Origin: Rhizobium sp. EC-SD404
GTDB lineage: Bacteria; Pseudomonadota; Alphaproteobacteria; Rhizobiales; Rhizobiaceae
Assembly (NCBI RefSeq): GCF_902498825.1
Contig: NZ_LR701459.1
Span: forward strand, 452,527 to 516,526
Reading direction: 5' to 3'
DNA length: 64,000 nt
The number at the start of each line of letters is the position of its first letter. Position 1 is the first letter of the stretch. A program made the position numbers and the translations under genes. Under the pieces are notes generated by a model. That model was not told where the DNA came from. It saw only the letters and a list, made by a program, of their open reading frames with translations, and ran no database searches. Positions 1-64,000 of the stretch are shown here, one piece after another.

Positions 1-2
1 AT

Positions 3-245
3 TTCGATCAGGCTATGCATCACCTTCTCGTCGCGGAGCAGGCGAACGTGCGTTTGAGCAATACAATTTGTTTGATGGCGTTCCGCCACCGACGGCAATG
101 CCCCGCAACTGTCAAACGCTTCTGCAGTGCCGTTCTCGAACTTGATCGGGCTTTGATTTGCAACGCTGCAGATGTCGAAGCGAAGCGCTACAATGCTTTG
201 CAGATGCTCGGTGATCTGCGGCAGCTCATTGCTGGCCGGGTATAG
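3..245 (+). CDS. Possible 3' end of an unrecognised gene entering from the left
   Basis: The frame is open from the window edge to a TAG at 243-245 and has internal ATGs but no ribosome binding site, so it could be the last 80 codons of a gene that begins outside. The C-terminal part (EAKRYNALQMLGDLRQLIAG) looks like an ordinary soluble helix. The opposite strand is also open over the same stretch without a good start, so coding is not certain. I recognise no family. Confidence 0.2.
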   Translation, partial: FDQAMHHLLVAEQANVRLSNTICLMAFRHRRQCPATVKRFCSAVLELDRALICNAADVEAKRYNALQMLGDLRQLIAGRV

Positions 246-467
246 TCACCATAGCAATATCAAGTGTGATTTGGTTCATCGGTTGTCGTCGCATGGACAC
301 GCTCTCAATGGTGGGGATCATGACGCTGTCGGATCGAGTAGCACCCGGCGTAGCTTTATGTTTCCGTGGGCGTCAGGGGATAAGGATCCTGATTACGCGA
401 CACTTGCATCAGGTTTTTGCACCGTGCAGACGCAAAACACATCGTTAAAGTCGGGGGGGGGGGAGCA

Positions 468-1202
468 ATGAATGCGTTTGTCCGAAAGCTTGAGTGCTAT
501 CGCAGTCTCAACGATAGCGACAGGGCTCTGGTCAAGGCACTCACCGGAAAGGCAAGGTTGGCAGAGCGCCATACCGATCTCGTGGAGGAAGGGGTGCCGA
601 CAAATGTCGTTCACGTGATACTTAACGGATGGGCTATCCGGCATAAAACGGTTAGGGGCGGAAGGCGGCAGATATTTGGTTGCTTAGTCCCTGGCGACAT
701 CTGCGATCTACACGCAGCTCTGCTCGACGAGATGGACCACACAGTTTCGACTGTATCTGATTGTGTCATCGCCGAAATCCGTCGCCCCGACATCCTAGAC
801 ATTGTAGCGGAGCGTCCGGCACTAACGCGGGCTTTCTGGTGGACCATGTTGGTCGATGAGGCCGTCCTGCGGGAGTGGGTGACCAACATAGGGGCCCGAG
901 ATGCGAAGTTGCGAATCGCGCATCTTTTCTGCGAAGTTCATGCACGCCTGGAAGCTGTCGGGCTCGTCAGCGAGGGAACATTCAAGCTCCCGATGACGCA
1001 GCAGGAGCTGGCCGATACGGTTGGTCTATCGATCGTGCACGTAAACCGCAGTTTGAGGGTTTTACGTGAACGCGGCCTCGCCTCGTTCCGCAACCAAATC
1101 GTTGAAATCCCATGTGTTGATCGATTGAGAAAGTTCTCCGATTTCGAGGCGAGTTATCTGCACCTTAATCCGGCTCCAAGAGCGCAATCGGTCTCTTGCT
1201 AA
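468..1202 (+). CDS. Crp/Fnr family transcriptional regulator
   Basis: This 244-residue protein has an N-terminal cyclic-nucleotide-binding-like beta barrel (about residues 20-125: VVHVILNGWAIRHK, then a GDICDLHAALL stretch) and a C-terminal winged helix (about 150-225) whose recognition segment is MTQQELADTVGLSIVHVNRS. That is the architecture of the rhizobial Crp/Fnr group that lacks the FNR cysteine cluster; no N-terminal 4Fe-4S cysteines are present. ATG 468 is chosen because a G-rich Shine-Dalgarno stretch lies just before it. The gene stands alone, so its target cannot be read from context; the ligand is unknown. Family assignment is firm, function is not. Confidence 0.85.
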   Translation: MNAFVRKLECYRSLNDSDRALVKALTGKARLAERHTDLVEEGVPTNVVHVILNGWAIRHKTVRGGRRQIFGCLVPGDICDLHAALLDEMDHTVSTVSDCVIAEIRRPDILDIVAERPALTRAFWWTMLVDEAVLREWVTNIGARDAKLRIAHLFCEVHARLEAVGLVSEGTFKLPMTQQELADTVGLSIVHVNRSLRVLRERGLASFRNQIVEIPCVDRLRKFSDFEASYLHLNPAPRAQSVSC

Positions 1203-1682
1203 AACTACAGTGCTCCGACTGAACCTAATCAGATTGGCGCCAGAAGCCTAGCACACGGCCGCACGCTACCTCCTAAAAGCGTTGCGCCTGGAAGTAGCCT
1301 CCCCACCGACATTGCCGGGATGGTATGCGGCAGCGAGCTGCAGCGCTCCGACATGTGGAGTTTATAGCGATCAAGCTACGTGTCGTGGCGGAAAATTGGA
1401 AATGGTGACTTGTGTCAGTTACAGCGAGACGGTTTCACTCGCCTGGTTCATTTCCAGCAAGATCGTGATTGCTTGCCGGGCAGTCGCTGTGGTTTGGAGC
1501 GACGGTTTCGCCCGACTACATGGACCGCTTTCAAACGTAGAGCATTAAGAGGCGAACGAGCGTCTGCGCGGTCCAGCACGGATGCCTGCGCAAGCCAGTG
1601 ACTCGCTACGCAGCAAGCCAAAGCCTAATCATCCGATTGGTGGTGCGGATGGTCGTTGGCTAAACGGAAAGCTATTATGCGA
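1203..1682. other. 480-bp stretch with no supported gene
   Basis: Short open frames exist on the plus strand (for example from 1282 and 1380), but they have no ribosome binding site, their translations are rich in Ser, Cys and Trp and they match no family known to me. I see no terminator or repeat here. Confidence 0.5.
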
Positions 1683-1937
1683 TCAGTGACCACTGAGCTC
1701 GCCCAAGCCGGGCGATACATCGAAGTTGACAGTGCATTTCAGCACATGTTCACCAGCTGTGTTACGTACGCGTATAATGAAGCGCCGCCGCGTACTGTCT
1801 GGCAATGCTTCGCGCACCATATCGGCCATTCCGCACACGGCCGCACGACGTGCAGCCGAGAGCGTGCCGAATTCCAATCCGTCGGGGTCATGATCATGAC
1901 GTTCACCATCAGTGACGTCGAAAAAATATCGGTCCAT
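1683..1937 (-). CDS. DUF6894-type small protein
   Basis: The 84-residue product starts MDRYFFDVTDGE and has the usual plan of this small rhizobial family: a YFFDV strand, an acidic D-x-D/E-G-x-E turn, a helix rich in Ala (AARRAAVCGMADMVREALP) and a closing VRNTAGEHVLKCTV strand pair. The start at 1937 follows a GGAG ribosome site (1946-1949 on the complementary strand); a longer frame begins upstream at 2012 but has no such site. Members are often present in several copies near stress genes; no function is established. It stands alone between non-coding stretches. Confidence 0.8.
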   Translation of the reverse strand: MDRYFFDVTDGERHDHDPDGLEFGTLSAARRAAVCGMADMVREALPDSTRRRFIIRVRNTAGEHVLKCTVNFDVSPGLGELSGH

Positions 1938-2271
1938 TAGGATCTCCGAGAGGATGGCCGTCACAGACGAGCATATATCTCGCTGAGCGCGCCCGGTCCC
2001 TATAGTAAGCAAAGCCGGAACGCCCCCAACTTGTTCCGGTCATATCTCGTATCGCGACTGAGGCCACGTTCGTCGCTCCGCTTGGTTGTTGAGTCGGTGA
2101 ATCCCGCCATACGATGACAACGCCTGAGCGCGAAATTCCCTGTAAGTCGAACTGGCGGACGGATTCACCCATAATCGGCTGTCATGACTCTGTGACGCTC
2201 TGATGTCATAGATTAATGACAGCCTATTTCGCTGCTGATAGGAAGCACCTTTGAAACGAAGGAGGCTCTCA
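1938..2271. other. Intergenic region between two divergent small genes
   Basis: Both flanking genes read away from this 334-bp stretch, so it should hold their promoters. No gene is supported; a long minus-strand frame (2040-2747) crosses it but runs antisense to the next gene. An AAGGAGG ribosome site closes the region at 2259-2265. Confidence 0.5.
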
Positions 2272-2502
2272 ATGACCGAGACCATGCTTACTCCAGCCTC
2301 CGTCGATCTCCTTAGTCTGTTGTTGAGGGATGGCGGTCTGCCTGCGAAGGACAAGCGTGTCGATCCAATGACGGCTGTCGACTTGATGGACGAGGGATAT
2401 TTGAGCATCAGCATTCGCGATGCATCGTTGTCGCTGACGGACAAGGGGCGGCATTTCCTCGATATACAGGAGCGGCTCGATCGGATGTCTAATCCGAGAT
2501 AG
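2272..2502 (+). CDS. Small winged-helix-like hypothetical protein
   Basis: ATG 2272 is preceded at ideal distance by a perfect AAGGAGG (2259-2265), which overrides the TTG at 2251. The 76-residue product (MTETMLTPASVDLLSLLLRD...) contains a MTAVDLMDEGYLSIS helix followed by SLTDKGRHFLDIQERLDRM, resembling the helix-turn-strand-helix end of winged-helix proteins, in which LTDKGR precedes the last helix. It has no sensor or catalytic domain. It could be a small DNA-binding or adaptor protein; no family name is offered. Confidence 0.6.
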   Translation: MTETMLTPASVDLLSLLLRDGGLPAKDKRVDPMTAVDLMDEGYLSISIRDASLSLTDKGRHFLDIQERLDRMSNPR

Positions 2503-3484
2503 CGAATGCTCCCATCCTTGCGTCTGAGGCAATGAAGCGTGTTGCGAGAATTCGTGCGAGCTTTTCTCCATTCTTGAACGGTGCCCAACCGTTGCGCGGC
2601 ACTGGGCATGGCGTGCCACACGTGTTTGCTTGTGCCCGGTCTTACAATGGCACGCTCGCCGGCCAGAACGACCTTCCCGCATTGCAGAGGAAGCCGGCGT
2701 CCTTGGTTGCTACTCCGCAGCTCGGCCAGCTTTCTGAAGCTCCTCATGGCGGATTCTGTCAGCGAGTTGAAGAAGCTTGGCTATCGTCCTGATCTTTGGA
2801 GTTGCCAAAAAATTGCATTCTATTGGACGGTGCGGGGCAATGATTTCTTCGGTTCTTACACGACAGACAGCAGCGGGTGTCAGTTGATACCAATGAGGAA
2901 AAGCTGGTGATTGCTTTTTGCAAAGAAAACAGGTTATCGAGATTTTTGTTCTTGATTCAATCTTGATTTGTTCGGATTACATGAGCTGGATCAATATCAG
3001 CTCTTTCACAGAGGCTGGCGCTTAGCTGATCGGTCACGTCGCGAGTGCGTAATGCGTCCATTGGGGTTTTGACGTAGCCGGCCAGACGGCGGCTGGAGAC
3101 GGATAGCCCTGAAACGCAACGTTTTGCCAATTGTGGCCGGACGTCCAGCTTGCCCTATGTCCTGCCGTTCAGATGATCGCTACGATGAACCTGTAAGGTG
3201 GATGTACGGCCGGAGTGATTAGACGGCGCTTTCGGGGCGGGAAGCGAAATGACACCGGACGGCCGCTTCAAAGAACCATTGGGAGCCCTTCGTTCTGATC
3301 CCCCAAGCGTCTTGGGCGGCCGAGCTTCTGCGGCCGTTGCTGCTGACACCTTACCGATCGTCGCGCGGCCAGCGAAAGCCCTGGGCTGAAGCCGCCATCT
3401 CGGCAAGAAGCAATTGATGCACACATAACCTTAACCAGTGTTTGCGAATACATGAATGGAGATCACCACGACCTGGGAGGGAAA
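2503..3484. other. Gene-poor stretch of nearly 1 kb
   Basis: I see no convincing gene. Candidate frames (plus strand 2581-2910, minus strand 3155-3424) lack ribosome sites and have compositions typical of shadow frames. The stretch from about 2920 to 3020 is clearly more AT-rich than the rest of the window. It may be decayed mobile or phage DNA, but no transposase, integrase or inverted repeat can be recognised. Confidence 0.4.
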
Positions 3485-3622
3485 ATGCTGTTCATGCGAC
3501 GCAAGAATTCCCCGACCCCGCCATCTTGGGAAGAGGCTCTTTTCAACCTCACGGATGTGATCATAGTCGTGGCTGCAATTGCGATCTTAGGCAGAGCATG
3601 TTGTTCGATTTTCGGCCGTTGA
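3485..3622 (+). CDS. Small single-pass membrane protein (45 residues)
   Basis: A strong GGGAGG ribosome site ends 5 bases before ATG 3485. The product has a basic, proline-containing N-terminus (MLFMRRKNSPTPPSWEEALF) followed by one hydrophobic stretch (TDVIIVVAAIAILGRACC) and ends GR. It would be a one-span inner-membrane microprotein. An intrinsic terminator lies about 110 bases downstream. A second, overlapping frame (ATG 3598 to 3717, 39 residues) runs closer to that terminator and is a weaker alternative. No family is recognised. Confidence 0.45.
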   Translation: MLFMRRKNSPTPPSWEEALFNLTDVIIVVAAIAILGRACCSIFGR

Positions 3623-3729
3623 TCGAGGAGGCGCAGGCAGAGCAGCATTCACGGTCCGAAGAGCGCCATGGTGGTTCGGTAAAGGTGGCTGCGAGCCCCC
3701 GCAACCAAATCAAATAAACCAGATCGATA

Positions 3730-3759
3730 AAGCCCCAGCATCAGCCCTGGGGCTTTTTT
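3730..3759 (+). terminator. Rho-independent terminator
   Basis: A perfect 9-bp stem (AAGCCCCAG at 3730-3738 with CTGGGGCTT at 3747-3755), an 8-base loop and a run of six T. It closes whatever plus-strand transcript covers the small open frames at 3485-3717, supporting that this stretch is expressed. Confidence 0.85.
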
Positions 3760-4168
3760 GCATTCCAACAGCACCCAACGCGAGGATCGCTCCAGGCTCG
3801 CCAACGAGCTCGATCGCAGTCCGCCATCATCCTGGATCATGCGGATTGCAGACAGAAGAGCGCGCACGCGCGAATGCTGCAAATGACCTAGTCTTTTCGG
3901 CTTTATGCTTTCCTCTCTAACAATCGTGCCGCGATAGCGCTGCCGATTGCTGCAACAACTCACGCGCGATTTTAACGAATTTGCAATCGACCCTCATTAG
4001 CTTGTTCCTGGCGGGTGAGACCTACCTTGAGGCCATGAGCGCCATTGACCGCGATGATCATCTTCCGGCAGATCTGACATGTGGTCGTCCGAAACTCGGC
4101 GTCGAGCGGTAACTCCTTGAACCTGAGCCTTTGACAGCTTCTGCCCCTTGCAGGCTTGGGGACCTTCA
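3760..4168. other. Intergenic region upstream of the chemoreceptor
   Basis: No gene is supported in these 409 bases between the terminator and the chemoreceptor start. It should carry the promoter of the mcp-cheW pair. Two minus-strand frames here have no ribosome site. Confidence 0.5.
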
Positions 4169-6130
4169 ATGAAATTCTTCACAAACGCTCCGGTACGAGC
4201 GAAAATTTTGGCGCTCGTCATTGCGCTCGCCGTGACGTCCGTGGGCGGCGCCGCATTCATGGCCCATGAGGCCAACTCGTCGAGCTCAACTTTCCTGGAA
4301 TTCATCGAGGCCGATATCGAGGCAACGTCGATGGTGTCGCGTGCAACGAGAAACCTTCAGTCTGTCGCCTATCGCTCGTACCAAGCGCTCGACAGCGAGC
4401 CTGGATCGCCAGCCCATGCGGTCGCGCTGGAAAGCTACGAGGGCAATGCCGAGCAGATGATAGATCGGCTTTCACGAGCCATCGAACTGATGCCGGCCGA
4501 AACGACCGTGCTTTCCGCGCTTCGCGAGCGCGCGGGGCAGGTCGTGGAAGGAACCGGCAGCGCCATCGATCTCGATAGTGACGGCAACAATGAAGCGGCA
4601 CGAACAGCCTTGATCGCGACCGATCTGCTCATCGACGAGCTCACGACCGATCTCCGAGTTTGGAGTGAGACGATGTCGGATACCATCCAGGGGCAAAGCA
4701 GTGCCTTGAAAGTGGAAAGCGATCGCTTGACGCTCATCACCGTCGGCTCCCTGATTACGCTTTCGGTGGCCATGGCAATTGTGTCTTTGATTGTTTCCAC
4801 CGTGGGCATCACGCGCCCCATCGCGGCGTTGAAGGCGCGTATGCAGTCCTTGGCGGAGGGCGATCGGGAGCAAGAGGTCCCTGGACTGAGCCGAGGTGAT
4901 GAAATCGGCAAGATGGCGGATGCCGTTGAAGCATTTCGGCAGGCGGCAATCGAGAAGGTCCGTCTGGAAGACGAGGCCCTTGAAGCGCGAGGCAGCAGCG
5001 AAGCACAAAGGTTGGAGCGCGAGCGCCAGAAGGCCGAACAAGCTGCCGAAGTTCAAGTGGTGGTCGACGCCCTCGCCGAAGGACTCGGGAAACTTGCAAA
5101 TGGCGATCTCGGCTTTCAGCTCGATCAACCCTTTGCAGGCGATATGGACAAGCTGCGCTCCGACTTCAACAACGCGGTCACCCGATTGAATTCGGCAATG
5201 GTGTCGGTCACCGAAAACGCGCGCGCCATTCATTCGGGCTCTGAAGAAATACGGGTCGCAGCGGACGATTTGTCCCGCCGCACGGAGCAGCAAGCAGCGT
5301 CGGTCGAAGAAACGGCTGCCGCCTTGGAAGAGATCACCACCACCGTCGCCGACAGCACGAAGCGGGCAGAAGAAGCCAGAAACCTCGTGTCGAAGACCAG
5401 GATCGAAGCCGAGCGCTCGGGCGACGTTGTGAACAATGCCATCGTTGCGATGAGCGCGATCGAGAAATCGTCGACCGAGATTTCCAACATCATCGGCCTG
5501 ATCGACGACATCGCGTTTCAGACCAATCTGTTGGCGCTCAATGCCGGCGTTGAAGCCGCGAGAGCGGGCGAGGCGGGTCGGGGCTTTGCGGTCGTGGCTC
5601 AGGAAGTGCGCGAACTTGCCCAACGATCAGCGCGTGCGGCCACGGAGATCAAGGTTCTGATCAACGCGTCCGGCCAGCAGGTCAAATCTGGCGTCGCGTT
5701 GGTCGGTGAGACGGGACAGGCGCTGTCGACGATCGTTCGGGAGGTCCAGGAAATCAACGAACACGTCGCGGCGATCGCTGAGAGCGCCCGAGAGCAGTCC
5801 GTTGGATTGAGAGAGATCAACACAGCCGTGAACAGCATCGACCAGGGGACGCAGCAGAATGCCGCGATGGTGGAGCAGTCGACCGCTGCCAGCCACAGCC
5901 TGGCCCAGGAGGCGGCAGCACTCAACGAACTGATTGCTCAGTTCAAGGTAGCCGATGGTTACACAAGCCCGGCGAGGTCCCCTTCACGCGCTCCTGCGAT
6001 TGCATCCGATCGTGCCAAGTCCGTCGATTCGCCCGCTCGCAAACTTGGTCGGAAGCTCGCGACCGCATTTGGCGGCGGATCCACCGCTGCAGCGGTCGAT
6101 CAGTCCCGTGAGACCTGGGAGGAGTTCTGA
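4169..6130 (+). CDS. Methyl-accepting chemotaxis protein
   Basis: This 653-residue chemoreceptor has a transmembrane segment near residues 10-28, a periplasmic four-helix-type sensor region (about 30-185), a second membrane span (about 187-213), a HAMP region with [12 protein letters not shown], a second HAMP-like segment near 310, and a long signalling coiled coil. The hairpin tip (about 440-475, [20 protein letters not shown]) is the highly conserved part that contacts CheW and CheA. The last five residues, TWEEF, fit the xWxxF tether that recruits the CheR/CheB methylation enzymes. ATG 4169 is preferred over an upstream TTG because GGGGA precedes it. cheW overlaps the stop codon. The ligand cannot be read from the sensor domain. 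Confidence 0.95.
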
Positions 6131-6600
6131 TGCCAAGTCCCATCGTCGGAAGCTCTGAAGCTTCAGTGGAAATCATCGCCTTTCACCTGGGTGCACAACA
6201 GTTCTGCGTGGAGACGCTTGCGATCAGAGAAATCAGGGGGTGGGCGCCATGCACACCCCTTCCCCACTCTCCTCGGGAGGTTTTGGGCGTCATGAACCTG
6301 CGGGGTTCGGTGATCCCAATCATCGACCTGGCAGCGCGGCTCGATATGCCTGCGGCAGAACCGTCGGAGCGAAGCGCAATCATCGTCGCTGAAGTGAGCG
6401 GAAAAGTGGTGGGTCTTGTCGTCGAACGCGTGTCCGATATCCTTCGGGTGAAACGAAACGACATTCAACCGATACCAATCGTCTCTGCCGACTTCGATGC
6501 GAGCTATGCCGAAGGGATTATTGCCCTGCCAGCCGGCATGGTCTGCTTCCTCAATCTGCCGCGACTGTTCTCAAACAGTTCTGTCGAGATGGCGGCCTAA
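6130..6600 (+). CDS. cheW: Chemotaxis coupling protein CheW
   Basis: The 156-residue protein is a single CheW domain and shows the family signature REVLGVMNLRGSVIPIIDL near residues 54-72 and a VVGLVVERVSDILRV strand pair near 96-110. It should couple the upstream receptor to CheA at the inner membrane. Its ATG overlaps the receptor stop (TGATG at 6128-6132), so the two are translated together. No cheA, cheY or cheR is nearby; the pair therefore plugs into a chemotaxis system encoded elsewhere. Confidence 0.93.
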   Translation: MPSPIVGSSEASVEIIAFHLGAQQFCVETLAIREIRGWAPCTPLPHSPREVLGVMNLRGSVIPIIDLAARLDMPAAEPSERSAIIVAEVSGKVVGLVVERVSDILRVKRNDIQPIPIVSADFDASYAEGIIALPAGMVCFLNLPRLFSNSSVEMAA

Positions 6601-6645
6601 GGCAACGCACAGGGATTGCCGTCTCGAACCCTGGGGCGGCTTGAC

Positions 6646-6708
6646 GACGATGGCCAGCTCCACGCTGACGATGGCCAGCTCCACGCTGACGATGGCCAGC
6701 TCCACGCT
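6646..6708. repeat. Three perfect 21-bp tandem repeats
   Basis: The unit GACGATGGCCAGCTCCACGC plus a final T is repeated exactly three times (6646-6666, 6667-6687, 6688-6708). It lies between the convergent ends of cheW and the minus-strand unknown gene. The unit is a multiple of three, so any frame through it stays open (it would read SVELAIV on the minus strand), but no start or ribosome site supports translation. Confidence 0.9.
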
Positions 6709-6765
6709 ATCGACCGAGCTACGATCCAAGTGAAGCCGGTGAGCGGCGAGCATCGTGGCGCTCCG

Positions 6766-8751
6766 TCATCCTGGCTGGCGGGATATCCCCCAGCCAATGG
6801 CGGTCAAAGCGACGATCTCGTCCACCAGGCTTTCAGGCACCTCAGCGCAGTCGCCGCTTGAAATCGGGTCGTCGTGGAAGATGTAGACATGAGCTGCGAA
6901 CTGCTCGAAAGGCAGTGACGCTTCTCCATAGCGCTCTCCATGCCCTTCGGTCGATACGACAGTGCCGTTTCCCCAATCCTGGCCGCTGTCATTGTTCGGG
7001 TTATAGAAATAGACCCGCATCACCCCATCTTGATCCAGTGCGGTTCTGATCAGACTTATGGCGTGCCATCCGACAAACGCGCCCGCATTGGTCGTCGCAG
7101 CAATTCCGACCGGCTGAGGGTGAATAATCTGCTGATTGCCGTTCCATGCCGGGTGATAGGCCGCACAGAATCGCCTGACGAAATCCTGGTGCCCTGTGAG
7201 GAGTCCGCTGGTGATGTCGACTGCGATATGAAAGTTGCGGCCTACCCACCAGCCATGGAGTTCGGGATTGATCCAGCGGTGCGGGTCGGCGTCGCGATCT
7301 TCGCAACGGCGACCCATTTCCGCGTAGATTCTGTCCAGATGAGGAACGAGGATTGCCGATATCGGGTCGGCATCCAGAACGGAGGTCGTGACGAGGCCAT
7401 CCCCAAGCGTGCTGCTCTCGATCCGTTGACCTTCGAAATGCATGATGAGGTTGTCGTGCAGCGCCGCTTGAGCCACGATGTGAAGCAGATAATCCGGGTC
7501 GTTCAACGCCCAGAGCGACAAGGCTCTTGCTGACTGGCAGGTCGGATTGTTGCCCTGACCTATTCCAAGCGGCAGACCAAGCACCTGCAGAAGGCCAGCC
7601 ACGAGATGTGCCTTCGGCTCGATACCCCGGCCGAAGCTTCCGGACACCAGTCGCTGAACAGGCTCGCACGGAGTCAGGTCAAGCGTCCGCCAGAGCGATG
7701 GGGCGACCGGTGGAGCGTAGAGGATCCCACGTTCGAGCATGAGTGCCAGGCCAAGTACCGCCTGCGCGGTCTCCGGGAACATGGCGGTGCGGATCAGCGC
7801 ATGAACCAGCGCCGAGTAGCATCGCATCGCATCAAGCCCTGTGCTGCTCAATCCGAGTGACGTGGCCAGAAGCTGGTCTCTCTCACAGTCGACCGTCCAG
7901 CGGACGAATACGGGATGGTAGTCGGACACGAGACCGGTTTCGTGCATGCGCTTGGCGAGCGTTTCGGCCTCCAGCTTCAGCGTTTTGTCATCCGCTGCGG
8001 AAAGGCGGTCCGTGTAGACGCTTAGGCCGGGGTCGTCGGCACAGAGAGGAGCGGGCGAGAACAGGGCCTCGACGAGCCCTTTCGCCCGCTCGGACAGGTG
8101 CGATCGGGGAAAGCTGGCGTCAGAGCCAGTTGCTGCGATCTGGGAGATCATCCCTTTGATGTGCCCGATCTGCACTGGCCGCTGGGCCAGCACGCGATGC
8201 ACTTCGTCGACGAGCTTTTCCTGGATGGTCATCGGCCCGACGGTTTCGAGCAATGCGGAGAAAAGACGGTTGATCGCGGGGTCGAGCGATCCGGCCGAGT
8301 TCCGGCTGGCCTCGTCACTTGCCCCAAAAATGCGGGCGAGGTTGAGCGCCAGCACCTTGGCCAGAAATTCCGACGCCGCCTTGGGTGTCACCTCGGAATT
8401 CTCATGGGATCCATCGGCGATGGCGGCAAAGCGCAGGAGGCTCATGCACTCCAGCATCTTGGTTTGCACGGGTCCGTTGCTCAAGGTTCCACCGACCAGA
8501 CCGGGCAACAGCGATGCCGGATGATCCCAATCGGAACCGGCAAACAGGCCCGCATCATCGGCACGGACCGCTCTGTCACGCAGAACGGTCAGCCCGCCGT
8601 CGTGCGCCATTATCCGTCGAGCGACGTCGAGCAGTCGACCTTGGTAATTGGCCTTGGCGAAGCGCGATGCATCCTCCAATTGTCCGAGCATGCGGTCGAA
8701 CTGTTCGGTAATTTCTTCGAGCGACCGCCGTGTCGTATTCAAATGGTTCAT
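6766..8751 (-). CDS. Unknown 661-residue protein with papain-like C-terminal domain
   Basis: I do not recognise this protein by family. No signal peptide or membrane span is seen, so it is probably cytoplasmic. Residues 1-390 are mostly helical. From about 395 a papain-like catalytic layout appears: Gln399 in GIGQGNNPTCQSARALSLWA sits exactly six residues before Cys405, the spacing of the oxyanion Gln and nucleophile Cys in papain; His563 follows in FVGWHAISLI; Asn584 follows in YFYNPNNDSGQDWG. The protein ends in a short strand-rich tail. It lies 112 bp downstream of an ATP-grasp gene on the same strand and is probably co-transcribed. It could be a cysteine peptidase, amidase or acyltransferase. 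The catalytic reading is inference from motif order and spacing. Confidence 0.7.
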   Translation of the reverse strand: MNHLNTTRRSLEEITEQFDRMLGQLEDASRFAKANYQGRLLDVARRIMAHDGGLTVLRDRAVRADDAGLFAGSDWDHPASLLPGLVGGTLSNGPVQTKMLECMSLLRFAAIADGSHENSEVTPKAASEFLAKVLALNLARIFGASDEASRNSAGSLDPAINRLFSALLETVGPMTIQEKLVDEVHRVLAQRPVQIGHIKGMISQIAATGSDASFPRSHLSERAKGLVEALFSPAPLCADDPGLSVYTDRLSAADDKTLKLEAETLAKRMHETGLVSDYHPVFVRWTVDCERDQLLATSLGLSSTGLDAMRCYSALVHALIRTAMFPETAQAVLGLALMLERGILYAPPVAPSLWRTLDLTPCEPVQRLVSGSFGRGIEPKAHLVAGLLQVLGLPLGIGQGNNPTCQSARALSLWALNDPDYLLHIVAQAALHDNLIMHFEGQRIESSTLGDGLVTTSVLDADPISAILVPHLDRIYAEMGRRCEDRDADPHRWINPELHGWWVGRNFHIAVDITSGLLTGHQDFVRRFCAAYHPAWNGNQQIIHPQPVGIAATTNAGAFVGWHAISLIRTALDQDGVMRVYFYNPNNDSGQDWGNGTVVSTEGHGERYGEASLPFEQFAAHVYIFHDDPISSGDCAEVPESLVDEIVALTAIGWGISRQPG

Positions 8752-8863
8752 GCAACGTCCCGTGCCTGTGGCTTGCCGGTTCTACCCTGTAGATTGCACT
8801 TCCAGCATGCCACAGAGCTCAATCTCGATTCATGGCGGTTGTCACCAACGGCCGGGGCATGGG

Positions 8864-10090
8864 CTAGACATAAAAGTCCAGATCTTCCTGGCGTTTCAGC
8901 AAGTCTCGCATTTGGTGTGCGTCGTTGCCGAAGAAGTAGACCAGCCCCCAATGCGTTCCGAACGCCGTGCGCTTGGTGACTTTCTGCTCCATCGGCGGCG
9001 CCAGCTCGTGAAACTCGAAATAGCTGTGGTTTTCGGTTTCTTCGGGTATCTGCAGCTCACTCACAACCCGCCGACGCGGATAGACACCGAAACAGCCTGC
9101 ATGTCCCTTCGCGCCGACCACAGGCTCGGGGAAAAAGGCGTCCAATTCTTCCTGCGTCGACTTCGGATCGAAGGCGAGGACCAGAGCCTGATAAGCGTTG
9201 AAGCCATAGGCTCGCTCCATCAGTTCGAAAGCATTGAATCCTGGTGGGCGATAGGCGACCTCGCCAAAGTAGAGAGTGCCGTCGTTCGTCACGAAGTATT
9301 CCGGATGGATGAAGCCGAAATCGATATCGAAGACTTCGATCAGCTTTTCGATCTGCTCCGTGATACGCCCGCGCCATTTTTCCAGTTCTGGAGTGGCGGG
9401 TACGAACACCGAATAGCCGAGCGTCACGTACTCGGAGATATTGAGAAACTGAATTTTCCGGTCCTTGATCCACGCTTCAACAGCGAATTCCCAGCCGTCC
9501 AAATGTGATTCCAGCAGCGCTGGAAACTCGTCGTCCGAAATCGCATCGACGTCGTCGGCCGTCCTGATTACGCGGTGCCCGAGACAGCCTGCCTTATCGA
9601 AGGCCTTCATGTGGATCGGGTCATTGACGTCGCCTTCGAGTTTGAGCAACGTCTGGTTGACGCGCTTCAGGAACCGGATGACATCCGACCGGTCCATCGC
9701 CTCCTCGAAGATGCCCACTCGGATACCACCGAGTTGAGCGCGACGCTTCATCAGCGATTTATCGCGAAACAGCATCGACTGCCCAAGAAGGCGCGGATTT
9801 CCCAGCAGAACGGAATTGATCGCGCCGGCCCACTCGACCGTTTCCTCAAACAGCGGAATGGCGACGTCGACGCCCATATCCTTCAGCGTTTGCGCAATTT
9901 CATGCGAACGGTCGTTGAGCCTTTCGAAGTCCCATTTGATGAATGGTATATCGTTGGCGGTCGCGTATTCTTCCGCCCAGTATGGCGCGACGACGATATA
10001 ACGGCGGTCGAATTTCGCGATTGCCTCAATGGCCTTGAGGCTCCAACCAAGGATGGCGACATAGCCCTTGTCGGGGTTTGCTTCAGTCAT
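8864..10090 (-). CDS. ATP-grasp domain protein (carboxylate-amine ligase type)
   Basis: This 408-residue protein has a pre-ATP-grasp Rossmann-like part (1-105), the linker DKSLMKRRAQLGGI (110-123) typical of the ATP-grasp lid entry, and a core whose metal-binding segment reads GFIHPEYFVTNDGTLYFGEV (259-278), with Glu264 and Glu277 placed as magnesium ligands followed by RPPG (281-284). Such enzymes join a carboxylate to an amine or thiol through an acyl-phosphate. The substrate is unknown. A GGGAG ribosome site precedes ATG 10090. It heads a two-gene unit with the papain-like protein downstream and lies 213 bp beyond pqqE on the same strand. A link to PQQ is possible from position but not shown. 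Confidence 0.85.
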   Translation of the reverse strand: MTEANPDKGYVAILGWSLKAIEAIAKFDRRYIVVAPYWAEEYATANDIPFIKWDFERLNDRSHEIAQTLKDMGVDVAIPLFEETVEWAGAINSVLLGNPRLLGQSMLFRDKSLMKRRAQLGGIRVGIFEEAMDRSDVIRFLKRVNQTLLKLEGDVNDPIHMKAFDKAGCLGHRVIRTADDVDAISDDEFPALLESHLDGWEFAVEAWIKDRKIQFLNISEYVTLGYSVFVPATPELEKWRGRITEQIEKLIEVFDIDFGFIHPEYFVTNDGTLYFGEVAYRPPGFNAFELMERAYGFNAYQALVLAFDPKSTQEELDAFFPEPVVGAKGHAGCFGVYPRRRVVSELQIPEETENHSYFEFHELAPPMEQKVTKRTAFGTHWGLVYFFGNDAHQMRDLLKRQEDLDFYV

Positions 10091-10104
10091 ACGATCTCCC
10101 AGCC

Positions 10105-10130
10105 CGGCTTTTACAAGCCGCGTTTTATTT
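10105..10130. promoter_or_regulatory. Hairpin in the leader of the ATP-grasp gene
   Basis: CGGCTT (10105-10110) and AAGCCG (10115-10120) form a 6-bp stem with a TTAC loop, followed on the plus strand by a T-rich run. On the minus strand it lies just upstream of the ribosome site of the ATP-grasp gene. It may be a leader structure or a weak terminator facing the other way; no plus-strand gene precedes it. Confidence 0.35.
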
Positions 10131-10303
10131 CGATCATCGAATTAGATTGTTCTTGGGCTGGGTAACATGGCTGCAAGTAGAACGCAAACCAGTCGATCAG
10201 TAGCCGAACTTCAGAAATATTGCTTCGAACGACAAAACATTCCGAAGTCGGTGACCAACGCATGGGCGCCGAACATGTTTGCTGGCGCGTCCGTTAAGTC
10301 ACG

Positions 10304-11428
10304 TCATCGTCGGTAGACGAAGTCGCCGGGCGTGGCGGCGCCGTCGCTGGCGGCTGCCGCTGTCAGAATTTCGCGTAAGGGGGAGCGGATACAGACCGGG
10401 TCGGTTGCCGTCGCATCGCCGGCGAGCGCCATCGCCTGGCATCGGCAGCCGCCGAAATCGACGTGCTTGCGTTCGCAAGAGCGGCATGGCTCCTGCATCC
10501 AGGCGTCGCCGCGAAATGCGTTGAAGGCCTCTCCGCGATACCAGATATCGGCCAAGGGACGTTCGCGCACATTGTCGAAGCGGAGCGACGGGATGGTGGA
10601 TGCAGCATGGCAGGGGAGCACCTTGCCGGACGGTTCGACATTGAGGCCGATGCGGCCCCAGCCGCCCATGCAGGCCTTGGGGTATGTGGAATGGTGATCG
10701 GCGGGGACGTAGTCGATGACGAGAACGCCCTTCAACCGTTCGCGCGCGGCGGCAACAGTTGCGTTGGTGCGCACCACCTGTTCCTGCGTCGGCATCAGGG
10801 CTTGGCGGTTGCGCTCGGCCCAGCCGTGGAATTGCACCGTCGCGATCTCGATGCGTCGGGCACCCAGTTGAACCGCGAGATCCAGCATTTCGTCGAGCTG
10901 GTCCATGTTCTGCTTATGGCAGACCGCATTGACGGTGAGCGGAATGCCGGCCTGCCCGACCCAGCCGGCAACGGCCATCTTGCGCTCATAGCCGCCCCGG
11001 TAACCGCCGACATGATCCGCCATGGCGGCGTTGGCGCCCTGCAGCGACAATTGCACATGGTCGAGACCTGCGTCCGACAATTGCTGGACCCGCGCTTCGG
11101 TCAGGCCGACGCCGGAGGTGATGAGATTGGTATAGAGGCCGAGATCGACTGCCGCTTTGGTCAGTTCGACGAGATCGCGTCTCGACGCGGGCTCGCCCCC
11201 TGAAAGATGCAGGTGCAAGATGCCGAGTGTGGCGGCTTCTGCGAAAACGCGGATCCATTCCTCGGTCGTCAATTCTTCGCGCAGGCCCGTCAGTTCGAGC
11301 GGATTGGAACAATAGGGACAGGCCAGTGGGCAGCGATGCGTCAGTTCGGCCAGGAGCGCCATCGGCGGCGGAATGCGGGGTGCTTCGGTCGTCGCGGTCA
11401 TCCGTTCACGAGTCTGGGTGGCTGTCAT
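10304..11428 (-). CDS. pqqE: PqqE, radical SAM enzyme of PQQ synthesis
   Basis: PqqE forms the first carbon-carbon bond between the Glu and Tyr side chains of the PqqA peptide. The 374-residue sequence shows the radical SAM cluster motif CPLACPYC (Cys33, Cys37, Cys40) and, toward the C-terminus, the auxiliary SPASM-type cysteines (ACMGGWGR, PCHAAS, PCRSCERKHVDFGGCRCQA). Length is normal. Its ATG overlaps the pqqD stop by four bases, so it is the last gene of the pqqBCDE operon. Confidence 0.97.
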   Translation of the reverse strand: MTATQTRERMTATTEAPRIPPPMALLAELTHRCPLACPYCSNPLELTGLREELTTEEWIRVFAEAATLGILHLHLSGGEPASRRDLVELTKAAVDLGLYTNLITSGVGLTEARVQQLSDAGLDHVQLSLQGANAAMADHVGGYRGGYERKMAVAGWVGQAGIPLTVNAVCHKQNMDQLDEMLDLAVQLGARRIEIATVQFHGWAERNRQALMPTQEQVVRTNATVAAARERLKGVLVIDYVPADHHSTYPKACMGGWGRIGLNVEPSGKVLPCHAASTIPSLRFDNVRERPLADIWYRGEAFNAFRGDAWMQEPCRSCERKHVDFGGCRCQAMALAGDATATDPVCIRSPLREILTAAAASDGAATPGDFVYRR

Positions 11429-11727
11429 CAGATGATCTCCAGCATTCGCCGATCGGAGAGTTCCTGCACGAAGGCAGTGACGTCTCCGACGATCTGGTCG
11501 CGCGGCGCGCCGAATTCAGCCGCAAAGGCATCGGTGATGGCGTCGATCGACCGGACTCCGTCGAGCGCCTGGACGATCTTCACCGCGATGTCGTCCAGCG
11601 CCATGGCGCGTTCCGGCGCGAGCAGCACTTGCTGGCCACGCACCGCATCGTCGCGCAGCCTGACACCGCGCGCCAGTCGCGCGACCGTTGTCCCGTCGAT
11701 CGTGGCGGCGGATGCTTCGCCGTTCAT
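11428..11727 (-). CDS. pqqD: PqqD, PqqA-binding chaperone
   Basis: PqqD carries the PqqA peptide to PqqE. The 99-residue protein has the compact winged-helix-like RRE fold sequence: LARGVRLRDDAVRGQQVLLAPERAM trace, then a helical IVQALDG...AITDAFAAEFGAP segment and C-terminal FVQELSDRRML. The start at 11727 is taken because it overlaps the pqqC stop as ATGA; an upstream extension is possible but sits inside pqqC. It is a separate gene, not fused to pqqC or pqqE as in some species. Confidence 0.95.
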   Translation of the reverse strand: MNGEASAATIDGTTVARLARGVRLRDDAVRGQQVLLAPERAMALDDIAVKIVQALDGVRSIDAITDAFAAEFGAPRDQIVGDVTAFVQELSDRRMLEII

Positions 11728-12491
11728 TGGGCGGCTCCCTGAAATTCGGAGCTTTCCCGAACGCCCGTTTCCCCATCCCAACCACCGGGGGGGATGCGCG
11801 CCGGGGCGACATAGGCCGAATGCAGCGCGTCGAGCTGCGACCAGAGGACGTCCGTCTTGAAGGTCAGTGCCGCTGCGGCCGCATCCTGCTTTTCGAGCGT
11901 ATCGGCGTGGTCGAGCACGTAAGCGAGACCGAACGCGACATCCTTGGGCGCCTCGTTCAAACGGGTTCGAAAATAGGAAAGCGCCGCATCGTCGGCGAAG
12001 GCGTAGTGTTCGAGAAGGCCGGCGATCCGCTGGCTATGGATCCTCGGCGCGAACAACTCGGTCAGCGATGCGGCGACGGCTTCCAGCATCGGCTTGTCGC
12101 GCACGAAGGCGACGTAAGCGTCGACGGCGAAGCGTGTGGCGGGGAGCACGCCATCGGTCGAGGCGACATAATCCGGATCGAGGCCAACGGCTTCTGCGAG
12201 TTTCAGCCAGCGCCGGATGCCTCCCCCTTCGGCTACGCCGCCGTCGTGATCTTCGATGCGGGAGCGCCACGCGCGGCGCAGATCGGGATCCGTGCAGCGC
12301 GAGAGAAAGGCTGCATCCTTCATGGGAATGCGGCTCTGGTAGTAATAGCGGTTGATCACCCAGGCGCGCACCTGCGTCATCGTGCATTGGCCGCCATGAA
12401 GAAGGCCATGAAACGGATGCTTGTCGTGGTAGCGGGTCTCGCCGATGACGCGAAGACGCGCCTCGAAAGCTTCTCGCGACTGAGCCGTCAT
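11724..12491 (-). CDS. pqqC: PqqC, final oxidase of PQQ synthesis
   Basis: PqqC is the cofactor-free oxidase that closes and oxidises the last intermediate to PQQ. The 255-residue helical protein carries the family's conserved N-terminal segment YHDKHPFHGLLHGGQ and INRYYYQSRIPMKDAAFL, with the His, Tyr and Arg residues that line the active site. It overlaps pqqB upstream (ATGA, 12488-12491) and pqqD downstream, so the operon is translationally coupled. Confidence 0.97.
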   Translation of the reverse strand: MTAQSREAFEARLRVIGETRYHDKHPFHGLLHGGQCTMTQVRAWVINRYYYQSRIPMKDAAFLSRCTDPDLRRAWRSRIEDHDGGVAEGGGIRRWLKLAEAVGLDPDYVASTDGVLPATRFAVDAYVAFVRDKPMLEAVAASLTELFAPRIHSQRIAGLLEHYAFADDAALSYFRTRLNEAPKDVAFGLAYVLDHADTLEKQDAAAAALTFKTDVLWSQLDALHSAYVAPARIPPGGWDGETGVRESSEFQGAAQ

Positions 12492-13402
12492 GTCAGTTGA
12501 ACCTCCATCCCGTCATGCCCGATTTCATGACCCGCCTGTTCGGCGGCGCGTCGTTCGGGGCCGTGCTGCCACACGGGATTGGTATTGTTGATATGCACAT
12601 AGATGGTGCGCCCGATGGCGAGGTCCTTCAAGGCTTCGATGCTGCCACCCTCGCCGGACATCGGCATGTGCCCCATGCGACGGCCCGTCTTGAGGCCGGT
12701 GCCGGCGCGCGCCATCTCGTCGTCGTGAAAGACCGTGCCATCGAAGAAGACCAGATCCGCGCCTCTGATGCGCGCGGCCAACCGGTCGGTCAGGCGACCG
12801 CAGCCGGGGATGTAGTAGATCCGCTTGCCCGATGCCGTCAGTTCGACTCCGACGGTCTGCTCGCCTTCGAGAGCCGTGTCCGGATTCTCGCCTTCCATGA
12901 AGAGAGGCAGTTTGCCGGGGACGGCAAAGAGCGTCGCCTCCATGCCGTCGACCAACGCGAAGGGCTGATCCAAGGCGATCGTGATGCGCTCGACGCAGTT
13001 CGGGTCGAGCACCTCGAACACGGGGTTTGCCGCCAGGATGTCTCCGATGGCCGCCGTGGTGAACAGCCGAAATGGCTGCTTTTCACGCAGGATCAGAAGA
13101 CCGGCGATATGGTCGATATCGCCATTCGTGACGAGCACGCTTGCAATAGGCGTGTCTCTCAGCGAGCGGGGATGCAGCGCCGGATTGGCTTCGATCTGCG
13201 ATCTGATGTCGGGGGAGGCGTTGAGAAGCGACCAGTCGCGCCCGTTGGCGGTTACGGCCAGCGACGATTGCGTCTGCGGTGTGAGCGCGCCGTTCGGGTC
13301 GCGTGCCTCACGGCAGTTCGAACAGCCACAGTTCCACTGCGGCAGGCCGCCGCCGGCTGCCGCTCCCAGAACGAGTGCACGGACATTGTTGGTTTCTTGC
13401 AA
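12488..13402 (-). CDS. pqqB: PqqB, metallo-beta-lactamase-fold hydroxylase of PQQ synthesis
   Basis: The 304-residue protein begins with the PqqB hallmark ALVLGAAAGGGLPQWNCGCSNC (Cys pair and Gly run, residues about 10-30), followed by SLAVTANGRDWSLLNASPDI and the metal site region TNGDIDHIAGLLILRE. It hydroxylates the cross-linked Tyr of processed PqqA. The start codon is TTG (13400-13402) placed after GGAGGAGG; no nearer ATG exists. It heads the minus-strand operon pqqBCDE and is divergent from pqqA. Confidence 0.95.
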   Translation of the reverse strand: MQETNNVRALVLGAAAGGGLPQWNCGCSNCREARDPNGALTPQTQSSLAVTANGRDWSLLNASPDIRSQIEANPALHPRSLRDTPIASVLVTNGDIDHIAGLLILREKQPFRLFTTAAIGDILAANPVFEVLDPNCVERITIALDQPFALVDGMEATLFAVPGKLPLFMEGENPDTALEGEQTVGVELTASGKRIYYIPGCGRLTDRLAARIRGADLVFFDGTVFHDDEMARAGTGLKTGRRMGHMPMSGEGGSIEALKDLAIGRTIYVHINNTNPVWQHGPERRAAEQAGHEIGHDGMEVQLT

Positions 13403-13548
13403 GATCCTCCTCCGCGATGCAGCGCAAACCGCATCATCCCCTCCCTAGCAACAAGGAGGAGCGAGGCAAACAGGTCCTTTAGTATCCACCGCCCTCCGAG
13501 AGGTTTTTATTGCAATGCAGCATCCACGTTGTTTGCGCATTCCGATCA

Positions 13549-13563
13549 GGTACGAAGGTACTA
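13549..13563 (+). promoter_or_regulatory. Candidate operator upstream of pqqA
   Basis: GGTACGAAGGTACTA is a GGTAC direct repeat. Read on the other strand it is TAGTACCTTCGTACC and shares nine consecutive bases (TAGTACCTT) with a site between adhC and the next binding-protein gene at 27532. It lies about 100 bp before pqqA, flanked by two copies of the palindrome-containing ATTGCAATG (13509-13517 and 13584-13592). A role as response-regulator site is inference. Confidence 0.45.
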
Positions 13564-13659
13564 TGGCAGGGAGGGCGGGCGCCATTGCAATGTACTTGGC
13601 GTAATGGTGGAATAGCTTCTGCCAACGTGGCAGTCCACGTTCACTGGATCGGAGGAAAC

Positions 13660-13755
13660 ATGACCTGGCGTGCACCGAAGTTTATCGAAGTCAGTTGCGG
13701 TATGGAAATCAACCGCTACGCACCGGCGGATGGTGACGAACCCGTCCTGTTCTAG
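13660..13755 (+). CDS. pqqA: PqqA, PQQ precursor peptide
   Basis: The 31-residue peptide MTWRAPKFIEVSCGMEINRY... is the ribosomal substrate from which PQQ is built. Glu16 and Tyr20 (in MEINRY) are the residues joined by PqqE and have the required E-x3-Y spacing; the WRAPKFIEVSCGMEI core is typical of PqqA. A GGAGG ribosome site lies four bases before the start. It is on the plus strand, opposite to pqqBCDE, has its own 257-bp upstream region and its own terminator, which would let the peptide be made in excess over the enzymes. Confidence 0.97.
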   Translation: MTWRAPKFIEVSCGMEINRYAPADGDEPVLF

Positions 13756-13812
13756 GAATTCTATCGGCTCGGACGCGCTTGAGAACAAGTTCGCCGGGCA
13801 AGTACAGGGAAG

Positions 13813-13843
13813 GAGCGTGGGCTGAAAAGCCTGCGCTCTTTTT
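13813..13843 (+). terminator. pqqA: Rho-independent terminator of pqqA
   Basis: An 11-bp stem (GAGCGTGGGCT with AGCCTGCGCTC, two G-T wobbles), a GAAA tetraloop and TTTTT. It lies 57 bp after the pqqA stop and separates pqqA from the convergent ABC transporter operon. Confidence 0.9.
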
Positions 13844-13880
13844 CGTTCAAGGAGACAGAAACCCGCGATCCTGCTGCTCG

Positions 13881-14630
13881 TCAGGCGCGGATGATCTCGG
13901 GGTACCGATCTTCCAGATCCGACAGAACGCGATCGAAGGTAGGGCCACGGCGTTCCTGCGGCGGAAGCGGCACTGCAATCTCCGCGGCGATACGAGCCGG
14001 ACGGCCGTTCATCAACAGGAGACGATCCGCCAGCCGCACCGCCTCGCGCACATTGTGCGTGACCATCAATACCGTGACGCGATGAAGCCGCGCCAGATCG
14101 ACAAGCAGTTCGCGCAGACGATCTGCCGTGTGTTCATCCAGGGAAACGAAGGGCTCATCGAGCAGCAGGATGTCCGGCATGACCGCGAAGGCCCGTGCCA
14201 GCGCCACGCGGCGTTCCATGCCAAGCGACAACTCTCCCGGATAGCGATCCGCAAGACCTTCCAGACCGAGGATCTGATAAAGCGGCTCGAGGTCGAGGCC
14301 ATGGCCGCCAGCCTGCGCGAGCCGGATATTCTGATCGACCGTGCGCCAAGGTAGGAGGCGCGGTTCCTGAAAGACCGCGGAGATGCGTGTCTCGCTGGAG
14401 GGGAGCGCGATCTCGCCATCGTAATCGGTCTCGAGCCCGAGCAGGATTCGCAGCGTGGTGGTCTTGCCGCAGCCGGAGGGTCCGATCATGCATGTGAATG
14501 TCGCAGGCGCCAGACTGAAGGCGAGGTCGGCGATGATGTCGCTCTGACTGCCGTCTGCCGACCTGAAGCTCTTGGATCGGATCAGGACGTCAAACGAGCT
14601 TGGGCCGCCAGCGCGTGAGATGGTGTTCAA
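13881..14630 (-). CDS. ABC transporter ATP-binding protein (nitrate/sulfonate/taurine type)
   Basis: The protein has Walker A GPSGCGKTTTLR, a Q-loop at VFQEPRLLPW, an ABC signature reading ELSLGMERRVALARAF (LSLGM in place of LSGGQ), Walker B DILLLDEP and a switch His in MVTHN. It would energise import through the permease encoded upstream. No ATG opens the frame in the right place: a TTG at 14630, inside the permease 3' end, gives 249 residues, and the overlap implies coupled translation. The frame is open further upstream, so the exact start is uncertain. It is last in the operon GFA protein, binding protein, permease, ATPase. Confidence 0.88.
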   Translation of the reverse strand: MNTISRAGGPSSFDVLIRSKSFRSADGSQSDIIADLAFSLAPATFTCMIGPSGCGKTTTLRILLGLETDYDGEIALPSSETRISAVFQEPRLLPWRTVDQNIRLAQAGGHGLDLEPLYQILGLEGLADRYPGELSLGMERRVALARAFAVMPDILLLDEPFVSLDEHTADRLRELLVDLARLHRVTVLMVTHNVREAVRLADRLLLMNGRPARIAAEIAVPLPPQERRGPTFDRVLSDLEDRYPEIIRA

Positions 14631-15339
14631 GAGGCTGTACCACGATGAATTCGATTGCGAGCATGACGATGATGAAGGCGAGAGCATAGGCGAGAACCGC
14701 GGCGACATCGAACAACTGGAAATAAAGGTGGATCTGGAAGCCGACGCCGTTGGAACGGCCGAGGAACTCCACGACGAGAACGATCTTCCAGATGAGCGAC
14801 AGGCCCGAGCGCCCGGCTGCGGCGATGAAGGGCTGCATCTGCGGCAGCACCACGTGGCGCAGCGTCGCCATGCGGGAGAATCGGAAGACGCGGGCCATCT
14901 CGGCGAGCTTCCGGTCCAGCGCGCGGGCTCCTTCGCGCACCGTGATCACGACATTCGGGATCTTGTTCAGGGCTACCGCGAGAATGGCGGCGACTTCCGT
15001 CAAGCCGATCCAGATGTAGCAGAGCACGATCACCACGAGCGCCGGCATGTTGATCATGAGAATGACCCAAGGATCGAGCAGCCGATCGGCGGTCCTGCTC
15101 TGGCCCATGAGGATGCCGATCGCAGTGCCGATGGCCATGGCAAGGCAGAAGGCCGCTGCGACGCGCATGAGCGTAGCGCTGAGATGGAAAAGCAGCGAGC
15201 CTTCCGTTAGCTCGCGCGCAAAGGTCTGGAAGACGGCAAAGGGCGTCGGGACTTCAGGGCTGTCGGCGAGATAGGCGGCGAGGGCCCAGACGATCAGAAA
15301 GCCGCCGATGGAGATCAGTCTGAGCGGTGCTTGCCGCAT
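14590..15339 (-). CDS. ABC transporter permease (SsuC/TauC type)
   Basis: The roughly 249-residue inner-membrane protein has about six hydrophobic spans and the cytoplasmic EAA-like loop KLAEMARVFRFSRMATLRHVVLPQMQPFIAAA that docks on the ATPase. It belongs to the binding-protein-dependent transport permeases of nitrate, sulfonate and taurine importers. ATG 15339 is taken; a GTG immediately before it is the alternative. It follows the binding-protein gene by four bases and overlaps the ATPase gene. Confidence 0.92.
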   Translation of the reverse strand: MRQAPLRLISIGGFLIVWALAAYLADSPEVPTPFAVFQTFARELTEGSLLFHLSATLMRVAAAFCLAMAIGTAIGILMGQSRTADRLLDPWVILMINMPALVVIVLCYIWIGLTEVAAILAVALNKIPNVVITVREGARALDRKLAEMARVFRFSRMATLRHVVLPQMQPFIAAAGRSGLSLIWKIVLVVEFLGRSNGVGFQIHLYFQLFDVAAVLAYALAFIIVMLAIEFIVVQPLEHHLTRWRPKLV

Positions 15340-15343
15340 CACG

Positions 15344-16336
15344 TCACGATCCGTCGACCAAAGCGGTCCAGAAGGTGCCGGGTGCCATTTCCTCCGCCGG
15401 CCCGACCAACTCGCGACCGCCGATTTCGGCGAGGATGCGGTAGATCAGTTGGGTGTCGGCCAGTTCCGCATCCAGCGGACGATCGGGAATGCCGTCGCGA
15501 AATCTGTCACGCAGTACAATGAGCGTCGCATCGTCCGGCGCACCCGTCAGTGGCCGCAGATCGTCCCATTCTTCATCGGACGTCGCCAGGATGGATTTCG
15601 CCTTTTCGGTCGTCTCGAAGAACGCCGTCATCGTTTCCAGGTTGTCGTTCGCCCATTGCTCGTCGAAGACGTAGCCGATCGCCGAAATGGCACCTTCGGC
15701 CCCAAGCGCGATGCCGGCTTCGTTGGAATCGACGAGGCGGCGGAAGCCTTCCGCCTCCAGACGTGCGCCGTAATGCCAGTAGTTGAGGATCGCATCGACC
15801 TCGCCGCGCCTCGCGACTTCGGTCAGCAACGGCGGCGCACCGAAGACCTGTTCGGTCTCCGCCGCGAGATCGAAGCCGAATTCACGTTCCGCATAGCCGC
15901 GCAGCAAAAGCCAGCCCTTGTCCAGCGGACCGCCGGCGATTGCAATCTTGCGTCCGCGCAGATCACCGAAGTCTTGGATATCGGAAACTCCCGGCACCAT
16001 CACGGCGCCGACGGACGAGGAAAACGGAACGAACGTATAGGTGCGGCCATTGGCGCGCTGTCTCGAAACCCAGAGCCAGTCCGAGACGATCACGTCGACT
16101 TCGCCTGCCTGCAGCGCGACCGTGGTCGCCTGGTTGCTCGCCAGGTTCAACGTCTCGATCGACAGGCCTGCAGCTTCGTCGAGGCCGTGTCGCTCGATGA
16201 CGTCGAATTCCCAACTCACGGTGCCGTATTCCAGAAGGCCGACGCGAACGCGTTCCGCCGCCTCGGCCTCTGCTCCGACGAGCGTGGCCATGCAAAATCC
16301 AAGCACAGCGCTTGCTACAATTGTCAGTCTTAGCAT
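15344..16336 (-). CDS. ABC transporter substrate-binding protein (SsuA/TauA/NMT1-like)
   Basis: The 330-residue protein starts with a Sec signal peptide (MLRLTIVASAVLGFCMATL, cleavage near AEA-AE) followed by a two-lobe binding fold with LNLASNQATTVALQAGEVDVIVSDWLW and a DLRGRKIAIAGGPLDKGW hinge segment. ATG 16336 is preceded by GGAGGG. The ligand is not evident; this group includes sulfonate, taurine, nitrate and thiamine-precursor carriers. Position between the PQQ genes and xoxF suggests a role tied to methanol or PQQ metabolism, but that is inference. Confidence 0.9.
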   Translation of the reverse strand: MLRLTIVASAVLGFCMATLVGAEAEAAERVRVGLLEYGTVSWEFDVIERHGLDEAAGLSIETLNLASNQATTVALQAGEVDVIVSDWLWVSRQRANGRTYTFVPFSSSVGAVMVPGVSDIQDFGDLRGRKIAIAGGPLDKGWLLLRGYAEREFGFDLAAETEQVFGAPPLLTEVARRGEVDAILNYWHYGARLEAEGFRRLVDSNEAGIALGAEGAISAIGYVFDEQWANDNLETMTAFFETTEKAKSILATSDEEWDDLRPLTGAPDDATLIVLRDRFRDGIPDRPLDAELADTQLIYRILAEIGGRELVGPAEEMAPGTFWTALVDGS

Positions 16337-16446
16337 CGTGCCCTCCACGAACGGCGGCACCAGCAGGCTTCTTTGCCGCATAGTCAAAGCGCTTGCCGAA
16401 AGCCGATCCTCCAACAGGCCTTCGGCAAACTGGCTCATCTGCAGCC

Positions 16447-16893
16447 TCATGCAGCCTGTACGGGATCTCCGCTTCCGGCCCATCCGGCATGGCGCGGGAG
16501 GCCATCATCGGGAATCGTCACCATCGGGTGCTTGGAATTGACGAAGACCCAGCGATCGGGCTTACCGCCGACATCCGTGTCACGGTCGATGGTGGGAATG
16601 TGGATCAGCAGATGGTCCGGGAAGGCGTCGACATAAAGAAACATATGGCAGCCGCATTCGGCACAATAGCGCCTGTGGCAGGTTGGCTTGGTGTCGATGT
16701 TGCGGATCTTGTCTTCGCCGGCCGTGATTGTGAACGCACTGCGCTCAACCACCGAAATCAGCGCCAGCGCGCCGCCGCACGTATCCGTGCAATCGGTGCA
16801 AAGGCAGAAATGAACCTCTGCCGGTTCCTTGTTGTATTCGAACCGCACGGGATTGCTGTCGCAACGGCATCCGCCTCGGGCGAGTATGGCCAT
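16447..16893 (-). CDS. GFA family (glutathione-dependent formaldehyde-activating enzyme-like) protein
   Basis: The 148-residue protein is a single GFA zinc fold: an N-terminal GGCRCDSNPVRF pair of cysteines, a central CLCTDCTDTCGG cluster and a C-terminal YCAECGCHMF pair, which together hold two zinc ions in this family. The founding member was described as joining formaldehyde to glutathione, though for most members the reaction is unproved. A GGAGAT ribosome site precedes the start. Beside xoxF and the glutathione-linked alcohol dehydrogenase, a formaldehyde role is reasonable. It heads the minus-strand ABC operon, divergent from xoxF. Confidence 0.88.
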   Translation of the reverse strand: MAILARGGCRCDSNPVRFEYNKEPAEVHFCLCTDCTDTCGGALALISVVERSAFTITAGEDKIRNIDTKPTCHRRYCAECGCHMFLYVDAFPDHLLIHIPTIDRDTDVGGKPDRWVFVNSKHPMVTIPDDGLPRHAGWAGSGDPVQAA

Positions 16894-17156
16894 CTGTCGA
16901 TCTCCTCAAAGAGTTGCAGTGGGTCAAGCTGAGACGGCCCAATCACTAGGGCCGGCAGACGACACATAGATGCCGGCTTGTTCTAGAAATTCCGCAAGTG
17001 ATCGCTGTCGCAGTGCTGCGGACAACGGAGCAATGCGAAACATAAACACGATGATCCTGATCCGAATTTTCCATCCGTGCCCATCAGCAACAATAGTACT
17101 TACGATCTGCCAACAAACGACACGATCAAATTCGCCGCCTTGGCAGACCGTGTCGC

Positions 17157-17188
17157 GTGCAGTGCAATTTCCTAATAATGCACTGCAC
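17157..17188. repeat. Perfect 10-bp inverted repeat upstream of xoxF
   Basis: GTGCAGTGCA (17157-17166) and TGCACTGCAC (17179-17188) are separated by a 12-base AT-rich spacer. The 22-bp centre-to-centre distance is two helical turns, as expected for a dimer binding one face of the DNA. It lies 166 bp before the xoxF start. Confidence 0.7.
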
Positions 17189-17210
17189 AATCCAGTTGTT
17201 TAATAAGGTC

Positions 17211-17227
17211 CAGTACTTCGCAGTACT
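17211..17227 (+). promoter_or_regulatory. CAGTACT direct repeat upstream of xoxF
   Basis: CAGTACT occurs at 17211-17217 and 17221-17227 with a 10-bp period, one helical turn. The motif resembles the TAGTAC-type sites upstream of pqqA and around adhC. It is a candidate response-regulator site. Confidence 0.5.
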
Positions 17228-17353
17228 AACGTTCTATCGACACAGCCGAGGGCCCCATCCAGAATTTCCAGACTGCGCCGAGCCTGGCCAGGGTGCCAGG
17301 GTCCGCGGCAGCGCTTTTGCAGCTGGCGTGAGGCGTGACGGGAGGACGATCAG

Positions 17354-19180
17354 ATGGGGATGGAGATGAAGAAATCCGGATTGATGGCGGCGTGTTCGGT
17401 GCTGGCTTTTGCCGCCACGACATCGCTTGCCACTGCGAACGACGAACTTGTCGAGATGCAGCAGAATGCCAAGAACTGGGTGATGCAGCTCGGCAATTAC
17501 TCCGCCACGCGCTACAGCGAACTGGAGGAAATCAACAAGGACAACGTCGGCGATCTACAGGTTGCGTGGTCTTTCTCCACCGGCGTCCTGCGCGGCCATG
17601 AAGGTGGCCCGCTCGTCATCGATGGCGTGATGTACATTCACACGCCGTTCCCCAACAAGGTCTTCGCGCTCGACCTGAACGACAGTGGTCGGATCATCTG
17701 GCGCTACGAGCCCGAGCAGGACCCGAACGTCATCCCGGTCATGTGCTGCGACACGGTCAACCGTGGCGTCGCCTATGCCGATGGCAAAATCATCCTCCAT
17801 CAGGCGGACACCAACGTCGTTGCGCTCGATGCCCAGACCGGCGAGGAGCTCTGGAAGGTACAGAACGGCGATCCGTCCAAAGGTGAAACCGGGACGATGT
17901 CTCCGCTCATTGCCGGTGACAAGGTGCTGGTCGGCAATTCCGGTGGTGAGTTCGGCGTCCAGGGTCACATGACCGCCTACAATCTGGAAACGGGCGAGCA
18001 GGACTGGCGCGCCTATTCCGTCGGACCGGACGACCAGATCCTTCTCGATCCGGAAAACACCACCCATCTGGGCGAGCCAGTCGGCGAAAACTCGAGCGTC
18101 GACACCTGGGAAGGTGACCAGTGGCAGCTCGGCGGCGGCACCGTTTGGGGTTGGGTCTCCTATGACCCGGAACTCAACCTTGTCTATTACGGCTCGGGCA
18201 ACCCCGGCACATGGAACCCTGCGCAGCGCCCCGGCGACAACCGCTGGTCCATGACGATCTTCGCCCGTGACCTCGATACCGGCGTCGCGAAGTGGGTTTA
18301 CCAGATGACGCCCCACGACGAGTGGGACTATGACGGCGTCAACGAAAACATCCTCGTCGACATGGAAATCGACGGTGAGGAACGCAAGGTTCTCTTCCAC
18401 CCCGACCGTAACGGCTTTGCCTATACCCTCGATCGCGAGACGGGCGAGCTGCTTGTCGCGGCGAAGTACGATCCCGCGGTCAACTGGGCGACGGAAGTCG
18501 TCATGAACGAAGACGATGAGCAGTACGGTCGGCCGCAGGTCGTTGCGGAGTACTCCACTGCGCAGAACGGTGTTGACGTGAACTCGGAGGGCATCTGCCC
18601 CGCCGCTCTCGGCACGAAGGATCAACAGCCTTCCGCCTACTCGCCGGAAACGGGACTCTTCTACATTCCGACGAACCACGTCTGCATGGACTACGAGCCC
18701 TTCCAGGTCTCCTACACTGCAGGTCAGCCTTATGTCGGCGCGACGCTCTCCATGTATCCTGCCCCTGACAGCCACGGTGGCATGGGCAACTTCATTGCCT
18801 GGGATGCCGCTGCCGGCGAGATCGTCTGGTCGGTCGAAGAGCCCTTCTCCGTCTGGTCGGGTGCCTTGGCCACGGCTGGCGACATCGTGTTCTACGGCAC
18901 GCTCGAAGGCTATCTGAAGGCTGTGGACATGGAGACGGGTGAAGAACTCTACCGCTTCAAGACGCCATCCGGGATCATCGGCAACGTCAACACCTACGAG
19001 CATGACGGCAAGCAGTATGTGGCCGTGCTCTCAGGCATCGGTGGCTGGGCCGGCATCGGTCTCGCCGCCGGCCTGACGGAAGGTACCGACGGTCTGGGTG
19101 CAGTGGGCGCATATCAGTCGCTGTCCGATTACACCCAGCTTGGCGGCCAGCTGACGGTGTTCAGCATCCCGAGCGAATGA
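17354..19180 (+). CDS. xoxF: XoxF, lanthanide-dependent PQQ methanol dehydrogenase
   Basis: XoxF oxidises methanol to formaldehyde (or further) in the periplasm with PQQ and a lanthanide ion. The 608-residue precursor has a signal peptide ([20 protein letters not shown], cleaved near ATA-ND) and an eight-bladed propeller with repeated W-motifs. The vicinal disulfide that stacks on PQQ is Cys131-Cys132 ([10 protein letters not shown]). The decisive motif is [12 protein letters not shown]: Asp325 is the catalytic base and Asp327 is the extra lanthanide ligand; calcium-type MxaF has Ala there. GGGAGG precedes ATG 17354. No mxaI small subunit lies nearby, as usual for XoxF. It heads an eight-gene operon. 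Confidence 0.97.
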
Positions 19181-19215
19181 TGGCGGGCGAAGCCCCGGAT
19201 CGTTCCTGAACATCG

Positions 19216-19242
19216 CGCGGCCCGGTCACGCACCGGGCCGCG
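19216..19242 (+). promoter_or_regulatory. GC hairpin between xoxF and xoxG
   Basis: CGCGGCCCGGT (19216-19226) pairs perfectly with ACCGGGCCGCG (19232-19242) around a 5-base loop: an 11-bp stem with no T run. It lies 35 bp after the xoxF stop. It would stabilise or partly terminate the xoxF message, giving more dehydrogenase than downstream products. Role inferred. Confidence 0.75.
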
Positions 19243-19320
19243 AAGCCAATTGAAAGACGTCCTTCCCGACGGCCAGCGCCACCGGGCGGCGTTCAAAAAG
19301 ACCATCTCGAGGAGATCCTT

Positions 19321-19806
19321 ATGAAATATCTGATGTCGGCCGCCACCGGCCTTTGCGGTGCGATGCTGCTTTTCACAGCCGCATCCCTTGCTCCCGCCCA
19401 GGCCCAGGAAGAGACGGTCGATTGGGAAGACAAGCCTTATACCGTCGAGGATGGGAAAGTGGATTACGGAACCTACAATGGCTTCCGCCGGTACCATAAC
19501 ACCTGCCACACCTGTCACGGTCCGGATGCCATGGGCAGCACGTTCGCGCCGGCTTTGGTCAAATCGCTCAAGGACATGTCCTACGCGGATTTTGCCGCGA
19601 CCGTTGCCAATGGCCGCACTTCCAGCGGCGCCAGCGGCAACTCGGTCATGCCCGCCTTCGGCGACAACGTCGATGTCATGCTCTACATCGACCACATCTA
19701 CGCCTACCTGAAGGCGCGTGCCGACGACGCCGTGGGGCGTGGTCGTCCCGATCGCATCGATCCGGAAAACGATCCGGTCTTCCAGGAATGGCAGGCGAAC
19801 CAATGA
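19321..19806 (+). CDS. xoxG: XoxG, cytochrome c electron acceptor of XoxF
   Basis: The 161-residue precursor has a signal peptide (cleaved near AQA-QE) and one class I c-type haem site, CHTCH, in NTCHTCHGPDAMGSTFAP; the distal haem Met is likely that of SVMPAFGDN. It takes electrons from reduced XoxF in the periplasm and passes them to the respiratory chain. It follows xoxF after a hairpin and overlaps the start of xoxJ by four bases. Confidence 0.95.
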   Translation: MKYLMSAATGLCGAMLLFTAASLAPAQAQEETVDWEDKPYTVEDGKVDYGTYNGFRRYHNTCHTCHGPDAMGSTFAPALVKSLKDMSYADFAATVANGRTSSGASGNSVMPAFGDNVDVMLYIDHIYAYLKARADDAVGRGRPDRIDPENDPVFQEWQANQ

Positions 19807-21353
19807 CCGGCCGGCTCCATCGCTCTTCGCTCGTTCTTGCGCTCACTTTCGTGATGGCATCGATGGGTCTCGGGCAGATTGGAGCGCAGGCGCAAACCGC
19901 CGCCGACACCACGCCGGGCGGGATGGGATCGATCGGCGCCCAGCAGGGAGGCGGCGAATTCAACCGCTCGCTGCTGGGCGAGATCGTCGACCGGACCCAA
20001 CTGAGGGTGTGCGCCGACCCGGGGAATCTTCCGTATTCCAACGACAAAGGCGAGGGATTCGAAAACAAGATCGCGGAGTTGATCGCAGACGAACTCGGTG
20101 TTCCGATCGAATACACCTGGTTTCCGCAGACGGTGGGGTTCGTGCGCATGACGCTCGGAGCGTCGCGCTGCGATCTCGTCATCGGCGTGGCGACCACCAA
20201 CGAGTTGATGCAGAACACCAACCCCTATTACCGCGCTGCCTACATGATCGTGCACAAGGCGGATCTGGCGCTGACCTCCGGCAATCTGGATGATCCGGCC
20301 TTCGACAGCCTGCGGATCGGCATCCAGCCGGGAACGCCGGGCGCGACCACCGCGGCCCGTTATGGCCATCTCGACCAGTCCAAGCACTATCCGCTGATCG
20401 TCGATACGCGGATCGACAAGCCGGCCAGAGACATGGTGCAGGATGTGGCTGATGGCGATACCGATGCGGCGCTGGTGTGGGGACCGCTTGCCGGCTATTG
20501 GATCCAGCAGATCGATCCGAACCTCGTGATGGAACCGCTCGACGCCGCACGCGGCACGGAGCGCGTCGACTACCGGATCTCGATGGGCATCCGCCACGGC
20601 GAGAATGACTGGAAGGATCAGCTCAACGCGATCCTGATGGAGCACAAGGCCGACATCGACGCGATCCTGCAGTCATACGGCGTGCCACTCCTCGACAATG
20701 CCGGCAAGCTGATCATTCCGATGACGCTGCCCGCCGCCGCAGATCCGGCGGAGAGGACCGATGATGCAGGTGGCGCCGAGCGTCAGGATGCTCCTCAGCA
20801 ACGCACCGATAGCGGGAGCGAAGGGGACGGTCAGCCTCTCAATGCGCAGGCAACCACAGAAGCCCAGCCCTACCGTATGGAGAATTATCGCGCGCCGGTG
20901 CCCGATGGCGTCACGGGTGCGCGAACGGTCGATATCGCTGCTATGCGCGTGCTTGTTGCGTCCGACGACGTCGCGTTGATCGACGTGATGCCGGCGCCGC
21001 CGTTGCCTGACGACCGGCCGGATGACAGTGTTTGGCGTGAGCCTGAGCGGGAATCGATTCCAGGTGCGCACTGGCTCGCCAATATGGGCTACGGGAAGCT
21101 GCAGCCCGGCGAGGATGCGGCGTTCCGGACGAAGCTCGAGGAATTGGTAGGAGGCGAGGCCGAGAAGGGCCTCGTCTTCTTTTGCGAGCGCGATTGCTGG
21201 ATGTCCTGGAATGCCGCCAAGCGCGCGGTGGAATATGGGTTCACCGACGTGACCTGGTTTCCCGACGGGGTGACGGGGTGGGCCGAGGACGATGGTGCGC
21301 TGGCAAGCGTACGGCCATGGCGTCCGAATCTGACATCCGCATCGATCCATTGA
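19803..21353 (+). CDS. xoxJ: XoxJ-like binding protein fused to a CXXCW rhodanese-like domain
   Basis: The 516-residue exported protein (signal peptide ending AQA-QT) joins two modules. Residues about 45-295 are the quinoprotein-dehydrogenase-associated periplasmic binding domain (LRVCADPGNLPYSNDKGEGFENKIAELIA), the XoxJ/MxaJ type thought to help mature the dehydrogenase. After a low-complexity linker (about 300-350, Asp/Gln/Ala rich), residues about 355-516 are the PQQ-dependent catabolism-associated CXXCW domain, with VFFCERDCWMSWNAAKRA (Cys461, Cys465, Trp466). These are usually two separate genes. ATG 19803 overlaps the xoxG stop (ATGA); an in-frame ATG at 19788 is less likely. Confidence 0.92.
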   Translation: MTGRLHRSSLVLALTFVMASMGLGQIGAQAQTAADTTPGGMGSIGAQQGGGEFNRSLLGEIVDRTQLRVCADPGNLPYSNDKGEGFENKIAELIADELGVPIEYTWFPQTVGFVRMTLGASRCDLVIGVATTNELMQNTNPYYRAAYMIVHKADLALTSGNLDDPAFDSLRIGIQPGTPGATTAARYGHLDQSKHYPLIVDTRIDKPARDMVQDVADGDTDAALVWGPLAGYWIQQIDPNLVMEPLDAARGTERVDYRISMGIRHGENDWKDQLNAILMEHKADIDAILQSYGVPLLDNAGKLIIPMTLPAAADPAERTDDAGGAERQDAPQQRTDSGSEGDGQPLNAQATTEAQPYRMENYRAPVPDGVTGARTVDIAAMRVLVASDDVALIDVMPAPPLPDDRPDDSVWREPERESIPGAHWLANMGYGKLQPGEDAAFRTKLEELVGGEAEKGLVFFCERDCWMSWNAAKRAVEYGFTDVTWFPDGVTGWAEDDGALASVRPWRPNLTSASIH

Positions 21354-22369
21354 TGGCGGCGCAACGACATCGCCGGCCACAGATCAGCAGCTTCAACGGC
21401 GTGATCGGGCAGGCGGTACGCGGCGGTGATCCCACCCGCCGGCAGTTCGTCTGTCGCTCCGCGATGCTTGCGTTCTTTTCCGGCTGCTGTCCGTCGAGCG
21501 GCACTGCGCTCGCCCGCCAAGCCGATCTTCCGTTTCGCGAAATCGAGGACGGGATCCATGTGCGCTACGGCCTCCAGGAAGCGATGACCGCGGAAAATCA
21601 CGGGGCGATCGCGAATATCGGCTTCATCGTCGGCGAGGACAGCGTTGCGGTCGTCGACACCGGCACGACGTATGCGCAAGGTGTATCGCTGATGGCTTCG
21701 GTGCGCCGCGTGACGGACAAGCCGGTAAGCCACGTGATCGCAACGCATGTCCATCTCGATCACTGTTTCGGACATGGAGCCTTCAAAGACGCAGCACCCG
21801 TTTTCGTCGGCCATCATCGGCTGCCCGGGGCGCTCTCCGAGCGCGGCGATTATTATCTGGAGCAGATCAGAACGCTGTCGCTGGATGGTGCCGACACACG
21901 GGTCGTGCAGCCCAGTCTTCTCGTCGACGACACCGCGGAAATCGATCTCGGTGGCCGAAAGATCGTGCTCAAGGCGTGGCCGGCCGCTCATACGGACAAC
22001 GACCTGACCGTCTTCGACACCCGGACCGGCATGTTGTGGGCGGGCGACCTGCTTTTCGTGGACCGAATACCCATCGTCGACGGCAGCCTCAATGGCTGGA
22101 TCGAGGCGATGGACGACCTGATGCCGGGCGATGTTTCCCAAATAATACCAGGCCATGGCGCGCCTGGATTCGGGCGCGGGGCGATCGACCGGCAGAAGGC
22201 CTACCTCGTCTCGCTGCGAGACGGTGTGCGCTCGGCGATCGCAGAGGGTCTGGACATGACCGAGGCCGTTGCAGAACTCGGCGATCTCGCTGGGCCGAAT
22301 TGGCTATTGCGGGACGAGGGGCACGGGCGCAACATCATCACAGCTTATGCGGAACTGGAGTGGGAATGA
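21353..22369 (+). CDS. Quinoprotein-associated metallo-beta-lactamase-fold zinc hydrolase
   Basis: The start ATG at 21353 overlaps the xoxJ stop (TGATG). Near residue 25 there is a twin-arginine signal, DPTRRQFVCRSAML, so export by Tat after folding is likely. The metallo-beta-lactamase site is complete: THVHLDHCFGHG (His132, His134, Asp136, His137), then WPAAHTDNDL and IIPGHGAPG. It matches the quinoprotein relay zinc metallohydrolase family that accompanies PQQ alcohol dehydrogenases; the substrate is unknown. It is followed by the SoxYZ-like carrier with a four-base overlap, suggesting they act on each other. Confidence 0.9.
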   Translation: MAAQRHRRPQISSFNGVIGQAVRGGDPTRRQFVCRSAMLAFFSGCCPSSGTALARQADLPFREIEDGIHVRYGLQEAMTAENHGAIANIGFIVGEDSVAVVDTGTTYAQGVSLMASVRRVTDKPVSHVIATHVHLDHCFGHGAFKDAAPVFVGHHRLPGALSERGDYYLEQIRTLSLDGADTRVVQPSLLVDDTAEIDLGGRKIVLKAWPAAHTDNDLTVFDTRTGMLWAGDLLFVDRIPIVDGSLNGWIEAMDDLMPGDVSQIIPGHGAPGFGRGAIDRQKAYLVSLRDGVRSAIAEGLDMTEAVAELGDLAGPNWLLRDEGHGRNIITAYAELEWE

Positions 22370-23202
22370 TGAGACCTTCAACATCCCTTCGCTTCGCGGT
22401 CTCGGCGTGGTTTCTTTTGCTGGTGATCCTGGTGATACCGGCGGGGCATCCGGCGTCGGCGCAGGATAGCCAGGCTTGGAGCGAGATACGGACCCAGCTT
22501 TACGGCGATGAGCGCACCATCCACGACGGCAGCGCCTTGCTGGAAATCGAGGCGCCCGATCGCGCCCAGGACGCGGCGCTCGTGCCGATCAGCATCAAAT
22601 CGCTCATCGGCCCGGACGACGAACGCTACATCAAGTCGTTGACGATCGTGATCGACGAAAACCCGGCGCCGGTTGCCGGCACGTTCCATCTGTCCCGCGA
22701 CAACGGCATCGCCGACATCTCCACGCGCGTTCGCGTCAATGCCTATTCCAACATCCGGGCAATCGCCGAAATGGACGATGGGCAGCTCTACATGGCGGAG
22801 ACCTTCGTCAAGGCATCCGGCGGCTGCGCTGCTCCGGCAACGAAGAACAACGCCCAGGCGATGGCGCGGCTTGGCGACATGCGCATGCGCCAGATCGGCG
22901 ACTGGCAAGTCGACAAGCCCTCAGAAATCCAGCTGATGATCAGCCATCCCAATTTCAGCGGGCTGCAGACCGACCAGGTCACGCAACTCTGGATCCCGTC
23001 GCACTACGTGCAAAGTCTGGATGTGTCGGTTGATGGTAAGTCAATACTGACGTTTGAGGGTGATATTTCGATCAGCGAAAACCCCAGCATCAATTTCTTC
23101 GTCAAGCCGCAAGGCGATGGAGAACTGACGGCGCGGGCCGTCGATACGAAGGGCAATGTCTTCGAGCAGAGCTGGCCGCTGCGCATGGGGTCCGCCTCGT
23201 GA
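22366..23202 (+). CDS. Quinoprotein-associated SoxYZ-like carrier protein
   Basis: The 278-residue precursor has a signal peptide (cleaved near ASA-QD), a SoxY-like first domain with a conserved ETFVKASGGCAAPATKN segment and a SoxZ-like beta-sandwich second domain (IQLMISHPNFSGLQTDQVT onward). In sulfur-oxidising SoxYZ the carrier Cys sits at a C-terminal GGCGG; here a GGC lies in the loop KASGGCAAP. The family is known as the quinoprotein dehydrogenase-associated carrier and probably works with the metallohydrolase just upstream, whose stop it overlaps (ATGA). Confidence 0.88.
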   Translation: MMRPSTSLRFAVSAWFLLLVILVIPAGHPASAQDSQAWSEIRTQLYGDERTIHDGSALLEIEAPDRAQDAALVPISIKSLIGPDDERYIKSLTIVIDENPAPVAGTFHLSRDNGIADISTRVRVNAYSNIRAIAEMDDGQLYMAETFVKASGGCAAPATKNNAQAMARLGDMRMRQIGDWQVDKPSEIQLMISHPNFSGLQTDQVTQLWIPSHYVQSLDVSVDGKSILTFEGDISISENPSINFFVKPQGDGELTARAVDTKGNVFEQSWPLRMGSAS

Positions 23203-23714
23203 GGTCGATTTCCGTTTGCATCGCCTTGGCATGTGTCGTCTCGCTGGCGTCGATCGTTCCGGCCATGTCCGCAGATGGCGAGAAGCTCGCGATCTTCACG
23301 TTTGAGCTGTACGATACGAGCCTCGAGGGTGAAGTGCGCGGGGCCGACCCGGCCGAAGCGGCAAGACTGGAGATGATTACCGACTTGCTGCGCGACGCCT
23401 ATCGCGACCAGGGCGGCTACGAACTGGTCGACACGGATGCGATGCAGGAGCGGCTGGCCACCATGCCGAAGCTGCGCACCTGCAATGGCTGCGAAAGCCG
23501 GCTGGCGCGCGAAGTGGGTGCCGATCAGGTCGTCACCGGTTTCGTGCAGAAGATCTCGACCTTGATCCTCAGTCTCAGCATGTCGGTCCACGATGCCGAG
23601 ACGGGCAATCTCGTGCGCAAGTACAATGCCAGCATCCGCGGCAATACCGATGAAAGCTGGAGCCATGGCGTGCGCTACCTCATCCGCAACCAGCTCTTCG
23701 AAGAACAGCAGTAG
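23199..23714 (+). CDS. DUF3280/DUF2380 exported protein
   Basis: The 171-residue product has a signal peptide (MRSISVCIALACVVSLASIV, cleaved near MSA-DG) and a mixed alpha/beta domain (KLAIFTFELYDTSLEG..., YELVDTDAMQERL, LAREVGADQVVTGFVQKISTLILSLSM). A TCNGCESRLAREVGA stretch contributes two cysteines four residues apart. This family recurs in methanol dehydrogenase clusters without a known role. GTG 23199 overlaps the preceding stop (GTGA). Confidence 0.82.
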   Translation: MRSISVCIALACVVSLASIVPAMSADGEKLAIFTFELYDTSLEGEVRGADPAEAARLEMITDLLRDAYRDQGGYELVDTDAMQERLATMPKLRTCNGCESRLAREVGADQVVTGFVQKISTLILSLSMSVHDAETGNLVRKYNASIRGNTDESWSHGVRYLIRNQLFEEQQ

Positions 23715-23734
23715 AGAAGGAGCGGTCTGCAGGC

Positions 23735-24496
23735 ATGATTGAAATGGCGGAGCGGCCGACGGCACTTTCGGTCAAGACCCTTTCCTACAGCTACGGCAAA
23801 AAGCCTGCGCTGAACGACATCAGCTTCGATCTCGCGCGTGGCAAGGTGACTGCGCTTCTCGGCCCGAACGGAGCCGGCAAGACGACGCTGTTTTCCCTCA
23901 TCACCGGGCTCTTCGATTGTCGTGAAGGCGAAGTCGTGATCGCGGGTCATCCGCTGCGGCGTGACCGGTCGGCGGCGCTGTCGTCGCTCGGAATCGTCTT
24001 CCAGGCGCAGACGCTGGAACTCGATCTCACCATCGACCAGAACCTTCGCTACTTCGCGGCGCTGCGCGGCCTGACACGGCATGAGGCGAAGGATCGGATC
24101 GACATGCTTCTGGCGGCGATCGGACTCGAGGGATTGAACAAGACCAAGGTGCGCAAGCTGAGCGGCGGGCAAAGGCGTCGCGTTGAGGTCGCCCGCGCGC
24201 TTCTCGATCATCCGGCCCTGCTGCTGCTCGACGAACCGAGCACAGGGCTCGATATCGCGACGCGGCGTTGGCTCATCAAGCATGTTCACGAGCTTGCCCG
24301 AGACGAGGGGATGACGGTTCTTCTGGCGACGCACCTGGTCGACGAGGTGGCGGACGAGGACGACGTCATCGTGCTCGACAAGGGCCGGATCGTCGCGGCT
24401 GGACAAGTAGACGCCATCGTCGCGTCGGCCGGTGCGGCCAATCTGGACGAGGCCTTCACCCGGATGACGGCACATGATGCGGTCCGCGCCGCATGA
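23735..24496 (+). CDS. ABC transporter ATPase of the PQQ alcohol dehydrogenase system (PedB/LutE type)
   Basis: The 253-residue ATPase has Walker A LLGPNGAGKTT, signature KLSGGQRRRVEVARAL, Walker B LLLLDEPSTGLD and a switch His in LATHLVDEV. With the ABC-2 permease just downstream it forms the transporter that accompanies PQQ alcohol dehydrogenases. Homologous systems (ped in Pseudomonas putida, lut in Methylobacterium) have been linked to lanthanide uptake, so a lanthanide role for this copy is a reasoned inference. The matching binding protein is encoded separately at 27652. Confidence 0.9.
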   Translation: MIEMAERPTALSVKTLSYSYGKKPALNDISFDLARGKVTALLGPNGAGKTTLFSLITGLFDCREGEVVIAGHPLRRDRSAALSSLGIVFQAQTLELDLTIDQNLRYFAALRGLTRHEAKDRIDMLLAAIGLEGLNKTKVRKLSGGQRRRVEVARALLDHPALLLLDEPSTGLDIATRRWLIKHVHELARDEGMTVLLATHLVDEVADEDDVIVLDKGRIVAAGQVDAIVASAGAANLDEAFTRMTAHDAVRAA

Positions 24497-25296
24497 AGAG
24501 CGGACATGCGAGACGTGCATTCTTCGCGATCCTCTCGCGCGAAATGCTGCGCTTCGTGCAGCAGAAGGGCCGCTTCTTTTCCGCGCTCGTGCGACCGCTG
24601 ATCTGGCTGATCGTTTTCGCTGCCGGCTTTCGGGCGGCGCTCGGCCTCTCCATCATCCCGCCCTACAAGACCTACATCACCTATGACGTCTATGTTGTGC
24701 CGGGGCTGATCGGGATGATCCAGCTTTTCGCCGGCATGCAGAACTCGCTGTCCATGGTCTACGATCGCGAGATGGGTTCGATGCGGGTGCTCTTGTCGAC
24801 GCCGCTGCCGCGCAGCTACCTGCTTCTGGCGCGCATGCTGTCGGGAACATTCGTGTCGATCATCCAGGTGTATGCGTTCGTCATCATCGCCATGCTGCTC
24901 GGCACGCGGTTGCCGGTGGCCGGGCTGATCATGATGTTTCCCGTGTTGATCCTGACGGGCATGACGCTGAGTGCGCTCGGCATGTTCCTGTCGTCATGGA
25001 TCAAGCAGCTGGAGAATTTCGCGGGAGTCATGAATTTCCTCATCTTCCCGATGTTCTTCATGTCGTCGGCGCTTTATCCGCTCTGGCGCATGCGCGAAGG
25101 CAGCGTCACGATCTACGAGCTGTGCCTGCTCAATCCGTTCACCTATGTGGTGGAGCTCATCCGGTTCACGATCTATCGCGAACCGAACCTCATGGCGCTC
25201 GGTATCGTCGTCGCGACGTTCCTGGTGTTCGGGATCGCGGCGCTCGTCGGCTATACGCCGGCACGGGGCGGACCTGCCGCGGGCAGGGGTGGCTGA
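24493..25296 (+). CDS. ABC-2 type permease of the PQQ alcohol dehydrogenase system (PedC/LutF type)
   Basis: The 267-residue membrane protein has six predicted spans, an N-terminal cytoplasmic helix (AFFAILSREMLRFVQQKGR) and the ABC-2 signature region SWIKQLENFAGVMNFLIFPMFF. Its ATG overlaps the ATPase stop (ATGA). It ends the xoxF operon; the next gene is convergent and begins 18 bp beyond. Confidence 0.9.
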   Translation: MKSGHARRAFFAILSREMLRFVQQKGRFFSALVRPLIWLIVFAAGFRAALGLSIIPPYKTYITYDVYVVPGLIGMIQLFAGMQNSLSMVYDREMGSMRVLLSTPLPRSYLLLARMLSGTFVSIIQVYAFVIIAMLLGTRLPVAGLIMMFPVLILTGMTLSALGMFLSSWIKQLENFAGVMNFLIFPMFFMSSALYPLWRMREGSVTIYELCLLNPFTYVVELIRFTIYREPNLMALGIVVATFLVFGIAALVGYTPARGGPAAGRGG

Positions 25297-25314
25297 AGCG
25301 ACCGGAGTAGCGGT

Positions 25315-26223
25315 TCACCCTGCTGGTTCCTGCTGCAGGATATGCGCATGGTGGCGCAGATGATCGTCGATGAACGTCGCGACGAAGAAATAGGAATGGT
25401 CGTAGCCTGCCTGCATCCGCACTTTCGCCGACTGGCCCCGATCCTTCAGCGCGTCGATGAAGCGCTCGGTCTGTAGCTGCGTCTGCAGGAAGGGGTCGTC
25501 GGTTCCCTGATCGATGAGGATCTGGGTCGGGAAACCGCGTGCGCGCAGGAGGCTCGTGGCGTCGTAGGGAAGCCATGCGGCCTCGTCGGGCCCGAGATAG
25601 GCGGCGAACGCTTTTCGACCCCATGGGACTGCGCTCGGCGCAACGATCGGTGAAAAGGCCGACACGGAACCGTAGCGCTCGGGATGGCGCATGGCGATCA
25701 TCAGGGCGCCGTGTCCGCCCATGGAGTGCCCCAGTATCCCGCATTTGCCACTTCTGACGGGAAATGCGCTTTCGATCAGCCGGGGTAGCTCGTCGGCGAC
25801 ATAGCTGAACATCTGGAAATGATCGGACCAGGGGGCTTGGGTGGAATCGACGTAGAAGCCGGCGCCTTGCCCGAGCCCATCGTCATCGTTGTCCGGAACG
25901 CCATCGCCACGCGGGCTCGTATCGGGCACGACGATCATCAGACCCAGTTCGGAGGCCATGCGCTGGGCGCCTGCCTTCACGGTGAAGTTCTCGTCGGTAC
26001 AGGTAAGGCCTGAGAGGAAATAAACGACCGGGACGGCTCTGCGTTCGATGGCGGGCGGCAGGTATACGCTGACGCGCATCGGCGTGCCCGTGGCAGCGCT
26101 GTCGTGGATCAGCGCGAGTTGCTGGCCGCCGAAGGACGACGCACGAGAGAGTTCCTGGAAAGGCTGGCGGCGAACGGCGTCAGCTGCGGCGAGTGGCTGG
26201 CTTCGGCGTTGATCGACGTCCAT
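25315..26223 (-). CDS. fghA: S-formylglutathione hydrolase
   Basis: The enzyme hydrolyses S-formylglutathione to formate and glutathione, the second step of glutathione-dependent formaldehyde oxidation. The 302-residue alpha/beta hydrolase has the nucleophile Ser167 in GHSMGGHGA, an acid in DQGTDDPFL and a catalytic His in YDHSYFF. SGLTCTDENF near residue 71 is the conserved oxyanion region. A GAGGAAG site precedes the start. The N-terminus is about 20 residues longer than usual. It follows the alcohol dehydrogenase gene by 37 bp and forms a two-gene operon with it. Confidence 0.95.
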   Translation of the reverse strand: MDVDQRRSQPLAAADAVRRQPFQELSRASSFGGQQLALIHDSAATGTPMRVSVYLPPAIERRAVPVVYFLSGLTCTDENFTVKAGAQRMASELGLMIVVPDTSPRGDGVPDNDDDGLGQGAGFYVDSTQAPWSDHFQMFSYVADELPRLIESAFPVRSGKCGILGHSMGGHGALMIAMRHPERYGSVSAFSPIVAPSAVPWGRKAFAAYLGPDEAAWLPYDATSLLRARGFPTQILIDQGTDDPFLQTQLQTERFIDALKDRGQSAKVRMQAGYDHSYFFVATFIDDHLRHHAHILQQEPAG

Positions 26224-26260
26224 CGCAGACTTCCTCGTCCGGACCCTGTCGGCTCGACCG

Positions 26261-27373
26261 TCAGAAGACCACCACGCTCCTGATCGACTTGCCTTCGTGC
26301 ATGAGATCGAATGCCGTGTTGATCTCCTCGAGCGGCATCGTGTGGGTGATCAGGTCGTCGATGTTGATCTTGCCCTCCATGTACCAGTCGACGATCTTGG
26401 GCACGTCGGTGCGGCCGCGCGCGCCGCCGAATGCGGTGCCTTTCCAGACGCGTCCCGTCACAAGCTGGAACGGCCGCGTGGCAATCTCCTTGCCGGCTTC
26501 CGCCACGCCGATGATGATCGACTGCCCCCACCCGCGATGGCAGCATTCCAGCGCCTGGCGCATGACGTTGACGTTGCCCGTGGCGTCGAACGAAAAGTCG
26601 GCGCCGCCATCCGTCAGATCGACGATCGCCTGCACGACCTTGTCCTGGCCGAAATCGTTGGGATTGACGAAGTCCGTCATGCCGAATTTGCGCGCCATCT
26701 CGACCTTTGCGGGATTGAGATCGACGCCGATGATCTTGTCGGCACCCACCATGCGCGCGCCTTGGATGACGTTGAGACCGATGCCGCCCAGGCCGAAGAC
26801 GACGACATTTGCGCCCGGCCAAACCTTGCCCGTGTAGATGACGGCACCGATGCCCGTCGTCACGCCGCAGCCGATATAGCAGATCTTGTCGAAGGGAGCG
26901 TCGGCGCGCACTTTCGCCACTGCGATCTCCGGCAGAACTGTGAAATTGGAAAAGGTCGAGCAGCCCATGTAGTGGAAGACCGGACCGCTGTCGCAGGCGA
27001 AACGGCTCGTTCCATCCGGCATGACGCCCTGGCCTTGCGTCGAGCGGATCGCGGTGCAGAGGTTGGATCGCTGCGAGAGGCACGTTTTGCAGTTGCGGCA
27101 TTCCGGCGTGTAGAGCGGAATGACGTGGTCCCCGACTTTTACGGATGTGACCCCGGCGCCGATTTCGCGCACGATGCCCGCGCCCTCGTGACCGAGGATT
27201 GCCGGAAACTTGCCTTCCGAATCGAGGCCCGACAGGGTGTAGGCATCGGTATGGCAGATGCCGGTCGCCATGATCTCGACCAGGACTTCACCTGCTGACG
27301 GACCGGCCAGCTCGACCGTCTCGATGGATAGAGGCTGGTTCGCCGCCCAAGCGACTGCCGCACGCGTTTTCAT
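26261..27373 (-). CDS. adhC: Class III alcohol dehydrogenase / S-(hydroxymethyl)glutathione dehydrogenase
   Basis: This NAD-dependent cytoplasmic enzyme oxidises the formaldehyde-glutathione adduct to S-formylglutathione. The 370-residue protein has the catalytic zinc site (GICHTDAYTLSG and LGHEGAGIV), the structural zinc cysteines CRNCKTCLSQRSNLC, the class III hallmark TQGQGVMPDGTSRF and the Rossmann motif VFGLGGIGLNV. The start at 27373 is chosen because AGAGGGG precedes it; a longer frame begins upstream without support. It would remove formaldehyde made by XoxF. Confidence 0.96.
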   Translation of the reverse strand: MKTRAAVAWAANQPLSIETVELAGPSAGEVLVEIMATGICHTDAYTLSGLDSEGKFPAILGHEGAGIVREIGAGVTSVKVGDHVIPLYTPECRNCKTCLSQRSNLCTAIRSTQGQGVMPDGTSRFACDSGPVFHYMGCSTFSNFTVLPEIAVAKVRADAPFDKICYIGCGVTTGIGAVIYTGKVWPGANVVVFGLGGIGLNVIQGARMVGADKIIGVDLNPAKVEMARKFGMTDFVNPNDFGQDKVVQAIVDLTDGGADFSFDATGNVNVMRQALECCHRGWGQSIIIGVAEAGKEIATRPFQLVTGRVWKGTAFGGARGRTDVPKIVDWYMEGKINIDDLITHTMPLEEINTAFDLMHEGKSIRSVVVF

Positions 27374-27453
27374 GCCGATCCCCTCTTGCTGTCTCGACGC
27401 AAGATGGCAGCTTGCGACCAATCGATTGTAGGCAGAGGCAATAATGGGCTAAA

Positions 27454-27468
27454 TAGTCCTTAAGTACT
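27454..27468 (-). promoter_or_regulatory. Candidate operator upstream of adhC
   Basis: TAGTCCTTAAGTACT (plus strand) is a variant of the 15-bp site at 27532-27546 and lies 81 bp before the adhC start. The paired TAGT/ACT ends and CCTTA core recur. Inferred regulatory site. Confidence 0.4.
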
Positions 27469-27531
27469 TCTGGGAAATGAAGACGTCGATTTACTGGCCA
27501 TGAATGCGCCAACGTCAGTCGGAGACTGGCG

Positions 27532-27546
27532 TAGTACCTTAGCACT
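27532..27546 (+). promoter_or_regulatory. Candidate operator between adhC and the binding-protein gene
   Basis: TAGTACCTTAGCACT shares its first nine bases with the reverse complement of the site upstream of pqqA. It lies 105 bp before the TTG start of the binding-protein gene and could serve either divergent unit. Confidence 0.45.
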
Positions 27547-27651
27547 ATATCGACGTGTCGGCCCCTTTGTCACATTGCCATTGGGAGATCAGGCGTTTCA
27601 GCGCCGACCAGTGGAGCGACAGAAACCGGCGGGGGCCGGGCGGGAGGATAT

Positions 27652-28833
27652 TTGATACGACTTTGCACAACCGTTGTGCTGGCTATACTTGCCACCACCA
27701 CGGCAGCCAGGGCCGTAGACGTGGAGATCGTGTTCCTTTCGCGGGAACAGGAAGAACGTCTGCCATTGTCCTTCGTCGATCCCATCGTGGAGGATCCGGG
27801 CGTATGGGGCGCGCGGCTCGCTCTCGACGATAACAAAACAACAGGCGGATTTCTCGGACACGAGTATTCTCTTGTCGAGCGGGTTTTGACCGCTGACGAA
27901 GACATCGTCGCCGTGTTCGAGGAAGAGCGGCAAAGTGGTCGGACGCTGTTCATCTCGGACTTGCCGCGTGACGATCTGCAATCGATCGCCGACCATCCGG
28001 AAGCCAGCGAAGCGCTGATTTTCAACGGTCGCGTCGGTGACGACGACCTGCGCATCAATGTGTGTTTCGACCACGTGTTCCACACGACGCCGAGCCGCTC
28101 CATGCGGACCGACGCCCTGGTGCAGTTTCTCGTCTGGAAGCGCTGGCCGCGGCTTTATCTCGTGTCGGGAACGCAGGAAAACGATGTCGCCTTTGCCGAG
28201 GCGGTTCGTCGTTCGGCCGAGAAATTCGGCGCTGAGGTCGTGGCCGAGAGCGACTACGCCTATTCGGCGATCTCTCGGCGCACCGACAGCGGCCATATCC
28301 AGATCCAGGATCAGATGCCATTGGCGACCCAGGAAGGCGGCGAGTACGACGTGCTCGTCGTTGCCGACGAAAACGAGGTGTTCGGAGAGTACCTGCCGTA
28401 CAACACCTATGCTGCCCGTCCAGTCGCCGGAACACATGGCCTGGTCGCGATGTCGTGGCACCGGGTTCTAGAGCAATGGGGATCGACCCAGATCCAGCGC
28501 CGCTTCGAAGAGGTCGCGGATCGGTGGATGGAAGAGCGCGACTATGGCGCCTGGCTCGGTGTCCGCTCGATCGGCGAGGCCGTTACCCGGCTGAACAGTG
28601 TCGACGTGGCAGAAATTCGCTCGTTCCTACGCAGTGCGGATTTTGAGATCGGTGGGTTCAAAGGTGTAGGGCTCAGCTATCGCGACTGGAACCAGCAGAT
28701 GCGACAGCCCGTGCTGATTGCGAACAAGCGCGTGCTTGTCTCCGCTTCGCCCCAACCGGGTTTCCTGCACGAACGCACACCGCTGGACAGCCTCGGCTAC
28801 GACCAGCCGGAGAGCGAATGCCGACTGCAATAG
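27652..28833 (+). CDS. ABC substrate-binding protein of the PQQ alcohol dehydrogenase system (PedA/LutA type)
   Basis: The 393-residue exported protein (signal peptide ending ARA-VD) belongs to the branched-chain amino acid-type binding proteins linked to PQQ alcohol dehydrogenases (VEIVFLSREQEERLPLSFVD..., then YLVSGTQENDVAFAEAVRRSAEKFGAEVVAE). It should serve the ATPase and permease encoded at 23735-25296; related proteins have been tied to lanthanide uptake. The start is TTG at 27652, four bases after GGGAGG; no ATG is available. It opens a plus-strand operon running to 35118. Confidence 0.88.
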   Translation: MIRLCTTVVLAILATTTAARAVDVEIVFLSREQEERLPLSFVDPIVEDPGVWGARLALDDNKTTGGFLGHEYSLVERVLTADEDIVAVFEEERQSGRTLFISDLPRDDLQSIADHPEASEALIFNGRVGDDDLRINVCFDHVFHTTPSRSMRTDALVQFLVWKRWPRLYLVSGTQENDVAFAEAVRRSAEKFGAEVVAESDYAYSAISRRTDSGHIQIQDQMPLATQEGGEYDVLVVADENEVFGEYLPYNTYAARPVAGTHGLVAMSWHRVLEQWGSTQIQRRFEEVADRWMEERDYGAWLGVRSIGEAVTRLNSVDVAEIRSFLRSADFEIGGFKGVGLSYRDWNQQMRQPVLIANKRVLVSASPQPGFLHERTPLDSLGYDQPESECRLQ

Positions 28834-28874
28834 AGAAAGCGACGTCGAAGCATATCAACGGGAGGAAGTGGGCA

Positions 28875-29852
28875 ATGAAGTATCGTGGCAAGGTAGCGGC
28901 ACTCGCGGCGGGTGTGGGATTGGTGGCCGGCATTTGGCCGGCGCACGCATTGACGGTGTTCGTGTCGAACGAGCAAGGCAACACGATCTCCGTGATCGAC
29001 GGTGAAACGCAGGAAGTTCTCGAAGAAATTCCTGTCGGCAACCGTCCTCGCGGCATCGCGCTCGGCCATGACAACCGGTTTCTCTACATCTGCGCCAGCG
29101 ACGACAACACGATCGAGGTTATGGACACCGAGACGTTGGAACTCGTCGATACCTTGCCGTCCGGACCCGACCCGGAACTTCTCGTCATCGCACCGCAAGG
29201 CGACCGGCTTTACGTTGCCAACGAAGACGACAACCTCGTCACCGTGATCGATCTGGAAACGCGCGAAATGATCGCCGAGATTCCGGTCGGCGTTGAGCCG
29301 GAGGGCATGGGCGTCAGCCCGGACGGGAAGATCGTCGTCAACACGTCGGAAACGACGAACATGGCCCACTTCATCGATACCGATAATTACGAGATCGTCG
29401 GCAACGTGCTTGTCGGTCAGCGGCCGCGCATCGCCGAGTTCACCTCGGACGGCTCGGAAGTCTGGGTTACGGCCGAAATCGGCGGCACGGTCAGCGTGAT
29501 CGATCCGGTGGCGATGGAAGTCATGCACGAAATCTCGTTCGAGGTGCCGGGCGTCGAGCCCGAGGCTCTGCAACCGGTCGGCGTGAAGATCCTTGAGGAT
29601 CGCAGCAAGGCCTATGTGGCCCTTGGGCCATCGAACCGCGTTGCGATCATCGATGCGCAGACGCACGAGGTGCTCGATTACATTCTCGTCGGCCAGCGGG
29701 TCTGGCAGTTGGAGCTCACGCCGGACGAGACAACGCTGTATACTTCGAACGGCGTCAGCAATGACGTCACCCTGATCGACACGGCAACGGACACTGCGAC
29801 GGTGTCCATCCCCGTTGGGAGCTTTCCCTGGGGGATCGCGATCAAACCGTGA
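28875..29852 (+). CDS. PQQ-dependent catabolism-associated beta-propeller protein
   Basis: The 325-residue protein has a signal peptide (cleaved near AHA-LT) and seven or so YVTN-type blades, each with a pattern like TISVIDGETQEVLEEIPVGNRPRGIAL. It is the propeller family regularly found beside PQQ alcohol dehydrogenases. Role unknown; it may be a periplasmic scaffold for the transporter or for quinoprotein assembly. ATG 28875 follows GGGAGGAAG at good distance; an upstream ATG (28818) overlaps the previous gene and would spoil the signal peptide. Confidence 0.9.
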   Translation: MKYRGKVAALAAGVGLVAGIWPAHALTVFVSNEQGNTISVIDGETQEVLEEIPVGNRPRGIALGHDNRFLYICASDDNTIEVMDTETLELVDTLPSGPDPELLVIAPQGDRLYVANEDDNLVTVIDLETREMIAEIPVGVEPEGMGVSPDGKIVVNTSETTNMAHFIDTDNYEIVGNVLVGQRPRIAEFTSDGSEVWVTAEIGGTVSVIDPVAMEVMHEISFEVPGVEPEALQPVGVKILEDRSKAYVALGPSNRVAIIDAQTHEVLDYILVGQRVWQLELTPDETTLYTSNGVSNDVTLIDTATDTATVSIPVGSFPWGIAIKP

Positions 29853-29892
29853 GGCCGCGTCGGTCTTTCTGTCTTGAGCACGGGAGGTGCCC

Positions 29893-30549
29893 ATGACGTG
29901 GACCATCGAGATGCCAAAGCGAGGCGGCGGCGCTGGCCGCCGCTCAATGACGCTTCTGGCTGCGCTCGGTTTGGCAGTCCTGGTGACTGTTCCGATCGCA
30001 GCCCAAGCGGCCGATAGTGCGAACCCGGACTGGCCGTGCATCCAGCGCCTTGTGCCCCGCATATCGACGGCGCAGGTCTGGGCGGGGCCGGAGCCGCAAC
30101 CGGCTTCCTGGGCGCGTGATGATGATATCCGCGCGATGGCCGAGCAGCTTGCGGTGCGCCGATTGCCGATCGACGAGGCGCGCACGATGGTCGGCACCTA
30201 CGCGGAGCAGCTGCCCGAAGGCGAGCGCAACGAGCAACTCACCGCCCTGTTCGGGCGAACGCTCGAACTGATCAATCGCGATCGCTCCTCGATCATTGCC
30301 GGGATCGGCCGTTATGCGCGCAGCCAACGGGAACGCGCCGAACACATTCGGTCGAGCCGCATTGCCGCGGCCGGGAACGCGCCCGCCACGGCCAGTTCCG
30401 ACAGTGCACCGACAACGCTCGATTGGGAAATCCGTGTCTTCGACGAGCGCCGTCGCGCTCTCATCTATCTTTGCGAGCAGCCCGTTTTGCTCGACCAGCG
30501 CGCCTTCGCACTCGGACAGGCGATTTATTCGCAGATGGTGAAAGAATGA
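29893..30549 (+). CDS. Unknown exported protein of the methanol cluster
   Basis: The 218-residue product has a signal peptide (RRSMTLLAALGLAVLVTVP, cleaved near AQA-AD) and a helical mature part beginning NPDWPCIQRLVPRISTAQVW; the second Cys lies near the end in IYLCEQP. The central region (about 110-160) is charged and helical. ATG 29893 is chosen because the upstream GTG lies inside the GGGAGG ribosome site. No function is known to me. It sits between the propeller gene and two further exported unknowns with four-base overlaps, so the three are one translational unit. Confidence 0.8.
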   Translation: MTWTIEMPKRGGGAGRRSMTLLAALGLAVLVTVPIAAQAADSANPDWPCIQRLVPRISTAQVWAGPEPQPASWARDDDIRAMAEQLAVRRLPIDEARTMVGTYAEQLPEGERNEQLTALFGRTLELINRDRSSIIAGIGRYARSQRERAEHIRSSRIAAAGNAPATASSDSAPTTLDWEIRVFDERRRALIYLCEQPVLLDQRAFALGQAIYSQMVKE

Positions 30550-31247
30550 GGCGACTTATCCAAAACTTGGTGATCGGCTGTCTGGCGGCGGGTCTCACCG
30601 CGACCGCCTTTGTCGCGCCGTCACTGGCGCTGGACGGATCGCGAGCGGAACTGGTGGAAGGTTCCGCCGGCGAGCGGGTCTACGGTGCCAATCACCTTGC
30701 CGGGCTGAAGGGCTCCGGTGAGCTGGTCTACGACTACACGCTCGAAGGCGACATTCTCGAGGAACCGTTCAAGGACGAGGTCCGCCTGAAATTTGAGGAA
30801 TCGGATGCCGAGGGTGGCTTCGATTTCGACATCGCCGTCTTCCCCATGACACGAACGCTTTCGGTTTCGACGACGGCCGAGACGATCAACCCGCTGCTGC
30901 TCGTGTTCTTCCAGCGCGATGCGGATTTCATGAGCCGCAACACTGGCGGCTCGCCCCAGTTCTTCCGCAGCCGCCTGCGCGACATTCTTGCGCAGCCGGC
31001 CGAAGCGGAAGAACGGACAGCGGAAATTGCTGACGACGAGATTGCCGTCGAAACCATCAGCCTCATGCCGTATGATGATGCGGACGCGGCCAGCCGCATG
31101 CCGGATTTCGCCAAGAAGCTCTATCAGATCAGCCTGTCGCCTGATCTGCCCGGCAGCGTCTACGAACTCACGAGTGAAGTGCCCGCAATGGACGGCAGTG
31201 GTGTCCGTCTGCGGGAAACATATCGGTTCAGGGAGCTTGTCCAATGA
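30546..31247 (+). CDS. Unknown exported protein of the methanol cluster
   Basis: ATG 30546 overlaps the previous stop (ATGA). The 233-residue protein has a signal peptide (LIQNLVIGCLAAGLTATAFV, cleaved near SLA-LD) and a beta-rich mature domain (GSGELVYDYTLEGDILEEPF..., LYQISLSPDLPGSVYELTSEVP, VRLRETYRFREL). The pattern recalls outer-membrane-lipid-carrier-like or LolA-like folds, but I cannot assign a family. The mature protein has no Cys. Confidence 0.8.
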   Translation: MRRLIQNLVIGCLAAGLTATAFVAPSLALDGSRAELVEGSAGERVYGANHLAGLKGSGELVYDYTLEGDILEEPFKDEVRLKFEESDAEGGFDFDIAVFPMTRTLSVSTTAETINPLLLVFFQRDADFMSRNTGGSPQFFRSRLRDILAQPAEAEERTAEIADDEIAVETISLMPYDDADAASRMPDFAKKLYQISLSPDLPGSVYELTSEVPAMDGSGVRLRETYRFRELVQ

Positions 31248-31603
31248 TCCGACGATGGCAACTATTCATGGCGGTGCTTGCCGTTGGCGCTGCGGGCACA
31301 GTTCCCAGGGCTGAATCCGCGAACGGCTATCCCACTGAGGTCGTCGCCGATTACGTTCTCGGTTGCATGGCGGCCAACGGGCAGACCGCCAAGGCACTTC
31401 GGCAGTGTTCGTGCAGCATCGACGTGGTCTCTTCGCTGTTGACCTATGACGACTACAGCGCTGCCGAAACGGTGCTGCGGATGCGGCAGGTGCCGGGCGG
31501 CGGCGAGAAGATGATGATTTTCCGCGAGACACCGGCAAGCCAAGTGAAGGTCGATGCCTTGCGGCAGTCGCAGATAGAAGCCGAGGTCCGCTGCTTCTAC
31601 TGA
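31244..31603 (+). CDS. Small exported cysteine-containing protein of the methanol cluster
   Basis: ATG 31244 overlaps the previous stop (ATGA). The 119-residue protein has a signal peptide (cleaved near ESA-NG) and a helical mature part with four cysteines: VLGCMAANG, RQCSCSIDVV and a terminal RCFY. The cysteine pattern suggests disulfides in the periplasm. No function can be given; it is the third of three coupled unknowns. Confidence 0.8.
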   Translation: MIRRWQLFMAVLAVGAAGTVPRAESANGYPTEVVADYVLGCMAANGQTAKALRQCSCSIDVVSSLLTYDDYSAAETVLRMRQVPGGGEKMMIFRETPASQVKVDALRQSQIEAEVRCFY

Positions 31604-31633
31604 AGCAGATGGGCTCGACCGTCGGGCGCAGGA

Positions 31634-32821
31634 ATGGATGACTGGGAACAGAGTGATCTGGGCATTCGTGACCGGCCGAAGGCCGCACCGCGACCGGCCA
31701 TTCGCCGTGCATGGTCCGGATCACGCATGCCGGAAGGCATCGTCGAGGAACTTGCCGCCGGCATTGTCGATTGCGACGCGTCGCTGATCGCGCTCTTCGT
31801 ATCGTCGGCTGCGCCCTACGACGCGGTGGTGCGTTCTTTGTCGGCCCGGTTTCCGGGCGTGCCGCTGATCGGCTGCACGACCGCCGGCAGCCTGACGGAG
31901 CAGCGCTACGAAGCCGATGGCGCGATCGTGCTTGCCTTCGATCGCAGCGCGTTTTCCTTCGAGATATGCCTTCTGGAAAACCTCAAGGAATTTTCCATTC
32001 CACGCGGTGGCGAACTGATCGAAACTGCCTATTTCCGGCTGTTGCGCGAGCTCGAGCAGGACCGCTCGAACCTCTTTGCCATGCTGCTGGTCGACGGGTT
32101 GTCGCGACGCGAGGAGGAGATCGCAGCAAGTGCTTATGCGGCGCTGGACGAGGTGCCCGTTTTCGGCGCATCGGCCGGCGACAATCTGCATTTCGACACG
32201 ACGCAGATCTTCTACAATGGGGCGATCCTCGAAGACACGGCGCTGGTCGTCATCGGAGCTTCCAACCGTCAGCTCGAAGTCTTCAAGTTCGAACATTTCC
32301 GCCCGATGGAGGAGAAGCTGGTCATCACCAGCGCCGATCCGGAGCGGCGCATCGTCAAGACCATCAATGCCGAGCCGGCCGCCGAAGAATATGCGCGGCT
32401 GATTGGGGTGGATGTTTCGGCGCTGACGCCGGCTGTTTTTGCCGCAAATCCCCTGCTTGCGCGGATCGGCGGCGACTATCACGTGCGCGCCATCCAGAAG
32501 TCGGACGACCAAGGGGCGCTGCATTTCTTCTGCGCGGTCGATGAAGGCATCGTGCTTACCCCGGCGTCACCCGTCGACATGCGCGACAATCTGCTGCTCA
32601 ACATGGAGCAGATCTCCGACCGGCTGGGATCGCTGGAACTGGTCCTTTGTTTCGATTGCATCCTGCGGCGCCTGGAAGCCGAACGGCTCGGCATCAAGCA
32701 TGAGCTTCTGCCCATCTTCAAACGCTTCAACATGATCGGCTTCAGTACCTATGGCGAGCAGTTCAAGTTTCTCCATCTGAGCCAGACTTTGACCGGGCTG
32801 GCGATCGGAGCGGCCGAATGA
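31634..32821 (+). CDS. FIST domain sensory protein
   Basis: The 395-residue cytoplasmic protein has an N-terminal FIST domain (about 40-225: LIALFVSSAAPYDAVVRSL, VPLIGCTTAGSLTEQ, VFGASAGDN) and a FIST C-terminal domain (about 230-385: EYARLIGVD, FAANPLLARIGGDYHVRAI, ending GFSTYGEQF). FIST proteins are thought to bind small ligands, perhaps amino acids, and commonly sit beside kinases. Here the kinase gene overlaps its stop by four bases, so it probably supplies the signal input to that kinase. Confidence 0.92.
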   Translation: MDDWEQSDLGIRDRPKAAPRPAIRRAWSGSRMPEGIVEELAAGIVDCDASLIALFVSSAAPYDAVVRSLSARFPGVPLIGCTTAGSLTEQRYEADGAIVLAFDRSAFSFEICLLENLKEFSIPRGGELIETAYFRLLRELEQDRSNLFAMLLVDGLSRREEEIAASAYAALDEVPVFGASAGDNLHFDTTQIFYNGAILEDTALVVIGASNRQLEVFKFEHFRPMEEKLVITSADPERRIVKTINAEPAAEEYARLIGVDVSALTPAVFAANPLLARIGGDYHVRAIQKSDDQGALHFFCAVDEGIVLTPASPVDMRDNLLLNMEQISDRLGSLELVLCFDCILRRLEAERLGIKHELLPIFKRFNMIGFSTYGEQFKFLHLSQTLTGLAIGAAE

Positions 32822-35118
32822 AGCATGTCGATCCGAACCTTCCTTTCGATCAGCAACTCGACCAAGAAGTGCGGCAGCTTCGGCGCGAAAACGAGAAGCT
32901 TCGGATCATCCGTGACGCGCTGATCGGGCAGGTGGACCGCAACAACGATCTGTCCGGCCGCGTCTTTCGCGCGATCGAACCGCTGATCGAGGTGGAAGGC
33001 AACGTCGAAAAGCGCATCCAGCGTCTCGCCCGCGCGATGAGCGAGGCGAAGATCGCGCGGCGCCAGCTTCGCCAAGCCATCGATTCCATCGGCGAAGGCT
33101 TCATTCTCTACGACAAGGACGACCGCATCGTTCTCTGCAACCGCAAGTATCGCCAGATATTCCCGGAGCTGGAACATCTGCTGAAACCCGGGACGCATTT
33201 CCAGGAAATCATCCGGCATGCGGCCCGGCTCGGCGTCATCGTGGAGGCGGTGACGGATCCCGATGCCTGGATTGCCAGCCGATCGAGCAGCCACAGCGAA
33301 GCGCGCTGTCAGTTTCAGCAATTGCTGAGCGACGGGCGTTGGATCCAGATCAGCGAAAGGGCGACGGAGGACGGCGGCAAGGTCACCATCGTCAGCGACA
33401 TCACGCCCTTCAAGCGGTTGGAGGAGACGAGCCGGTTGACCCGTATGGCGGAGCAGTCCGAAGTGCTCGCCACCACGCTCGCCAGCATCGCGCAGGGTGT
33501 CGTCGTCTTCGATGGCGCGCGTCGTTTCGTTGCCTGGAACTCGCAGGCGGCGATGCTCACCAACTTGCCCTATGTGGAGCTTCACGAGGGAACGACGGTC
33601 CGCGAATTGATCGGTCTTCTCCTGTCTCGCGGAGCGCGGATCGCGGAAGAGCGCGAAGGCGAGTTTCTTCGCTGGATCGGGCAGGTGAACAAGCGGCCGC
33701 CCTTGCGGCTGGAAATCTTCTACCCTGGCGGAAGGACCGTTTCGGCCAACTTCCGCGCCATGCCGAATGACGGCTTCGTGGTGACGCTGACCGACGTGAC
33801 GACGCAGTACCAGGCTGCCCGTATGCTGGAGCGCAGCAAGGACGAGCTGGAAGAGCGGGTCAGCGAACGCACGCGTGAACTGGTGGCGCTCAACGCCGCG
33901 CTTCAAGACGAGGTGCGACGGCACGAAGTCACCGCGGCCGACCTCGTTCGCACACGCCGCGCCGCCGAAGCCGCGAGCATGAGCAAGACGCAATTCCTGG
34001 CTGCCGCGAGCCACGATCTTCTGCAGCCGCTCAATGCGGCGCGCCTCTATCTCTTCGCGCTGGAAACGGCCGCAGGCATGCAGCCGGAGGCCGTGAAGCT
34101 GATCGACAATATCGATCACTCGCTGCAGTCGACCGAGCGCATTCTCGGCACGCTTCTCGACATGTCGAAGATGGATTCGGGCTGCTACGAGATGAAACTT
34201 GCCGATGTGGAACTCGGCCAGTTGTTCAAGACGCTACGCATCGAGTTCAGTGCGCTGGCCGGCGCACGCGGTCTCGATCTCAGGATCGTGCCGACAACGG
34301 CGATCATTCGCACGGATCCCAATCTCTTGCGCCGGATCGTCCAGAACTTTCTCAGCAACGCGATCAAGTACACGGCGACCGGCCGCATCCTTCTCGGCGC
34401 CAAACGCGAGGGTGCATCGCTGCGCATCGAAATCCACGATACCGGACCGGGTATCCAGCCGGTCGACCGGCAATTGATCTTTCAGGAGTTCAAGCGCGCG
34501 ACCGCTGTGACCTCCGATGTAACGGGACTTGGCCTCGGGCTCGCCATCGCGCAACGCGCGGCCGATCTCCTCGGCCAACGGATCGAGCTCAAGTCGGAGG
34601 TCGGGCGGGGATCGGTGTTTTCGCTCGTCATCAACGCATGGCGTAACCAAGGCAATTCGGGCGACACGGCGCATGCTAATGTGATGGACAGCAAGCCGCA
34701 GGTGACGGCGTCTCCGACATCGGAAAAGACGCTGATCGTGCTCGAAAACGACGAGACGGTCGCGCATGCCATGACGACGCTTTTCGATCACTGGCAGTTT
34801 GCGAGCGTGTCCGGATCGTCCTATGCCGAGATCGAAGCGCGCTTCGATCTCGATCTGCCGAGGCCGTCTGCCATCATCGCCGACTATCATTTGAATGGCG
34901 ACGTCGACGGCATCGAGGCCATCGTCAGGTTGCGTGAACGGATCGGCACTATGGTGCCGGCGATCCTCGTCACTGCGGAAACATCCTGGGCGGTGCGCCA
35001 GCGGGCCCGTCAAAACGGCATCGAACACTTTGCCAAACCGGTCAAACCGGCTCAGCTGCGCGCCTATCTCACCCATCTGGCGATCGACATCGAGGTCGAT
35101 CAGGCACCCAGCGCCTGA
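32818..35118 (+). CDS. Hybrid sensor histidine kinase (NahK/ErcS'-like)
   Basis: The 766-residue protein lacks membrane spans. It has an N-terminal coiled coil (LDQEVRQLRRENEKLRIIRD), two PAS-type domains (about 85-210 and 215-340), a coiled coil (DELEERVSERTRELVALNA), a HisKA box ASHDLLQPLNAARLYLF with His399, an ATPase domain with NFLSNAIKYT, DTGPGI and GLGLGLAIAQRAA, and a C-terminal receiver with phosphoacceptor Asp689 (IIADYHLNG). This is the kinase type that controls quinoprotein ethanol and methanol oxidation in pseudomonads. Its 3' end overlaps the convergent response-regulator gene by 19 bp. Confidence 0.94.
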   Translation: MKHVDPNLPFDQQLDQEVRQLRRENEKLRIIRDALIGQVDRNNDLSGRVFRAIEPLIEVEGNVEKRIQRLARAMSEAKIARRQLRQAIDSIGEGFILYDKDDRIVLCNRKYRQIFPELEHLLKPGTHFQEIIRHAARLGVIVEAVTDPDAWIASRSSSHSEARCQFQQLLSDGRWIQISERATEDGGKVTIVSDITPFKRLEETSRLTRMAEQSEVLATTLASIAQGVVVFDGARRFVAWNSQAAMLTNLPYVELHEGTTVRELIGLLLSRGARIAEEREGEFLRWIGQVNKRPPLRLEIFYPGGRTVSANFRAMPNDGFVVTLTDVTTQYQAARMLERSKDELEERVSERTRELVALNAALQDEVRRHEVTAADLVRTRRAAEAASMSKTQFLAAASHDLLQPLNAARLYLFALETAAGMQPEAVKLIDNIDHSLQSTERILGTLLDMSKMDSGCYEMKLADVELGQLFKTLRIEFSALAGARGLDLRIVPTTAIIRTDPNLLRRIVQNFLSNAIKYTATGRILLGAKREGASLRIEIHDTGPGIQPVDRQLIFQEFKRATAVTSDVTGLGLGLAIAQRAADLLGQRIELKSEVGRGSVFSLVINAWRNQGNSGDTAHANVMDSKPQVTASPTSEKTLIVLENDETVAHAMTTLFDHWQFASVSGSSYAEIEARFDLDLPRPSAIIADYHLNGDVDGIEAIVRLRERIGTMVPAILVTAETSWAVRQRARQNGIEHFAKPVKPAQLRAYLTHLAIDIEVDQAPSA

Positions 35119-35756
35119 TCGAACATCGTGCGCTGCGCAAGAAGCACCGCCTGCATGCGCGACGGCACTTCGAACTTGCGCAGAATCGCCGACACATGAC
35201 CTTTGACGGTCGACTCGCTGATCGACAGCTCATAGGCGATCTGCTTGTTCAAAAGCCCTTCGCCCAGCATGCGCAGCACGACGCGTTGTTGTGGTGTCAG
35301 GCTGTGCATGGCGGCGGCGAGGTGAACCTCCTCCGTGCGCCTTGTCTCGGGACCATTGATGTCCATGCCGTTCGGGCTCTGAGGGAAGGCCGCGCCACCC
35401 CCGAGCACGACGTCGATAGCCTCGAAAATGTCGCGTGGCTTGGCCGTCTTGCTGATAAAGCCGCTTGCGCCCATGCTTCGAACCATCGGCATCAGCCGAA
35501 TGTCATCGAGGGCCGAAATCACGATGATCGGCAGGCGAGGCGCCGCCTTGCGAAGACGCTCCAACCCGTCCAGACCCGATGCATCCGGCAGCTTCAGGTC
35601 GAGCAGGGCAAGGTCGACATCGTGTGTTTCGATGGCGGAAAGGGCTTCGGCCACGGACTGTGCTGGCTGGACCGCGCAATCCGAGAGTCCATTGACGAGC
35701 GTCATCTCCAACGCTGCGCACACCAATGGATGATCGTCCACAACCAAGATCAGCAT
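35100..35756 (-). CDS. NarL/LuxR-family response regulator (ExaE/ErbR/AgmR-like)
   Basis: The 218-residue regulator has a receiver domain (VVDDHPLVCAAL; phosphoacceptor Asp53 in LALLDLKLPD; Lys in FISKTAKP) and a LuxR-type helix-turn-helix (about 150-205: LTPQQRVVLRMLGEGLLNKQIAYELSISESTVKGHVSAI trace). It is the likely partner of the convergent hybrid kinase and a candidate activator of pqq and xox genes by analogy with AgmR/ErbR. Its targets may be the TAGTAC-type sites upstream of pqqA, xoxF and adhC; this is inference. Confidence 0.93.
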   Translation of the reverse strand: MLILVVDDHPLVCAALEMTLVNGLSDCAVQPAQSVAEALSAIETHDVDLALLDLKLPDASGLDGLERLRKAAPRLPIIVISALDDIRLMPMVRSMGASGFISKTAKPRDIFEAIDVVLGGGAAFPQSPNGMDINGPETRRTEEVHLAAAMHSLTPQQRVVLRMLGEGLLNKQIAYELSISESTVKGHVSAILRKFEVPSRMQAVLLAQRTMFDQALGA

Positions 35757-36096
35757 CCGCGCCCTCCTCCAGCGTGGTTCTGACGGTTAATGTCACAAAT
35801 CAATACGGATTCTAGGCTATTCCGGATAAGGCGAGCGGGCAACCGCCATCTTTCGTCTTAAGCGCCGAGATTGGTCCGCACCGGTGGCGGGATATGATGA
35901 ATGATCGGGGCGGATAGTATTCACCCCCTGTGGATGCCGTCGCAGTGCGACCAATCCCGAATATGCAGCGCCAAGTTCACAAGGGTGGCCGTATCGGTTC
36001 AATTTGGGTACTGAACAGTCTTGCCGACTGGTGTCGATATTCAAGGACGACTCGATTGCCTGCCGAAACTGGACTGATGATGACGGGAGAATATTA
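35757..36096. other. Intergenic region between response regulator and BCCT gene
   Basis: A 340-bp divergent control region with no supported gene. A plus-strand frame extends the BCCT gene upstream to 36004, but the ribosome site GGGAGA at 36085-36090 points to the later GTG. No clear repeat was found. Confidence 0.5.
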
Positions 36097-37704
36097 GTGG
36101 AAGCTCTAATGCAGCGCCTGGGGTTGCGCACGGATCCCATCATCTTCCTCGTCTCCGCCGTTCTCACTTTCGTCTTCGTCGCGGTGCTCGTCATCGCACC
36201 TGGTCCAATCGGTAAGGCCTTCGAGAATGGCCGGGCGTGGATCGTTACGAATCTGGGCTGGTTCTTCATTCTTGGGGTCAATGTCTGGCTGGGCTTCCTT
36301 ATATGGGCGGCCGCAAGCCGCCACGGGCACATTCGCTTGGGCAAGCGCGACAGCCGGCCCGAATATTCCAACCTGTCCTGGTTCACGATGCTGTTTGCCG
36401 GCGGGATCGGCACCGTCCTGATGTTCTGGGGCGTGGCCGAGCCGATCAGCCATTTTTCCGAGCCACCGCTTCCAGGCGTCGAACCCTACAGCCAGCAGGC
36501 GGCGCGCGATGCGATGGCAATCTCGATCTATCATCTCGGTTTGCACACCTGGACGATCTTCACGCTGCCGGGTCTGGCATTTGCCTATTTCATTCACCGG
36601 TACGACCTTCCGGTGCGCGTAAGCTCGGTGTTCTATCCGCTGCTTCGCGAACGCATCCATGGTCCGATCGGCAAGACGATCGACATCGCCGCCGTGCTTG
36701 GGACGTTGTTCGGCGTCGCCGTTTCGCTTGGCCTCGGCTCTTCGCAGATCGCCGCGGGCCTCTCGGCGCTTTTCGGCGTGAATGACGGCGTGCCGCTGAC
36801 GGTTGCGATCCTGGCGGTGCTGACCGCTGTGGCCGTCGCTTCGATCGTCGCGGGGCTCGACAAGGGCGTCAAGCTCTTGTCCAACCTGAACATCGGCATG
36901 GCCGTGGTGCTGATGTTCTTCGTACTGCTTGCCGGCTCGACGCTGTTTCTCCTGCGCGGAATCGTGGAAACGTTCGGCATCTATTTTTCGAACCTTCCAC
37001 GCCTTGCGTTTTGGAACGACATGTTGGCCGACAACGACCCGAACGGTGAAGGCTGGGGCTGGCAGGGCGGCTGGACCGTCTTCTATTGGGCGTGGACGGT
37101 AACATGGTCGCCCTTCATCGGCATCTTCGTGGCGCGCATCTCGAAGGGCCGCACCATCCGCGAGTTCGTCTTCGGCGTTCTCATGGCGCCTTCTCTCTTC
37201 ACGCTGATCTGGTTCGCGATCTTCGGCTGGCAGGCGATGCAGTTCGACGGGATCGGAGTCGTGCGCGAGCAGATGGGCGAAAACGCGGGGGCGCTCAGCC
37301 GCGCAGTCGCGGACTCCGTGCCGCTCGCCATGTTCGCGTTCTTCGAAAACCTGCCTTTCGTCCAATTGATGCAAGGCTTCGCCATCGTGATTGTGGCGAT
37401 CTTCTTCGCAACGTCGTCGGATTCCGCGTCGCTCGTCATCGATATGCTCTGTACCGGAACCGAAGAGCCTGGTCCGGTACGTCAGCGTGTCTTCTGGGGC
37501 GTATCGGAGGGCCTGGTCGCCGCCATGCTGATCGTGCTTGCCGGCGAGGCGGGCTTGGAGGCACTGCAGCAGGTCATCACGGTCGTCGGTCTGCCGATCT
37601 TCTGTCTGGTCTTCATGATGATCCCATCGCTCATCAAGGGCTTCTATCTGGAAGACATCGACCATGTGACGATCGGCCGGCGGCCGAAGCTGACGGAATT
37701 CTAG
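36097..37704 (+). CDS. BCCT family transporter (betaine/carnitine/choline type)
   Basis: The 535-residue protein has twelve hydrophobic spans and the BCCT signature region GWTVFYWAWTVTWSPFIGIF (about 325-344), followed by VARISKGRTIREF. It starts with a short N-terminus and lacks the long C-terminal osmosensing tail of BetP. The GTG at 36097 is used because GGGAGA precedes it; ATG 36109 is the alternative. The substrate is a quaternary amine or similar osmolyte; no choline or betaine genes are nearby to decide. Confidence 0.92.
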   Translation: MEALMQRLGLRTDPIIFLVSAVLTFVFVAVLVIAPGPIGKAFENGRAWIVTNLGWFFILGVNVWLGFLIWAAASRHGHIRLGKRDSRPEYSNLSWFTMLFAGGIGTVLMFWGVAEPISHFSEPPLPGVEPYSQQAARDAMAISIYHLGLHTWTIFTLPGLAFAYFIHRYDLPVRVSSVFYPLLRERIHGPIGKTIDIAAVLGTLFGVAVSLGLGSSQIAAGLSALFGVNDGVPLTVAILAVLTAVAVASIVAGLDKGVKLLSNLNIGMAVVLMFFVLLAGSTLFLLRGIVETFGIYFSNLPRLAFWNDMLADNDPNGEGWGWQGGWTVFYWAWTVTWSPFIGIFVARISKGRTIREFVFGVLMAPSLFTLIWFAIFGWQAMQFDGIGVVREQMGENAGALSRAVADSVPLAMFAFFENLPFVQLMQGFAIVIVAIFFATSSDSASLVIDMLCTGTEEPGPVRQRVFWGVSEGLVAAMLIVLAGEAGLEALQQVITVVGLPIFCLVFMMIPSLIKGFYLEDIDHVTIGRRPKLTEF

Positions 37705-37731
37705 CCGTCGATCATCGCCGTTCTATGAAAC

Positions 37732-37745
37732 GCGGGGCGCCCCGC
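37732..37745. terminator. Small GC palindrome between convergent genes
   Basis: GCGGGGCGCCCCGC is a perfect 14-bp palindrome lying 27 bp after the BCCT stop and 78 bp from the end of the convergent methyltransferase gene. There is no T run, so it is a weak bidirectional terminator at best. Confidence 0.4.
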
Positions 37746-37823
37746 TACAAACCGGATGGTCTACGACCTGGTCTCGCCTCGCCCGACTGGGGCGAAACCG
37801 TAGCGCTGAAGCCGTCTGCGAAA

Positions 37824-38528
37824 TTACTTTCTGGAGTGCCAGCCGTGGATGAGAAACGCTTGAAAGAAGCGAATCGGTCGGGCGAACCCCGCTTCTCGCA
37901 ACAGGTTTTCGGTTTCGAGTGGAGACAGCACGCAAAGCGTATTGCGCAGCACGTCGGGTAGCGTGCGCAGTGTTTCCGGCGTTGCGCCCATCAGCGCCTG
38001 CACGCGCTCCCAGTTCTGCAGTTGGGCGGGGAACTCGGCGGCGTCGAGGTCGGCGCTGATCTCCGTGCTGACGAAATATCCGCCGGGCTTCAGTCGGTCG
38101 CGAATGCTTTGGTAGAAGGCCGGCCGATCGTCGCGCCCGACGAAATGGGCGACCAGAACGCTGACGACGGCGTCGAACTGCGCATCGGCTTCAACGTCTT
38201 CCACATATCCGACGACGAGGTCACAGCGGTCGAGCACATTGGCGCGCGCCAGCTTGTCCCGGCACACTTCAAGCATTGCCGCCGAGGGATCGACGCCCAA
38301 AAAGGTCCAGCCCGGATTGGCGTGTGCCAGCGACAGGATCTCTGCACCGGTTCCGACGCCGACACAGAGTATCCGGGCATCGGTTGGGAGATCGTGGAGG
38401 ACGAGCCGGATCAGGAAATGCATGTTTGCCGCGATGTCGGCCAGTTTGCTGTTCCGCTCGTCGTATCGTCCCGCCATGTCACCATTGAAGTGCGACTGCG
38501 CCGGGGTGCTCGCGGAAGAATTGGTCAT
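37824..38528 (-). CDS. Class I SAM-dependent methyltransferase
   Basis: The 234-residue protein has the SAM-binding motif ILCVGVGTGAEILSLA (GxGxG), an acidic loop GVDPSAAML, and motifs near DAVVSVLVAHFVG and LKPGGYFVSTEIS. It is a soluble small-molecule type methyltransferase; the substrate is unknown. The start at 38528 (MTNSSAST) is chosen over 38594 on length, though its ribosome site is weak. It stands alone, convergent with the BCCT gene. Confidence 0.85.
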   Translation of the reverse strand: MTNSSASTPAQSHFNGDMAGRYDERNSKLADIAANMHFLIRLVLHDLPTDARILCVGVGTGAEILSLAHANPGWTFLGVDPSAAMLEVCRDKLARANVLDRCDLVVGYVEDVEADAQFDAVVSVLVAHFVGRDDRPAFYQSIRDRLKPGGYFVSTEISADLDAAEFPAQLQNWERVQALMGATPETLRTLPDVLRNTLCVLSPLETENLLREAGFARPIRFFQAFLIHGWHSRK

Positions 38529-38673
38529 TGCTGTAAACCTTGCCTGCTTTGAATTTGGCTTCTGTCCATGGGGAAGTGGGAGCGATGTGCGCAAGCGCCC
38601 TACTGTCTTGCAGAACTATAATCGCGAAATTCCGAACAGACCGAACGGTCGCGGATTGCCGCGTTAGATGGAC

Positions 38674-39207
38674 TTATTGAAGTTGTTCGATCGAGGCCGG
38701 GGGGAATTCGATTTCGGCAAAACCGGGATAGACATCACGCAGGATGGCGACCTGTTGCGGATCGCTGACGCGGACGAGATACCAGTCGTCGCCGTCCTGC
38801 AGCGCCAGCGTTTGCGAACTGACCTGAACCCGTTGTCCATCCACGCTTACGATCGTGCGCGTTGGCAGGAGTGCGTAGGGCGTGTCGTCCTCAAGGAGCC
38901 CGACGGTGAGGTTGTCGCTGTCGATGGCATAGTCCTCGAGCACGTCCTGTGCCGAGAGCTTTTCCATCTCCGTCATAAGAGCGGCAATCACCGCCTCGGT
39001 GCTGACGCCGGCGCTGTCGGCGATATGAGCAAGAATTTTCGGCGGGATCGCATCGGCGACGGCCGCATGATCGCCGTCGTTCATCGCGGCGCCAAAGTCA
39101 TTCACCGCGCTTTCGATCGCGCCGCGATCTTCAGGCGAGAGGTCCTGTCCATGCGCACTCGACGTGGCAAGTGCGATGGCAAAGCCGATACCGATCAATC
39201 GCCTCAT
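38674..39207 (-). CDS. Unknown exported protein, partner of the VWA protein
   Basis: The 177-residue product has a signal peptide (MRRLIGIGFAIALATSSAHG) and a mature domain that looks like an NTF2/SnoaL-like cone: helix IESAVNDFGAAMNDGDHAAVADAIPP, then strands LTVGLLEDDTPYALLPTRTIV and VQVSSQTLALQDGDDWYLVRV. Its ATG overlaps the stop of the von Willebrand factor gene (ATGA), so the two are made together. Function unknown. Confidence 0.8.
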   Translation of the reverse strand: MRRLIGIGFAIALATSSAHGQDLSPEDRGAIESAVNDFGAAMNDGDHAAVADAIPPKILAHIADSAGVSTEAVIAALMTEMEKLSAQDVLEDYAIDSDNLTVGLLEDDTPYALLPTRTIVSVDGQRVQVSSQTLALQDGDDWYLVRVSDPQQVAILRDVYPGFAEIEFPPASIEQLQ

Positions 39208-40340
39208 TGGGCCTGTTCCAGAGTGTCGTTTGCATCTTCCGCGGCATCGAGATTTTGGCGGATGGTCTGGTTGGCCGCGTCATTCTCCGCGCGCAGCGCG
39301 TCGTAGAGCGTGCGCGCACGGTCGCGCGCCTCGTCGTGGCGCGCCCGGTGCAAGTCGTTCACCTCTGACAGGATGTCCGGTTCGGTGTTTGCGTCGCGCC
39401 GACTTTGCCGCCATGTGCCGAACCGCTGATTTTCGCGCGTCATGATGCCGGCGACGCAAGTGTTCACCCGCAGCATGGCGCCGCCGACCGCCGAATTGTT
39501 GGCGCTGGTTGCATGGCCGCTCATGGCGCGCACGCGTGTCATTTCGCCGATATTGCCCGCACGCACTTCGAGCGCGGCGAGGAGTTCGTTGCCATCGGCT
39601 ACGGTCTCGAACGTGCCGCCTCCAGCGTTCGCGACTGCTTCGAGCATCTCGCGATCGGCCTGCGGCAGATCGAGGCCTATGATGTTGACGATCGCGCGGA
39701 CGTCACTTTCGTTGAGCTGACGTGCAGCGGCTATGGGATCTCCTCCGCAGGTCTCCTCTCCGTCGGAGACCACATAGACCACCTGTTCGCCGGGGACGTC
39801 CGATGCTTCTAACTGGCTGCCGGCCATCTCGAGGGCTCCGGCCAAGGGCGTCCAACCGGTCGCGCTCAATTCATCGATCTGCGAACGCAACGCGGAGCGA
39901 TCGGAGCCGACCGCAGCGAGCAGCTCGACGCCTTCGCAAGAGAGTGCCTTGCCGCTTTCCTCATTGTTGCCCTGATGGCCGAATGCGACCAAGCCGACAT
40001 CGATGGATTCCGGCAGCGTCCCGATGAAGCTTTGGACAGCCGAAATGGCCGCTTCCATTTTGGAAACGCTACCGACCGTGCCGGCCATGGAGCCGGATGC
40101 ATCCAAGGCGATCAGCAGTCGCGTCGGCACCGGTGGCTGGTTCTTGTCGAGTTCGGGCCCCGCGGGACCCGACTGCATTTCGACCAACTCATCGAAGCAT
40201 CCCTCGAGATCCTCGCCGCTCTCGGAGAGAAATTCCTGGAGCAAGGATGAAGCTTCGCCTTCCTGAGCAATTGCCGAATGAACGATGTTGCCAGCAAGCA
40301 GAATCGAAAGCGCGGATGCAGCAATGAGGATCTGTCTCAA
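39204..40340 (-). CDS. Exported von Willebrand factor A domain protein
   Basis: The 378-residue protein has a signal peptide (cleaved near AIA-QE) and a VWA domain (about 70-265) with a perfect MIDAS loop DASGSM, the Thr of TGWTPLAGAL and the Asp of VSDGEETCGG, so it should bind a divalent metal and a partner protein. The C-terminal 110 residues are charged and helical, probably coiled coil (ARHDEARDRARTLYDALRAENDAANQ). The start codon is TTG at 40340, after GAGAGAGG. Cys48, the Cys of LSCEGVE and the Cys of TCGG may form disulfides. It is co-translated with the small exported protein downstream. Confidence 0.85.
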   Translation of the reverse strand: MRQILIAASALSILLAGNIVHSAIAQEGEASSLLQEFLSESGEDLEGCFDELVEMQSGPAGPELDKNQPPVPTRLLIALDASGSMAGTVGSVSKMEAAISAVQSFIGTLPESIDVGLVAFGHQGNNEESGKALSCEGVELLAAVGSDRSALRSQIDELSATGWTPLAGALEMAGSQLEASDVPGEQVVYVVSDGEETCGGDPIAAARQLNESDVRAIVNIIGLDLPQADREMLEAVANAGGGTFETVADGNELLAALEVRAGNIGEMTRVRAMSGHATSANNSAVGGAMLRVNTCVAGIMTRENQRFGTWRQSRRDANTEPDILSEVNDLHRARHDEARDRARTLYDALRAENDAANQTIRQNLDAAEDANDTLEQAQ

Positions 40341-40573
40341 AGTGTATTCCTCTCTCCAGATCTCAAATCTATTCGAAATAGTGTTTGAAAAGGGGCGAGA
40401 CGTTTTTGGCTACGGATGAACACCGTTTGTCTCGGCCTATCGAGCGGGCCGTGAGAAGGCACAGGATCGCCGGACTTGCGCTTCATTTTGTCAACGCGGC
40501 CTTTACGACCGGTGCCATCCCCCTCATAGACGACCAAGACCGCCTGATTGTCTTTCTGGAGAGGATGTACAGC

Positions 40574-41422
40574 ATGAAACTTTTGCGTGTCGGCGAAAAG
40601 GGTCGCGAACGCCCGGCCCTTCTGGATGCCCATGGCAAGATCCGCGATCTCACCGGCATCGTTGACGACATCGCCGGCACGACGCTTCTGCCGGACGAAT
40701 TGCAGCGTCTGCGCGAGCTCGACCCGCAGGCGCTGCCAGAGCTGCCGGCCGACCTGCGGATCGGGCCATGCGTCGGCAATGTCGGAAAGTTCATCTGCGT
40801 CGGCCTGAATTATGCAGACCACGCCGCCGAAAGCGGTCTGGACGTGCCGAAGGAGCCGGTGATCTTCATGAAGGCCACCAGCGCGATCTGCGGGCCGAAC
40901 GACGATATCATCATTCCGCGCAATTCCCTCAAGACCGACTGGGAAGTCGAACTCGGTGTCGTCATCGGCCAGGAGGCGCGTTACGTCGACGAGGCGAACG
41001 CGCTCGACCACGTGGCCGGTTACTGCGTCATCAACGATCTGTCGGAGCGCGAATTCCAGATCGAGCGTTCCGGGCAGTGGACCAAGGGCAAATCCGCCGA
41101 CACGTTCGGCCCGATCGGCCCATGGCTCGTGACTGCAGACGAGATCGAAGATCCGCAAGATCTCTCCATGTGGCTCGACGTCGACGGTCGCCGGTTCCAG
41201 GACGGCTCTACGCGCACCATGGTCTTCGGCGTTGCCCACGTCGTCAGCTACATCTCCCAGTTCATGAGCCTGCAGCCCGGCGACATCATCTCCACGGGCA
41301 CGCCGCCCGGCGTGGGGATGGGCATCAAGCCGGAGCCGATCTACCTCCGCCCCGGCCAGGACATGCGGCTCGGCATCGAGAAACTGGGCGAGCAGCGCCA
41401 GCGCACCGTCGCCTGGAGCTGA
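40574..41422 (+). CDS. Fumarylacetoacetate hydrolase family enzyme
   Basis: The 282-residue cytoplasmic enzyme has the FAH fold: CVGLNYADHAAESGLDVPKEPVIFMK near residue 75-100, the metal ligands E-x-E in DWEVELGVVIG and the downstream Asp in GYCVINDLSEREFQ, and the closing GTPPGVGMG. These enzymes cleave or hydrate C-C bonds of 2-keto or acylpyruvate acids. Sequence is closest in feel to the ureidoglycolate lyase / 2,4-diketo-3-deoxy-L-fuconate hydrolase branch, but the substrate is open. ATG 40574 follows GGAGAGG; a longer frame begins upstream without support. Confidence 0.9.
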   Translation: MKLLRVGEKGRERPALLDAHGKIRDLTGIVDDIAGTTLLPDELQRLRELDPQALPELPADLRIGPCVGNVGKFICVGLNYADHAAESGLDVPKEPVIFMKATSAICGPNDDIIIPRNSLKTDWEVELGVVIGQEARYVDEANALDHVAGYCVINDLSEREFQIERSGQWTKGKSADTFGPIGPWLVTADEIEDPQDLSMWLDVDGRRFQDGSTRTMVFGVAHVVSYISQFMSLQPGDIISTGTPPGVGMGIKPEPIYLRPGQDMRLGIEKLGEQRQRTVAWS

Positions 41423-41506
41423 TTGGTTTCCCGACGGACGGCTGCCGCCAGGCGCCCGTTTTGCGAGACCACAGCATTTCCGTCGGAATTTCCAGTTGAT
41501 CGCATG

Positions 41507-41534
41507 CCATACGTTCCATATATGGTTCGTATGG
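41507..41534. promoter_or_regulatory. 28-bp palindromic operator before the ParD-like gene
   Basis: Outer arms CCATACG (41507-41513) and CGTATGG (41528-41534) enclose an inner perfect 10-bp palindrome CCATATATGG (41516-41525), with TT on each side; 24 of 28 positions are symmetrical. It ends 21 bp before the ParD-like start and is the expected place for autoregulation by an antitoxin-type DNA-binding protein. Confidence 0.75.
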
Positions 41535-41555
41535 TGCGCGAGTTGGAGATGACGC

Positions 41556-41759
41556 ATGGGTATCGTGAAGATCGATGATGACTTGCACGAGGAAGTCCGC
41601 CGGGCGAGCACTGTGCAGTGCCGCTCCATCAATGCTCAGGCGGAGTTCTGGATGAAGGTCGGCATGCTGGCCGAGGCGAATCCGGATATGTCCTTCAACG
41701 ACATCGTCAGGAAGCAGTACGAGGCGGCAGGCGTGCGCATGCCGGCGCAGGCGGCCTAG
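41556..41759 (+). CDS. ParD-like antitoxin-family protein
   Basis: The 67-residue protein (MGIVKIDDDLHEEVRRASTVQCRS...) is a ParD-like ribbon-helix-helix type: an N-terminal strand GIVKIDDDLH, helix EEVRRASTV and helix SINAQAEFWMKVGMLAEANP, then a flexible tail ending PAQAA. It should bind DNA as a dimer. GGAGA precedes the start. Immediately upstream lies a 28-bp palindrome; three bases downstream starts a methionine aminopeptidase gene where a toxin gene would normally sit. Confidence 0.88.
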   Translation: MGIVKIDDDLHEEVRRASTVQCRSINAQAEFWMKVGMLAEANPDMSFNDIVRKQYEAAGVRMPAQAA

Positions 41760-41762
41760 ATT

Positions 41763-42539
41763 ATGGTCAAGACTCCCGACGAACTGGCGCTGATGCGCGT
41801 ATCCGGCAAATTGCTGGCGTCCGTTTTCGAGATGCTGGACGAGCAGGATCTGGTCGGTCAGTCGACGCTGCAGATCAACGATCTGGTCGACCGCTTCATC
41901 AGTGTCGACCTCGCCGCGCGACCGGCCAGCAAGGGGCAGTACGGCTTCAAGCATGCGCTGAACTGCTCGATCAACCACGTGGTCTGCCACGGCATACCGG
42001 ATCCGAACGAGATCATCCGGGACGGCGATATCGTGAATTTCGACATCACGCTCGAAAAGAACGGCTTCATTGCCGATTCCAGCAAGACCTACCTTGTCGG
42101 CAACGCGGCGCCTGCGGCGCGAAAGCTCGTGCGCGTCGCTCAGGAAGCGATGTGGCAAGGCATCCGGCAGGTGCGGCCCGGCGCCCATATCGGCGACATC
42201 GGCCACGCGATCGAACGCCATGCCAAGAAGCACGGCTACGTCATCGTGCGGGAATATTGCGGACATGGGATCGGCCGCGACATGCACGAGGAACCGCAGG
42301 TGCTGAATTTCGGGCGGCCGGGATCTGGCGTGAAGCTGCGCGAAGGCATGGTCTTCACGGTCGAACCGATGGTCAACCAAGGCACGCGCAAAGTTGCCAC
42401 CGCAGAAGACGGATGGACGGTGGTGACCACGGACGGCAAGCTCTCTGCCCAGTTCGAACACACGGTTGCCGTTACGAAGGCCGGCGTCGATGTATTGACC
42501 TTGCGCCGCGACGAGCGAACCTTGCTTATGGCAGGCTGA
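41763..42539 (+). CDS. map: Type I methionine aminopeptidase
   Basis: The enzyme removes N-terminal Met from nascent proteins. All residues of the dinuclear metal site are present: His76, Asp94, Asp105, His168, His175, Glu201 and Glu232, matching His79, Asp97, Asp108, His171, His178, Glu204 and Glu235 of the Escherichia coli enzyme. The 258-residue length is normal and there is no SH3 zinc-finger extension. It follows the ParD-like gene by three bases, so it is expressed with it. It may be an accessory second copy; the housekeeping gene is not in this window. Confidence 0.95.
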   Translation: MVKTPDELALMRVSGKLLASVFEMLDEQDLVGQSTLQINDLVDRFISVDLAARPASKGQYGFKHALNCSINHVVCHGIPDPNEIIRDGDIVNFDITLEKNGFIADSSKTYLVGNAAPAARKLVRVAQEAMWQGIRQVRPGAHIGDIGHAIERHAKKHGYVIVREYCGHGIGRDMHEEPQVLNFGRPGSGVKLREGMVFTVEPMVNQGTRKVATAEDGWTVVTTDGKLSAQFEHTVAVTKAGVDVLTLRRDERTLLMAG

Positions 42540-42617
42540 TCGCCAGGCTGTGACGGCTGTCAGCAAAGATCCATGGTCCGCCGGTCGTCGACGGTTCATG
42601 TTTTCATAGCCCGTCGA

Positions 42618-44687
42618 TCACCACGCGTTGACGCGATTTTCCGGCGCCAGCCACATTGGGTCGCCCTCTTCGATCCCGAAGGCCGTGTAGAACGCATCCA
42701 CATGCTGCAGGGGCGCGAAGGCGCGGTAGTTGCCGGGCGGATGGGGGTCGCCGGTCACCTGGTTGCGGATGTATTGGTCAGTCGCCTTGAAGGTCCACAT
42801 CTGCGCCCAGGAGACGAAGCAGCGCTGAGCCGGCGTCATTCCGTCGACCTCGACATTCTCTGCCGGGTTCTCGGCGAGATAGGTCATCAGCGCGTCGTAG
42901 GCGAGATTGATCCCGCCGACATCGGCCATGTTCTCCTTCACGTTGAGCGGTCCGTTTGCCCGCAAGCCGGGAAGAACCTCAAAAGCATTGGCCTGGTCGA
43001 TCAGCTTTTGCGCCTCCCGGTCGAATGCCGCCGCATCTTGTGGGGTCCACCAGTCGCGCATGTTGCCGTCGGCGTCGAAGAGCCGGCCGCCGCTGTCGAA
43101 GCCGTGCGTCATCTCGTGACCGAGAACGGCGCCCATCCGGCAAAAATTCACCGGCGCATCCATGTCGGCCTCAAAGGCTGCCGGCTGCAGGATGGCGGCG
43201 GGAACTTCAAACCCGTTCATCTGAGGGCCATAGGCGGCGTTGATGATGATGGGCAGCGTGGCGCGTGAATTGTTGAACTGGTCGCGCACAACCGGCTTGC
43301 CGAATTTCTCCACGTCCCGCCGCATGTCGAAGGTGATGAGGTTTGCGACATTCGAGAGCAGATCGTCCGGGTTGATATCGACACTGCTGTAGTCGATCCA
43401 AGTGTCCGGGTATCCGATCAGAAAGGTCAGCTTCTCGAGTTTATCGATCGCAGCACGGCGCGTCGGCTCGCTCAGCCATTCCCTTGTCTCCATCCGGGCG
43501 AGGAACGCTTCGCGAATACGGCGCGTCATGTCGAAGGCTTTTTCCCGCGTCTCGTCCTCGAAGAAGCCGTCGACATAAACCCTGGAGACGGGGTGGCCGA
43601 GTTCGGTGCGCAACAGATCCTGGACCCGCTCTTCCCGCGGGGGAAGGGTGGAGACACCGAGCATGGCCTGCGTCAGTTCGCGGACGGGTTCGTCGAACCG
43701 CGTCGACAGGTAAGGCATGAACTTCGTGATCAGCTTGACGCGGGCATAGTCCTTAAAGTCGTCCAACGGCCGCGCTCTCAGCATCGTCGACAGGGCCGGC
43801 AGGTAGCGCGGCTCGGTGAGGATCAGGCTTTCGGTTTCGGGGAGGCCCACGCCTTCGGACAACCGGGCGAGGTCGAGCTCCGGGATTTCGGCCTGCAGTT
43901 CCGCAAAGGTCGTCGGAATGTAGCTGTTGCGCGGATCGACAAGTTCGACGGGCGTGATCTGCGCGGCATAAAGCTCTCGCTCCATGTTCAAGCTGAGGCG
44001 CGCCATTCTGTCGGCACGCTCCTGGTCAAAGCCGGCGATGACCAGCGCCTCGCGCAAGAAGGCGAGATAGGCCTCGACGCGCGGCGAGCCATCCGGATCG
44101 GCATAGATGTCGCGCTGATCCATCACCAACTGGCCGCTGATGAAGAATAGCACGGTACGGGTGGCATCGACCTGGTCGACGGACGGGACGATGGCCGCGA
44201 GGATGATGTCGGCAGCCGTCGCCGTGAAGTGACCGAGATAGGTCGCCAGATCATCCAGCGAGGCGATCGCTTCGATGCGGTCGAGTTCGGGCTTCAGCGG
44301 CGCCATCCCGAGTTCGTCGATACGATCGGTGTCCATGTAGGACGTGTAGAGGTCGCCGACCTGCTGGACCGGCGTGCCCTTGCCGGCACTGGCCGCGTCT
44401 TCCGCAGCCGCGGCGATGGCATTGACCATCTGCGCCTTCAGCCGCTCACCCATGAAATCGAACACCCCGATGCTCGGCAGCCTCTCCGGGCGTTCGACGC
44501 GCTCCAGCCACTTGCCGGAAGCGTAGTGGTAGAAGTCGTCGGCGGGATCGACACTCGTATCCATGTTCTCGATGGAGAAGGCCAGTTCGTCCGCTCCGAT
44601 CGGCGGAATGGGCCGCTCTTGTGCGGTGGCCAGAGATCCAGGCGATATGGCGTAAAGCGCCGCCAGCGTGAGAAGCGTCCGGTTCAT
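42618..44687 (-). CDS. M13 family (neprilysin/PepO-like) zinc metallopeptidase
   Basis: The 689-residue exported protease has a signal peptide (MNRTLLTLAALYAISPGSLA), an N-terminal domain with the SVDPADDFYHYASGKWLE segment typical of M13, the zinc motif HEMTH in VLGHEMTHGFDSGG near residue 525, the third ligand in ENMADVGGINLAYDAL near 585, the substrate-binding NAAYGPQMN, and the conserved C-terminal Trp in RVNAW. It should cleave peptides in the periplasm or outside the cell. It is the last of four minus-strand genes for exported proteins. Confidence 0.95.
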   Translation of the reverse strand: MNRTLLTLAALYAISPGSLATAQERPIPPIGADELAFSIENMDTSVDPADDFYHYASGKWLERVERPERLPSIGVFDFMGERLKAQMVNAIAAAAEDAASAGKGTPVQQVGDLYTSYMDTDRIDELGMAPLKPELDRIEAIASLDDLATYLGHFTATAADIILAAIVPSVDQVDATRTVLFFISGQLVMDQRDIYADPDGSPRVEAYLAFLREALVIAGFDQERADRMARLSLNMERELYAAQITPVELVDPRNSYIPTTFAELQAEIPELDLARLSEGVGLPETESLILTEPRYLPALSTMLRARPLDDFKDYARVKLITKFMPYLSTRFDEPVRELTQAMLGVSTLPPREERVQDLLRTELGHPVSRVYVDGFFEDETREKAFDMTRRIREAFLARMETREWLSEPTRRAAIDKLEKLTFLIGYPDTWIDYSSVDINPDDLLSNVANLITFDMRRDVEKFGKPVVRDQFNNSRATLPIIINAAYGPQMNGFEVPAAILQPAAFEADMDAPVNFCRMGAVLGHEMTHGFDSGGRLFDADGNMRDWWTPQDAAAFDREAQKLIDQANAFEVLPGLRANGPLNVKENMADVGGINLAYDALMTYLAENPAENVEVDGMTPAQRCFVSWAQMWTFKATDQYIRNQVTGDPHPPGNYRAFAPLQHVDAFYTAFGIEEGDPMWLAPENRVNAW

Positions 44688-44735
44688 GTCATCGCTCCGA
44701 GGAAAGGCAGGATGGCGGTCGCCGCGTGATGTCGC

Positions 44736-45032
44736 TCACCTCAGGGTGCAGACCCCGTTTACGCCACCGCGCGCGGTGTAGGAGAGGCTGGGTGTGCCAT
44801 CGGGAGAGATCATGATCGATATGGTCACGTGATCATGCGAGGCTTCATAATATTCGGCGTTGAAGACGTTCAGCTTGGCTTCGGTGCCGTTGATGTAGAC
44901 CGGGCCACCCTGGTCGGCATGGACTTCGATGCTGCCCGGACATGTGGCGTTCAAAAGTGGTATCGCGGCATGGGCCGTGCCTGCAGCGACGATCGAACCG
45001 GTAACAGCCAAGGCACTGATCATGCGGGTCAT
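44736..45032 (-). CDS. Small exported protein of unknown function
   Basis: The 98-residue product has a signal peptide (RMISALAVTGSIVAAGTAHA) and a compact beta domain with two cysteines, one near the start (NATCPGSIEVHADQGGPVYI) and one near the end (GGVNGVCTLR), probably a disulfide. AAGGAGA precedes the start. No family name is known to me. It lies between the M13 peptidase and a broken lipoprotein gene on the same strand. Confidence 0.78.
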   Translation of the reverse strand: MTRMISALAVTGSIVAAGTAHAAIPLLNATCPGSIEVHADQGGPVYINGTEAKLNVFNAEYYEASHDHVTISIMISPDGTPSLSYTARGGVNGVCTLR

Positions 45033-45079
45033 GCTTTCTCTCCTTGATGGGAATCCATGGGGCATATGAATGCTGCTTT

Positions 45080-45403
45080 TCAGAGCGGGCCTTCGTTGGT
45101 CATCGACATCACCCGTGCGACGATGCCCGAATTGGAGACGGTGCATTGCCAAGGGGCCCGGTCGGGGCCCACGCCGATTGTCACTTGAGAATTGGCCTCG
45201 GAATAGAGCATCTCGGTGATGATCTGATCGGGGTTGTTGGTGGTGCGCTGTACCTCGCGAAGGCAAGCGTCGCGTGCAATCTGGGGAACGCTCTGGTCCA
45301 TCAATGCCGGTGTTGCCGCAAGCGGCGGGTTGCTGCTCGTGTCGCCGGTTCAGCCGCAGACGACGAGTGCTCCGGCCAATGCAAGAAAACTGCCTGCTTT
45401 CAT
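45080..45403 (-). pseudogene. Small lipoprotein gene interrupted by an in-frame TGA
   Basis: From ATG 45403, preceded by AGGGAGAA, the frame reads MKAGSFLALAGALVVCG, a lipoprotein-like signal with Cys16, then hits TGA at 45350-45352. The same frame continues without a shift as TGDTSSNPPLAATPALMDQS and on through a conserved-looking domain (ACLREVQRTTNNPDQIITEML, VGPDRAPWQCTVSN, MSMTNEGPL) to a stop at 45080. A single base change would restore one 107-codon gene. Either it is newly broken, the base is a read error, or translation restarts at ATG 45304, which would leave the protein without export. Confidence 0.7.
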
Positions 45404-45458
45404 GGTACCCGTTCTCCCTGAAAATCTCTAAGTGCGGATCAATCGACCGCTTCAACAT

Positions 45459-46154
45459 TCAACCTCCGGCTTCGACCAGAAAGCGGCCTGAAGCCCAGCC
45501 TGACAGGTTCCCGTCGGGCCGCTCCACCCGACACCATCGCGTGCGTCCATTCATTCGGCAGCCGAGGTTTCGAAGCACCGTTCCGTTGCGCAACTGGGCA
45601 ATCGTCGGCGAAAGGGTTGTCGGCTCGGCGCGGATGTTCAACCTGTCACCATTCGGCACATTGGCGACCGCCCAGAAGTCGGGACCACCGGAGAGACCGT
45701 CAGCGAAATCGGGCGCGACGGCGTCCACCCGGCCGCCCGTGACTTCGACGTCCAGCGAAAAATTCGCGACCTCGTCGCGTCGCGCTGCGTTGCGCATGAG
45801 GTAGACCCGGATAACGTAATCGCCCGACTTCGGTACGATGACGTCGGCGAAGTCGCCTTGCGAAGATCCGATGAAAAGGGCCTCGTCCGCGCCGAAGGGC
45901 AGGATGTTGAAATAGCTGGATCGGTTGTCGGTCCGCATCTCAGCAGCAAGCCGCTGTCCGCCGCTCACTCGAATGAGATAGTCGATGCCATCGTAACCGA
46001 CGATCTGGCCGCGCACCGTTTGGGAGCTGCGGCCCGACGCAAAGCTGATGCGCTCCGTCCGTTCCTGAGCGCTTGCGGAATGGAAGTGCCAATTATTCGG
46101 TGCGCCCGAAAGGGAGACCATGACGCTGAGAACCAGGATCAGCACCCATCGCAT
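45459..46154 (-). CDS. Exported PliG-like (g-type lysozyme inhibitor) and SH3 domain protein
   Basis: The 231-residue precursor has a signal peptide (cleaved near ASA-QE). Residues about 35-140 follow the pattern of the g-type lysozyme inhibitor PliG of Escherichia coli: ISFASGRSSQTVRGQIVGYD, a GQRLAAEM strand, VPKSGDYVIRVYLMRNAARRDEV and a closing FSLDVEV. Residues about 160-231 are a bacterial SH3 domain (DRLNIRAEPTTLSPTIAQLRNGTVL, RWCRVERPDGNLSGWASGRFL). It would act in the periplasm against host or competitor lysozyme. The PliG assignment is by recalled sequence pattern and needs a profile search. Confidence 0.75.
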   Translation of the reverse strand: MRWVLILVLSVMVSLSGAPNNWHFHSASAQERTERISFASGRSSQTVRGQIVGYDGIDYLIRVSGGQRLAAEMRTDNRSSYFNILPFGADEALFIGSSQGDFADVIVPKSGDYVIRVYLMRNAARRDEVANFSLDVEVTGGRVDAVAPDFADGLSGGPDFWAVANVPNGDRLNIRAEPTTLSPTIAQLRNGTVLRNLGCRMNGRTRWCRVERPDGNLSGWASGRFLVEAGG

Positions 46155-46306
46155 CGGATTGCCTCATGCCCGACAGGAGAAAAACCGGAGGCGAGTTTGA
46201 GCCCGAGAGCACGCAAAGGACGAATGAAATTTATGCGCGGTCCTGCAAGCAGAACTCATGCATCGCGGTGGCGTTGGAGAGGCTGATCTGGCGATTAGGC
46301 GATTGA

Positions 46307-47179
46307 TCAGGTCGCCTGTTTTCGAACCTGCGCCTTGAACCAGCGGATAAGCGCGTCGAGTGCCGGTTCGCCGCGCCGGCTTTCCTTGACGCAAAGATAG
46401 TAGTCCTGCTGCGTTGGAAGCGTGTTCGCGTCCAGCAGCGCAAGGCCACCTCCTTCGATCTCCGGGGCCGCGAGAAAGTCAGGAACGAGCGCCGCGCCAA
46501 GTCCGGCCTTCGCCAGTTCCAGTGCAATCAGGTAATGGGAGGCGAAGATCCACCGCTCGTCGGATGGAGGCGCAAGCGCACAGTCCATGACGCGGCCGAA
46601 GGTTTTCCAATCGGCGCCCTGGCGGCCCGGCTGAAGGTCGGTGGTTATGAACGCCAGGCGGCTCCTGTCGGCTGCGGGGGAGGCGATGGGCACCAGCTTT
46701 TCCGGCCAGAGTAGAAAGGCGTAGAAGCCTTTTTCCGCCGGCAGCGTCGTCACGAATGCATCGGCGACGGCGTCGGTCATTTCCGGATCGCGCGCATACA
46801 TGCAAAGCTGCAGGTCGAAGGAAGGCTTGCCTGCATAGAAGTTCGGAAGCCGCGGCACCAGCCATCCCGGCCCGAAGCTGGTGCATACTGCGAGCCTCAC
46901 CGTTTCGCGCGACCCACCGATGGCCTCGCCAACCGAGCGCTCGATATCTGCAAATGCTGGCTGCAACTTGCGGGCAAGCCGGCTCCCGGCTTCCGTCAGG
47001 ATGATGCCGCGCCCCTGCTTCTGCAGAAGGCGCTCTCCTACGATTTCCGACAGCAGCCTGAGTTGGTGGCTTATCGCGCTCTGGGTCACGCCCAATTCGA
47101 GAGCTGCAGCCGAAACGGACGAGTGACGCGATACCGCCTCGAAGGCTTCAAGCGCGCGAAAGTTCTGCCTGCGGACCAT
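46307..47179 (-). CDS. LysR-type transcriptional regulator (GcvA-like)
   Basis: The 290-residue regulator has the LysR helix-turn-helix (LRALEAFEAVSRHSSVSAAALELGVTQSAISHQLRLL trace, residues about 6-43) and a two-lobe effector domain with LAVCTSFGPGWLVPRLPNFY, the GcvA-subgroup pattern. No effector can be named. The next gene upstream is another LysR on the same strand; neither flanking operon is divergent from this one, so the target is uncertain. Confidence 0.92.
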   Translation of the reverse strand: MVRRQNFRALEAFEAVSRHSSVSAAALELGVTQSAISHQLRLLSEIVGERLLQKQGRGIILTEAGSRLARKLQPAFADIERSVGEAIGGSRETVRLAVCTSFGPGWLVPRLPNFYAGKPSFDLQLCMYARDPEMTDAVADAFVTTLPAEKGFYAFLLWPEKLVPIASPAADRSRLAFITTDLQPGRQGADWKTFGRVMDCALAPPSDERWIFASHYLIALELAKAGLGAALVPDFLAAPEIEGGGLALLDANTLPTQQDYYLCVKESRRGEPALDALIRWFKAQVRKQAT

Positions 47180-47346
47180 CGTGCGGTGATTGCCCCTGGG
47201 GATCGGTATGGCGAATACTAGCTCACCCGAGCCTGCAATGCATGGGGGTATGCATTCCTGTCCGCTAGAACTTCCAACAGCATTAAGCGGAAGAGTCCGA
47301 CGCTGAGATGCTCGCGTTCCTGACCCGCGTTCTGCGCAGTTTTAAG

Positions 47347-48258
47347 TCAGCTCCTGGTGAGGCCCTGCTTCCAATGGAGCATCAGCATGTCCAGGAAATG
47401 CTGGGCTGCGGGCGCAAGGGAGGCTCCGCGCCGACGTACAATCCCGATGGTTCGGGACACCTCCGGATCCTGCAGAGGCTGGACGCTGATGATGGGATGA
47501 TCGCCTTGCGGGGTGGCCATGCGGGGGAGAACGGAAACACCAAGGCCCGCCTCGACGAGGCCGAGCGACGTCGACAGATGTGTCGTTTCGTAGGTGAAGG
47601 ACAGTTGCACGTCGGCCTTCGCAAGCGCTGCGTCGAGCAGCGTGCGGTTGCCGCTCGATCGACTGACCGTGATCAGACGGTGGGGCGGCAGGTCGGTCCA
47701 GCGCACGACCGATTGCGCTGCCAGTGGATGGTCGCGCCGCGCAGCGAGAACGAACGGATCCTCGACCAGTGGCGTAAACTCCAGATCCGCGCTCGATGCG
47801 CCCATGAGGTTGATCCCGAACTCAACCTCTCCGCGTGATACGGCCGTCAGCCCGTCATTTGCGCTCAGGTCCATGATCCGGAAGCGGATCTGCGGAAACT
47901 CCGCTGCAAAGCGGCGGATGACGGCTGGCAGGAAGTAGAAGGCCGCCGTCGGCAGGCAGGCGATCGTGACCAAACCCCCGCGGCGCAGGCCGACATCGCG
48001 AAACGAGAACAGGGACTGGTCGAACTCGTCCAAAAGCCGCCTTACCAATGGCAGCATTTCGCGCCCGACCGCCGTCGGCGCGACACTGCGCGTTGTTCGC
48101 TCGAAAAGCTGTGCCCCGATCGTTTCCTCCAGTTTTTGGATGCGACGGGAGAGCGCCGGCTGCGAGACATTCAGCGCTTCGGCAGCCCTGTGAAAATTGC
48201 CGAGCTCCATGACGGCGATGAAGGAGCGCAAGTCGAGCGTGTCGCAATTGATGTGCAT
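47347..48258 (-). CDS. LysR-type transcriptional regulator next to the tricarboxylate transporter
   Basis: The 303-residue protein has the LysR helix-turn-helix (LRSFIAVMELGNFHRAAEALNVSQPALSRRIQKLE trace) and an effector domain beginning LVTIACLPTAAFYFLPAVIRRF. It is divergent from the tripartite transporter binding-protein gene, and the 279-bp gap holds an 18-bp perfect palindrome, so it likely senses the transported acid and controls that operon. Confidence 0.93.
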   Translation of the reverse strand: MHINCDTLDLRSFIAVMELGNFHRAAEALNVSQPALSRRIQKLEETIGAQLFERTTRSVAPTAVGREMLPLVRRLLDEFDQSLFSFRDVGLRRGGLVTIACLPTAAFYFLPAVIRRFAAEFPQIRFRIMDLSANDGLTAVSRGEVEFGINLMGASSADLEFTPLVEDPFVLAARRDHPLAAQSVVRWTDLPPHRLITVSRSSGNRTLLDAALAKADVQLSFTYETTHLSTSLGLVEAGLGVSVLPRMATPQGDHPIISVQPLQDPEVSRTIGIVRRRGASLAPAAQHFLDMLMLHWKQGLTRS

Positions 48259-48339
48259 TTCAGATCAACTGTCCAACTTTTTGCATATGACATATCAATG
48301 GTAGCGATACACAACGTGCAGACAAAGAGATCACTGATG

Positions 48340-48357
48340 CAATTGATGCATCAATTG
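48340..48357. promoter_or_regulatory. 18-bp perfect palindrome in the LysR/transporter control region
   Basis: CAATTGATGCATCAATTG is fully symmetrical and lies 82 bp from the LysR start and 180 bp before the binding-protein start. It is a good candidate operator for the LysR protein encoded beside it or for another dimeric regulator. Confidence 0.7.
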
Positions 48358-48493
48358 GCGCGGTAACCGCATCAAATGCCGTGTTTTCAGGCATTTTGCC
48401 GAAATCACGAGCGCCAAAGGCGTTGGAGGCGCCTTTAGAGACTTTACAGGCGAGGCGCGACGTGTTCACCCTACGCCTAATTCATGTGTACCT

Positions 48494-48503
48494 TTGTATA
48501 CGA
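48494..48503. promoter_or_regulatory. GTATAC box upstream of the binding-protein gene
   Basis: TTGTATACGA lies 34 bp before the binding-protein start. It is one of five GTATAC-type boxes upstream of units of this catabolic cluster and fits the palindrome form often bound by FadR-subfamily GntR repressors. Confidence 0.55.
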
Positions 48504-48537
48504 TGAAGACTTTACCATGAGATTTGGGAGGAAAAGC

Positions 48538-49638
48538 ATGACCCGTATCGATCGTCGTAAGTTCCTGGCTGCCAGCGCAGCCACCATCGCGGCTGCTGGC
48601 TTCGGTTTGCCGAAGGCATTCGCGCAGGACGCCGTGGATTTCGCTGGTGAAACCATCGAGTGGTGGATCCCCTTCTCCGAGGGCGGCGGCTCCGACGTCT
48701 GGGCGCGCTTCATGGCGCCTTACCTGGCCAAGCATCTGCCGGGTCAGCCGAACGTCATCGTTCGCAACGTTCCCGGCGGCGGCTCCATCACGGGCACCAA
48801 CGAATTCGTTGCGCGCGCCCGTCCCGATGGTCTTGCACTACTCGGCACCTCGGGCTCGACCCAGTTTCCGTTCCTGCTCGGTGACACGCGCGTGCGTTAC
48901 GACTACGCCAAACTGATCCCCGTGCTCGTCTCGCCGACAGGCGGCGTTGCTTATCTGCCGGCAAGCCTAGAGGTTGCCGACGCATCGGAACTGTCCAAGC
49001 TCGGCGACCAGGAACTGGTTTATGCCAGCCAGGGTGCCACGTCGCTCGACCTCGTGCCGCTGCTCGCGTTCCGCCTGCTCGGTCTCAACGTGCGTCACGT
49101 CTTCGGCATGACCGGTCGTGGCGACGGCCGTCTCGCCTTCGAGCGCGGCGAAGCCACGATCGACTATCAGACCTCGTCGGCCTATCTCACCAATGTGGAG
49201 CCGCTCGTGGAAGCCGGCACCGCCGTCCCGATCTTCTCGTGGGGCGTTCTCGACACGGAAGGCAACGTCCAGCGCGACCCGACCTTCCCGGATCTGCCGC
49301 ACTTCGTCGAAGCGCTCGAAATGGCGACTGGCGCCATCCCGGACAGCGTCGAATTCGATGCTTACATGGCATTCTTCGGCTCGGGCTTCGCCGCGCAGAA
49401 GCCGGCTATGCTGCCGGAAGGCACACCGGAGAACATCGTTGCCGCCTATCGCCAGGCATTCGCCGATGCAGCTGCCGATCCTGATCTGCAGGCTGCGAAA
49501 GGCGAGATCCTGGGCGAATACGACCAGGCCGTCGGCGATGGCGTTCAGACGCTCTACGAGGTTGCGACCACGATCGATCCGGAAGCACGCGAATGGGTTC
49601 GCGAGTTCCTGATGTCGGAATATCAGGTCCAGCTCTAA
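48538..49638 (+). CDS. Tripartite tricarboxylate transporter substrate-binding protein (TctC-like)
   Basis: The 366-residue protein has a twin-arginine type signal (IDRRKFLAASAATIAAAGFG, cleaved near AFA-QD) and the Bug/TctC fold: GGGSDVWARFMAPYLAKHLPGQPNVIVRNVPGGG is the usual N-terminal ligand loop. It captures a carboxylic acid for the TctA-TctB membrane part encoded next. Length is somewhat above the usual 320 residues. GGGAGG precedes ATG 48538; an upstream in-frame ATG at 48484 lacks this. Confidence 0.92.
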   Translation: MTRIDRRKFLAASAATIAAAGFGLPKAFAQDAVDFAGETIEWWIPFSEGGGSDVWARFMAPYLAKHLPGQPNVIVRNVPGGGSITGTNEFVARARPDGLALLGTSGSTQFPFLLGDTRVRYDYAKLIPVLVSPTGGVAYLPASLEVADASELSKLGDQELVYASQGATSLDLVPLLAFRLLGLNVRHVFGMTGRGDGRLAFERGEATIDYQTSSAYLTNVEPLVEAGTAVPIFSWGVLDTEGNVQRDPTFPDLPHFVEALEMATGAIPDSVEFDAYMAFFGSGFAAQKPAMLPEGTPENIVAAYRQAFADAAADPDLQAAKGEILGEYDQAVGDGVQTLYEVATTIDPEAREWVREFLMSEYQVQL

Positions 49639-49651
49639 GGCAATACCGATA

Positions 49652-49684
49652 CGGAGCGCGCAGGCACAGTCCCCGCGCGCTCCG
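49652..49684 (+). promoter_or_regulatory. Hairpin between binding-protein and permease genes
   Basis: CGGAGCGCGC (49652-49661) and GCGCGCTCCG (49675-49684) form a perfect 10-bp stem with a 13-base loop and no T run, 14 bp after the binding-protein stop. It would protect or attenuate the message so that more binding protein than permease is made. Confidence 0.7.
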
Positions 49685-49804
49685 ACACCTCTCGTTTCCC
49701 GATCTTTCGGGCTGATCTGATCCTGGCCTCTGCGGAAATCGCTTCGTGTTGCCTTGCAACGCGCCGATCCGCAGCAACTTCGCCAGCAGCGGGACGCTTC
49801 CATC

Positions 49805-51823
49805 ATGCTTGAGACATTTCTCAGTTCTTTCGCCACCTTGCTGACTGCCCAGCATCTCATGTTCATGACGATCGGCGTGGTGCTCGGTCTCGTGGTCGGC
49901 ATCCTGCCGGCGCTCGGCGGTATCGCCGGCATGTCGTTGCTGCTTCCGTTCATCTACGGCATGGACCCGACGTCGGCCGTGGCGATGATGATCGGTCTGT
50001 TGGCGATCTTGCCGACATCGGACACGTTCTCGTCGATCCTGATGGGCATTCCGGGTTCGTCCGCATCGCAGGCGACCGTGCTCGACGGTTTCCCGCTCGC
50101 CAAGAAGGGCGAGGCGGCGCGCGCGCTGTCTGCAGCCTTCTCGGCATCGATGGTGGGCGGCATGTTCGGCGCGATCGCGCTGACCGGCGTCGTCCTGATT
50201 GCGCGACCGCTGATCCTGTCGTTCAGTTCGGCTGAGCTTTTCATGCTCGCGATCTTCGGCCTGTCGATGGTCGGGGTCCTGTCGGGATCGAATCTCGGCA
50301 AGGGCCTGGCTGCCTGTGCGCTCGGCCTCATTCTCGGCACGATCGGTACGGCGCCTGCCGCCGGTGGTGAGCGCATGTCCTTCGATTCGCTCTATCTGAT
50401 CAGCGGCCTCGAACTGGTCATCGTTGGCCTGGGCATCTTCGCCCTTCCCGAGATCGTCGATCTTCTGCGATCCAACCAGAGCATTTCGTCGACCGGCAAG
50501 CTCGGCTCGGGCTGGTTCCAGGGTGTCCGCGATACGTGGAACAGCCGCTGGCTGGCTTTGCGCTGTTCCGGCCTCGGTGCGCTGATCGGGATGATCCCGG
50601 GTCTCGGCGGCAGCGTCGTCGACTGGCTGGCCTATGGTCATGCCGTGCAGACGACCAAGGGCAAGACGGAATTCGGGCAGGGCGACATTCGCGGCGTGAT
50701 CGCACCGGAATCGGCCAACAATGCCTGCGCCGGTGGTGCCCTGATCCCGACACTGCTCTTCGGCATTCCGGGCTCCGGCTCTATGGCGATCTTCCTCGCC
50801 GCCATGATCCTGATCGGCTTGCAGCCGGGACCGGCCATGGCCGACCCAGCGCGCGATCTGGATCTGACCTACACGATCATCTGGACGCTCGCGATCGCCA
50901 ACGTCGTCGGCACCGCGCTCTGCATCGTTCTGTCGCCCTGGGTCGCGAAGCTGACCACGATCAAGTACACGATCTTTGCGCCCTTCATGATCGTCGTCAT
51001 TTCCTTCGGTGCCTTTCAGGCAACACGGTCCTTCAACGACATGTTGGCGCTTTTGGCGATCGGCCTCATCGGCATCTTCCTGAAGCGCTTCGGCTGGCCA
51101 CGCCCTGCGTTCCTTATCGGCTTCGTGCTCGCCACCCAGGTCGAAACCTATTTCTACCAGGCGGTGCAGTTCTACGGCTACGGCTTCCCGCTGCGTCCGC
51201 TGGCGCTGGCCATCGGTGTGCTGACGGTTCTCTCGGTGTGGTTCGGTACGCGCAAGCGTCCCGGCGATGCCGCAGCCGCGAGCATCAGCTCGGAAGGGGA
51301 TGCCGAGCAAGCCCAAGCGAAGAACCTCATGCCGCAGATCGTCTTCACGGTGGTGGTCGGAGCGCTCTTCATCTACGCCTTCGTCGACTCCTGGGAATTG
51401 GCCTCGTTCCTCGACAAGGTGTTCCCGATGTCGGTTGCGGTCGTCGGCCTGATCGCCTGTCTCGTGGTAGGACTGCCCCAACTGCGTGCTCAGAAGACCA
51501 TCGCCGGCGGCGGAGCGGTTGCGGGCGGGTCGGCGAACTTCGATATGGACGCCAACATGACAGATGGCGGACCGTGGCGGTTCGTGTTCTGGCTCGTTGG
51601 CTTCGTCGCCTTGATCGGCCTTCTCGGCTACTTCCTGGCCCTGATCGTCTTCTTCATGACCTTCACCCGTGTCGTCGCAAAGACGAGCTGGCTGAACTCC
51701 GCGTTGCTGACCGCCGGGGCCGCCGCGATGATCATGGTCCTGACCTGGGCCCTGAACATGCAGATGCCTTACGGTCTGCTGCAGGAATACTTCTACGACA
51801 GCCTGGTCTGGCCTTTCCGCTAG
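49805..51823 (+). CDS. Fused TctA-TctB membrane protein of a tripartite tricarboxylate transporter
   Basis: The 672-residue protein joins the large permease TctA (residues about 1-490, with GVVLGLVVGILPALGGIAGM and GMIPGLGGSVVDWLAYGHA signatures) to a TctB-like four-span domain (about 515-665, starting PQIVFTVVVGALFIYAFVDSW). In classical systems these are two genes. ATG 49805 opens directly on the first membrane span. It is energised by an ion gradient and receives substrate from the upstream binding protein. A terminator follows the stop. Confidence 0.9.
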   Translation: MLETFLSSFATLLTAQHLMFMTIGVVLGLVVGILPALGGIAGMSLLLPFIYGMDPTSAVAMMIGLLAILPTSDTFSSILMGIPGSSASQATVLDGFPLAKKGEAARALSAAFSASMVGGMFGAIALTGVVLIARPLILSFSSAELFMLAIFGLSMVGVLSGSNLGKGLAACALGLILGTIGTAPAAGGERMSFDSLYLISGLELVIVGLGIFALPEIVDLLRSNQSISSTGKLGSGWFQGVRDTWNSRWLALRCSGLGALIGMIPGLGGSVVDWLAYGHAVQTTKGKTEFGQGDIRGVIAPESANNACAGGALIPTLLFGIPGSGSMAIFLAAMILIGLQPGPAMADPARDLDLTYTIIWTLAIANVVGTALCIVLSPWVAKLTTIKYTIFAPFMIVVISFGAFQATRSFNDMLALLAIGLIGIFLKRFGWPRPAFLIGFVLATQVETYFYQAVQFYGYGFPLRPLALAIGVLTVLSVWFGTRKRPGDAAAASISSEGDAEQAQAKNLMPQIVFTVVVGALFIYAFVDSWELASFLDKVFPMSVAVVGLIACLVVGLPQLRAQKTIAGGGAVAGGSANFDMDANMTDGGPWRFVFWLVGFVALIGLLGYFLALIVFFMTFTRVVAKTSWLNSALLTAGAAAMIMVLTWALNMQMPYGLLQEYFYDSLVWPFR

Positions 51824-51835
51824 CCAAAGCATCAG

Positions 51836-51865
51836 CCGCTCCGGGAGCTTTTCCGGGGCGGTTTT
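51836..51865 (+). terminator. Rho-independent terminator after the transporter
   Basis: CCGCTCCGG (51836-51844) pairs with CCGGGGCGG (51853-51861), one G-T wobble, with an 8-base loop and TTTT. It ends the transporter transcript 12 bp after the stop. Confidence 0.8.
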
Positions 51866-51881
51866 CCATATCCCGAATTTC

Positions 51882-51891
51882 AGTATACAAT
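51882..51891. promoter_or_regulatory. GTATAC box upstream of the first PrpF-like gene
   Basis: AGTATACAAT lies 38 bp before the start, just after the transporter terminator, which shows that a new transcription unit begins here. Confidence 0.55.
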
Positions 51892-51929
51892 CGCATGCGA
51901 AACTCGCGCATTCTCCGAAAGGTTCACTC

Positions 51930-53057
51930 ATGACAAAGCAAGTCGCAATTCCCTGCATCCTGATGCGCGGCGGCACATCGAAGGGCCCCTATTTCAAGGC
52001 GTCCGATCTGCCTGCGGATATCGCCACGCGCGATCGCGTTCTTCTGGCGGCGATGGGTTCTCCGGATGCACGCCAGATCGACGGCATCGGCGGTGCGGAC
52101 ACGTTGACCAGCAAGGTCGCGATCGTCGGCCCGTCGAAGAGGGAAGGGGTCGATGTCGATTATCTGTTCGCGCAGGTTTCCGTCGACAAGGCGATCGTCG
52201 ACACCAGCCCGTCCTGCGGCAACATGCTGTCGGGCGTCGGACCTTTCGCCATCGAGAGCGGCATGGTTCCGGTGGCCGGCAACACGACGAGCGTCGTGAT
52301 CTTCGACGAGAACACGCAAAGCCGCATCGAGTCGATCGTGCAGACCGGCGATGGCGCCGTGGTCTATGACGGCGACGCTGCGATCAGCGGTGCTCCCGGC
52401 ACATCCGCACCTGTCCGCCTCAACTTCATGGACATCGTCGGTTCCAAGACCAGTGGGCTGCTGCCAACCGGCAAGCTGACGGAAGAGATCGACGGCGTGA
52501 CCGTCACACTCATCGATGTCGCCGTTCCGATGATGCTGTTCCGCGCGGCCGATCTGGGCAAGACGGGCTACGAGACGAAAAAGGAACTCGATGCGGACAA
52601 GGACTTCTTCGCCCGCATGGAGGCCATGCGACGCGAGGCGGGCCGGCGCATGGGGCTCGGCGATGTGGCCGACAAGGTCGTCCCAAAAGCTGCCATGCTG
52701 GCCAAGCCCAAGGATGGCGGCACGATCGCGGCCCGCTATTTCGTCCCGCACAACACGCACGCTGCCTTCGCCGTTACCGGCGGTCTCTGCGTGTCGTCGT
52801 GCGCAGTTCTCGAAGGTTCGGTTTCCGACGGACTTGCCGTCCGCCCGGAAGGCCATGACCGCCTCATCGTGATCGAGCATCCCTCGGGCGTGCTCGATGT
52901 GACGCTTGAAACGCGCGACACGGAAAACGGCATCGACATCGTCAAGGGCGGCCTGTTGCGCACCGCGCGCAAGCTGATGGCCGGCGAAGTCTACGTCCAG
53001 GCGGCAGTGCTGCAGGCAGAAGCCGGCGGCGAAGCCGAACTCCAGGGCGCAGCCTGA
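51930..53057 (+). CDS. PrpF-like isomerase/tautomerase (4-oxalomesaconate tautomerase or aconitate isomerase type)
   Basis: The 375-residue protein has the two-domain PrpF/diaminopimelate-epimerase fold. It opens with PCILMRGGTSKGPYFKASDLP, then DYLFAQVSVDKAIVDTSPSCGNMLSGVGPFAIE, where the Cys of PSCGN is the likely catalytic base, and later NFMDIVGSKTSGLLPTGK. Enzymes of this family shift double bonds in unsaturated tricarboxylates. A second paralogue lies at 56642; this one has RGGTSKG and the other RGGSSKG. The exact substrate is unknown. Confidence 0.9.
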   Translation: MTKQVAIPCILMRGGTSKGPYFKASDLPADIATRDRVLLAAMGSPDARQIDGIGGADTLTSKVAIVGPSKREGVDVDYLFAQVSVDKAIVDTSPSCGNMLSGVGPFAIESGMVPVAGNTTSVVIFDENTQSRIESIVQTGDGAVVYDGDAAISGAPGTSAPVRLNFMDIVGSKTSGLLPTGKLTEEIDGVTVTLIDVAVPMMLFRAADLGKTGYETKKELDADKDFFARMEAMRREAGRRMGLGDVADKVVPKAAMLAKPKDGGTIAARYFVPHNTHAAFAVTGGLCVSSCAVLEGSVSDGLAVRPEGHDRLIVIEHPSGVLDVTLETRDTENGIDIVKGGLLRTARKLMAGEVYVQAAVLQAEAGGEAELQGAA

Positions 53058-53064
53058 CAATCAG

Positions 53065-53098
53065 CGGCCGTCTTCTCGCCTCCGCGGGCGGACGGCCG
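53065..53098 (+). terminator. Hairpin after the first PrpF-like gene
   Basis: CGGCCGTC (53065-53072) pairs with GACGGCCG (53091-53098), followed by TTTCCC. The inner loop can pair further. It is a terminator or attenuator between this gene and the dehydrogenase gene. Confidence 0.55.
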
Positions 53099-53173
53099 TT
53101 TCCCATTCGACGATCAGTGCCGTGCCAAGCCACGTGAAGCCTTCGTTCGGCCGGCACGTCCCCAGGAGATAGC

Positions 53174-54229
53174 ATGAAGATTCTCGTTCTGCCGGGCGAT
53201 GGCATCGGCCCGGAAATCGTGCGCGCGAGCACGGATGTTCTCGATGCAGCAGACCGCAAGTTTGGTCTCGACCTCGACTATACCCATCGCGAGATGGGCT
53301 TTGCCACCTACGAGACGCAGGGCACGACCTTGCCCGACGACATCCTGCCGCTGGCGCGGACGATGGACGGCGTGTTGCTCGGCCCGATTTCGCACCTGGA
53401 CTACCCGCCGCGCGACAAGGGTGGCGTCAACGTCTCGGCGGCGTTTCGCGTCAAGCTCGATCTCTTCGCCAACATCCGTCCGGCGCGCACGCGCACCGGC
53501 GTGAAGCATCGTGGTACCGACATGGATCTCGTGATCATGCGGGAATCGACCGAGGGCATGTATCCGGACCGGAACATGGTGGCCGGCACCGGCGAGTTCA
53601 TGCCCACCGAAGACGTCGCCATTTCGATGCGCAAGGTCACGTCGAAGGCGATCGAGCGCATCGCGCGCGCATCCTTCGAACTTGCCGTGAAGCGGCGCAA
53701 GAAGGTGACGGCAGTGCACAAGGCAAATGCCTTCGTGCTGACGGACGGCCTGTTCCTCAAGGAAGTCCGCAAGGTCGCCGCCGAGTTTCCTGAAGTCGAA
53801 CTGGAAGAGGTGCTGATCGACGCCATGGCGGCGCTGCTCGTGCGCGACGCGTCGGTCTATGACGTCATCTGCTCGACCAATTTCTACAGCGACATTCTCT
53901 CCGATCTTGCGTCCGAACTTTCCGGCAGTCTCGGCCTCGCCGGCTCGGTGAACGCCAATGAAGATCTGTGCGCGGCGCAGGCCCAGCATGGTTCCGCCCC
54001 CAGCATCGCCGGGCAAGACAAAGCCAATCCGACATCGATGATCCTCTCGGCCGCGATGCTTCTGCGCTGGTACGGCGAGCGGAAGGGTGGCGAGCGTTTT
54101 GTCGAAGCCGCCGATCGGATCGAGGCCGTGATCGACGACGTGTTGTCTGATCCCGCGCGCTGCACCGGCGATCTTGGCGGGCCGTTGGGAACGCGGGCCT
54201 TCACGCAGCTCGTGGTCGACGCGATCTGA
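53174..54229 (+). CDS. Isopropylmalate/isocitrate/tartrate dehydrogenase family enzyme
   Basis: The 351-residue cytoplasmic enzyme is a metal-dependent NAD(P) beta-decarboxylating dehydrogenase: LPGDGIGPEIV at the start, FANIRPAR and VIMRESTEGMY for substrate binding, the catalytic Lys in VHKANAF, and the signature CSTNFYSDILSDLASELSGSLGLAGS trace with the metal Asps. It oxidises and decarboxylates a malate-type acid; here the substrate is probably a tricarboxylate product of the PrpF-like enzymes. AGGAGAT precedes the start. Confidence 0.9.
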   Translation: MKILVLPGDGIGPEIVRASTDVLDAADRKFGLDLDYTHREMGFATYETQGTTLPDDILPLARTMDGVLLGPISHLDYPPRDKGGVNVSAAFRVKLDLFANIRPARTRTGVKHRGTDMDLVIMRESTEGMYPDRNMVAGTGEFMPTEDVAISMRKVTSKAIERIARASFELAVKRRKKVTAVHKANAFVLTDGLFLKEVRKVAAEFPEVELEEVLIDAMAALLVRDASVYDVICSTNFYSDILSDLASELSGSLGLAGSVNANEDLCAAQAQHGSAPSIAGQDKANPTSMILSAAMLLRWYGERKGGERFVEAADRIEAVIDDVLSDPARCTGDLGGPLGTRAFTQLVVDAI

Positions 54230-54293
54230 TCGGACTGCGTTGAAACGCGTACCGGACGACGGCGTTCGTCCGGTTGCAAATTCAGAATACAAA

Positions 54294-54301
54294 TGTATAC
54301 A
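54294..54301. promoter_or_regulatory. GTATAC box upstream of the flavoprotein gene
   Basis: TGTATACA is perfectly palindromic, 46 bp before the start, with a half-like AGAATACAAA just before it. Confidence 0.55.
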
Positions 54302-54346
54302 AAGACTGAAGTGGCCACCGGGTCCAAGCGAAGCCAGGAGAACATC

Positions 54347-55861
54347 ATGTCCGAAGTATGGGATGTCGTCGTTATAGGTTCAGGCAGTGCCGCGCTCTGC
54401 GCCGCCATTGCAGCCAAGGAAAAGGGCTCTCGCGTCCTGATCATCGAAAAGGCGACCGAGGATCTGGCCGGCGGCAATTCCAAATACACCGCTGGTGCGA
54501 TGCGCTTCGTCTACAACGGCAATGACGACCTGATCCCGCTTCTCCAGAATCCGGACGATCCGCGCATTCCGAACACCGAGTTCGGCCAGTACACGGCGGA
54601 GAAATTCGGAGCGGATCTTCTCGGCTTCAATGGCGGCCGCCCACTCTCGGTGGAGCAGCGCGACCTGATCGGCAAGAGCTACGAGACGATGCGCTGGCTG
54701 GCGGACAACAACGTCAAATTCGAACCGATCTATTCGCGCCAGACCTTCGAGAAGGACGGCAAGTACATCTTCTGGGGCGGGCTGACGCTCGCCGCCGAGC
54801 ACGAAGGCGTCGGGCTGGTCGAGGCAGAAATGCGCGCCTTCAAGGCGATGGGCGGCGAAATCCGTTATGATTGCGCGGCAGTCGACCTGATCGTGAAGGA
54901 CGGTCGCGTTGCGGGCGTGAAGACGCGCCGCGGCTCCGGCGAGACGGCGGACATCGAGGCGCGCGCCGTGGTGCTCGGCTGCGGCGGCTTTGAATCCAAC
55001 GCCAAGCTACGCGAAAAATACATCGGCGCGGACTGGGCCAAGGCGAAGGTTCGCGGAACACCGCACAACGAGGGCATCGGCCTGGAGATGGCGTTCAAGC
55101 TCGGCGCCCAGGCTTACGGTCTCTATGACGGTTGCCATGCGACGCCGATGGATCTTCACATGCCGGAATACGGCAACCTCGATATTCCGCACGAGCAGCG
55201 CAAGAACTATCGCAAGATCTGCTATTTCCTCGGCGTGATGGTGAATGCGAAGGGCGACCGCTTCGTCGACGAGGGCAAGGATTTCCGCAACTACACCTAC
55301 GCCCAGTTCGGCCGCGCGGTGCTCGAACAGCCGGGCCATTTCGCCTGGCAGATCTTCGACAGCAAGGTCGATCACCTGCTTTACGAAGAATACCGCTTCT
55401 CCGACGCCCATTATGTCGAGGCGGACACGCTGGATGTATTGATCGAGAAACTCGACGGAATCGACGACAAGGACGCAGTGCGCAAGACGCTCGCCGACTA
55501 CAACGCTGCCGTGAACGCCGACGTGGCCTTCGATCCGACCATCAAGGACGGCAAGAACACCAAGGGTCTGTCGCTGCCGAAATCCAACTGGGCGCAGAAG
55601 ATCGACACGGGCCCGTTCAAGGCCTATCCGGTTACCGGCGGTATCACCTTCACATATGGCGGCTTGAAGGTGAGCGACCACGGGGGCGTCGTCCATGAAA
55701 ACGGCAGAGACATTCCGGGGCTCTATGCTTGCGGTGAAATGGTCGGGGGTGTCTTCTACGAAGGCTATCCGGGCGGTTCGGGCCTCACCTCGGGCGCCGT
55801 TTTCGGACGGCGTGCAGGCTACGGGGCGGCGCAGTTCGCGACGCAGACGCTCGCGGCCTGA
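54347..55861 (+). CDS. FAD-dependent dehydrogenase, TcuA (tricarballylate dehydrogenase)-like
   Basis: The 505-residue protein has an N-terminal FAD-binding Rossmann motif (VVVIGSGSAALCAAIAAKEK), the fumarate-reductase/succinate-dehydrogenase flavoprotein layout with GGNSKYTAGAMRFVY, VVLGCGGFESN and a C-terminal LYACGEMVGGVFYEGYPGGS. The flavoproteins closest in plan, TcuA, oxidise tricarballylate to cis-aconitate. In this cluster it would introduce a double bond that a PrpF-like enzyme then moves. ATG 54347 follows CAGGAG; a start at 54293 lies within the regulatory box and is unlikely. Confidence 0.88.
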   Translation: MSEVWDVVVIGSGSAALCAAIAAKEKGSRVLIIEKATEDLAGGNSKYTAGAMRFVYNGNDDLIPLLQNPDDPRIPNTEFGQYTAEKFGADLLGFNGGRPLSVEQRDLIGKSYETMRWLADNNVKFEPIYSRQTFEKDGKYIFWGGLTLAAEHEGVGLVEAEMRAFKAMGGEIRYDCAAVDLIVKDGRVAGVKTRRGSGETADIEARAVVLGCGGFESNAKLREKYIGADWAKAKVRGTPHNEGIGLEMAFKLGAQAYGLYDGCHATPMDLHMPEYGNLDIPHEQRKNYRKICYFLGVMVNAKGDRFVDEGKDFRNYTYAQFGRAVLEQPGHFAWQIFDSKVDHLLYEEYRFSDAHYVEADTLDVLIEKLDGIDDKDAVRKTLADYNAAVNADVAFDPTIKDGKNTKGLSLPKSNWAQKIDTGPFKAYPVTGGITFTYGGLKVSDHGGVVHENGRDIPGLYACGEMVGGVFYEGYPGGSGLTSGAVFGRRAGYGAAQFATQTLAA

Positions 55862-55876
55862 TCGGGTCGCGCCGGC

Positions 55877-56617
55877 GTGAGCGCGTTCGTCGCCGTCGGA
55901 ATGGTGGTCGCGGTGTTCCTCACCGCGCTGCTCTCCGGCATATTCGGCATGGCAGGCGGGCTGATCCTTCTCTGGATTCTGTTCTTTCTTCTGCCTGTCG
56001 GCACGGCGATCGCGGTTCACGGCGTCATCCAACTCGTGGCGAACGGGTCGCGTGCCTGGTTTTCGCGCAGCTGGATCGACTGGCGGATCGTCGGAACGGT
56101 TTCCATCGGGCTCCTGATTGCGGCGTTGCTGTTCCTGCTGGTCAGCTACACGCCGGAACTCGCGATCGTCTCGATCGTCATCGGGCTGTTGCCGATCCTC
56201 GTCTGGGTGCCGAATTCCTGGTTCGCGCTCGATGCCTCAAAGCGGCATCACGCGCTGGCCTGCGGGCTGATCGCCGGCGGCCTTTCGATCGGCGTGGGCG
56301 CATCGGGTCCGACGATCGACATCTTCTTCATTCGCACGATGATGGATCGCCGCGTCATCATCGCGACCAAGTCGGCCATCCAGGTGATTTCGCATGGCCT
56401 GAAGGTCGCGTTCTACGCCAGCACCACATTCGTGCTTTCAGGGTCGGAGTGGCTCGCAATCGCCATCGCCGCGCCGATCGCCATTCTTGGCACGAAAGCC
56501 GGCAACGGCATCTTGCAGCGATTGACCGACGCCAATTTCCGGGCTTGGACGCGCTGGATCGTAACCGCGATCGGCTTCTTTTATTTCGTACGCGGAGTGC
56601 ATCTGCTGGCCTCGTAA
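55877..56617 (+). CDS. TauE/SafE family membrane protein
   Basis: The 246-residue membrane protein has about eight hydrophobic spans and the family's GIFGMAGGLILLWILFFLLPVGTAIAVHG opening and GLSIGVGASGPTIDIFFIR middle, which face each other in this inverted-repeat fold. It transports small organic or sulfonate anions, often outward. GTG 55877 starts the frame 15 bp after the flavoprotein stop. Confidence 0.88.
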   Translation: MSAFVAVGMVVAVFLTALLSGIFGMAGGLILLWILFFLLPVGTAIAVHGVIQLVANGSRAWFSRSWIDWRIVGTVSIGLLIAALLFLLVSYTPELAIVSIVIGLLPILVWVPNSWFALDASKRHHALACGLIAGGLSIGVGASGPTIDIFFIRTMMDRRVIIATKSAIQVISHGLKVAFYASTTFVLSGSEWLAIAIAAPIAILGTKAGNGILQRLTDANFRAWTRWIVTAIGFFYFVRGVHLLAS

Positions 56618-56641
56618 CGGCCATGACTAGGGAGGGGATCC

Positions 56642-57787
56642 ATGTCTCAAACATTCGTTCGCGCCGCATTCTACCGGGGAGGCAGCAGCAAGGGCGTGTT
56701 CTTTCACCGAGCCGACGTTCCGCAGGATCGTACGGCGCTCGAGGAGATGCTGCTTGCCGTGCTCGGCAGCCCCGATCCCTACAAGCGCCAGCTCAACGGC
56801 ATGGGCGGCGGCGTGTCCTCACTCTCCAAGGCGGCGATCATCGGGCCACCGACCCATCCCGACGCCGATGTCGACTATTTCTTCGCGCAGATCGCAGTCG
56901 ATCGCCCGGTCGTCGACTGGGGCGCCAATTGCGGAAATCTCTCCTCCGTCATAGGCCCTTTCGCAGTCGATGAGGGGCTGGTCTCGGTCGAGGACGGTGA
57001 AGCGCTGGTGCGCATTCACCAGGTCAACACCAAGAAGATAATCCACGCGCGCTTTCCGGTGCGCGACGGGCGGGCCGTGGTCGAGGGCGACTTCGTGATT
57101 GCAGGTGTTGCCGGGACAGGCGCACGCATCGCGCTCGATTTCCTCGATCCGGGCGGCACCGTCACGTCGGGTTTGCTGCCGAGCGGCAATGTCGTCGATC
57201 ATGTCGTGGTCGAGGGCCGATCCTATGCGGTCTCGCTGGTGGATGCGAGCAATCCGGTCGTCTTCATCCGTGCCGCCGATTGCGGCATGACGGGCAGCGA
57301 ACTTCCCGATGCGATCGAAGCCAATAAACCTCTCATGGCGTTGCTCGACGCGATCCGGCGCGAGGGCGGGGTGCTCATGGGGTTGGGTGCGGACGCTGCA
57401 TCGATCGGCCTTGCCAATCCGAAGATCGCGATGGTCGCAACACCATCCCGCTTCGCGACGCTCGATGGCCAGTCACTCGACGAGAACACGCACGACATCG
57501 CGGTGCGCATGATCTCTATGGAGCAGGCGCACCGCGCGGTTACGCTGACGGGCGCCATGTGCGTCGGCGTCGCCGCCCGCATCGAAGGTACGCTCGCTGA
57601 GCAGGCACTGCGTCCAGACCACCAGGGCGAGGAAATCCGCGTCGGCAATCCGTCGGGACTGGTCAGCGTCGGGGCGCGCGTTTCGAATCGCGATGGCGGG
57701 TGGCACGCCCAGAATGCGACGGTGTTCCGCACAGCACGGCGCCTGATGCAGGGCGAAGTCGCGGTGCCGCGAGGATCGGTGCGATGA
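56642..57787 (+). CDS. Second PrpF-like isomerase (2-methylaconitate/aconitate isomerase type)
   Basis: The 381-residue protein has the PrpF layout: AAFYRGGSSKGVFFHRADVP, LNGMGGGVSSLSKAAIIGPP, VDYFFAQIAVDRPVVDWGANCGNLSSVIGPFAVDEG with the Cys of NCGN as likely base, and LDFLDPGGTVTSGLLPSGN. It differs clearly from the first copy, so the two probably act on different intermediates. GGGAGGGG precedes the start. The CoA-transferase gene overlaps its stop. Confidence 0.9.
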   Translation: MSQTFVRAAFYRGGSSKGVFFHRADVPQDRTALEEMLLAVLGSPDPYKRQLNGMGGGVSSLSKAAIIGPPTHPDADVDYFFAQIAVDRPVVDWGANCGNLSSVIGPFAVDEGLVSVEDGEALVRIHQVNTKKIIHARFPVRDGRAVVEGDFVIAGVAGTGARIALDFLDPGGTVTSGLLPSGNVVDHVVVEGRSYAVSLVDASNPVVFIRAADCGMTGSELPDAIEANKPLMALLDAIRREGGVLMGLGADAASIGLANPKIAMVATPSRFATLDGQSLDENTHDIAVRMISMEQAHRAVTLTGAMCVGVAARIEGTLAEQALRPDHQGEEIRVGNPSGLVSVGARVSNRDGGWHAQNATVFRTARRLMQGEVAVPRGSVR

Positions 57788-59196
57788 GCGGCGTGACCGA
57801 TGGCGTCCACGCAATCCTCGACGACCTGTTCGCCATGGCTGGTCTTGAGGATTTACCGCTCGATCGTCTGACGATCACGGAGCGCGACAAGGTGCTTGCG
57901 ACCGCATGGCCGATCGCTCCGATCGCGACGGCGACGCTTGCGGCCGTCGGCCTCGCGGCGTCCCATATTCATGAGAGGCGCACCGGCGAAAAGCTGTCGG
58001 TGGAGATGGACACGCGCTCCGCCGAAATCGCCATGGCGAGTTCCAGCTATCTGGAGGTCGGGGGAAAGAACGCCAAGTTCCGCGATCCGTTCACCGGGCT
58101 CTACGAGGCGGCGAATGGGGATTGGGCGTTCCTGCACGGGAATTTCGCACATCTTCGGCAGGGTTTGCTCGACCTGCTCGGGGTCGACAACGATCCGGAT
58201 GCCATACGGGCCGCGGTCCGCCAATGGGATGCGGCGGAACTCGAGGCTGAAGCGATCAGCCGCAATCTCTGTGCGGCACGGGTTCGTGAGCGCAGCGGTT
58301 GGGAAGCGACGGAGCAGGCGGCGGCTGTTCGGACGTTGCCGGTCCTACAAGTAGCACGCCAAGGGCAAGCCGATCCCGCTAAGTGGCCGACCGGTCACTC
58401 CGGTGCGATACAGAAGCCGCTCTCGGGCCTGCGCATGCTCGATCTGTCGCGCGTCATTGCCGGGCCGATGGCAGGACGGACGTTTGCCGAACATGGCGGC
58501 ACCGTGCTTCTCGTCTCCGGCCCGGGTCTGCCATCCATTGAATCCCTCGTGATCGACACGGGCTTCGGCAAGTATGCATGCGAGATCGATCTGGGTCGCG
58601 ATGCCGGTCGCGCCGAACTCGCGCACCTTGCCATGGGCGCAGACGTCCTGCTCGATGCTTATCGGCCGGAGGCATTCGCGGGCCGAGGGTTGGATCGGGC
58701 AGCTCTGCAGCAGGCCAATCCCCAGCTCGTGCATGTCTCGCTGTCGGCTTTCTCGCATGCCGGTCCTTGGAGCTTCCGGCGCGGCTATGACAGTCTCGTG
58801 CAGGCAACCATGGGCATGACGCTCGAGGCCGGGGCCGATCGGCCGACCTTATTGCCGTGTCAGCCGCTCGATTACCTGACGGGCTATCTGGCTGCCTTCG
58901 GCGCGATGGCGGCGCTCATTCGGCGCGCAGAGGAGGGGGGCAGCTTTGCGGTAGACCTTTCGCTGGCGACGACGGCGCAATGGATGTGGGAATGGCGCGA
59001 TCGGCTCGGTGACGACAATGCTGTGCCTGCGTCGAACCCAAGCTCTACAGAGGTCGCGGATTTGATCGCGACGCATGAGACCTCGTTCGGAACGGTGCGT
59101 GCAGTGCGCCCGCCCTTGAAGATCGGCGGGCGTCCAGCCGAGTTCCAATGCGGACCTGTACCGCTTGGCAGCGATCCTGCTATCTGGCCGGCCTGA
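57784..59196 (+). CDS. CaiB/BaiF-type CoA-transferase (family III), tandem
   Basis: The 470-residue protein looks like an N-terminal partial copy (about 30-190, with LAAVGLAASHIHERRTGEKLSVEMDTRSAEIAM, the family's middle segment) followed by a fuller copy from about residue 200 (LSGLRMLDLSRVIAGPMAGRTFAEHGG, ADVLLDAYRPEAFAGRGLD, then RRGYDSLVQATMGM, where I place the catalytic Asp). It would activate a carboxylic acid as its CoA ester. Its ATG overlaps the PrpF-like stop (ATGA) and its 3' end overlaps the convergent GntR gene by 17 bp. Confidence 0.86.
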   Translation: MSGVTDGVHAILDDLFAMAGLEDLPLDRLTITERDKVLATAWPIAPIATATLAAVGLAASHIHERRTGEKLSVEMDTRSAEIAMASSSYLEVGGKNAKFRDPFTGLYEAANGDWAFLHGNFAHLRQGLLDLLGVDNDPDAIRAAVRQWDAAELEAEAISRNLCAARVRERSGWEATEQAAAVRTLPVLQVARQGQADPAKWPTGHSGAIQKPLSGLRMLDLSRVIAGPMAGRTFAEHGGTVLLVSGPGLPSIESLVIDTGFGKYACEIDLGRDAGRAELAHLAMGADVLLDAYRPEAFAGRGLDRAALQQANPQLVHVSLSAFSHAGPWSFRRGYDSLVQATMGMTLEAGADRPTLLPCQPLDYLTGYLAAFGAMAALIRRAEEGGSFAVDLSLATTAQWMWEWRDRLGDDNAVPASNPSSTEVADLIATHETSFGTVRAVRPPLKIGGRPAEFQCGPVPLGSDPAIWPA

Positions 59197-59869
59197 AAAC
59201 GCCGACGGCCTCTTCATGGTCGGTAATGGCGAGGCGCGTCTCCAGAGCCTTGCGGATGTGATTGATGCCCGCGGCTTCCGCCTTCAGCGTGTCGCGGGCG
59301 CGGATCGCATCGATCAGTTCCTTGTGCTCGCCATGGGCAATCGCGGTGCGGCCTTCCTGGACGAAGGTGGTTTCCGGCAGAAGCGCGATCGTTTCCTGTA
59401 GATCCTCGACGGCCTGACGGAGATAGCGATTTCGCGCCGCGTCGTAGAGGCGGGCATGGAACTGGCGGTTGACCAGAGCGGCGAGCTTGGGCGTGCCCTC
59501 CGCCTTCAGGAACTGCTCGTTCAGCCGTTCCAGATTGGCGATTTCCGCCTCTGTCGCGTGCTGCGCGGCAAAGCGGGCCACAAGGCCCTCCATCTCCTGA
59601 CGCATGGCGTAGAGCTCGAAGATCTGTTGCATGGACAGGACCGCGACGGCGACACCGCGACCGGGAGCGGCTTCGAGCAGGCCCTTTTCCTGGAGACGGC
59701 CGAGCGCTTCGCGCACCGGCGTACGGCTGACCCCGATCCGCATCGCGACTTCTTCTTCGCGCAACGGGTCGCCGGGCTTGTAATGCCCGTCGCGGATCGC
59801 CGCCAAAATGGCTCGATAAGCGTTCTGGCCGCGCGTCTTGCTCAAATCTTCAGTTCGGTTCTCTATCAT
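59180..59869 (-). CDS. GntR family regulator with FCD domain
   Basis: The 229-residue regulator has an N-terminal winged helix (YKPGDPLREEEVAMRIGVSRTPVREALGRLQEKGLL trace) and a helical FCD ligand domain with metal-type histidines (NRQFHARLYDAARN, AHGEHKELIDAI, GINHIRKALE). It probably represses the cluster until an acid or its metabolite binds. Five GTATAC-type boxes in the cluster, including one 82 bp upstream of its own start, suit this regulator class. Confidence 0.92.
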   Translation of the reverse strand: MIENRTEDLSKTRGQNAYRAILAAIRDGHYKPGDPLREEEVAMRIGVSRTPVREALGRLQEKGLLEAAPGRGVAVAVLSMQQIFELYAMRQEMEGLVARFAAQHATEAEIANLERLNEQFLKAEGTPKLAALVNRQFHARLYDAARNRYLRQAVEDLQETIALLPETTFVQEGRTAIAHGEHKELIDAIRARDTLKAEAAGINHIRKALETRLAITDHEEAVGVFRPAR

Positions 59870-59950
59870 CGCGCCTTCGTCCTAGGCTTTCCCGCCCGCA
59901 CTGAAAAGTTGCCGCAATGCCGCATCGCGGTTAGGCATTTCGTATGCGGC

Positions 59951-59958
59951 TGTGTACA
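59951..59958. promoter_or_regulatory. GTATAC-like box between the GntR gene and the AbrB-type gene
   Basis: TGTGTACA differs from TGTATACA at one base. The left flank ATGCGGC is identical to that of the box at 62519. Confidence 0.5.
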
Positions 59959-60002
59959 AAAGATTCTGAAATCCCGCCATCCACCATCAATCGACAATTC
60001 GA

Positions 60003-61190
60003 ATGCGATCGGCAATGACCCAATACGGTAATACGCACGATGAAAGTGCGTCCCCGGCAGAGCGGACGCCTTCGCCCGATTCGCTGCCACCGAAGAAGAA
60101 CGGTTCAGGGCCGGAGGGGATGCGCGGTTTCCTTATCCGCCTGCGCACGCTGGCCGTCGGCACGATCGGTGGTTATTGCGGCTACCGGCTCGGCATTCCG
60201 CTCGGCTGGCTACTGGGGGCAATGGTCGCGACGATCCCCCTGTCGATCGCCGGGATCGACATGCGCTCGTTCCGCAAACCGCGCCTGGTGATGATCGCCG
60301 TGATCGGCCTGATGGTCGGCAGCGCGTTCACGCCGGAGGTCGCGGCGCGCATACCTGACTGGTGGCCGAGCCTTCTCGGCGTGCTGCTTTATGTGGTGAT
60401 CGTCGCGCTGGTCAGCATTGCGGTCTGCTGGCGTCTCGGCGCCATGACGCCGGCGACAGCGGCTTTTGCAGGCATGCCGGGGGGCTTGAGCGAAATGGTC
60501 ATCATCGGCCCGGCCATGGGGGCCGACGTTCGTTCCGTCAGCCTGGTTCACGGAACGCGTCTCGTGGTTCTCATCGCGATGACGCCGACCTTGCTGGCGA
60601 TCTTCGGGCTGATCGGCAGCGGTGCCGGCGAGGGCGTCAGTCGCGCCATCCAATGGTTTCCTAGCATCAGTCTCTTCGATGTGGCGCTGCTTACCGCCTG
60701 CGCCGTGATCGGCTTCCTCGTCGCCAAGAAGATCCGGCTGCCTGCCGGCAATCTCACCGGTCCGCTGATCCTCAGCGCCATCGTTCATGTCACGGGCCTC
60801 ACCGACGCACACATTCCGGACGCTTTGCTGGCTGCCGCGCAGATCGTCATCGGCTCCGTCATCGGCCAGCATTTCGCCGGGATCGCGCGCCGCGTTCTTC
60901 TGACGGGGCTTCTCCTGGGAGCGCTTCTGACGGTCTTTTCCATGGCGCTCGCCGGCGGCTTCGCGTTCGCTTTCGAGCAGCTGCTCGGAGTGCCTTTCGC
61001 AATCGGGCTCTTGTCGCTCGTGCCGGGAGGGTTGCCCGAGATGAGCCTGATCGCCATCACGCTTGATGCCGATCCGGCCTTTGTCAGCCTCCATCATCTC
61101 GCGCGCGTCGTGCTCATCCTGATCACCGCGCCGGTTCTCATCCCGCTTTGGGTGCGCAGGCTGGAAAAGCGCCGTATCGACAGAGGTTAA
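60003..61190 (+). CDS. AbrB family membrane protein
   Basis: The roughly 395-residue protein has about ten hydrophobic spans in two similar halves, each with a GMPGGLSEM or VPGGLPEM motif (AFAGMPGGLSEMVIIG and LSLVPGGLPEMSLIAI). This is the membrane AbrB family, often mislabelled as a transcription regulator or ammonia monooxygenase; it is probably a transporter and is frequent near tricarboxylate genes. The first 40 residues are hydrophilic and the start is uncertain (ATG 60003 or 60015). Confidence 0.88.
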   Translation: MRSAMTQYGNTHDESASPAERTPSPDSLPPKKNGSGPEGMRGFLIRLRTLAVGTIGGYCGYRLGIPLGWLLGAMVATIPLSIAGIDMRSFRKPRLVMIAVIGLMVGSAFTPEVAARIPDWWPSLLGVLLYVVIVALVSIAVCWRLGAMTPATAAFAGMPGGLSEMVIIGPAMGADVRSVSLVHGTRLVVLIAMTPTLLAIFGLIGSGAGEGVSRAIQWFPSISLFDVALLTACAVIGFLVAKKIRLPAGNLTGPLILSAIVHVTGLTDAHIPDALLAAAQIVIGSVIGQHFAGIARRVLLTGLLLGALLTVFSMALAGGFAFAFEQLLGVPFAIGLLSLVPGGLPEMSLIAITLDADPAFVSLHHLARVVLILITAPVLIPLWVRRLEKRRIDRG

Positions 61191-61306
61191 CGCCCGGTTA
61201 GCCAGCCATCTCCAAAGGCGATGGCCCCCTGCCTAACGAGCGCTGCCATGACTGGCGTGATCGGCGTAGCCTCCATCCATCGACAATGCCTGCGATGGAG
61301 ATGACA

Positions 61307-61459
61307 ATGCGGATCACTTCTTTCTTCACCCGCGCGCTCGACGCGCTGGCCGATCATTTCGAAGGGGTGCGTCGTTACGAGACGAACCGGCTCGTGGGCG
61401 CCCGTCGTGACATGTGGCAGAGCCTGCCGAAGGCCGCTCGCCGAGACGCAGACTGTTAG
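61307..61459 (+). CDS. Small basic hypothetical protein (50 residues)
   Basis: GGAG at 61297-61300 precedes ATG 61307 at good distance (ATG 61301 is in frame as an alternative). The product MRITSFFTRALDALADHFEG... is basic and helical and ends in Cys; it mildly resembles DUF1127-like small proteins with an RxYETNRLVGARRDMW stretch. It lies between the AbrB-type gene and the LysR gene. It is below the usual length cut-off and may be missed by gene callers. Confidence 0.5.
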   Translation: MRITSFFTRALDALADHFEGVRRYETNRLVGARRDMWQSLPKAARRDADC

Positions 61460-61579
61460 GCGAACGGCCGCTTCGTGGCAGTCAGCGCGAATCCGTCTAT
61501 GCTTGGATCGCGTCCGGGCCGGCCGATCGACAGCGATCGGCTCCCGGCGGATCAGTGGTTCAGCAGGGCGGGGATAACG

Positions 61580-62497
61580 ATGCAGACTTTCGACCCGGTA
61601 ACGGCGCGGCTTTTGATCGTGCTCGCCGAAAGCGGATCGATAGGCCGCGCAGCGGATCGTCAGAACATCGCGCCATCGGCCGTCAGTCGACGGATCAGCG
61701 ATCTTGAGGCCCGGCTCGCCGTCTCGCTGTTCGATCGATCGACACAAGGGGTCCGACTGACGCCCGCCGGCCGCATCTATGTCGAAGGCGTGCGCACGAT
61801 TTTGCGCGAGATCGCCGATCTCGATACGGCGATGGCGGATTTTGCCGAGGGCCGTCGCGGTAATTTGCGGCTTGCGTGCACGAGCTCGGCGCTTGCCGGG
61901 CGCCTGCCCGAACTTCTTGCCGATTATGCCGCACGCTATCCGACGATCGCGCTCGACATTCAGGAGATGAACGCCGCCGGCGCCCTCCTCGCAATTGACG
62001 ATGGGCAGGCCGATCTGGCGATCGTCGCCGACAACAACGATTTCAGCCGTTACGACACGCGCATTTTCGAAGACGACCAGGTCTATGTGCTGAGCGCTCC
62101 GGACCACCCCGTCGCCGAGCGGCTGAGAACGGCCAAGCCGATCGCCTTCGAAGAGGTTGCCGGTCACGAGGTGGTGGGCATCCACCATTCCGGCGCGCTC
62201 GACCGGCTGCTGAGCCAGGCAGCGGCAAGCGCAGGCCGCACGCTGGGCGAACGCGTCAATGTGGAGAGCTTTCCCTCGCTCGTTAGAATGGTCGAGGCCG
62301 GCTTCGGTATCGGGTTTCTGCGGGCCACCAGCCTGCATCTCCTGACGCCGACCGATGTGGTCGCCGCTCCCCTCGAAAACGACTGGGCCAAGCGCCAGCT
62401 GCTGGTTGCGCATCGTCGTTCCGGACCGGTCTCGCGGTCCATGGCCTCTTTCCTCGACCTGTGCACGCAAACCTATCGGCCGACCGCCATATCGTGA
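61580..62497 (+). CDS. LysR-type transcriptional regulator
   Basis: The 305-residue protein has the LysR helix-turn-helix (ARLLIVLAESGSIGRAADRQNIAPSAVSRRISDLE trace, about 8-42) and an effector domain starting LRLACTSSALAGRLPELLADY. ATG 61580 follows GGCGGGGAT; a longer frame begins at 61475. It precedes and is co-directional with the Ldh-type dehydrogenase gene, which has its own GTATAC box, so it may be a second regulator of the cluster. Confidence 0.92.
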   Translation: MQTFDPVTARLLIVLAESGSIGRAADRQNIAPSAVSRRISDLEARLAVSLFDRSTQGVRLTPAGRIYVEGVRTILREIADLDTAMADFAEGRRGNLRLACTSSALAGRLPELLADYAARYPTIALDIQEMNAAGALLAIDDGQADLAIVADNNDFSRYDTRIFEDDQVYVLSAPDHPVAERLRTAKPIAFEEVAGHEVVGIHHSGALDRLLSQAAASAGRTLGERVNVESFPSLVRMVEAGFGIGFLRATSLHLLTPTDVVAAPLENDWAKRQLLVAHRRSGPVSRSMASFLDLCTQTYRPTAIS

Positions 62498-62518
62498 GTG
62501 CCGTTCACTGCATGCGGC

Positions 62519-62526
62519 TGTATACA
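62519..62526. promoter_or_regulatory. GTATAC box upstream of the Ldh-type gene
   Basis: TGTATACA within CTGTATACACAG, 60 bp before the start. With its left flank it matches the box at 59951 over ATGCGGCTGT.TACA. Confidence 0.55.
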
Positions 62527-62585
62527 CAGTAAGGAATCCCTGATAGCGAGGACCCATTGCGTGATGCCAGGGGAGGATATGCCGC

Positions 62586-63677
62586 ATGCCCGCTTCAGAC
62601 GTGTCTTTGAACGTCGATCCCATTCGGCTGACCGATCTCGTCGCCCGCATATTCGCCTCTGTGGGCGTGCCGACGGACCATGCGCGCACGGTCGCGGACT
62701 GTCTCGTTCTGGCGGATCTACGCGGTGTCGGATCGCACGGCGTCAGCCGCATGCCGATCTATCTGGAGCGCTTGCGCAAAGGGCTCGTGAACGTCGCACC
62801 GACGCTTGCCATTCAAGAGATCGCAGCCGCCTGCGCCAAAATCGACGGCGATAACGGGCTTGGTTTCCTGGTCGCGAAGAAGGCCATGGCCGAGGCTTGC
62901 ACGCGCGCCGGAACCTACGGCGTGGGCGTCGTTGCCGCGCACAACAGCACCCATTTCGGCATGGCGGCGACCTATCTCATCGATGCGGCCAAAGCCGGTT
63001 ACGTCTCCTTCGTATTCACCAATGCGTCTCCCGCGATGCCCATCTGGGGCGGCAGGAAGCCGTTTCTCGGAACCAGCCCATTTGCCTTCGGCGCTCCCGG
63101 TGGCGACGGCACGCCGCCGGTGATCCTCGACATGGCGACATCGGTCGTGGCGCGCGGCAAGATCCGCCGCGCTGCGCAGAAAGGCGAACCGATCCCGGCG
63201 GGCTGGGCGCTCGATGCCGACGGCAACGAGACGACCGATGCGCAGAAGGCCTATGAGGGCATCATCCAGCCGCTCGGCGGACCGAAGGGTTCGGGGCTTT
63301 CGCTAATGATGGAGGTGGTCGCCGGCGTCATGTCCGGCTCGGCCTTCGGCGGCGAAGTCGGCAATCAGTATGCCGATTTCGATCGCGCTCAGGATGTCGG
63401 CCACATGTTCGTGGCGCTGAAGCCGGATCTCTTCCTCGGCGAGGGCGATTATCGCACCCGCATGGGCGACCTTGTCTCCCGCGCCAAGGGCCAGCCCCGC
63501 CTGCACGACGACCAGCCGATCCTGATGCCGGGCGAGCCGGAATCGATCCGCGAAGCGGAGCGGCGGCGCAACGGTCTGCCGATATCGGTCGAGGACATCA
63601 CGATGCTCGAAAACGAGGCCAGCCGCGCCGGCGTCGCCTTCGTTGCCGACGACCTAGCCTTGCGGAGTGCGGCATGA
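62586..63677 (+). CDS. Ldh2/malate-type NAD(P)-dependent oxidoreductase
   Basis: The 363-residue enzyme belongs to the malate/L-lactate/ureidoglycolate dehydrogenase family, which has its own non-Rossmann fold. Markers are LADLRGVGSHGVSRMPIYLERL near residue 40, VVAAHNSTHFGMAATYLI with the catalytic His, GTSPFAFGAPGGDGTPPVILDMATSVVARGKI and GGPKGSGLSLMMEV. It oxidises or reduces a 2-hydroxy acid. It overlaps the next dehydrogenase gene by four bases. Confidence 0.92.
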   Translation: MPASDVSLNVDPIRLTDLVARIFASVGVPTDHARTVADCLVLADLRGVGSHGVSRMPIYLERLRKGLVNVAPTLAIQEIAAACAKIDGDNGLGFLVAKKAMAEACTRAGTYGVGVVAAHNSTHFGMAATYLIDAAKAGYVSFVFTNASPAMPIWGGRKPFLGTSPFAFGAPGGDGTPPVILDMATSVVARGKIRRAAQKGEPIPAGWALDADGNETTDAQKAYEGIIQPLGGPKGSGLSLMMEVVAGVMSGSAFGGEVGNQYADFDRAQDVGHMFVALKPDLFLGEGDYRTRMGDLVSRAKGQPRLHDDQPILMPGEPESIREAERRRNGLPISVEDITMLENEASRAGVAFVADDLALRSAA

Positions 63678-64000
63678 AGATCGCGATCCTCGACGACTAC
63701 CAGAATGTCGCGCTGTCGCTTGCCGACTGGGCGTCGCTCGGCACCGAAGCTTCGATCACTGTCTTCGATCGCAATCTGTCCAGCGAAGACGAGGCTGCGG
63801 CAGAATTGGCCGAGTTCGATGTGCTCGTTTTGATGCGTGAGCGCATGGCGATGCCCGCGTCGCTGATTGCGCGGCTGCCTTCGCTCAAGCTGATCGTCGT
63901 TACGGGCGGGCGCACCCGCACGATCGACATGGACGCGGCCACCGATCGCGGGATCACGATTTCCCATACCCATCCGGGTGAATCGCCCATGGCGACGCCG
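63674..64000 (+). CDS. D-2-hydroxyacid dehydrogenase, 5' part cut by the window edge
   Basis: Only the first 109 codons are in the window. They match the N-terminal catalytic domain of the D-isomer hydroxyacid dehydrogenases (MKIAILDDYQNVALSLADW, VLVLMRERMAMPASLIARLP, LIVVTGGRTRTIDMDAATDRGI). The NAD-binding domain lies outside. ATG 63674 overlaps the Ldh-type stop (ATGA), so the two dehydrogenases are coupled and may interconvert stereoisomers of one hydroxy acid through a keto acid. Confidence 0.9.
   Translation, partial: MKIAILDDYQNVALSLADWASLGTEASITVFDRNLSSEDEAAAELAEFDVLVLMRERMAMPASLIARLPSLKLIVVTGGRTRTIDMDAATDRGITISHTHPGESPMATP

Follow-up and report, generated by a model that had tools for sequence, protein, structure and literature searches.

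The window, a stretch of 64,000 nucleotides from Rhizobium sp. EC-SD404, carries on its minus strand a gene for a predicted papain-like protein of 661 amino acids (hereafter PAP) and, upstream of it, a gene for a putative ATP-grasp ligase. The features of this locus are as follows:

6766..8751, minus strand: PAP, 661 aa, predicted papain-like protein (whole ORF, including the stop codon)
7618..8751, minus strand: N-terminal domain of PAP, all-helical in the AlphaFold model, residues 1 to approximately 378
6769..7617, minus strand: C-terminal domain of PAP, probably papain-like (AlphaFold model and fold matches), approximately residues 379–661
7555..7557, minus strand: Gln399, predicted oxyanion-hole residue, invariant in 69/69 homologues
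7537..7539, minus strand: Cys405, predicted nucleophile, starting helix 405–417, invariant in 69/69
7063..7065, minus strand: His563, predicted base in strand 559–572, invariant in 69/69
7000..7002, minus strand: Asn584, predicted third residue, after strand 578–583, invariant in 69/69
8864..10090, minus strand: putative ATP-grasp ligase, 408 aa (PF13535 at E 9.2e-4, below the cut-off; relatives adjoin PAP)

The PAP ORF consists of 661 codons, begins with ATG and fills positions 6766–8751 of the minus strand, the sequence-only reading having left the strand unstated. Stops interrupt the plus strand over these positions when it is read in frame 1. A total of 2799 proteins, from 7998 candidates scored, were related to PAP at E ≤ 0.001, so the ORF is a true gene rather than a chance frame. 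The 120 relatives listed are annotated as hypothetical or uncharacterized proteins or are nameless, and none of them has a precomputed Pfam domain. Searches of PAP against the Pfam and NCBIfam profiles yielded no family above the cut-off, and individual Pfam scans of 69 homologues gave scattered, weak and unrelated matches, with no family of the papain clan (Pfam CL0125; MEROPS clan CA) at E ≤ 1. PAP sequence searches of the PDB gave no credible match. PAP therefore lies outside every family named in these profile collections, as the sequence-only reading had claimed. A hydropathy scan found no hydrophobic stretch resembling a signal peptide or a membrane helix (the 19-residue mean peaks at 1.36 over the whole protein and at 0.44 close to its start); PAP is probably a soluble, cytosolic enzyme.

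That reading had also described a papain signature in PAP, formed by Gln399, Cys405, His563 and Asn584, and these residues and their motifs do match the translated ORF. Each of the four residues is invariant in the 69 sequences of alignment A2, in all 20 sequences of alignment A3, including 13 distant relatives at 44–49% identity, and in the 58 C-terminal fragments of alignment A4, and no homologue in these alignments lacks the Cys or the His. Sequence L034, with a stop within the frame, was excluded from A2, and A4 takes only the part of it beyond this stop. Cys405 is the sole cysteine conserved at a level of at least 98% in A2, and the C-terminal half of PAP is better conserved than the N-terminal half in this alignment. 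Invariance alone is no proof of catalysis, as A2 has 95 invariant columns among the 661 of the reference. Neighbours of the active-site residues vary in A3, with Arg409 and Trp562 each present in 14 of the 20 sequences.

AlphaFold returned a mean pLDDT of 84.8 and a pTM of 0.72 for the whole protein (model m7255742724b4), and values of 82.1 and 0.84, respectively, for residues 376–661 (model m9e41598207b0). The C-terminal part was folded separately because helical repeats swamped the fold search with the whole protein. According to DSSP, Cys405 opens helix 405–417, His563 lies in strand 559–572 and Asn584 is found past strand 578–583 in both models, and the predicted order of helices and strands in the C-terminal domain is that of papain. 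The closest solved structures to the C-terminal model were papain-like, with modest significance in the fold search; the VIA rows 7n87, 6a0q, 6a0n, 8ssk, 9jdd and 5d74 were not counted as papain-like. Residues 392–403, including Gln399, had a pLDDT below 50 in the domain model, and the role proposed for Gln399 therefore rests on sequence; in the whole-protein model, this residue adjoins a stretch (401–403) of pLDDT below 50. The long helical N-terminal domain that had been read from the sequence was recovered as an all-helical domain in the AlphaFold model, with weak helical-repeat matches only in fold and sequence searches. The proposal of a divergent papain-fold enzyme was supported by the invariance of the residues, the predicted helix and strand order and the modest fold matches, and found no counterpart among the family profiles. 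The C-terminal domain thus probably has a papain-like fold, and we strongly infer that PAP combines this predicted fold with thiol chemistry.

The ligase gene of the window is located 112 bp upstream of the PAP gene, on the same strand. Its product matched PF13535 with 19.3 bits (cut-off 27), and this domain is precomputed for part of the 120 closest ligase relatives listed. Among the ten PDB matches of the ligase, L-amino acid ligases ranked second and fourth (E 0.27 and 0.46) and were outranked by an unrelated phosphorylase. A relative of the window's ATP-grasp gene adjoins the PAP gene in 78 of the 80 loci from named genomes (two of the 78 being C-terminal fragments). In 77 of them the ligase gene comes first, in the same orientation as the PAP gene, the order being reversed in L014. 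The gap between the matched stretches of ligase and PAP has a median of 73 bp. The ligases are 75–97% identical to that of the window (74 loci with a long match), and identity is lower for PAP (48–81%, 80 loci). In four Halomonas-type loci, only C-terminal pieces of the ligase (L061 and L065) or no ligase at all (L057 and L067) were found beside PAP, and the PAP frame is still open in each of them; two other loci (L048 and L056) are truncated at contig ends. No ligase was found beside the PAP relative in 6 of a set of 13 loci mapped. Some relatives of PAP are thus without a ligase neighbour, and PAP may act alone. Together, PAP and the ATP-grasp ligase constitute a conserved, unnamed two-gene module, a finding that goes beyond the sequence-only reading. 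Three genomes of one genus (G070, G138 and G174) have three to five full-length PAP paralogues each, and the solo PAP copies of L092 and L094 adjoin ABC transporter permeases.

Beyond the ligase and PAP, the neighbourhood varies among the genera mapped, and shared neighbours are mostly confined to Halomonas-type loci. A histone-deacetylase-family gene was detected in 14 of the 108 sequences searched, L098 among them; it is also present in L102, L097, L009, L010, L034 and L041 (49–62% identity), a more distant relative was found in seven Halomonas loci, and Pfam confirmed the family in L098, L102 and L037. Amidoligase_2 and C26 amidotransferase genes lie near the module in L011, and GCS2 and AstE/AspA genes lie near solo PAP paralogues (L086 and L090). 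Neither the deacetylase-family genes tested nor the GCS2 and AstE/AspA genes near the L086 copy received a name from NCBIfam. Neighbours without a bearing on amides include genes for a fatty acid hydroxylase, a lipid A acyltransferase, a metallopeptidase and an Nramp transporter. In L101, a mechanosensitive channel gene (8486–9931, minus strand) lies immediately upstream of the ligase gene. The candidate assignment of neighbour cluster F14 as PqqE was rejected, its window member being an ABC-type ATPase frame (13881–14708) and its L018 member matching ABC_tran. An anti-phage defence role was also rejected, with no PADLOC match at E ≤ 0.1.

The window itself has pqqB-, C-, D- and E-like genes just upstream of the module (10304–13402, minus strand), with matches to the PqqD and TENA/PQQC profiles, and a gene for a PQQ-dependent dehydrogenase near it (17354–19180, plus strand). 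Many papain-like enzymes are proteases, and with such neighbours PAP could be a peptidase that cleaves proteins or peptides, such as a PQQ precursor. However, none of the 127 other loci yielded a relative of these four pqq genes, for which reason a PQQ link of the module was rejected, and the frequent pairing with a ligase and the 95 invariant columns would suggest a fixed small substrate. We therefore regard a peptidase role as quite unlikely. Systems combining an ATP-grasp enzyme with a transglutaminase have been proposed to tag proteins, and in a similar manner the ligase could add an amino acid or peptide tag that PAP would remove or cross-link; the large helical N-terminal domain, with its weak matches to repeat proteins, could bind a protein. 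However, no target gene is conserved beside the module across the genera mapped, and protein modification would leave the link with ectC, described below, unexplained, so that we hold this possibility to be improbable too.

Carriers of PAP are strongly enriched in ectC, the gene for the synthase of the salt-protectant ectoine. In the phylum sample, ectC was present in all 8 PAP carriers (one of them the window's own genome, and three belonging to a single genus) and in 31 of the 200 genomes (Fisher 1.4e-7, or 9e-7 without the window's own genome). The class sample comprised 274 genomes of the class of G070 (Gammaproteobacteria by inference), and all 8 clear carriers had ectC, as against 41 of the 274 genomes (Fisher 1.3e-7, or 9e-7 without the centre genome G070); these 8 include two members of a single genus, and also G070 itself, which was chosen as the centre and occurs in both samples. 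They exclude G327, which has a weak partial PAP match (E 1.4e-4) and is without ectC; with G327 counted, ectC is present in 8 of 9 carriers (Fisher 1.1e-6). The excess of ectC was retained in per-genus counts (2.5e-5 for the phylum and 1.4e-6 for the class). Thirty-five carriers were taken from the 80 loci, picked for spread, and 33 of them had ectC, the two misses being MAGs of 1.2 and 2.9 Mb. A set of 39 carriers was made up of the window's genome, 30 of these 35 and eight genomes from the samples; EctA was above the cut-off in 38 of them and EctB in 37. EctD exceeded the cut-off in only 15 of the 39, and a hydroxyectoine role was rejected on these grounds. One of the PAP loci (L037) is from the ectoine producer Halomonas elongata. 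The module is carried by about one in four or five ectC genomes and must therefore be dispensable for the making of ectoine. The link between the module and the ectoine pathway is nevertheless a good one.

A role in ectoine breakdown (Doe) was considered and rejected, as DoeA matches of at least 550 bits were found in 10 of the 39 carriers, with 4 above the curated cut-off. Weaker DoeA matches (184–215 bits) occurred in 11 carriers, two of them shared, giving 19 of 39 with either kind, and the weaker match of G352 corresponds to DoeA2 according to DoeA2's own model. L126 has a cluster (3566–8715) of DoeB2, DABA aminotransferase, DoeA2 and aldehyde dehydrogenase genes, an alternative ectoine breakdown pathway, with DoeB2 and DoeA2 named by NCBIfam. 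By clustering, DoeA2-like, dehydrogenase-like and EctB-like genes occur in all six regions L123–L128, and DoeB2-like genes in five of the six.

The co-occurrence with ectC could reflect salinity alone. The PAP hosts, which we take to be spread over several phyla, are in many cases presumably saline or marine by habitat. The sole control, the marine marker nqrA, is a thin one that was picked once the ectC result was known; it has a prevalence similar to that of ectC and was above the cut-off in 44 of the 274 genomes of the class sample and in 3 of the 8 carriers (Fisher 0.12). The two genes could thus be a general high-salt pair, in which the ligase would turn ordinary amino acids into a dipeptide-type solute for PAP to recycle, ectC being a co-traveller of salt. 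The presumed saline or marine habitats of many hosts and the channel gene upstream of the L101 ligase agree with this explanation, and the chemistry of the module would be identical. However, nqrA exceeded the cut-off in those 3 carriers only, and two operon-like arrangements and two relics connect the module with ectC; we consider the general high-salt pair possible but rather doubtful.

In the first of these arrangements (L098), PAP, the histone-deacetylase-family gene, the ATP-grasp gene and ectC follow one another on one strand. In the second (L008), the order is ATP-grasp, PAP and ectC, with a single base between the PAP stop and the ectC frame, which is cut off by the contig end. Each of these ectC genes is the only one found in the respective genome, and ectA and ectB are located on another contig in both genomes, with no ectC in the stretch examined there. 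In one of the two, G448, the ectA/ectB contig ends 243 bases beyond ectB, and the order of G448 comprises only 2 genomes, 1 of them positive. The relics consist of a C-terminal ectC scrap just before the ligase gene in L006 and a decayed ATP-grasp copy (3476–3885 and 3992–4393) adjoining an intact ectC in L117, the genome of which also retains an intact module. Overall, 3 of 108 sequences had ectC near the module, the scrap being one of the three, and most of the loci mapped are without it; in the window's own genome, ectC is approximately 240 kb from the module. The two intact linkages (rough Poisson 0.011) are few and provide modest support, which is strengthened by the two relics.

Enzymes of the ATP-grasp type form amides by way of acyl phosphates; those of the papain type open amides, or exchange them, with a thioester as intermediate. 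PAP would be a papain-fold thiol enzyme, with Cys405, His563 and Asn584 as catalytic residues and Gln399 in the oxyanion hole, and would act with the upstream ligase as one functional unit. The ligase would activate a small carboxylate with ATP and join it to an amine, and PAP would attack the resulting amide via a thioester, leading to hydrolysis or to acyl transfer to another amine. Because the ligase is usually encoded next to a thiol enzyme, and deacylases and amidoligases are occasional neighbours, we infer that the module both forms and breaks amides, one amide metabolite being built and then cut or remodelled. As the pair is tied to ectoine metabolism, the carboxylate would most likely be ectoine, N-gamma-acetyl-diaminobutyrate or a close relative, and the choice of ectoine or acetyl-diaminobutyrate as the acid substrate is speculative. 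We give an even chance to the module pairing an ATP-driven amide ligase with a Cys-His-Asn amidase or transamidase, with a metabolite of the ectoine pathway as substrate. A more specific and tentative proposal, which we think has a limited chance of being correct, is that hundreds of bacterial species from several phyla make an ectoine conjugate not yet described, with either ectoine or acetyl-diaminobutyrate in amide linkage, built by the ligase and broken or remodelled by PAP, as a salt-responsive store or a second solute beyond ectoine and hydroxyectoine.

No ATP-grasp/papain pair joined to ectoine was found among the titles and abstract openings listed for CC-licensed PMC articles. An enzymatic ectoine branch of this kind was not found in the available parts of PMC5924519 and PMC6344544, and the main text of PMC9006882, as far as it was available, never mentions ATP-grasp or ligase. 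The same parts of PMC5924519 and PMC6344544 treat it as an open question why ectC is in some cases located away from ectABC, and the module bears on this question. For a family of thousands of proteins (2799 matches) with no Pfam match, the analysis thus supplies a predicted fold, predicted catalytic residues, a partner gene and a likely pathway. Should the ectoine link hold, ectoine metabolism would have an extra enzymatic branch, Halomonas elongata being among the producers concerned. The product of the module is testable and possibly new.

Compared with the EctABC route of synthesis and the DoeA–DoeB route of catabolism, the module is found in EctABC genomes, sometimes beside ectC, and to our knowledge neither PAP nor the ligase is among the known ectoine-pathway enzymes. 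The partner ligase has weak sequence matches to L-amino acid ligases (BL00235, 3vot, and 4wd3; E values as above). Unlike calpain, staphopain and the C1 peptidases, PAP is linked to a ligase and has no secretion signal, and it shows no detectable sequence similarity to them. The acyl transfer proposed for PAP may be likened to the reaction of phytochelatin synthase (C83; cyanobacterial Alr0975), a papain-like transpeptidase for which we know of no ATP-grasp partner; PF05023 (phytochelatin synthase) had no match in PAP or in its 69 homologues. Glutathionylspermidine synthetase/amidase (E. coli Gsp, MEROPS C51.A) likewise pairs an ATP-grasp ligase, its synthetase part, with a papain-like Cys amidase, both acting on one amide. 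Gsp is a single fused protein made up of a CHAP amidase and the synthetase, whereas the module consists of two genes and has a papain-like domain not of the CHAP type and a large helical N-terminal domain. The available part of PMC10318531 places the E. coli Gsp amidase in CHAP; PAP did not match the CHAP profile, and no sequence match to Gsp was detected. By the tests run, Gsp would therefore be an analogue rather than a relative of the module, and may be regarded as its closest working one.
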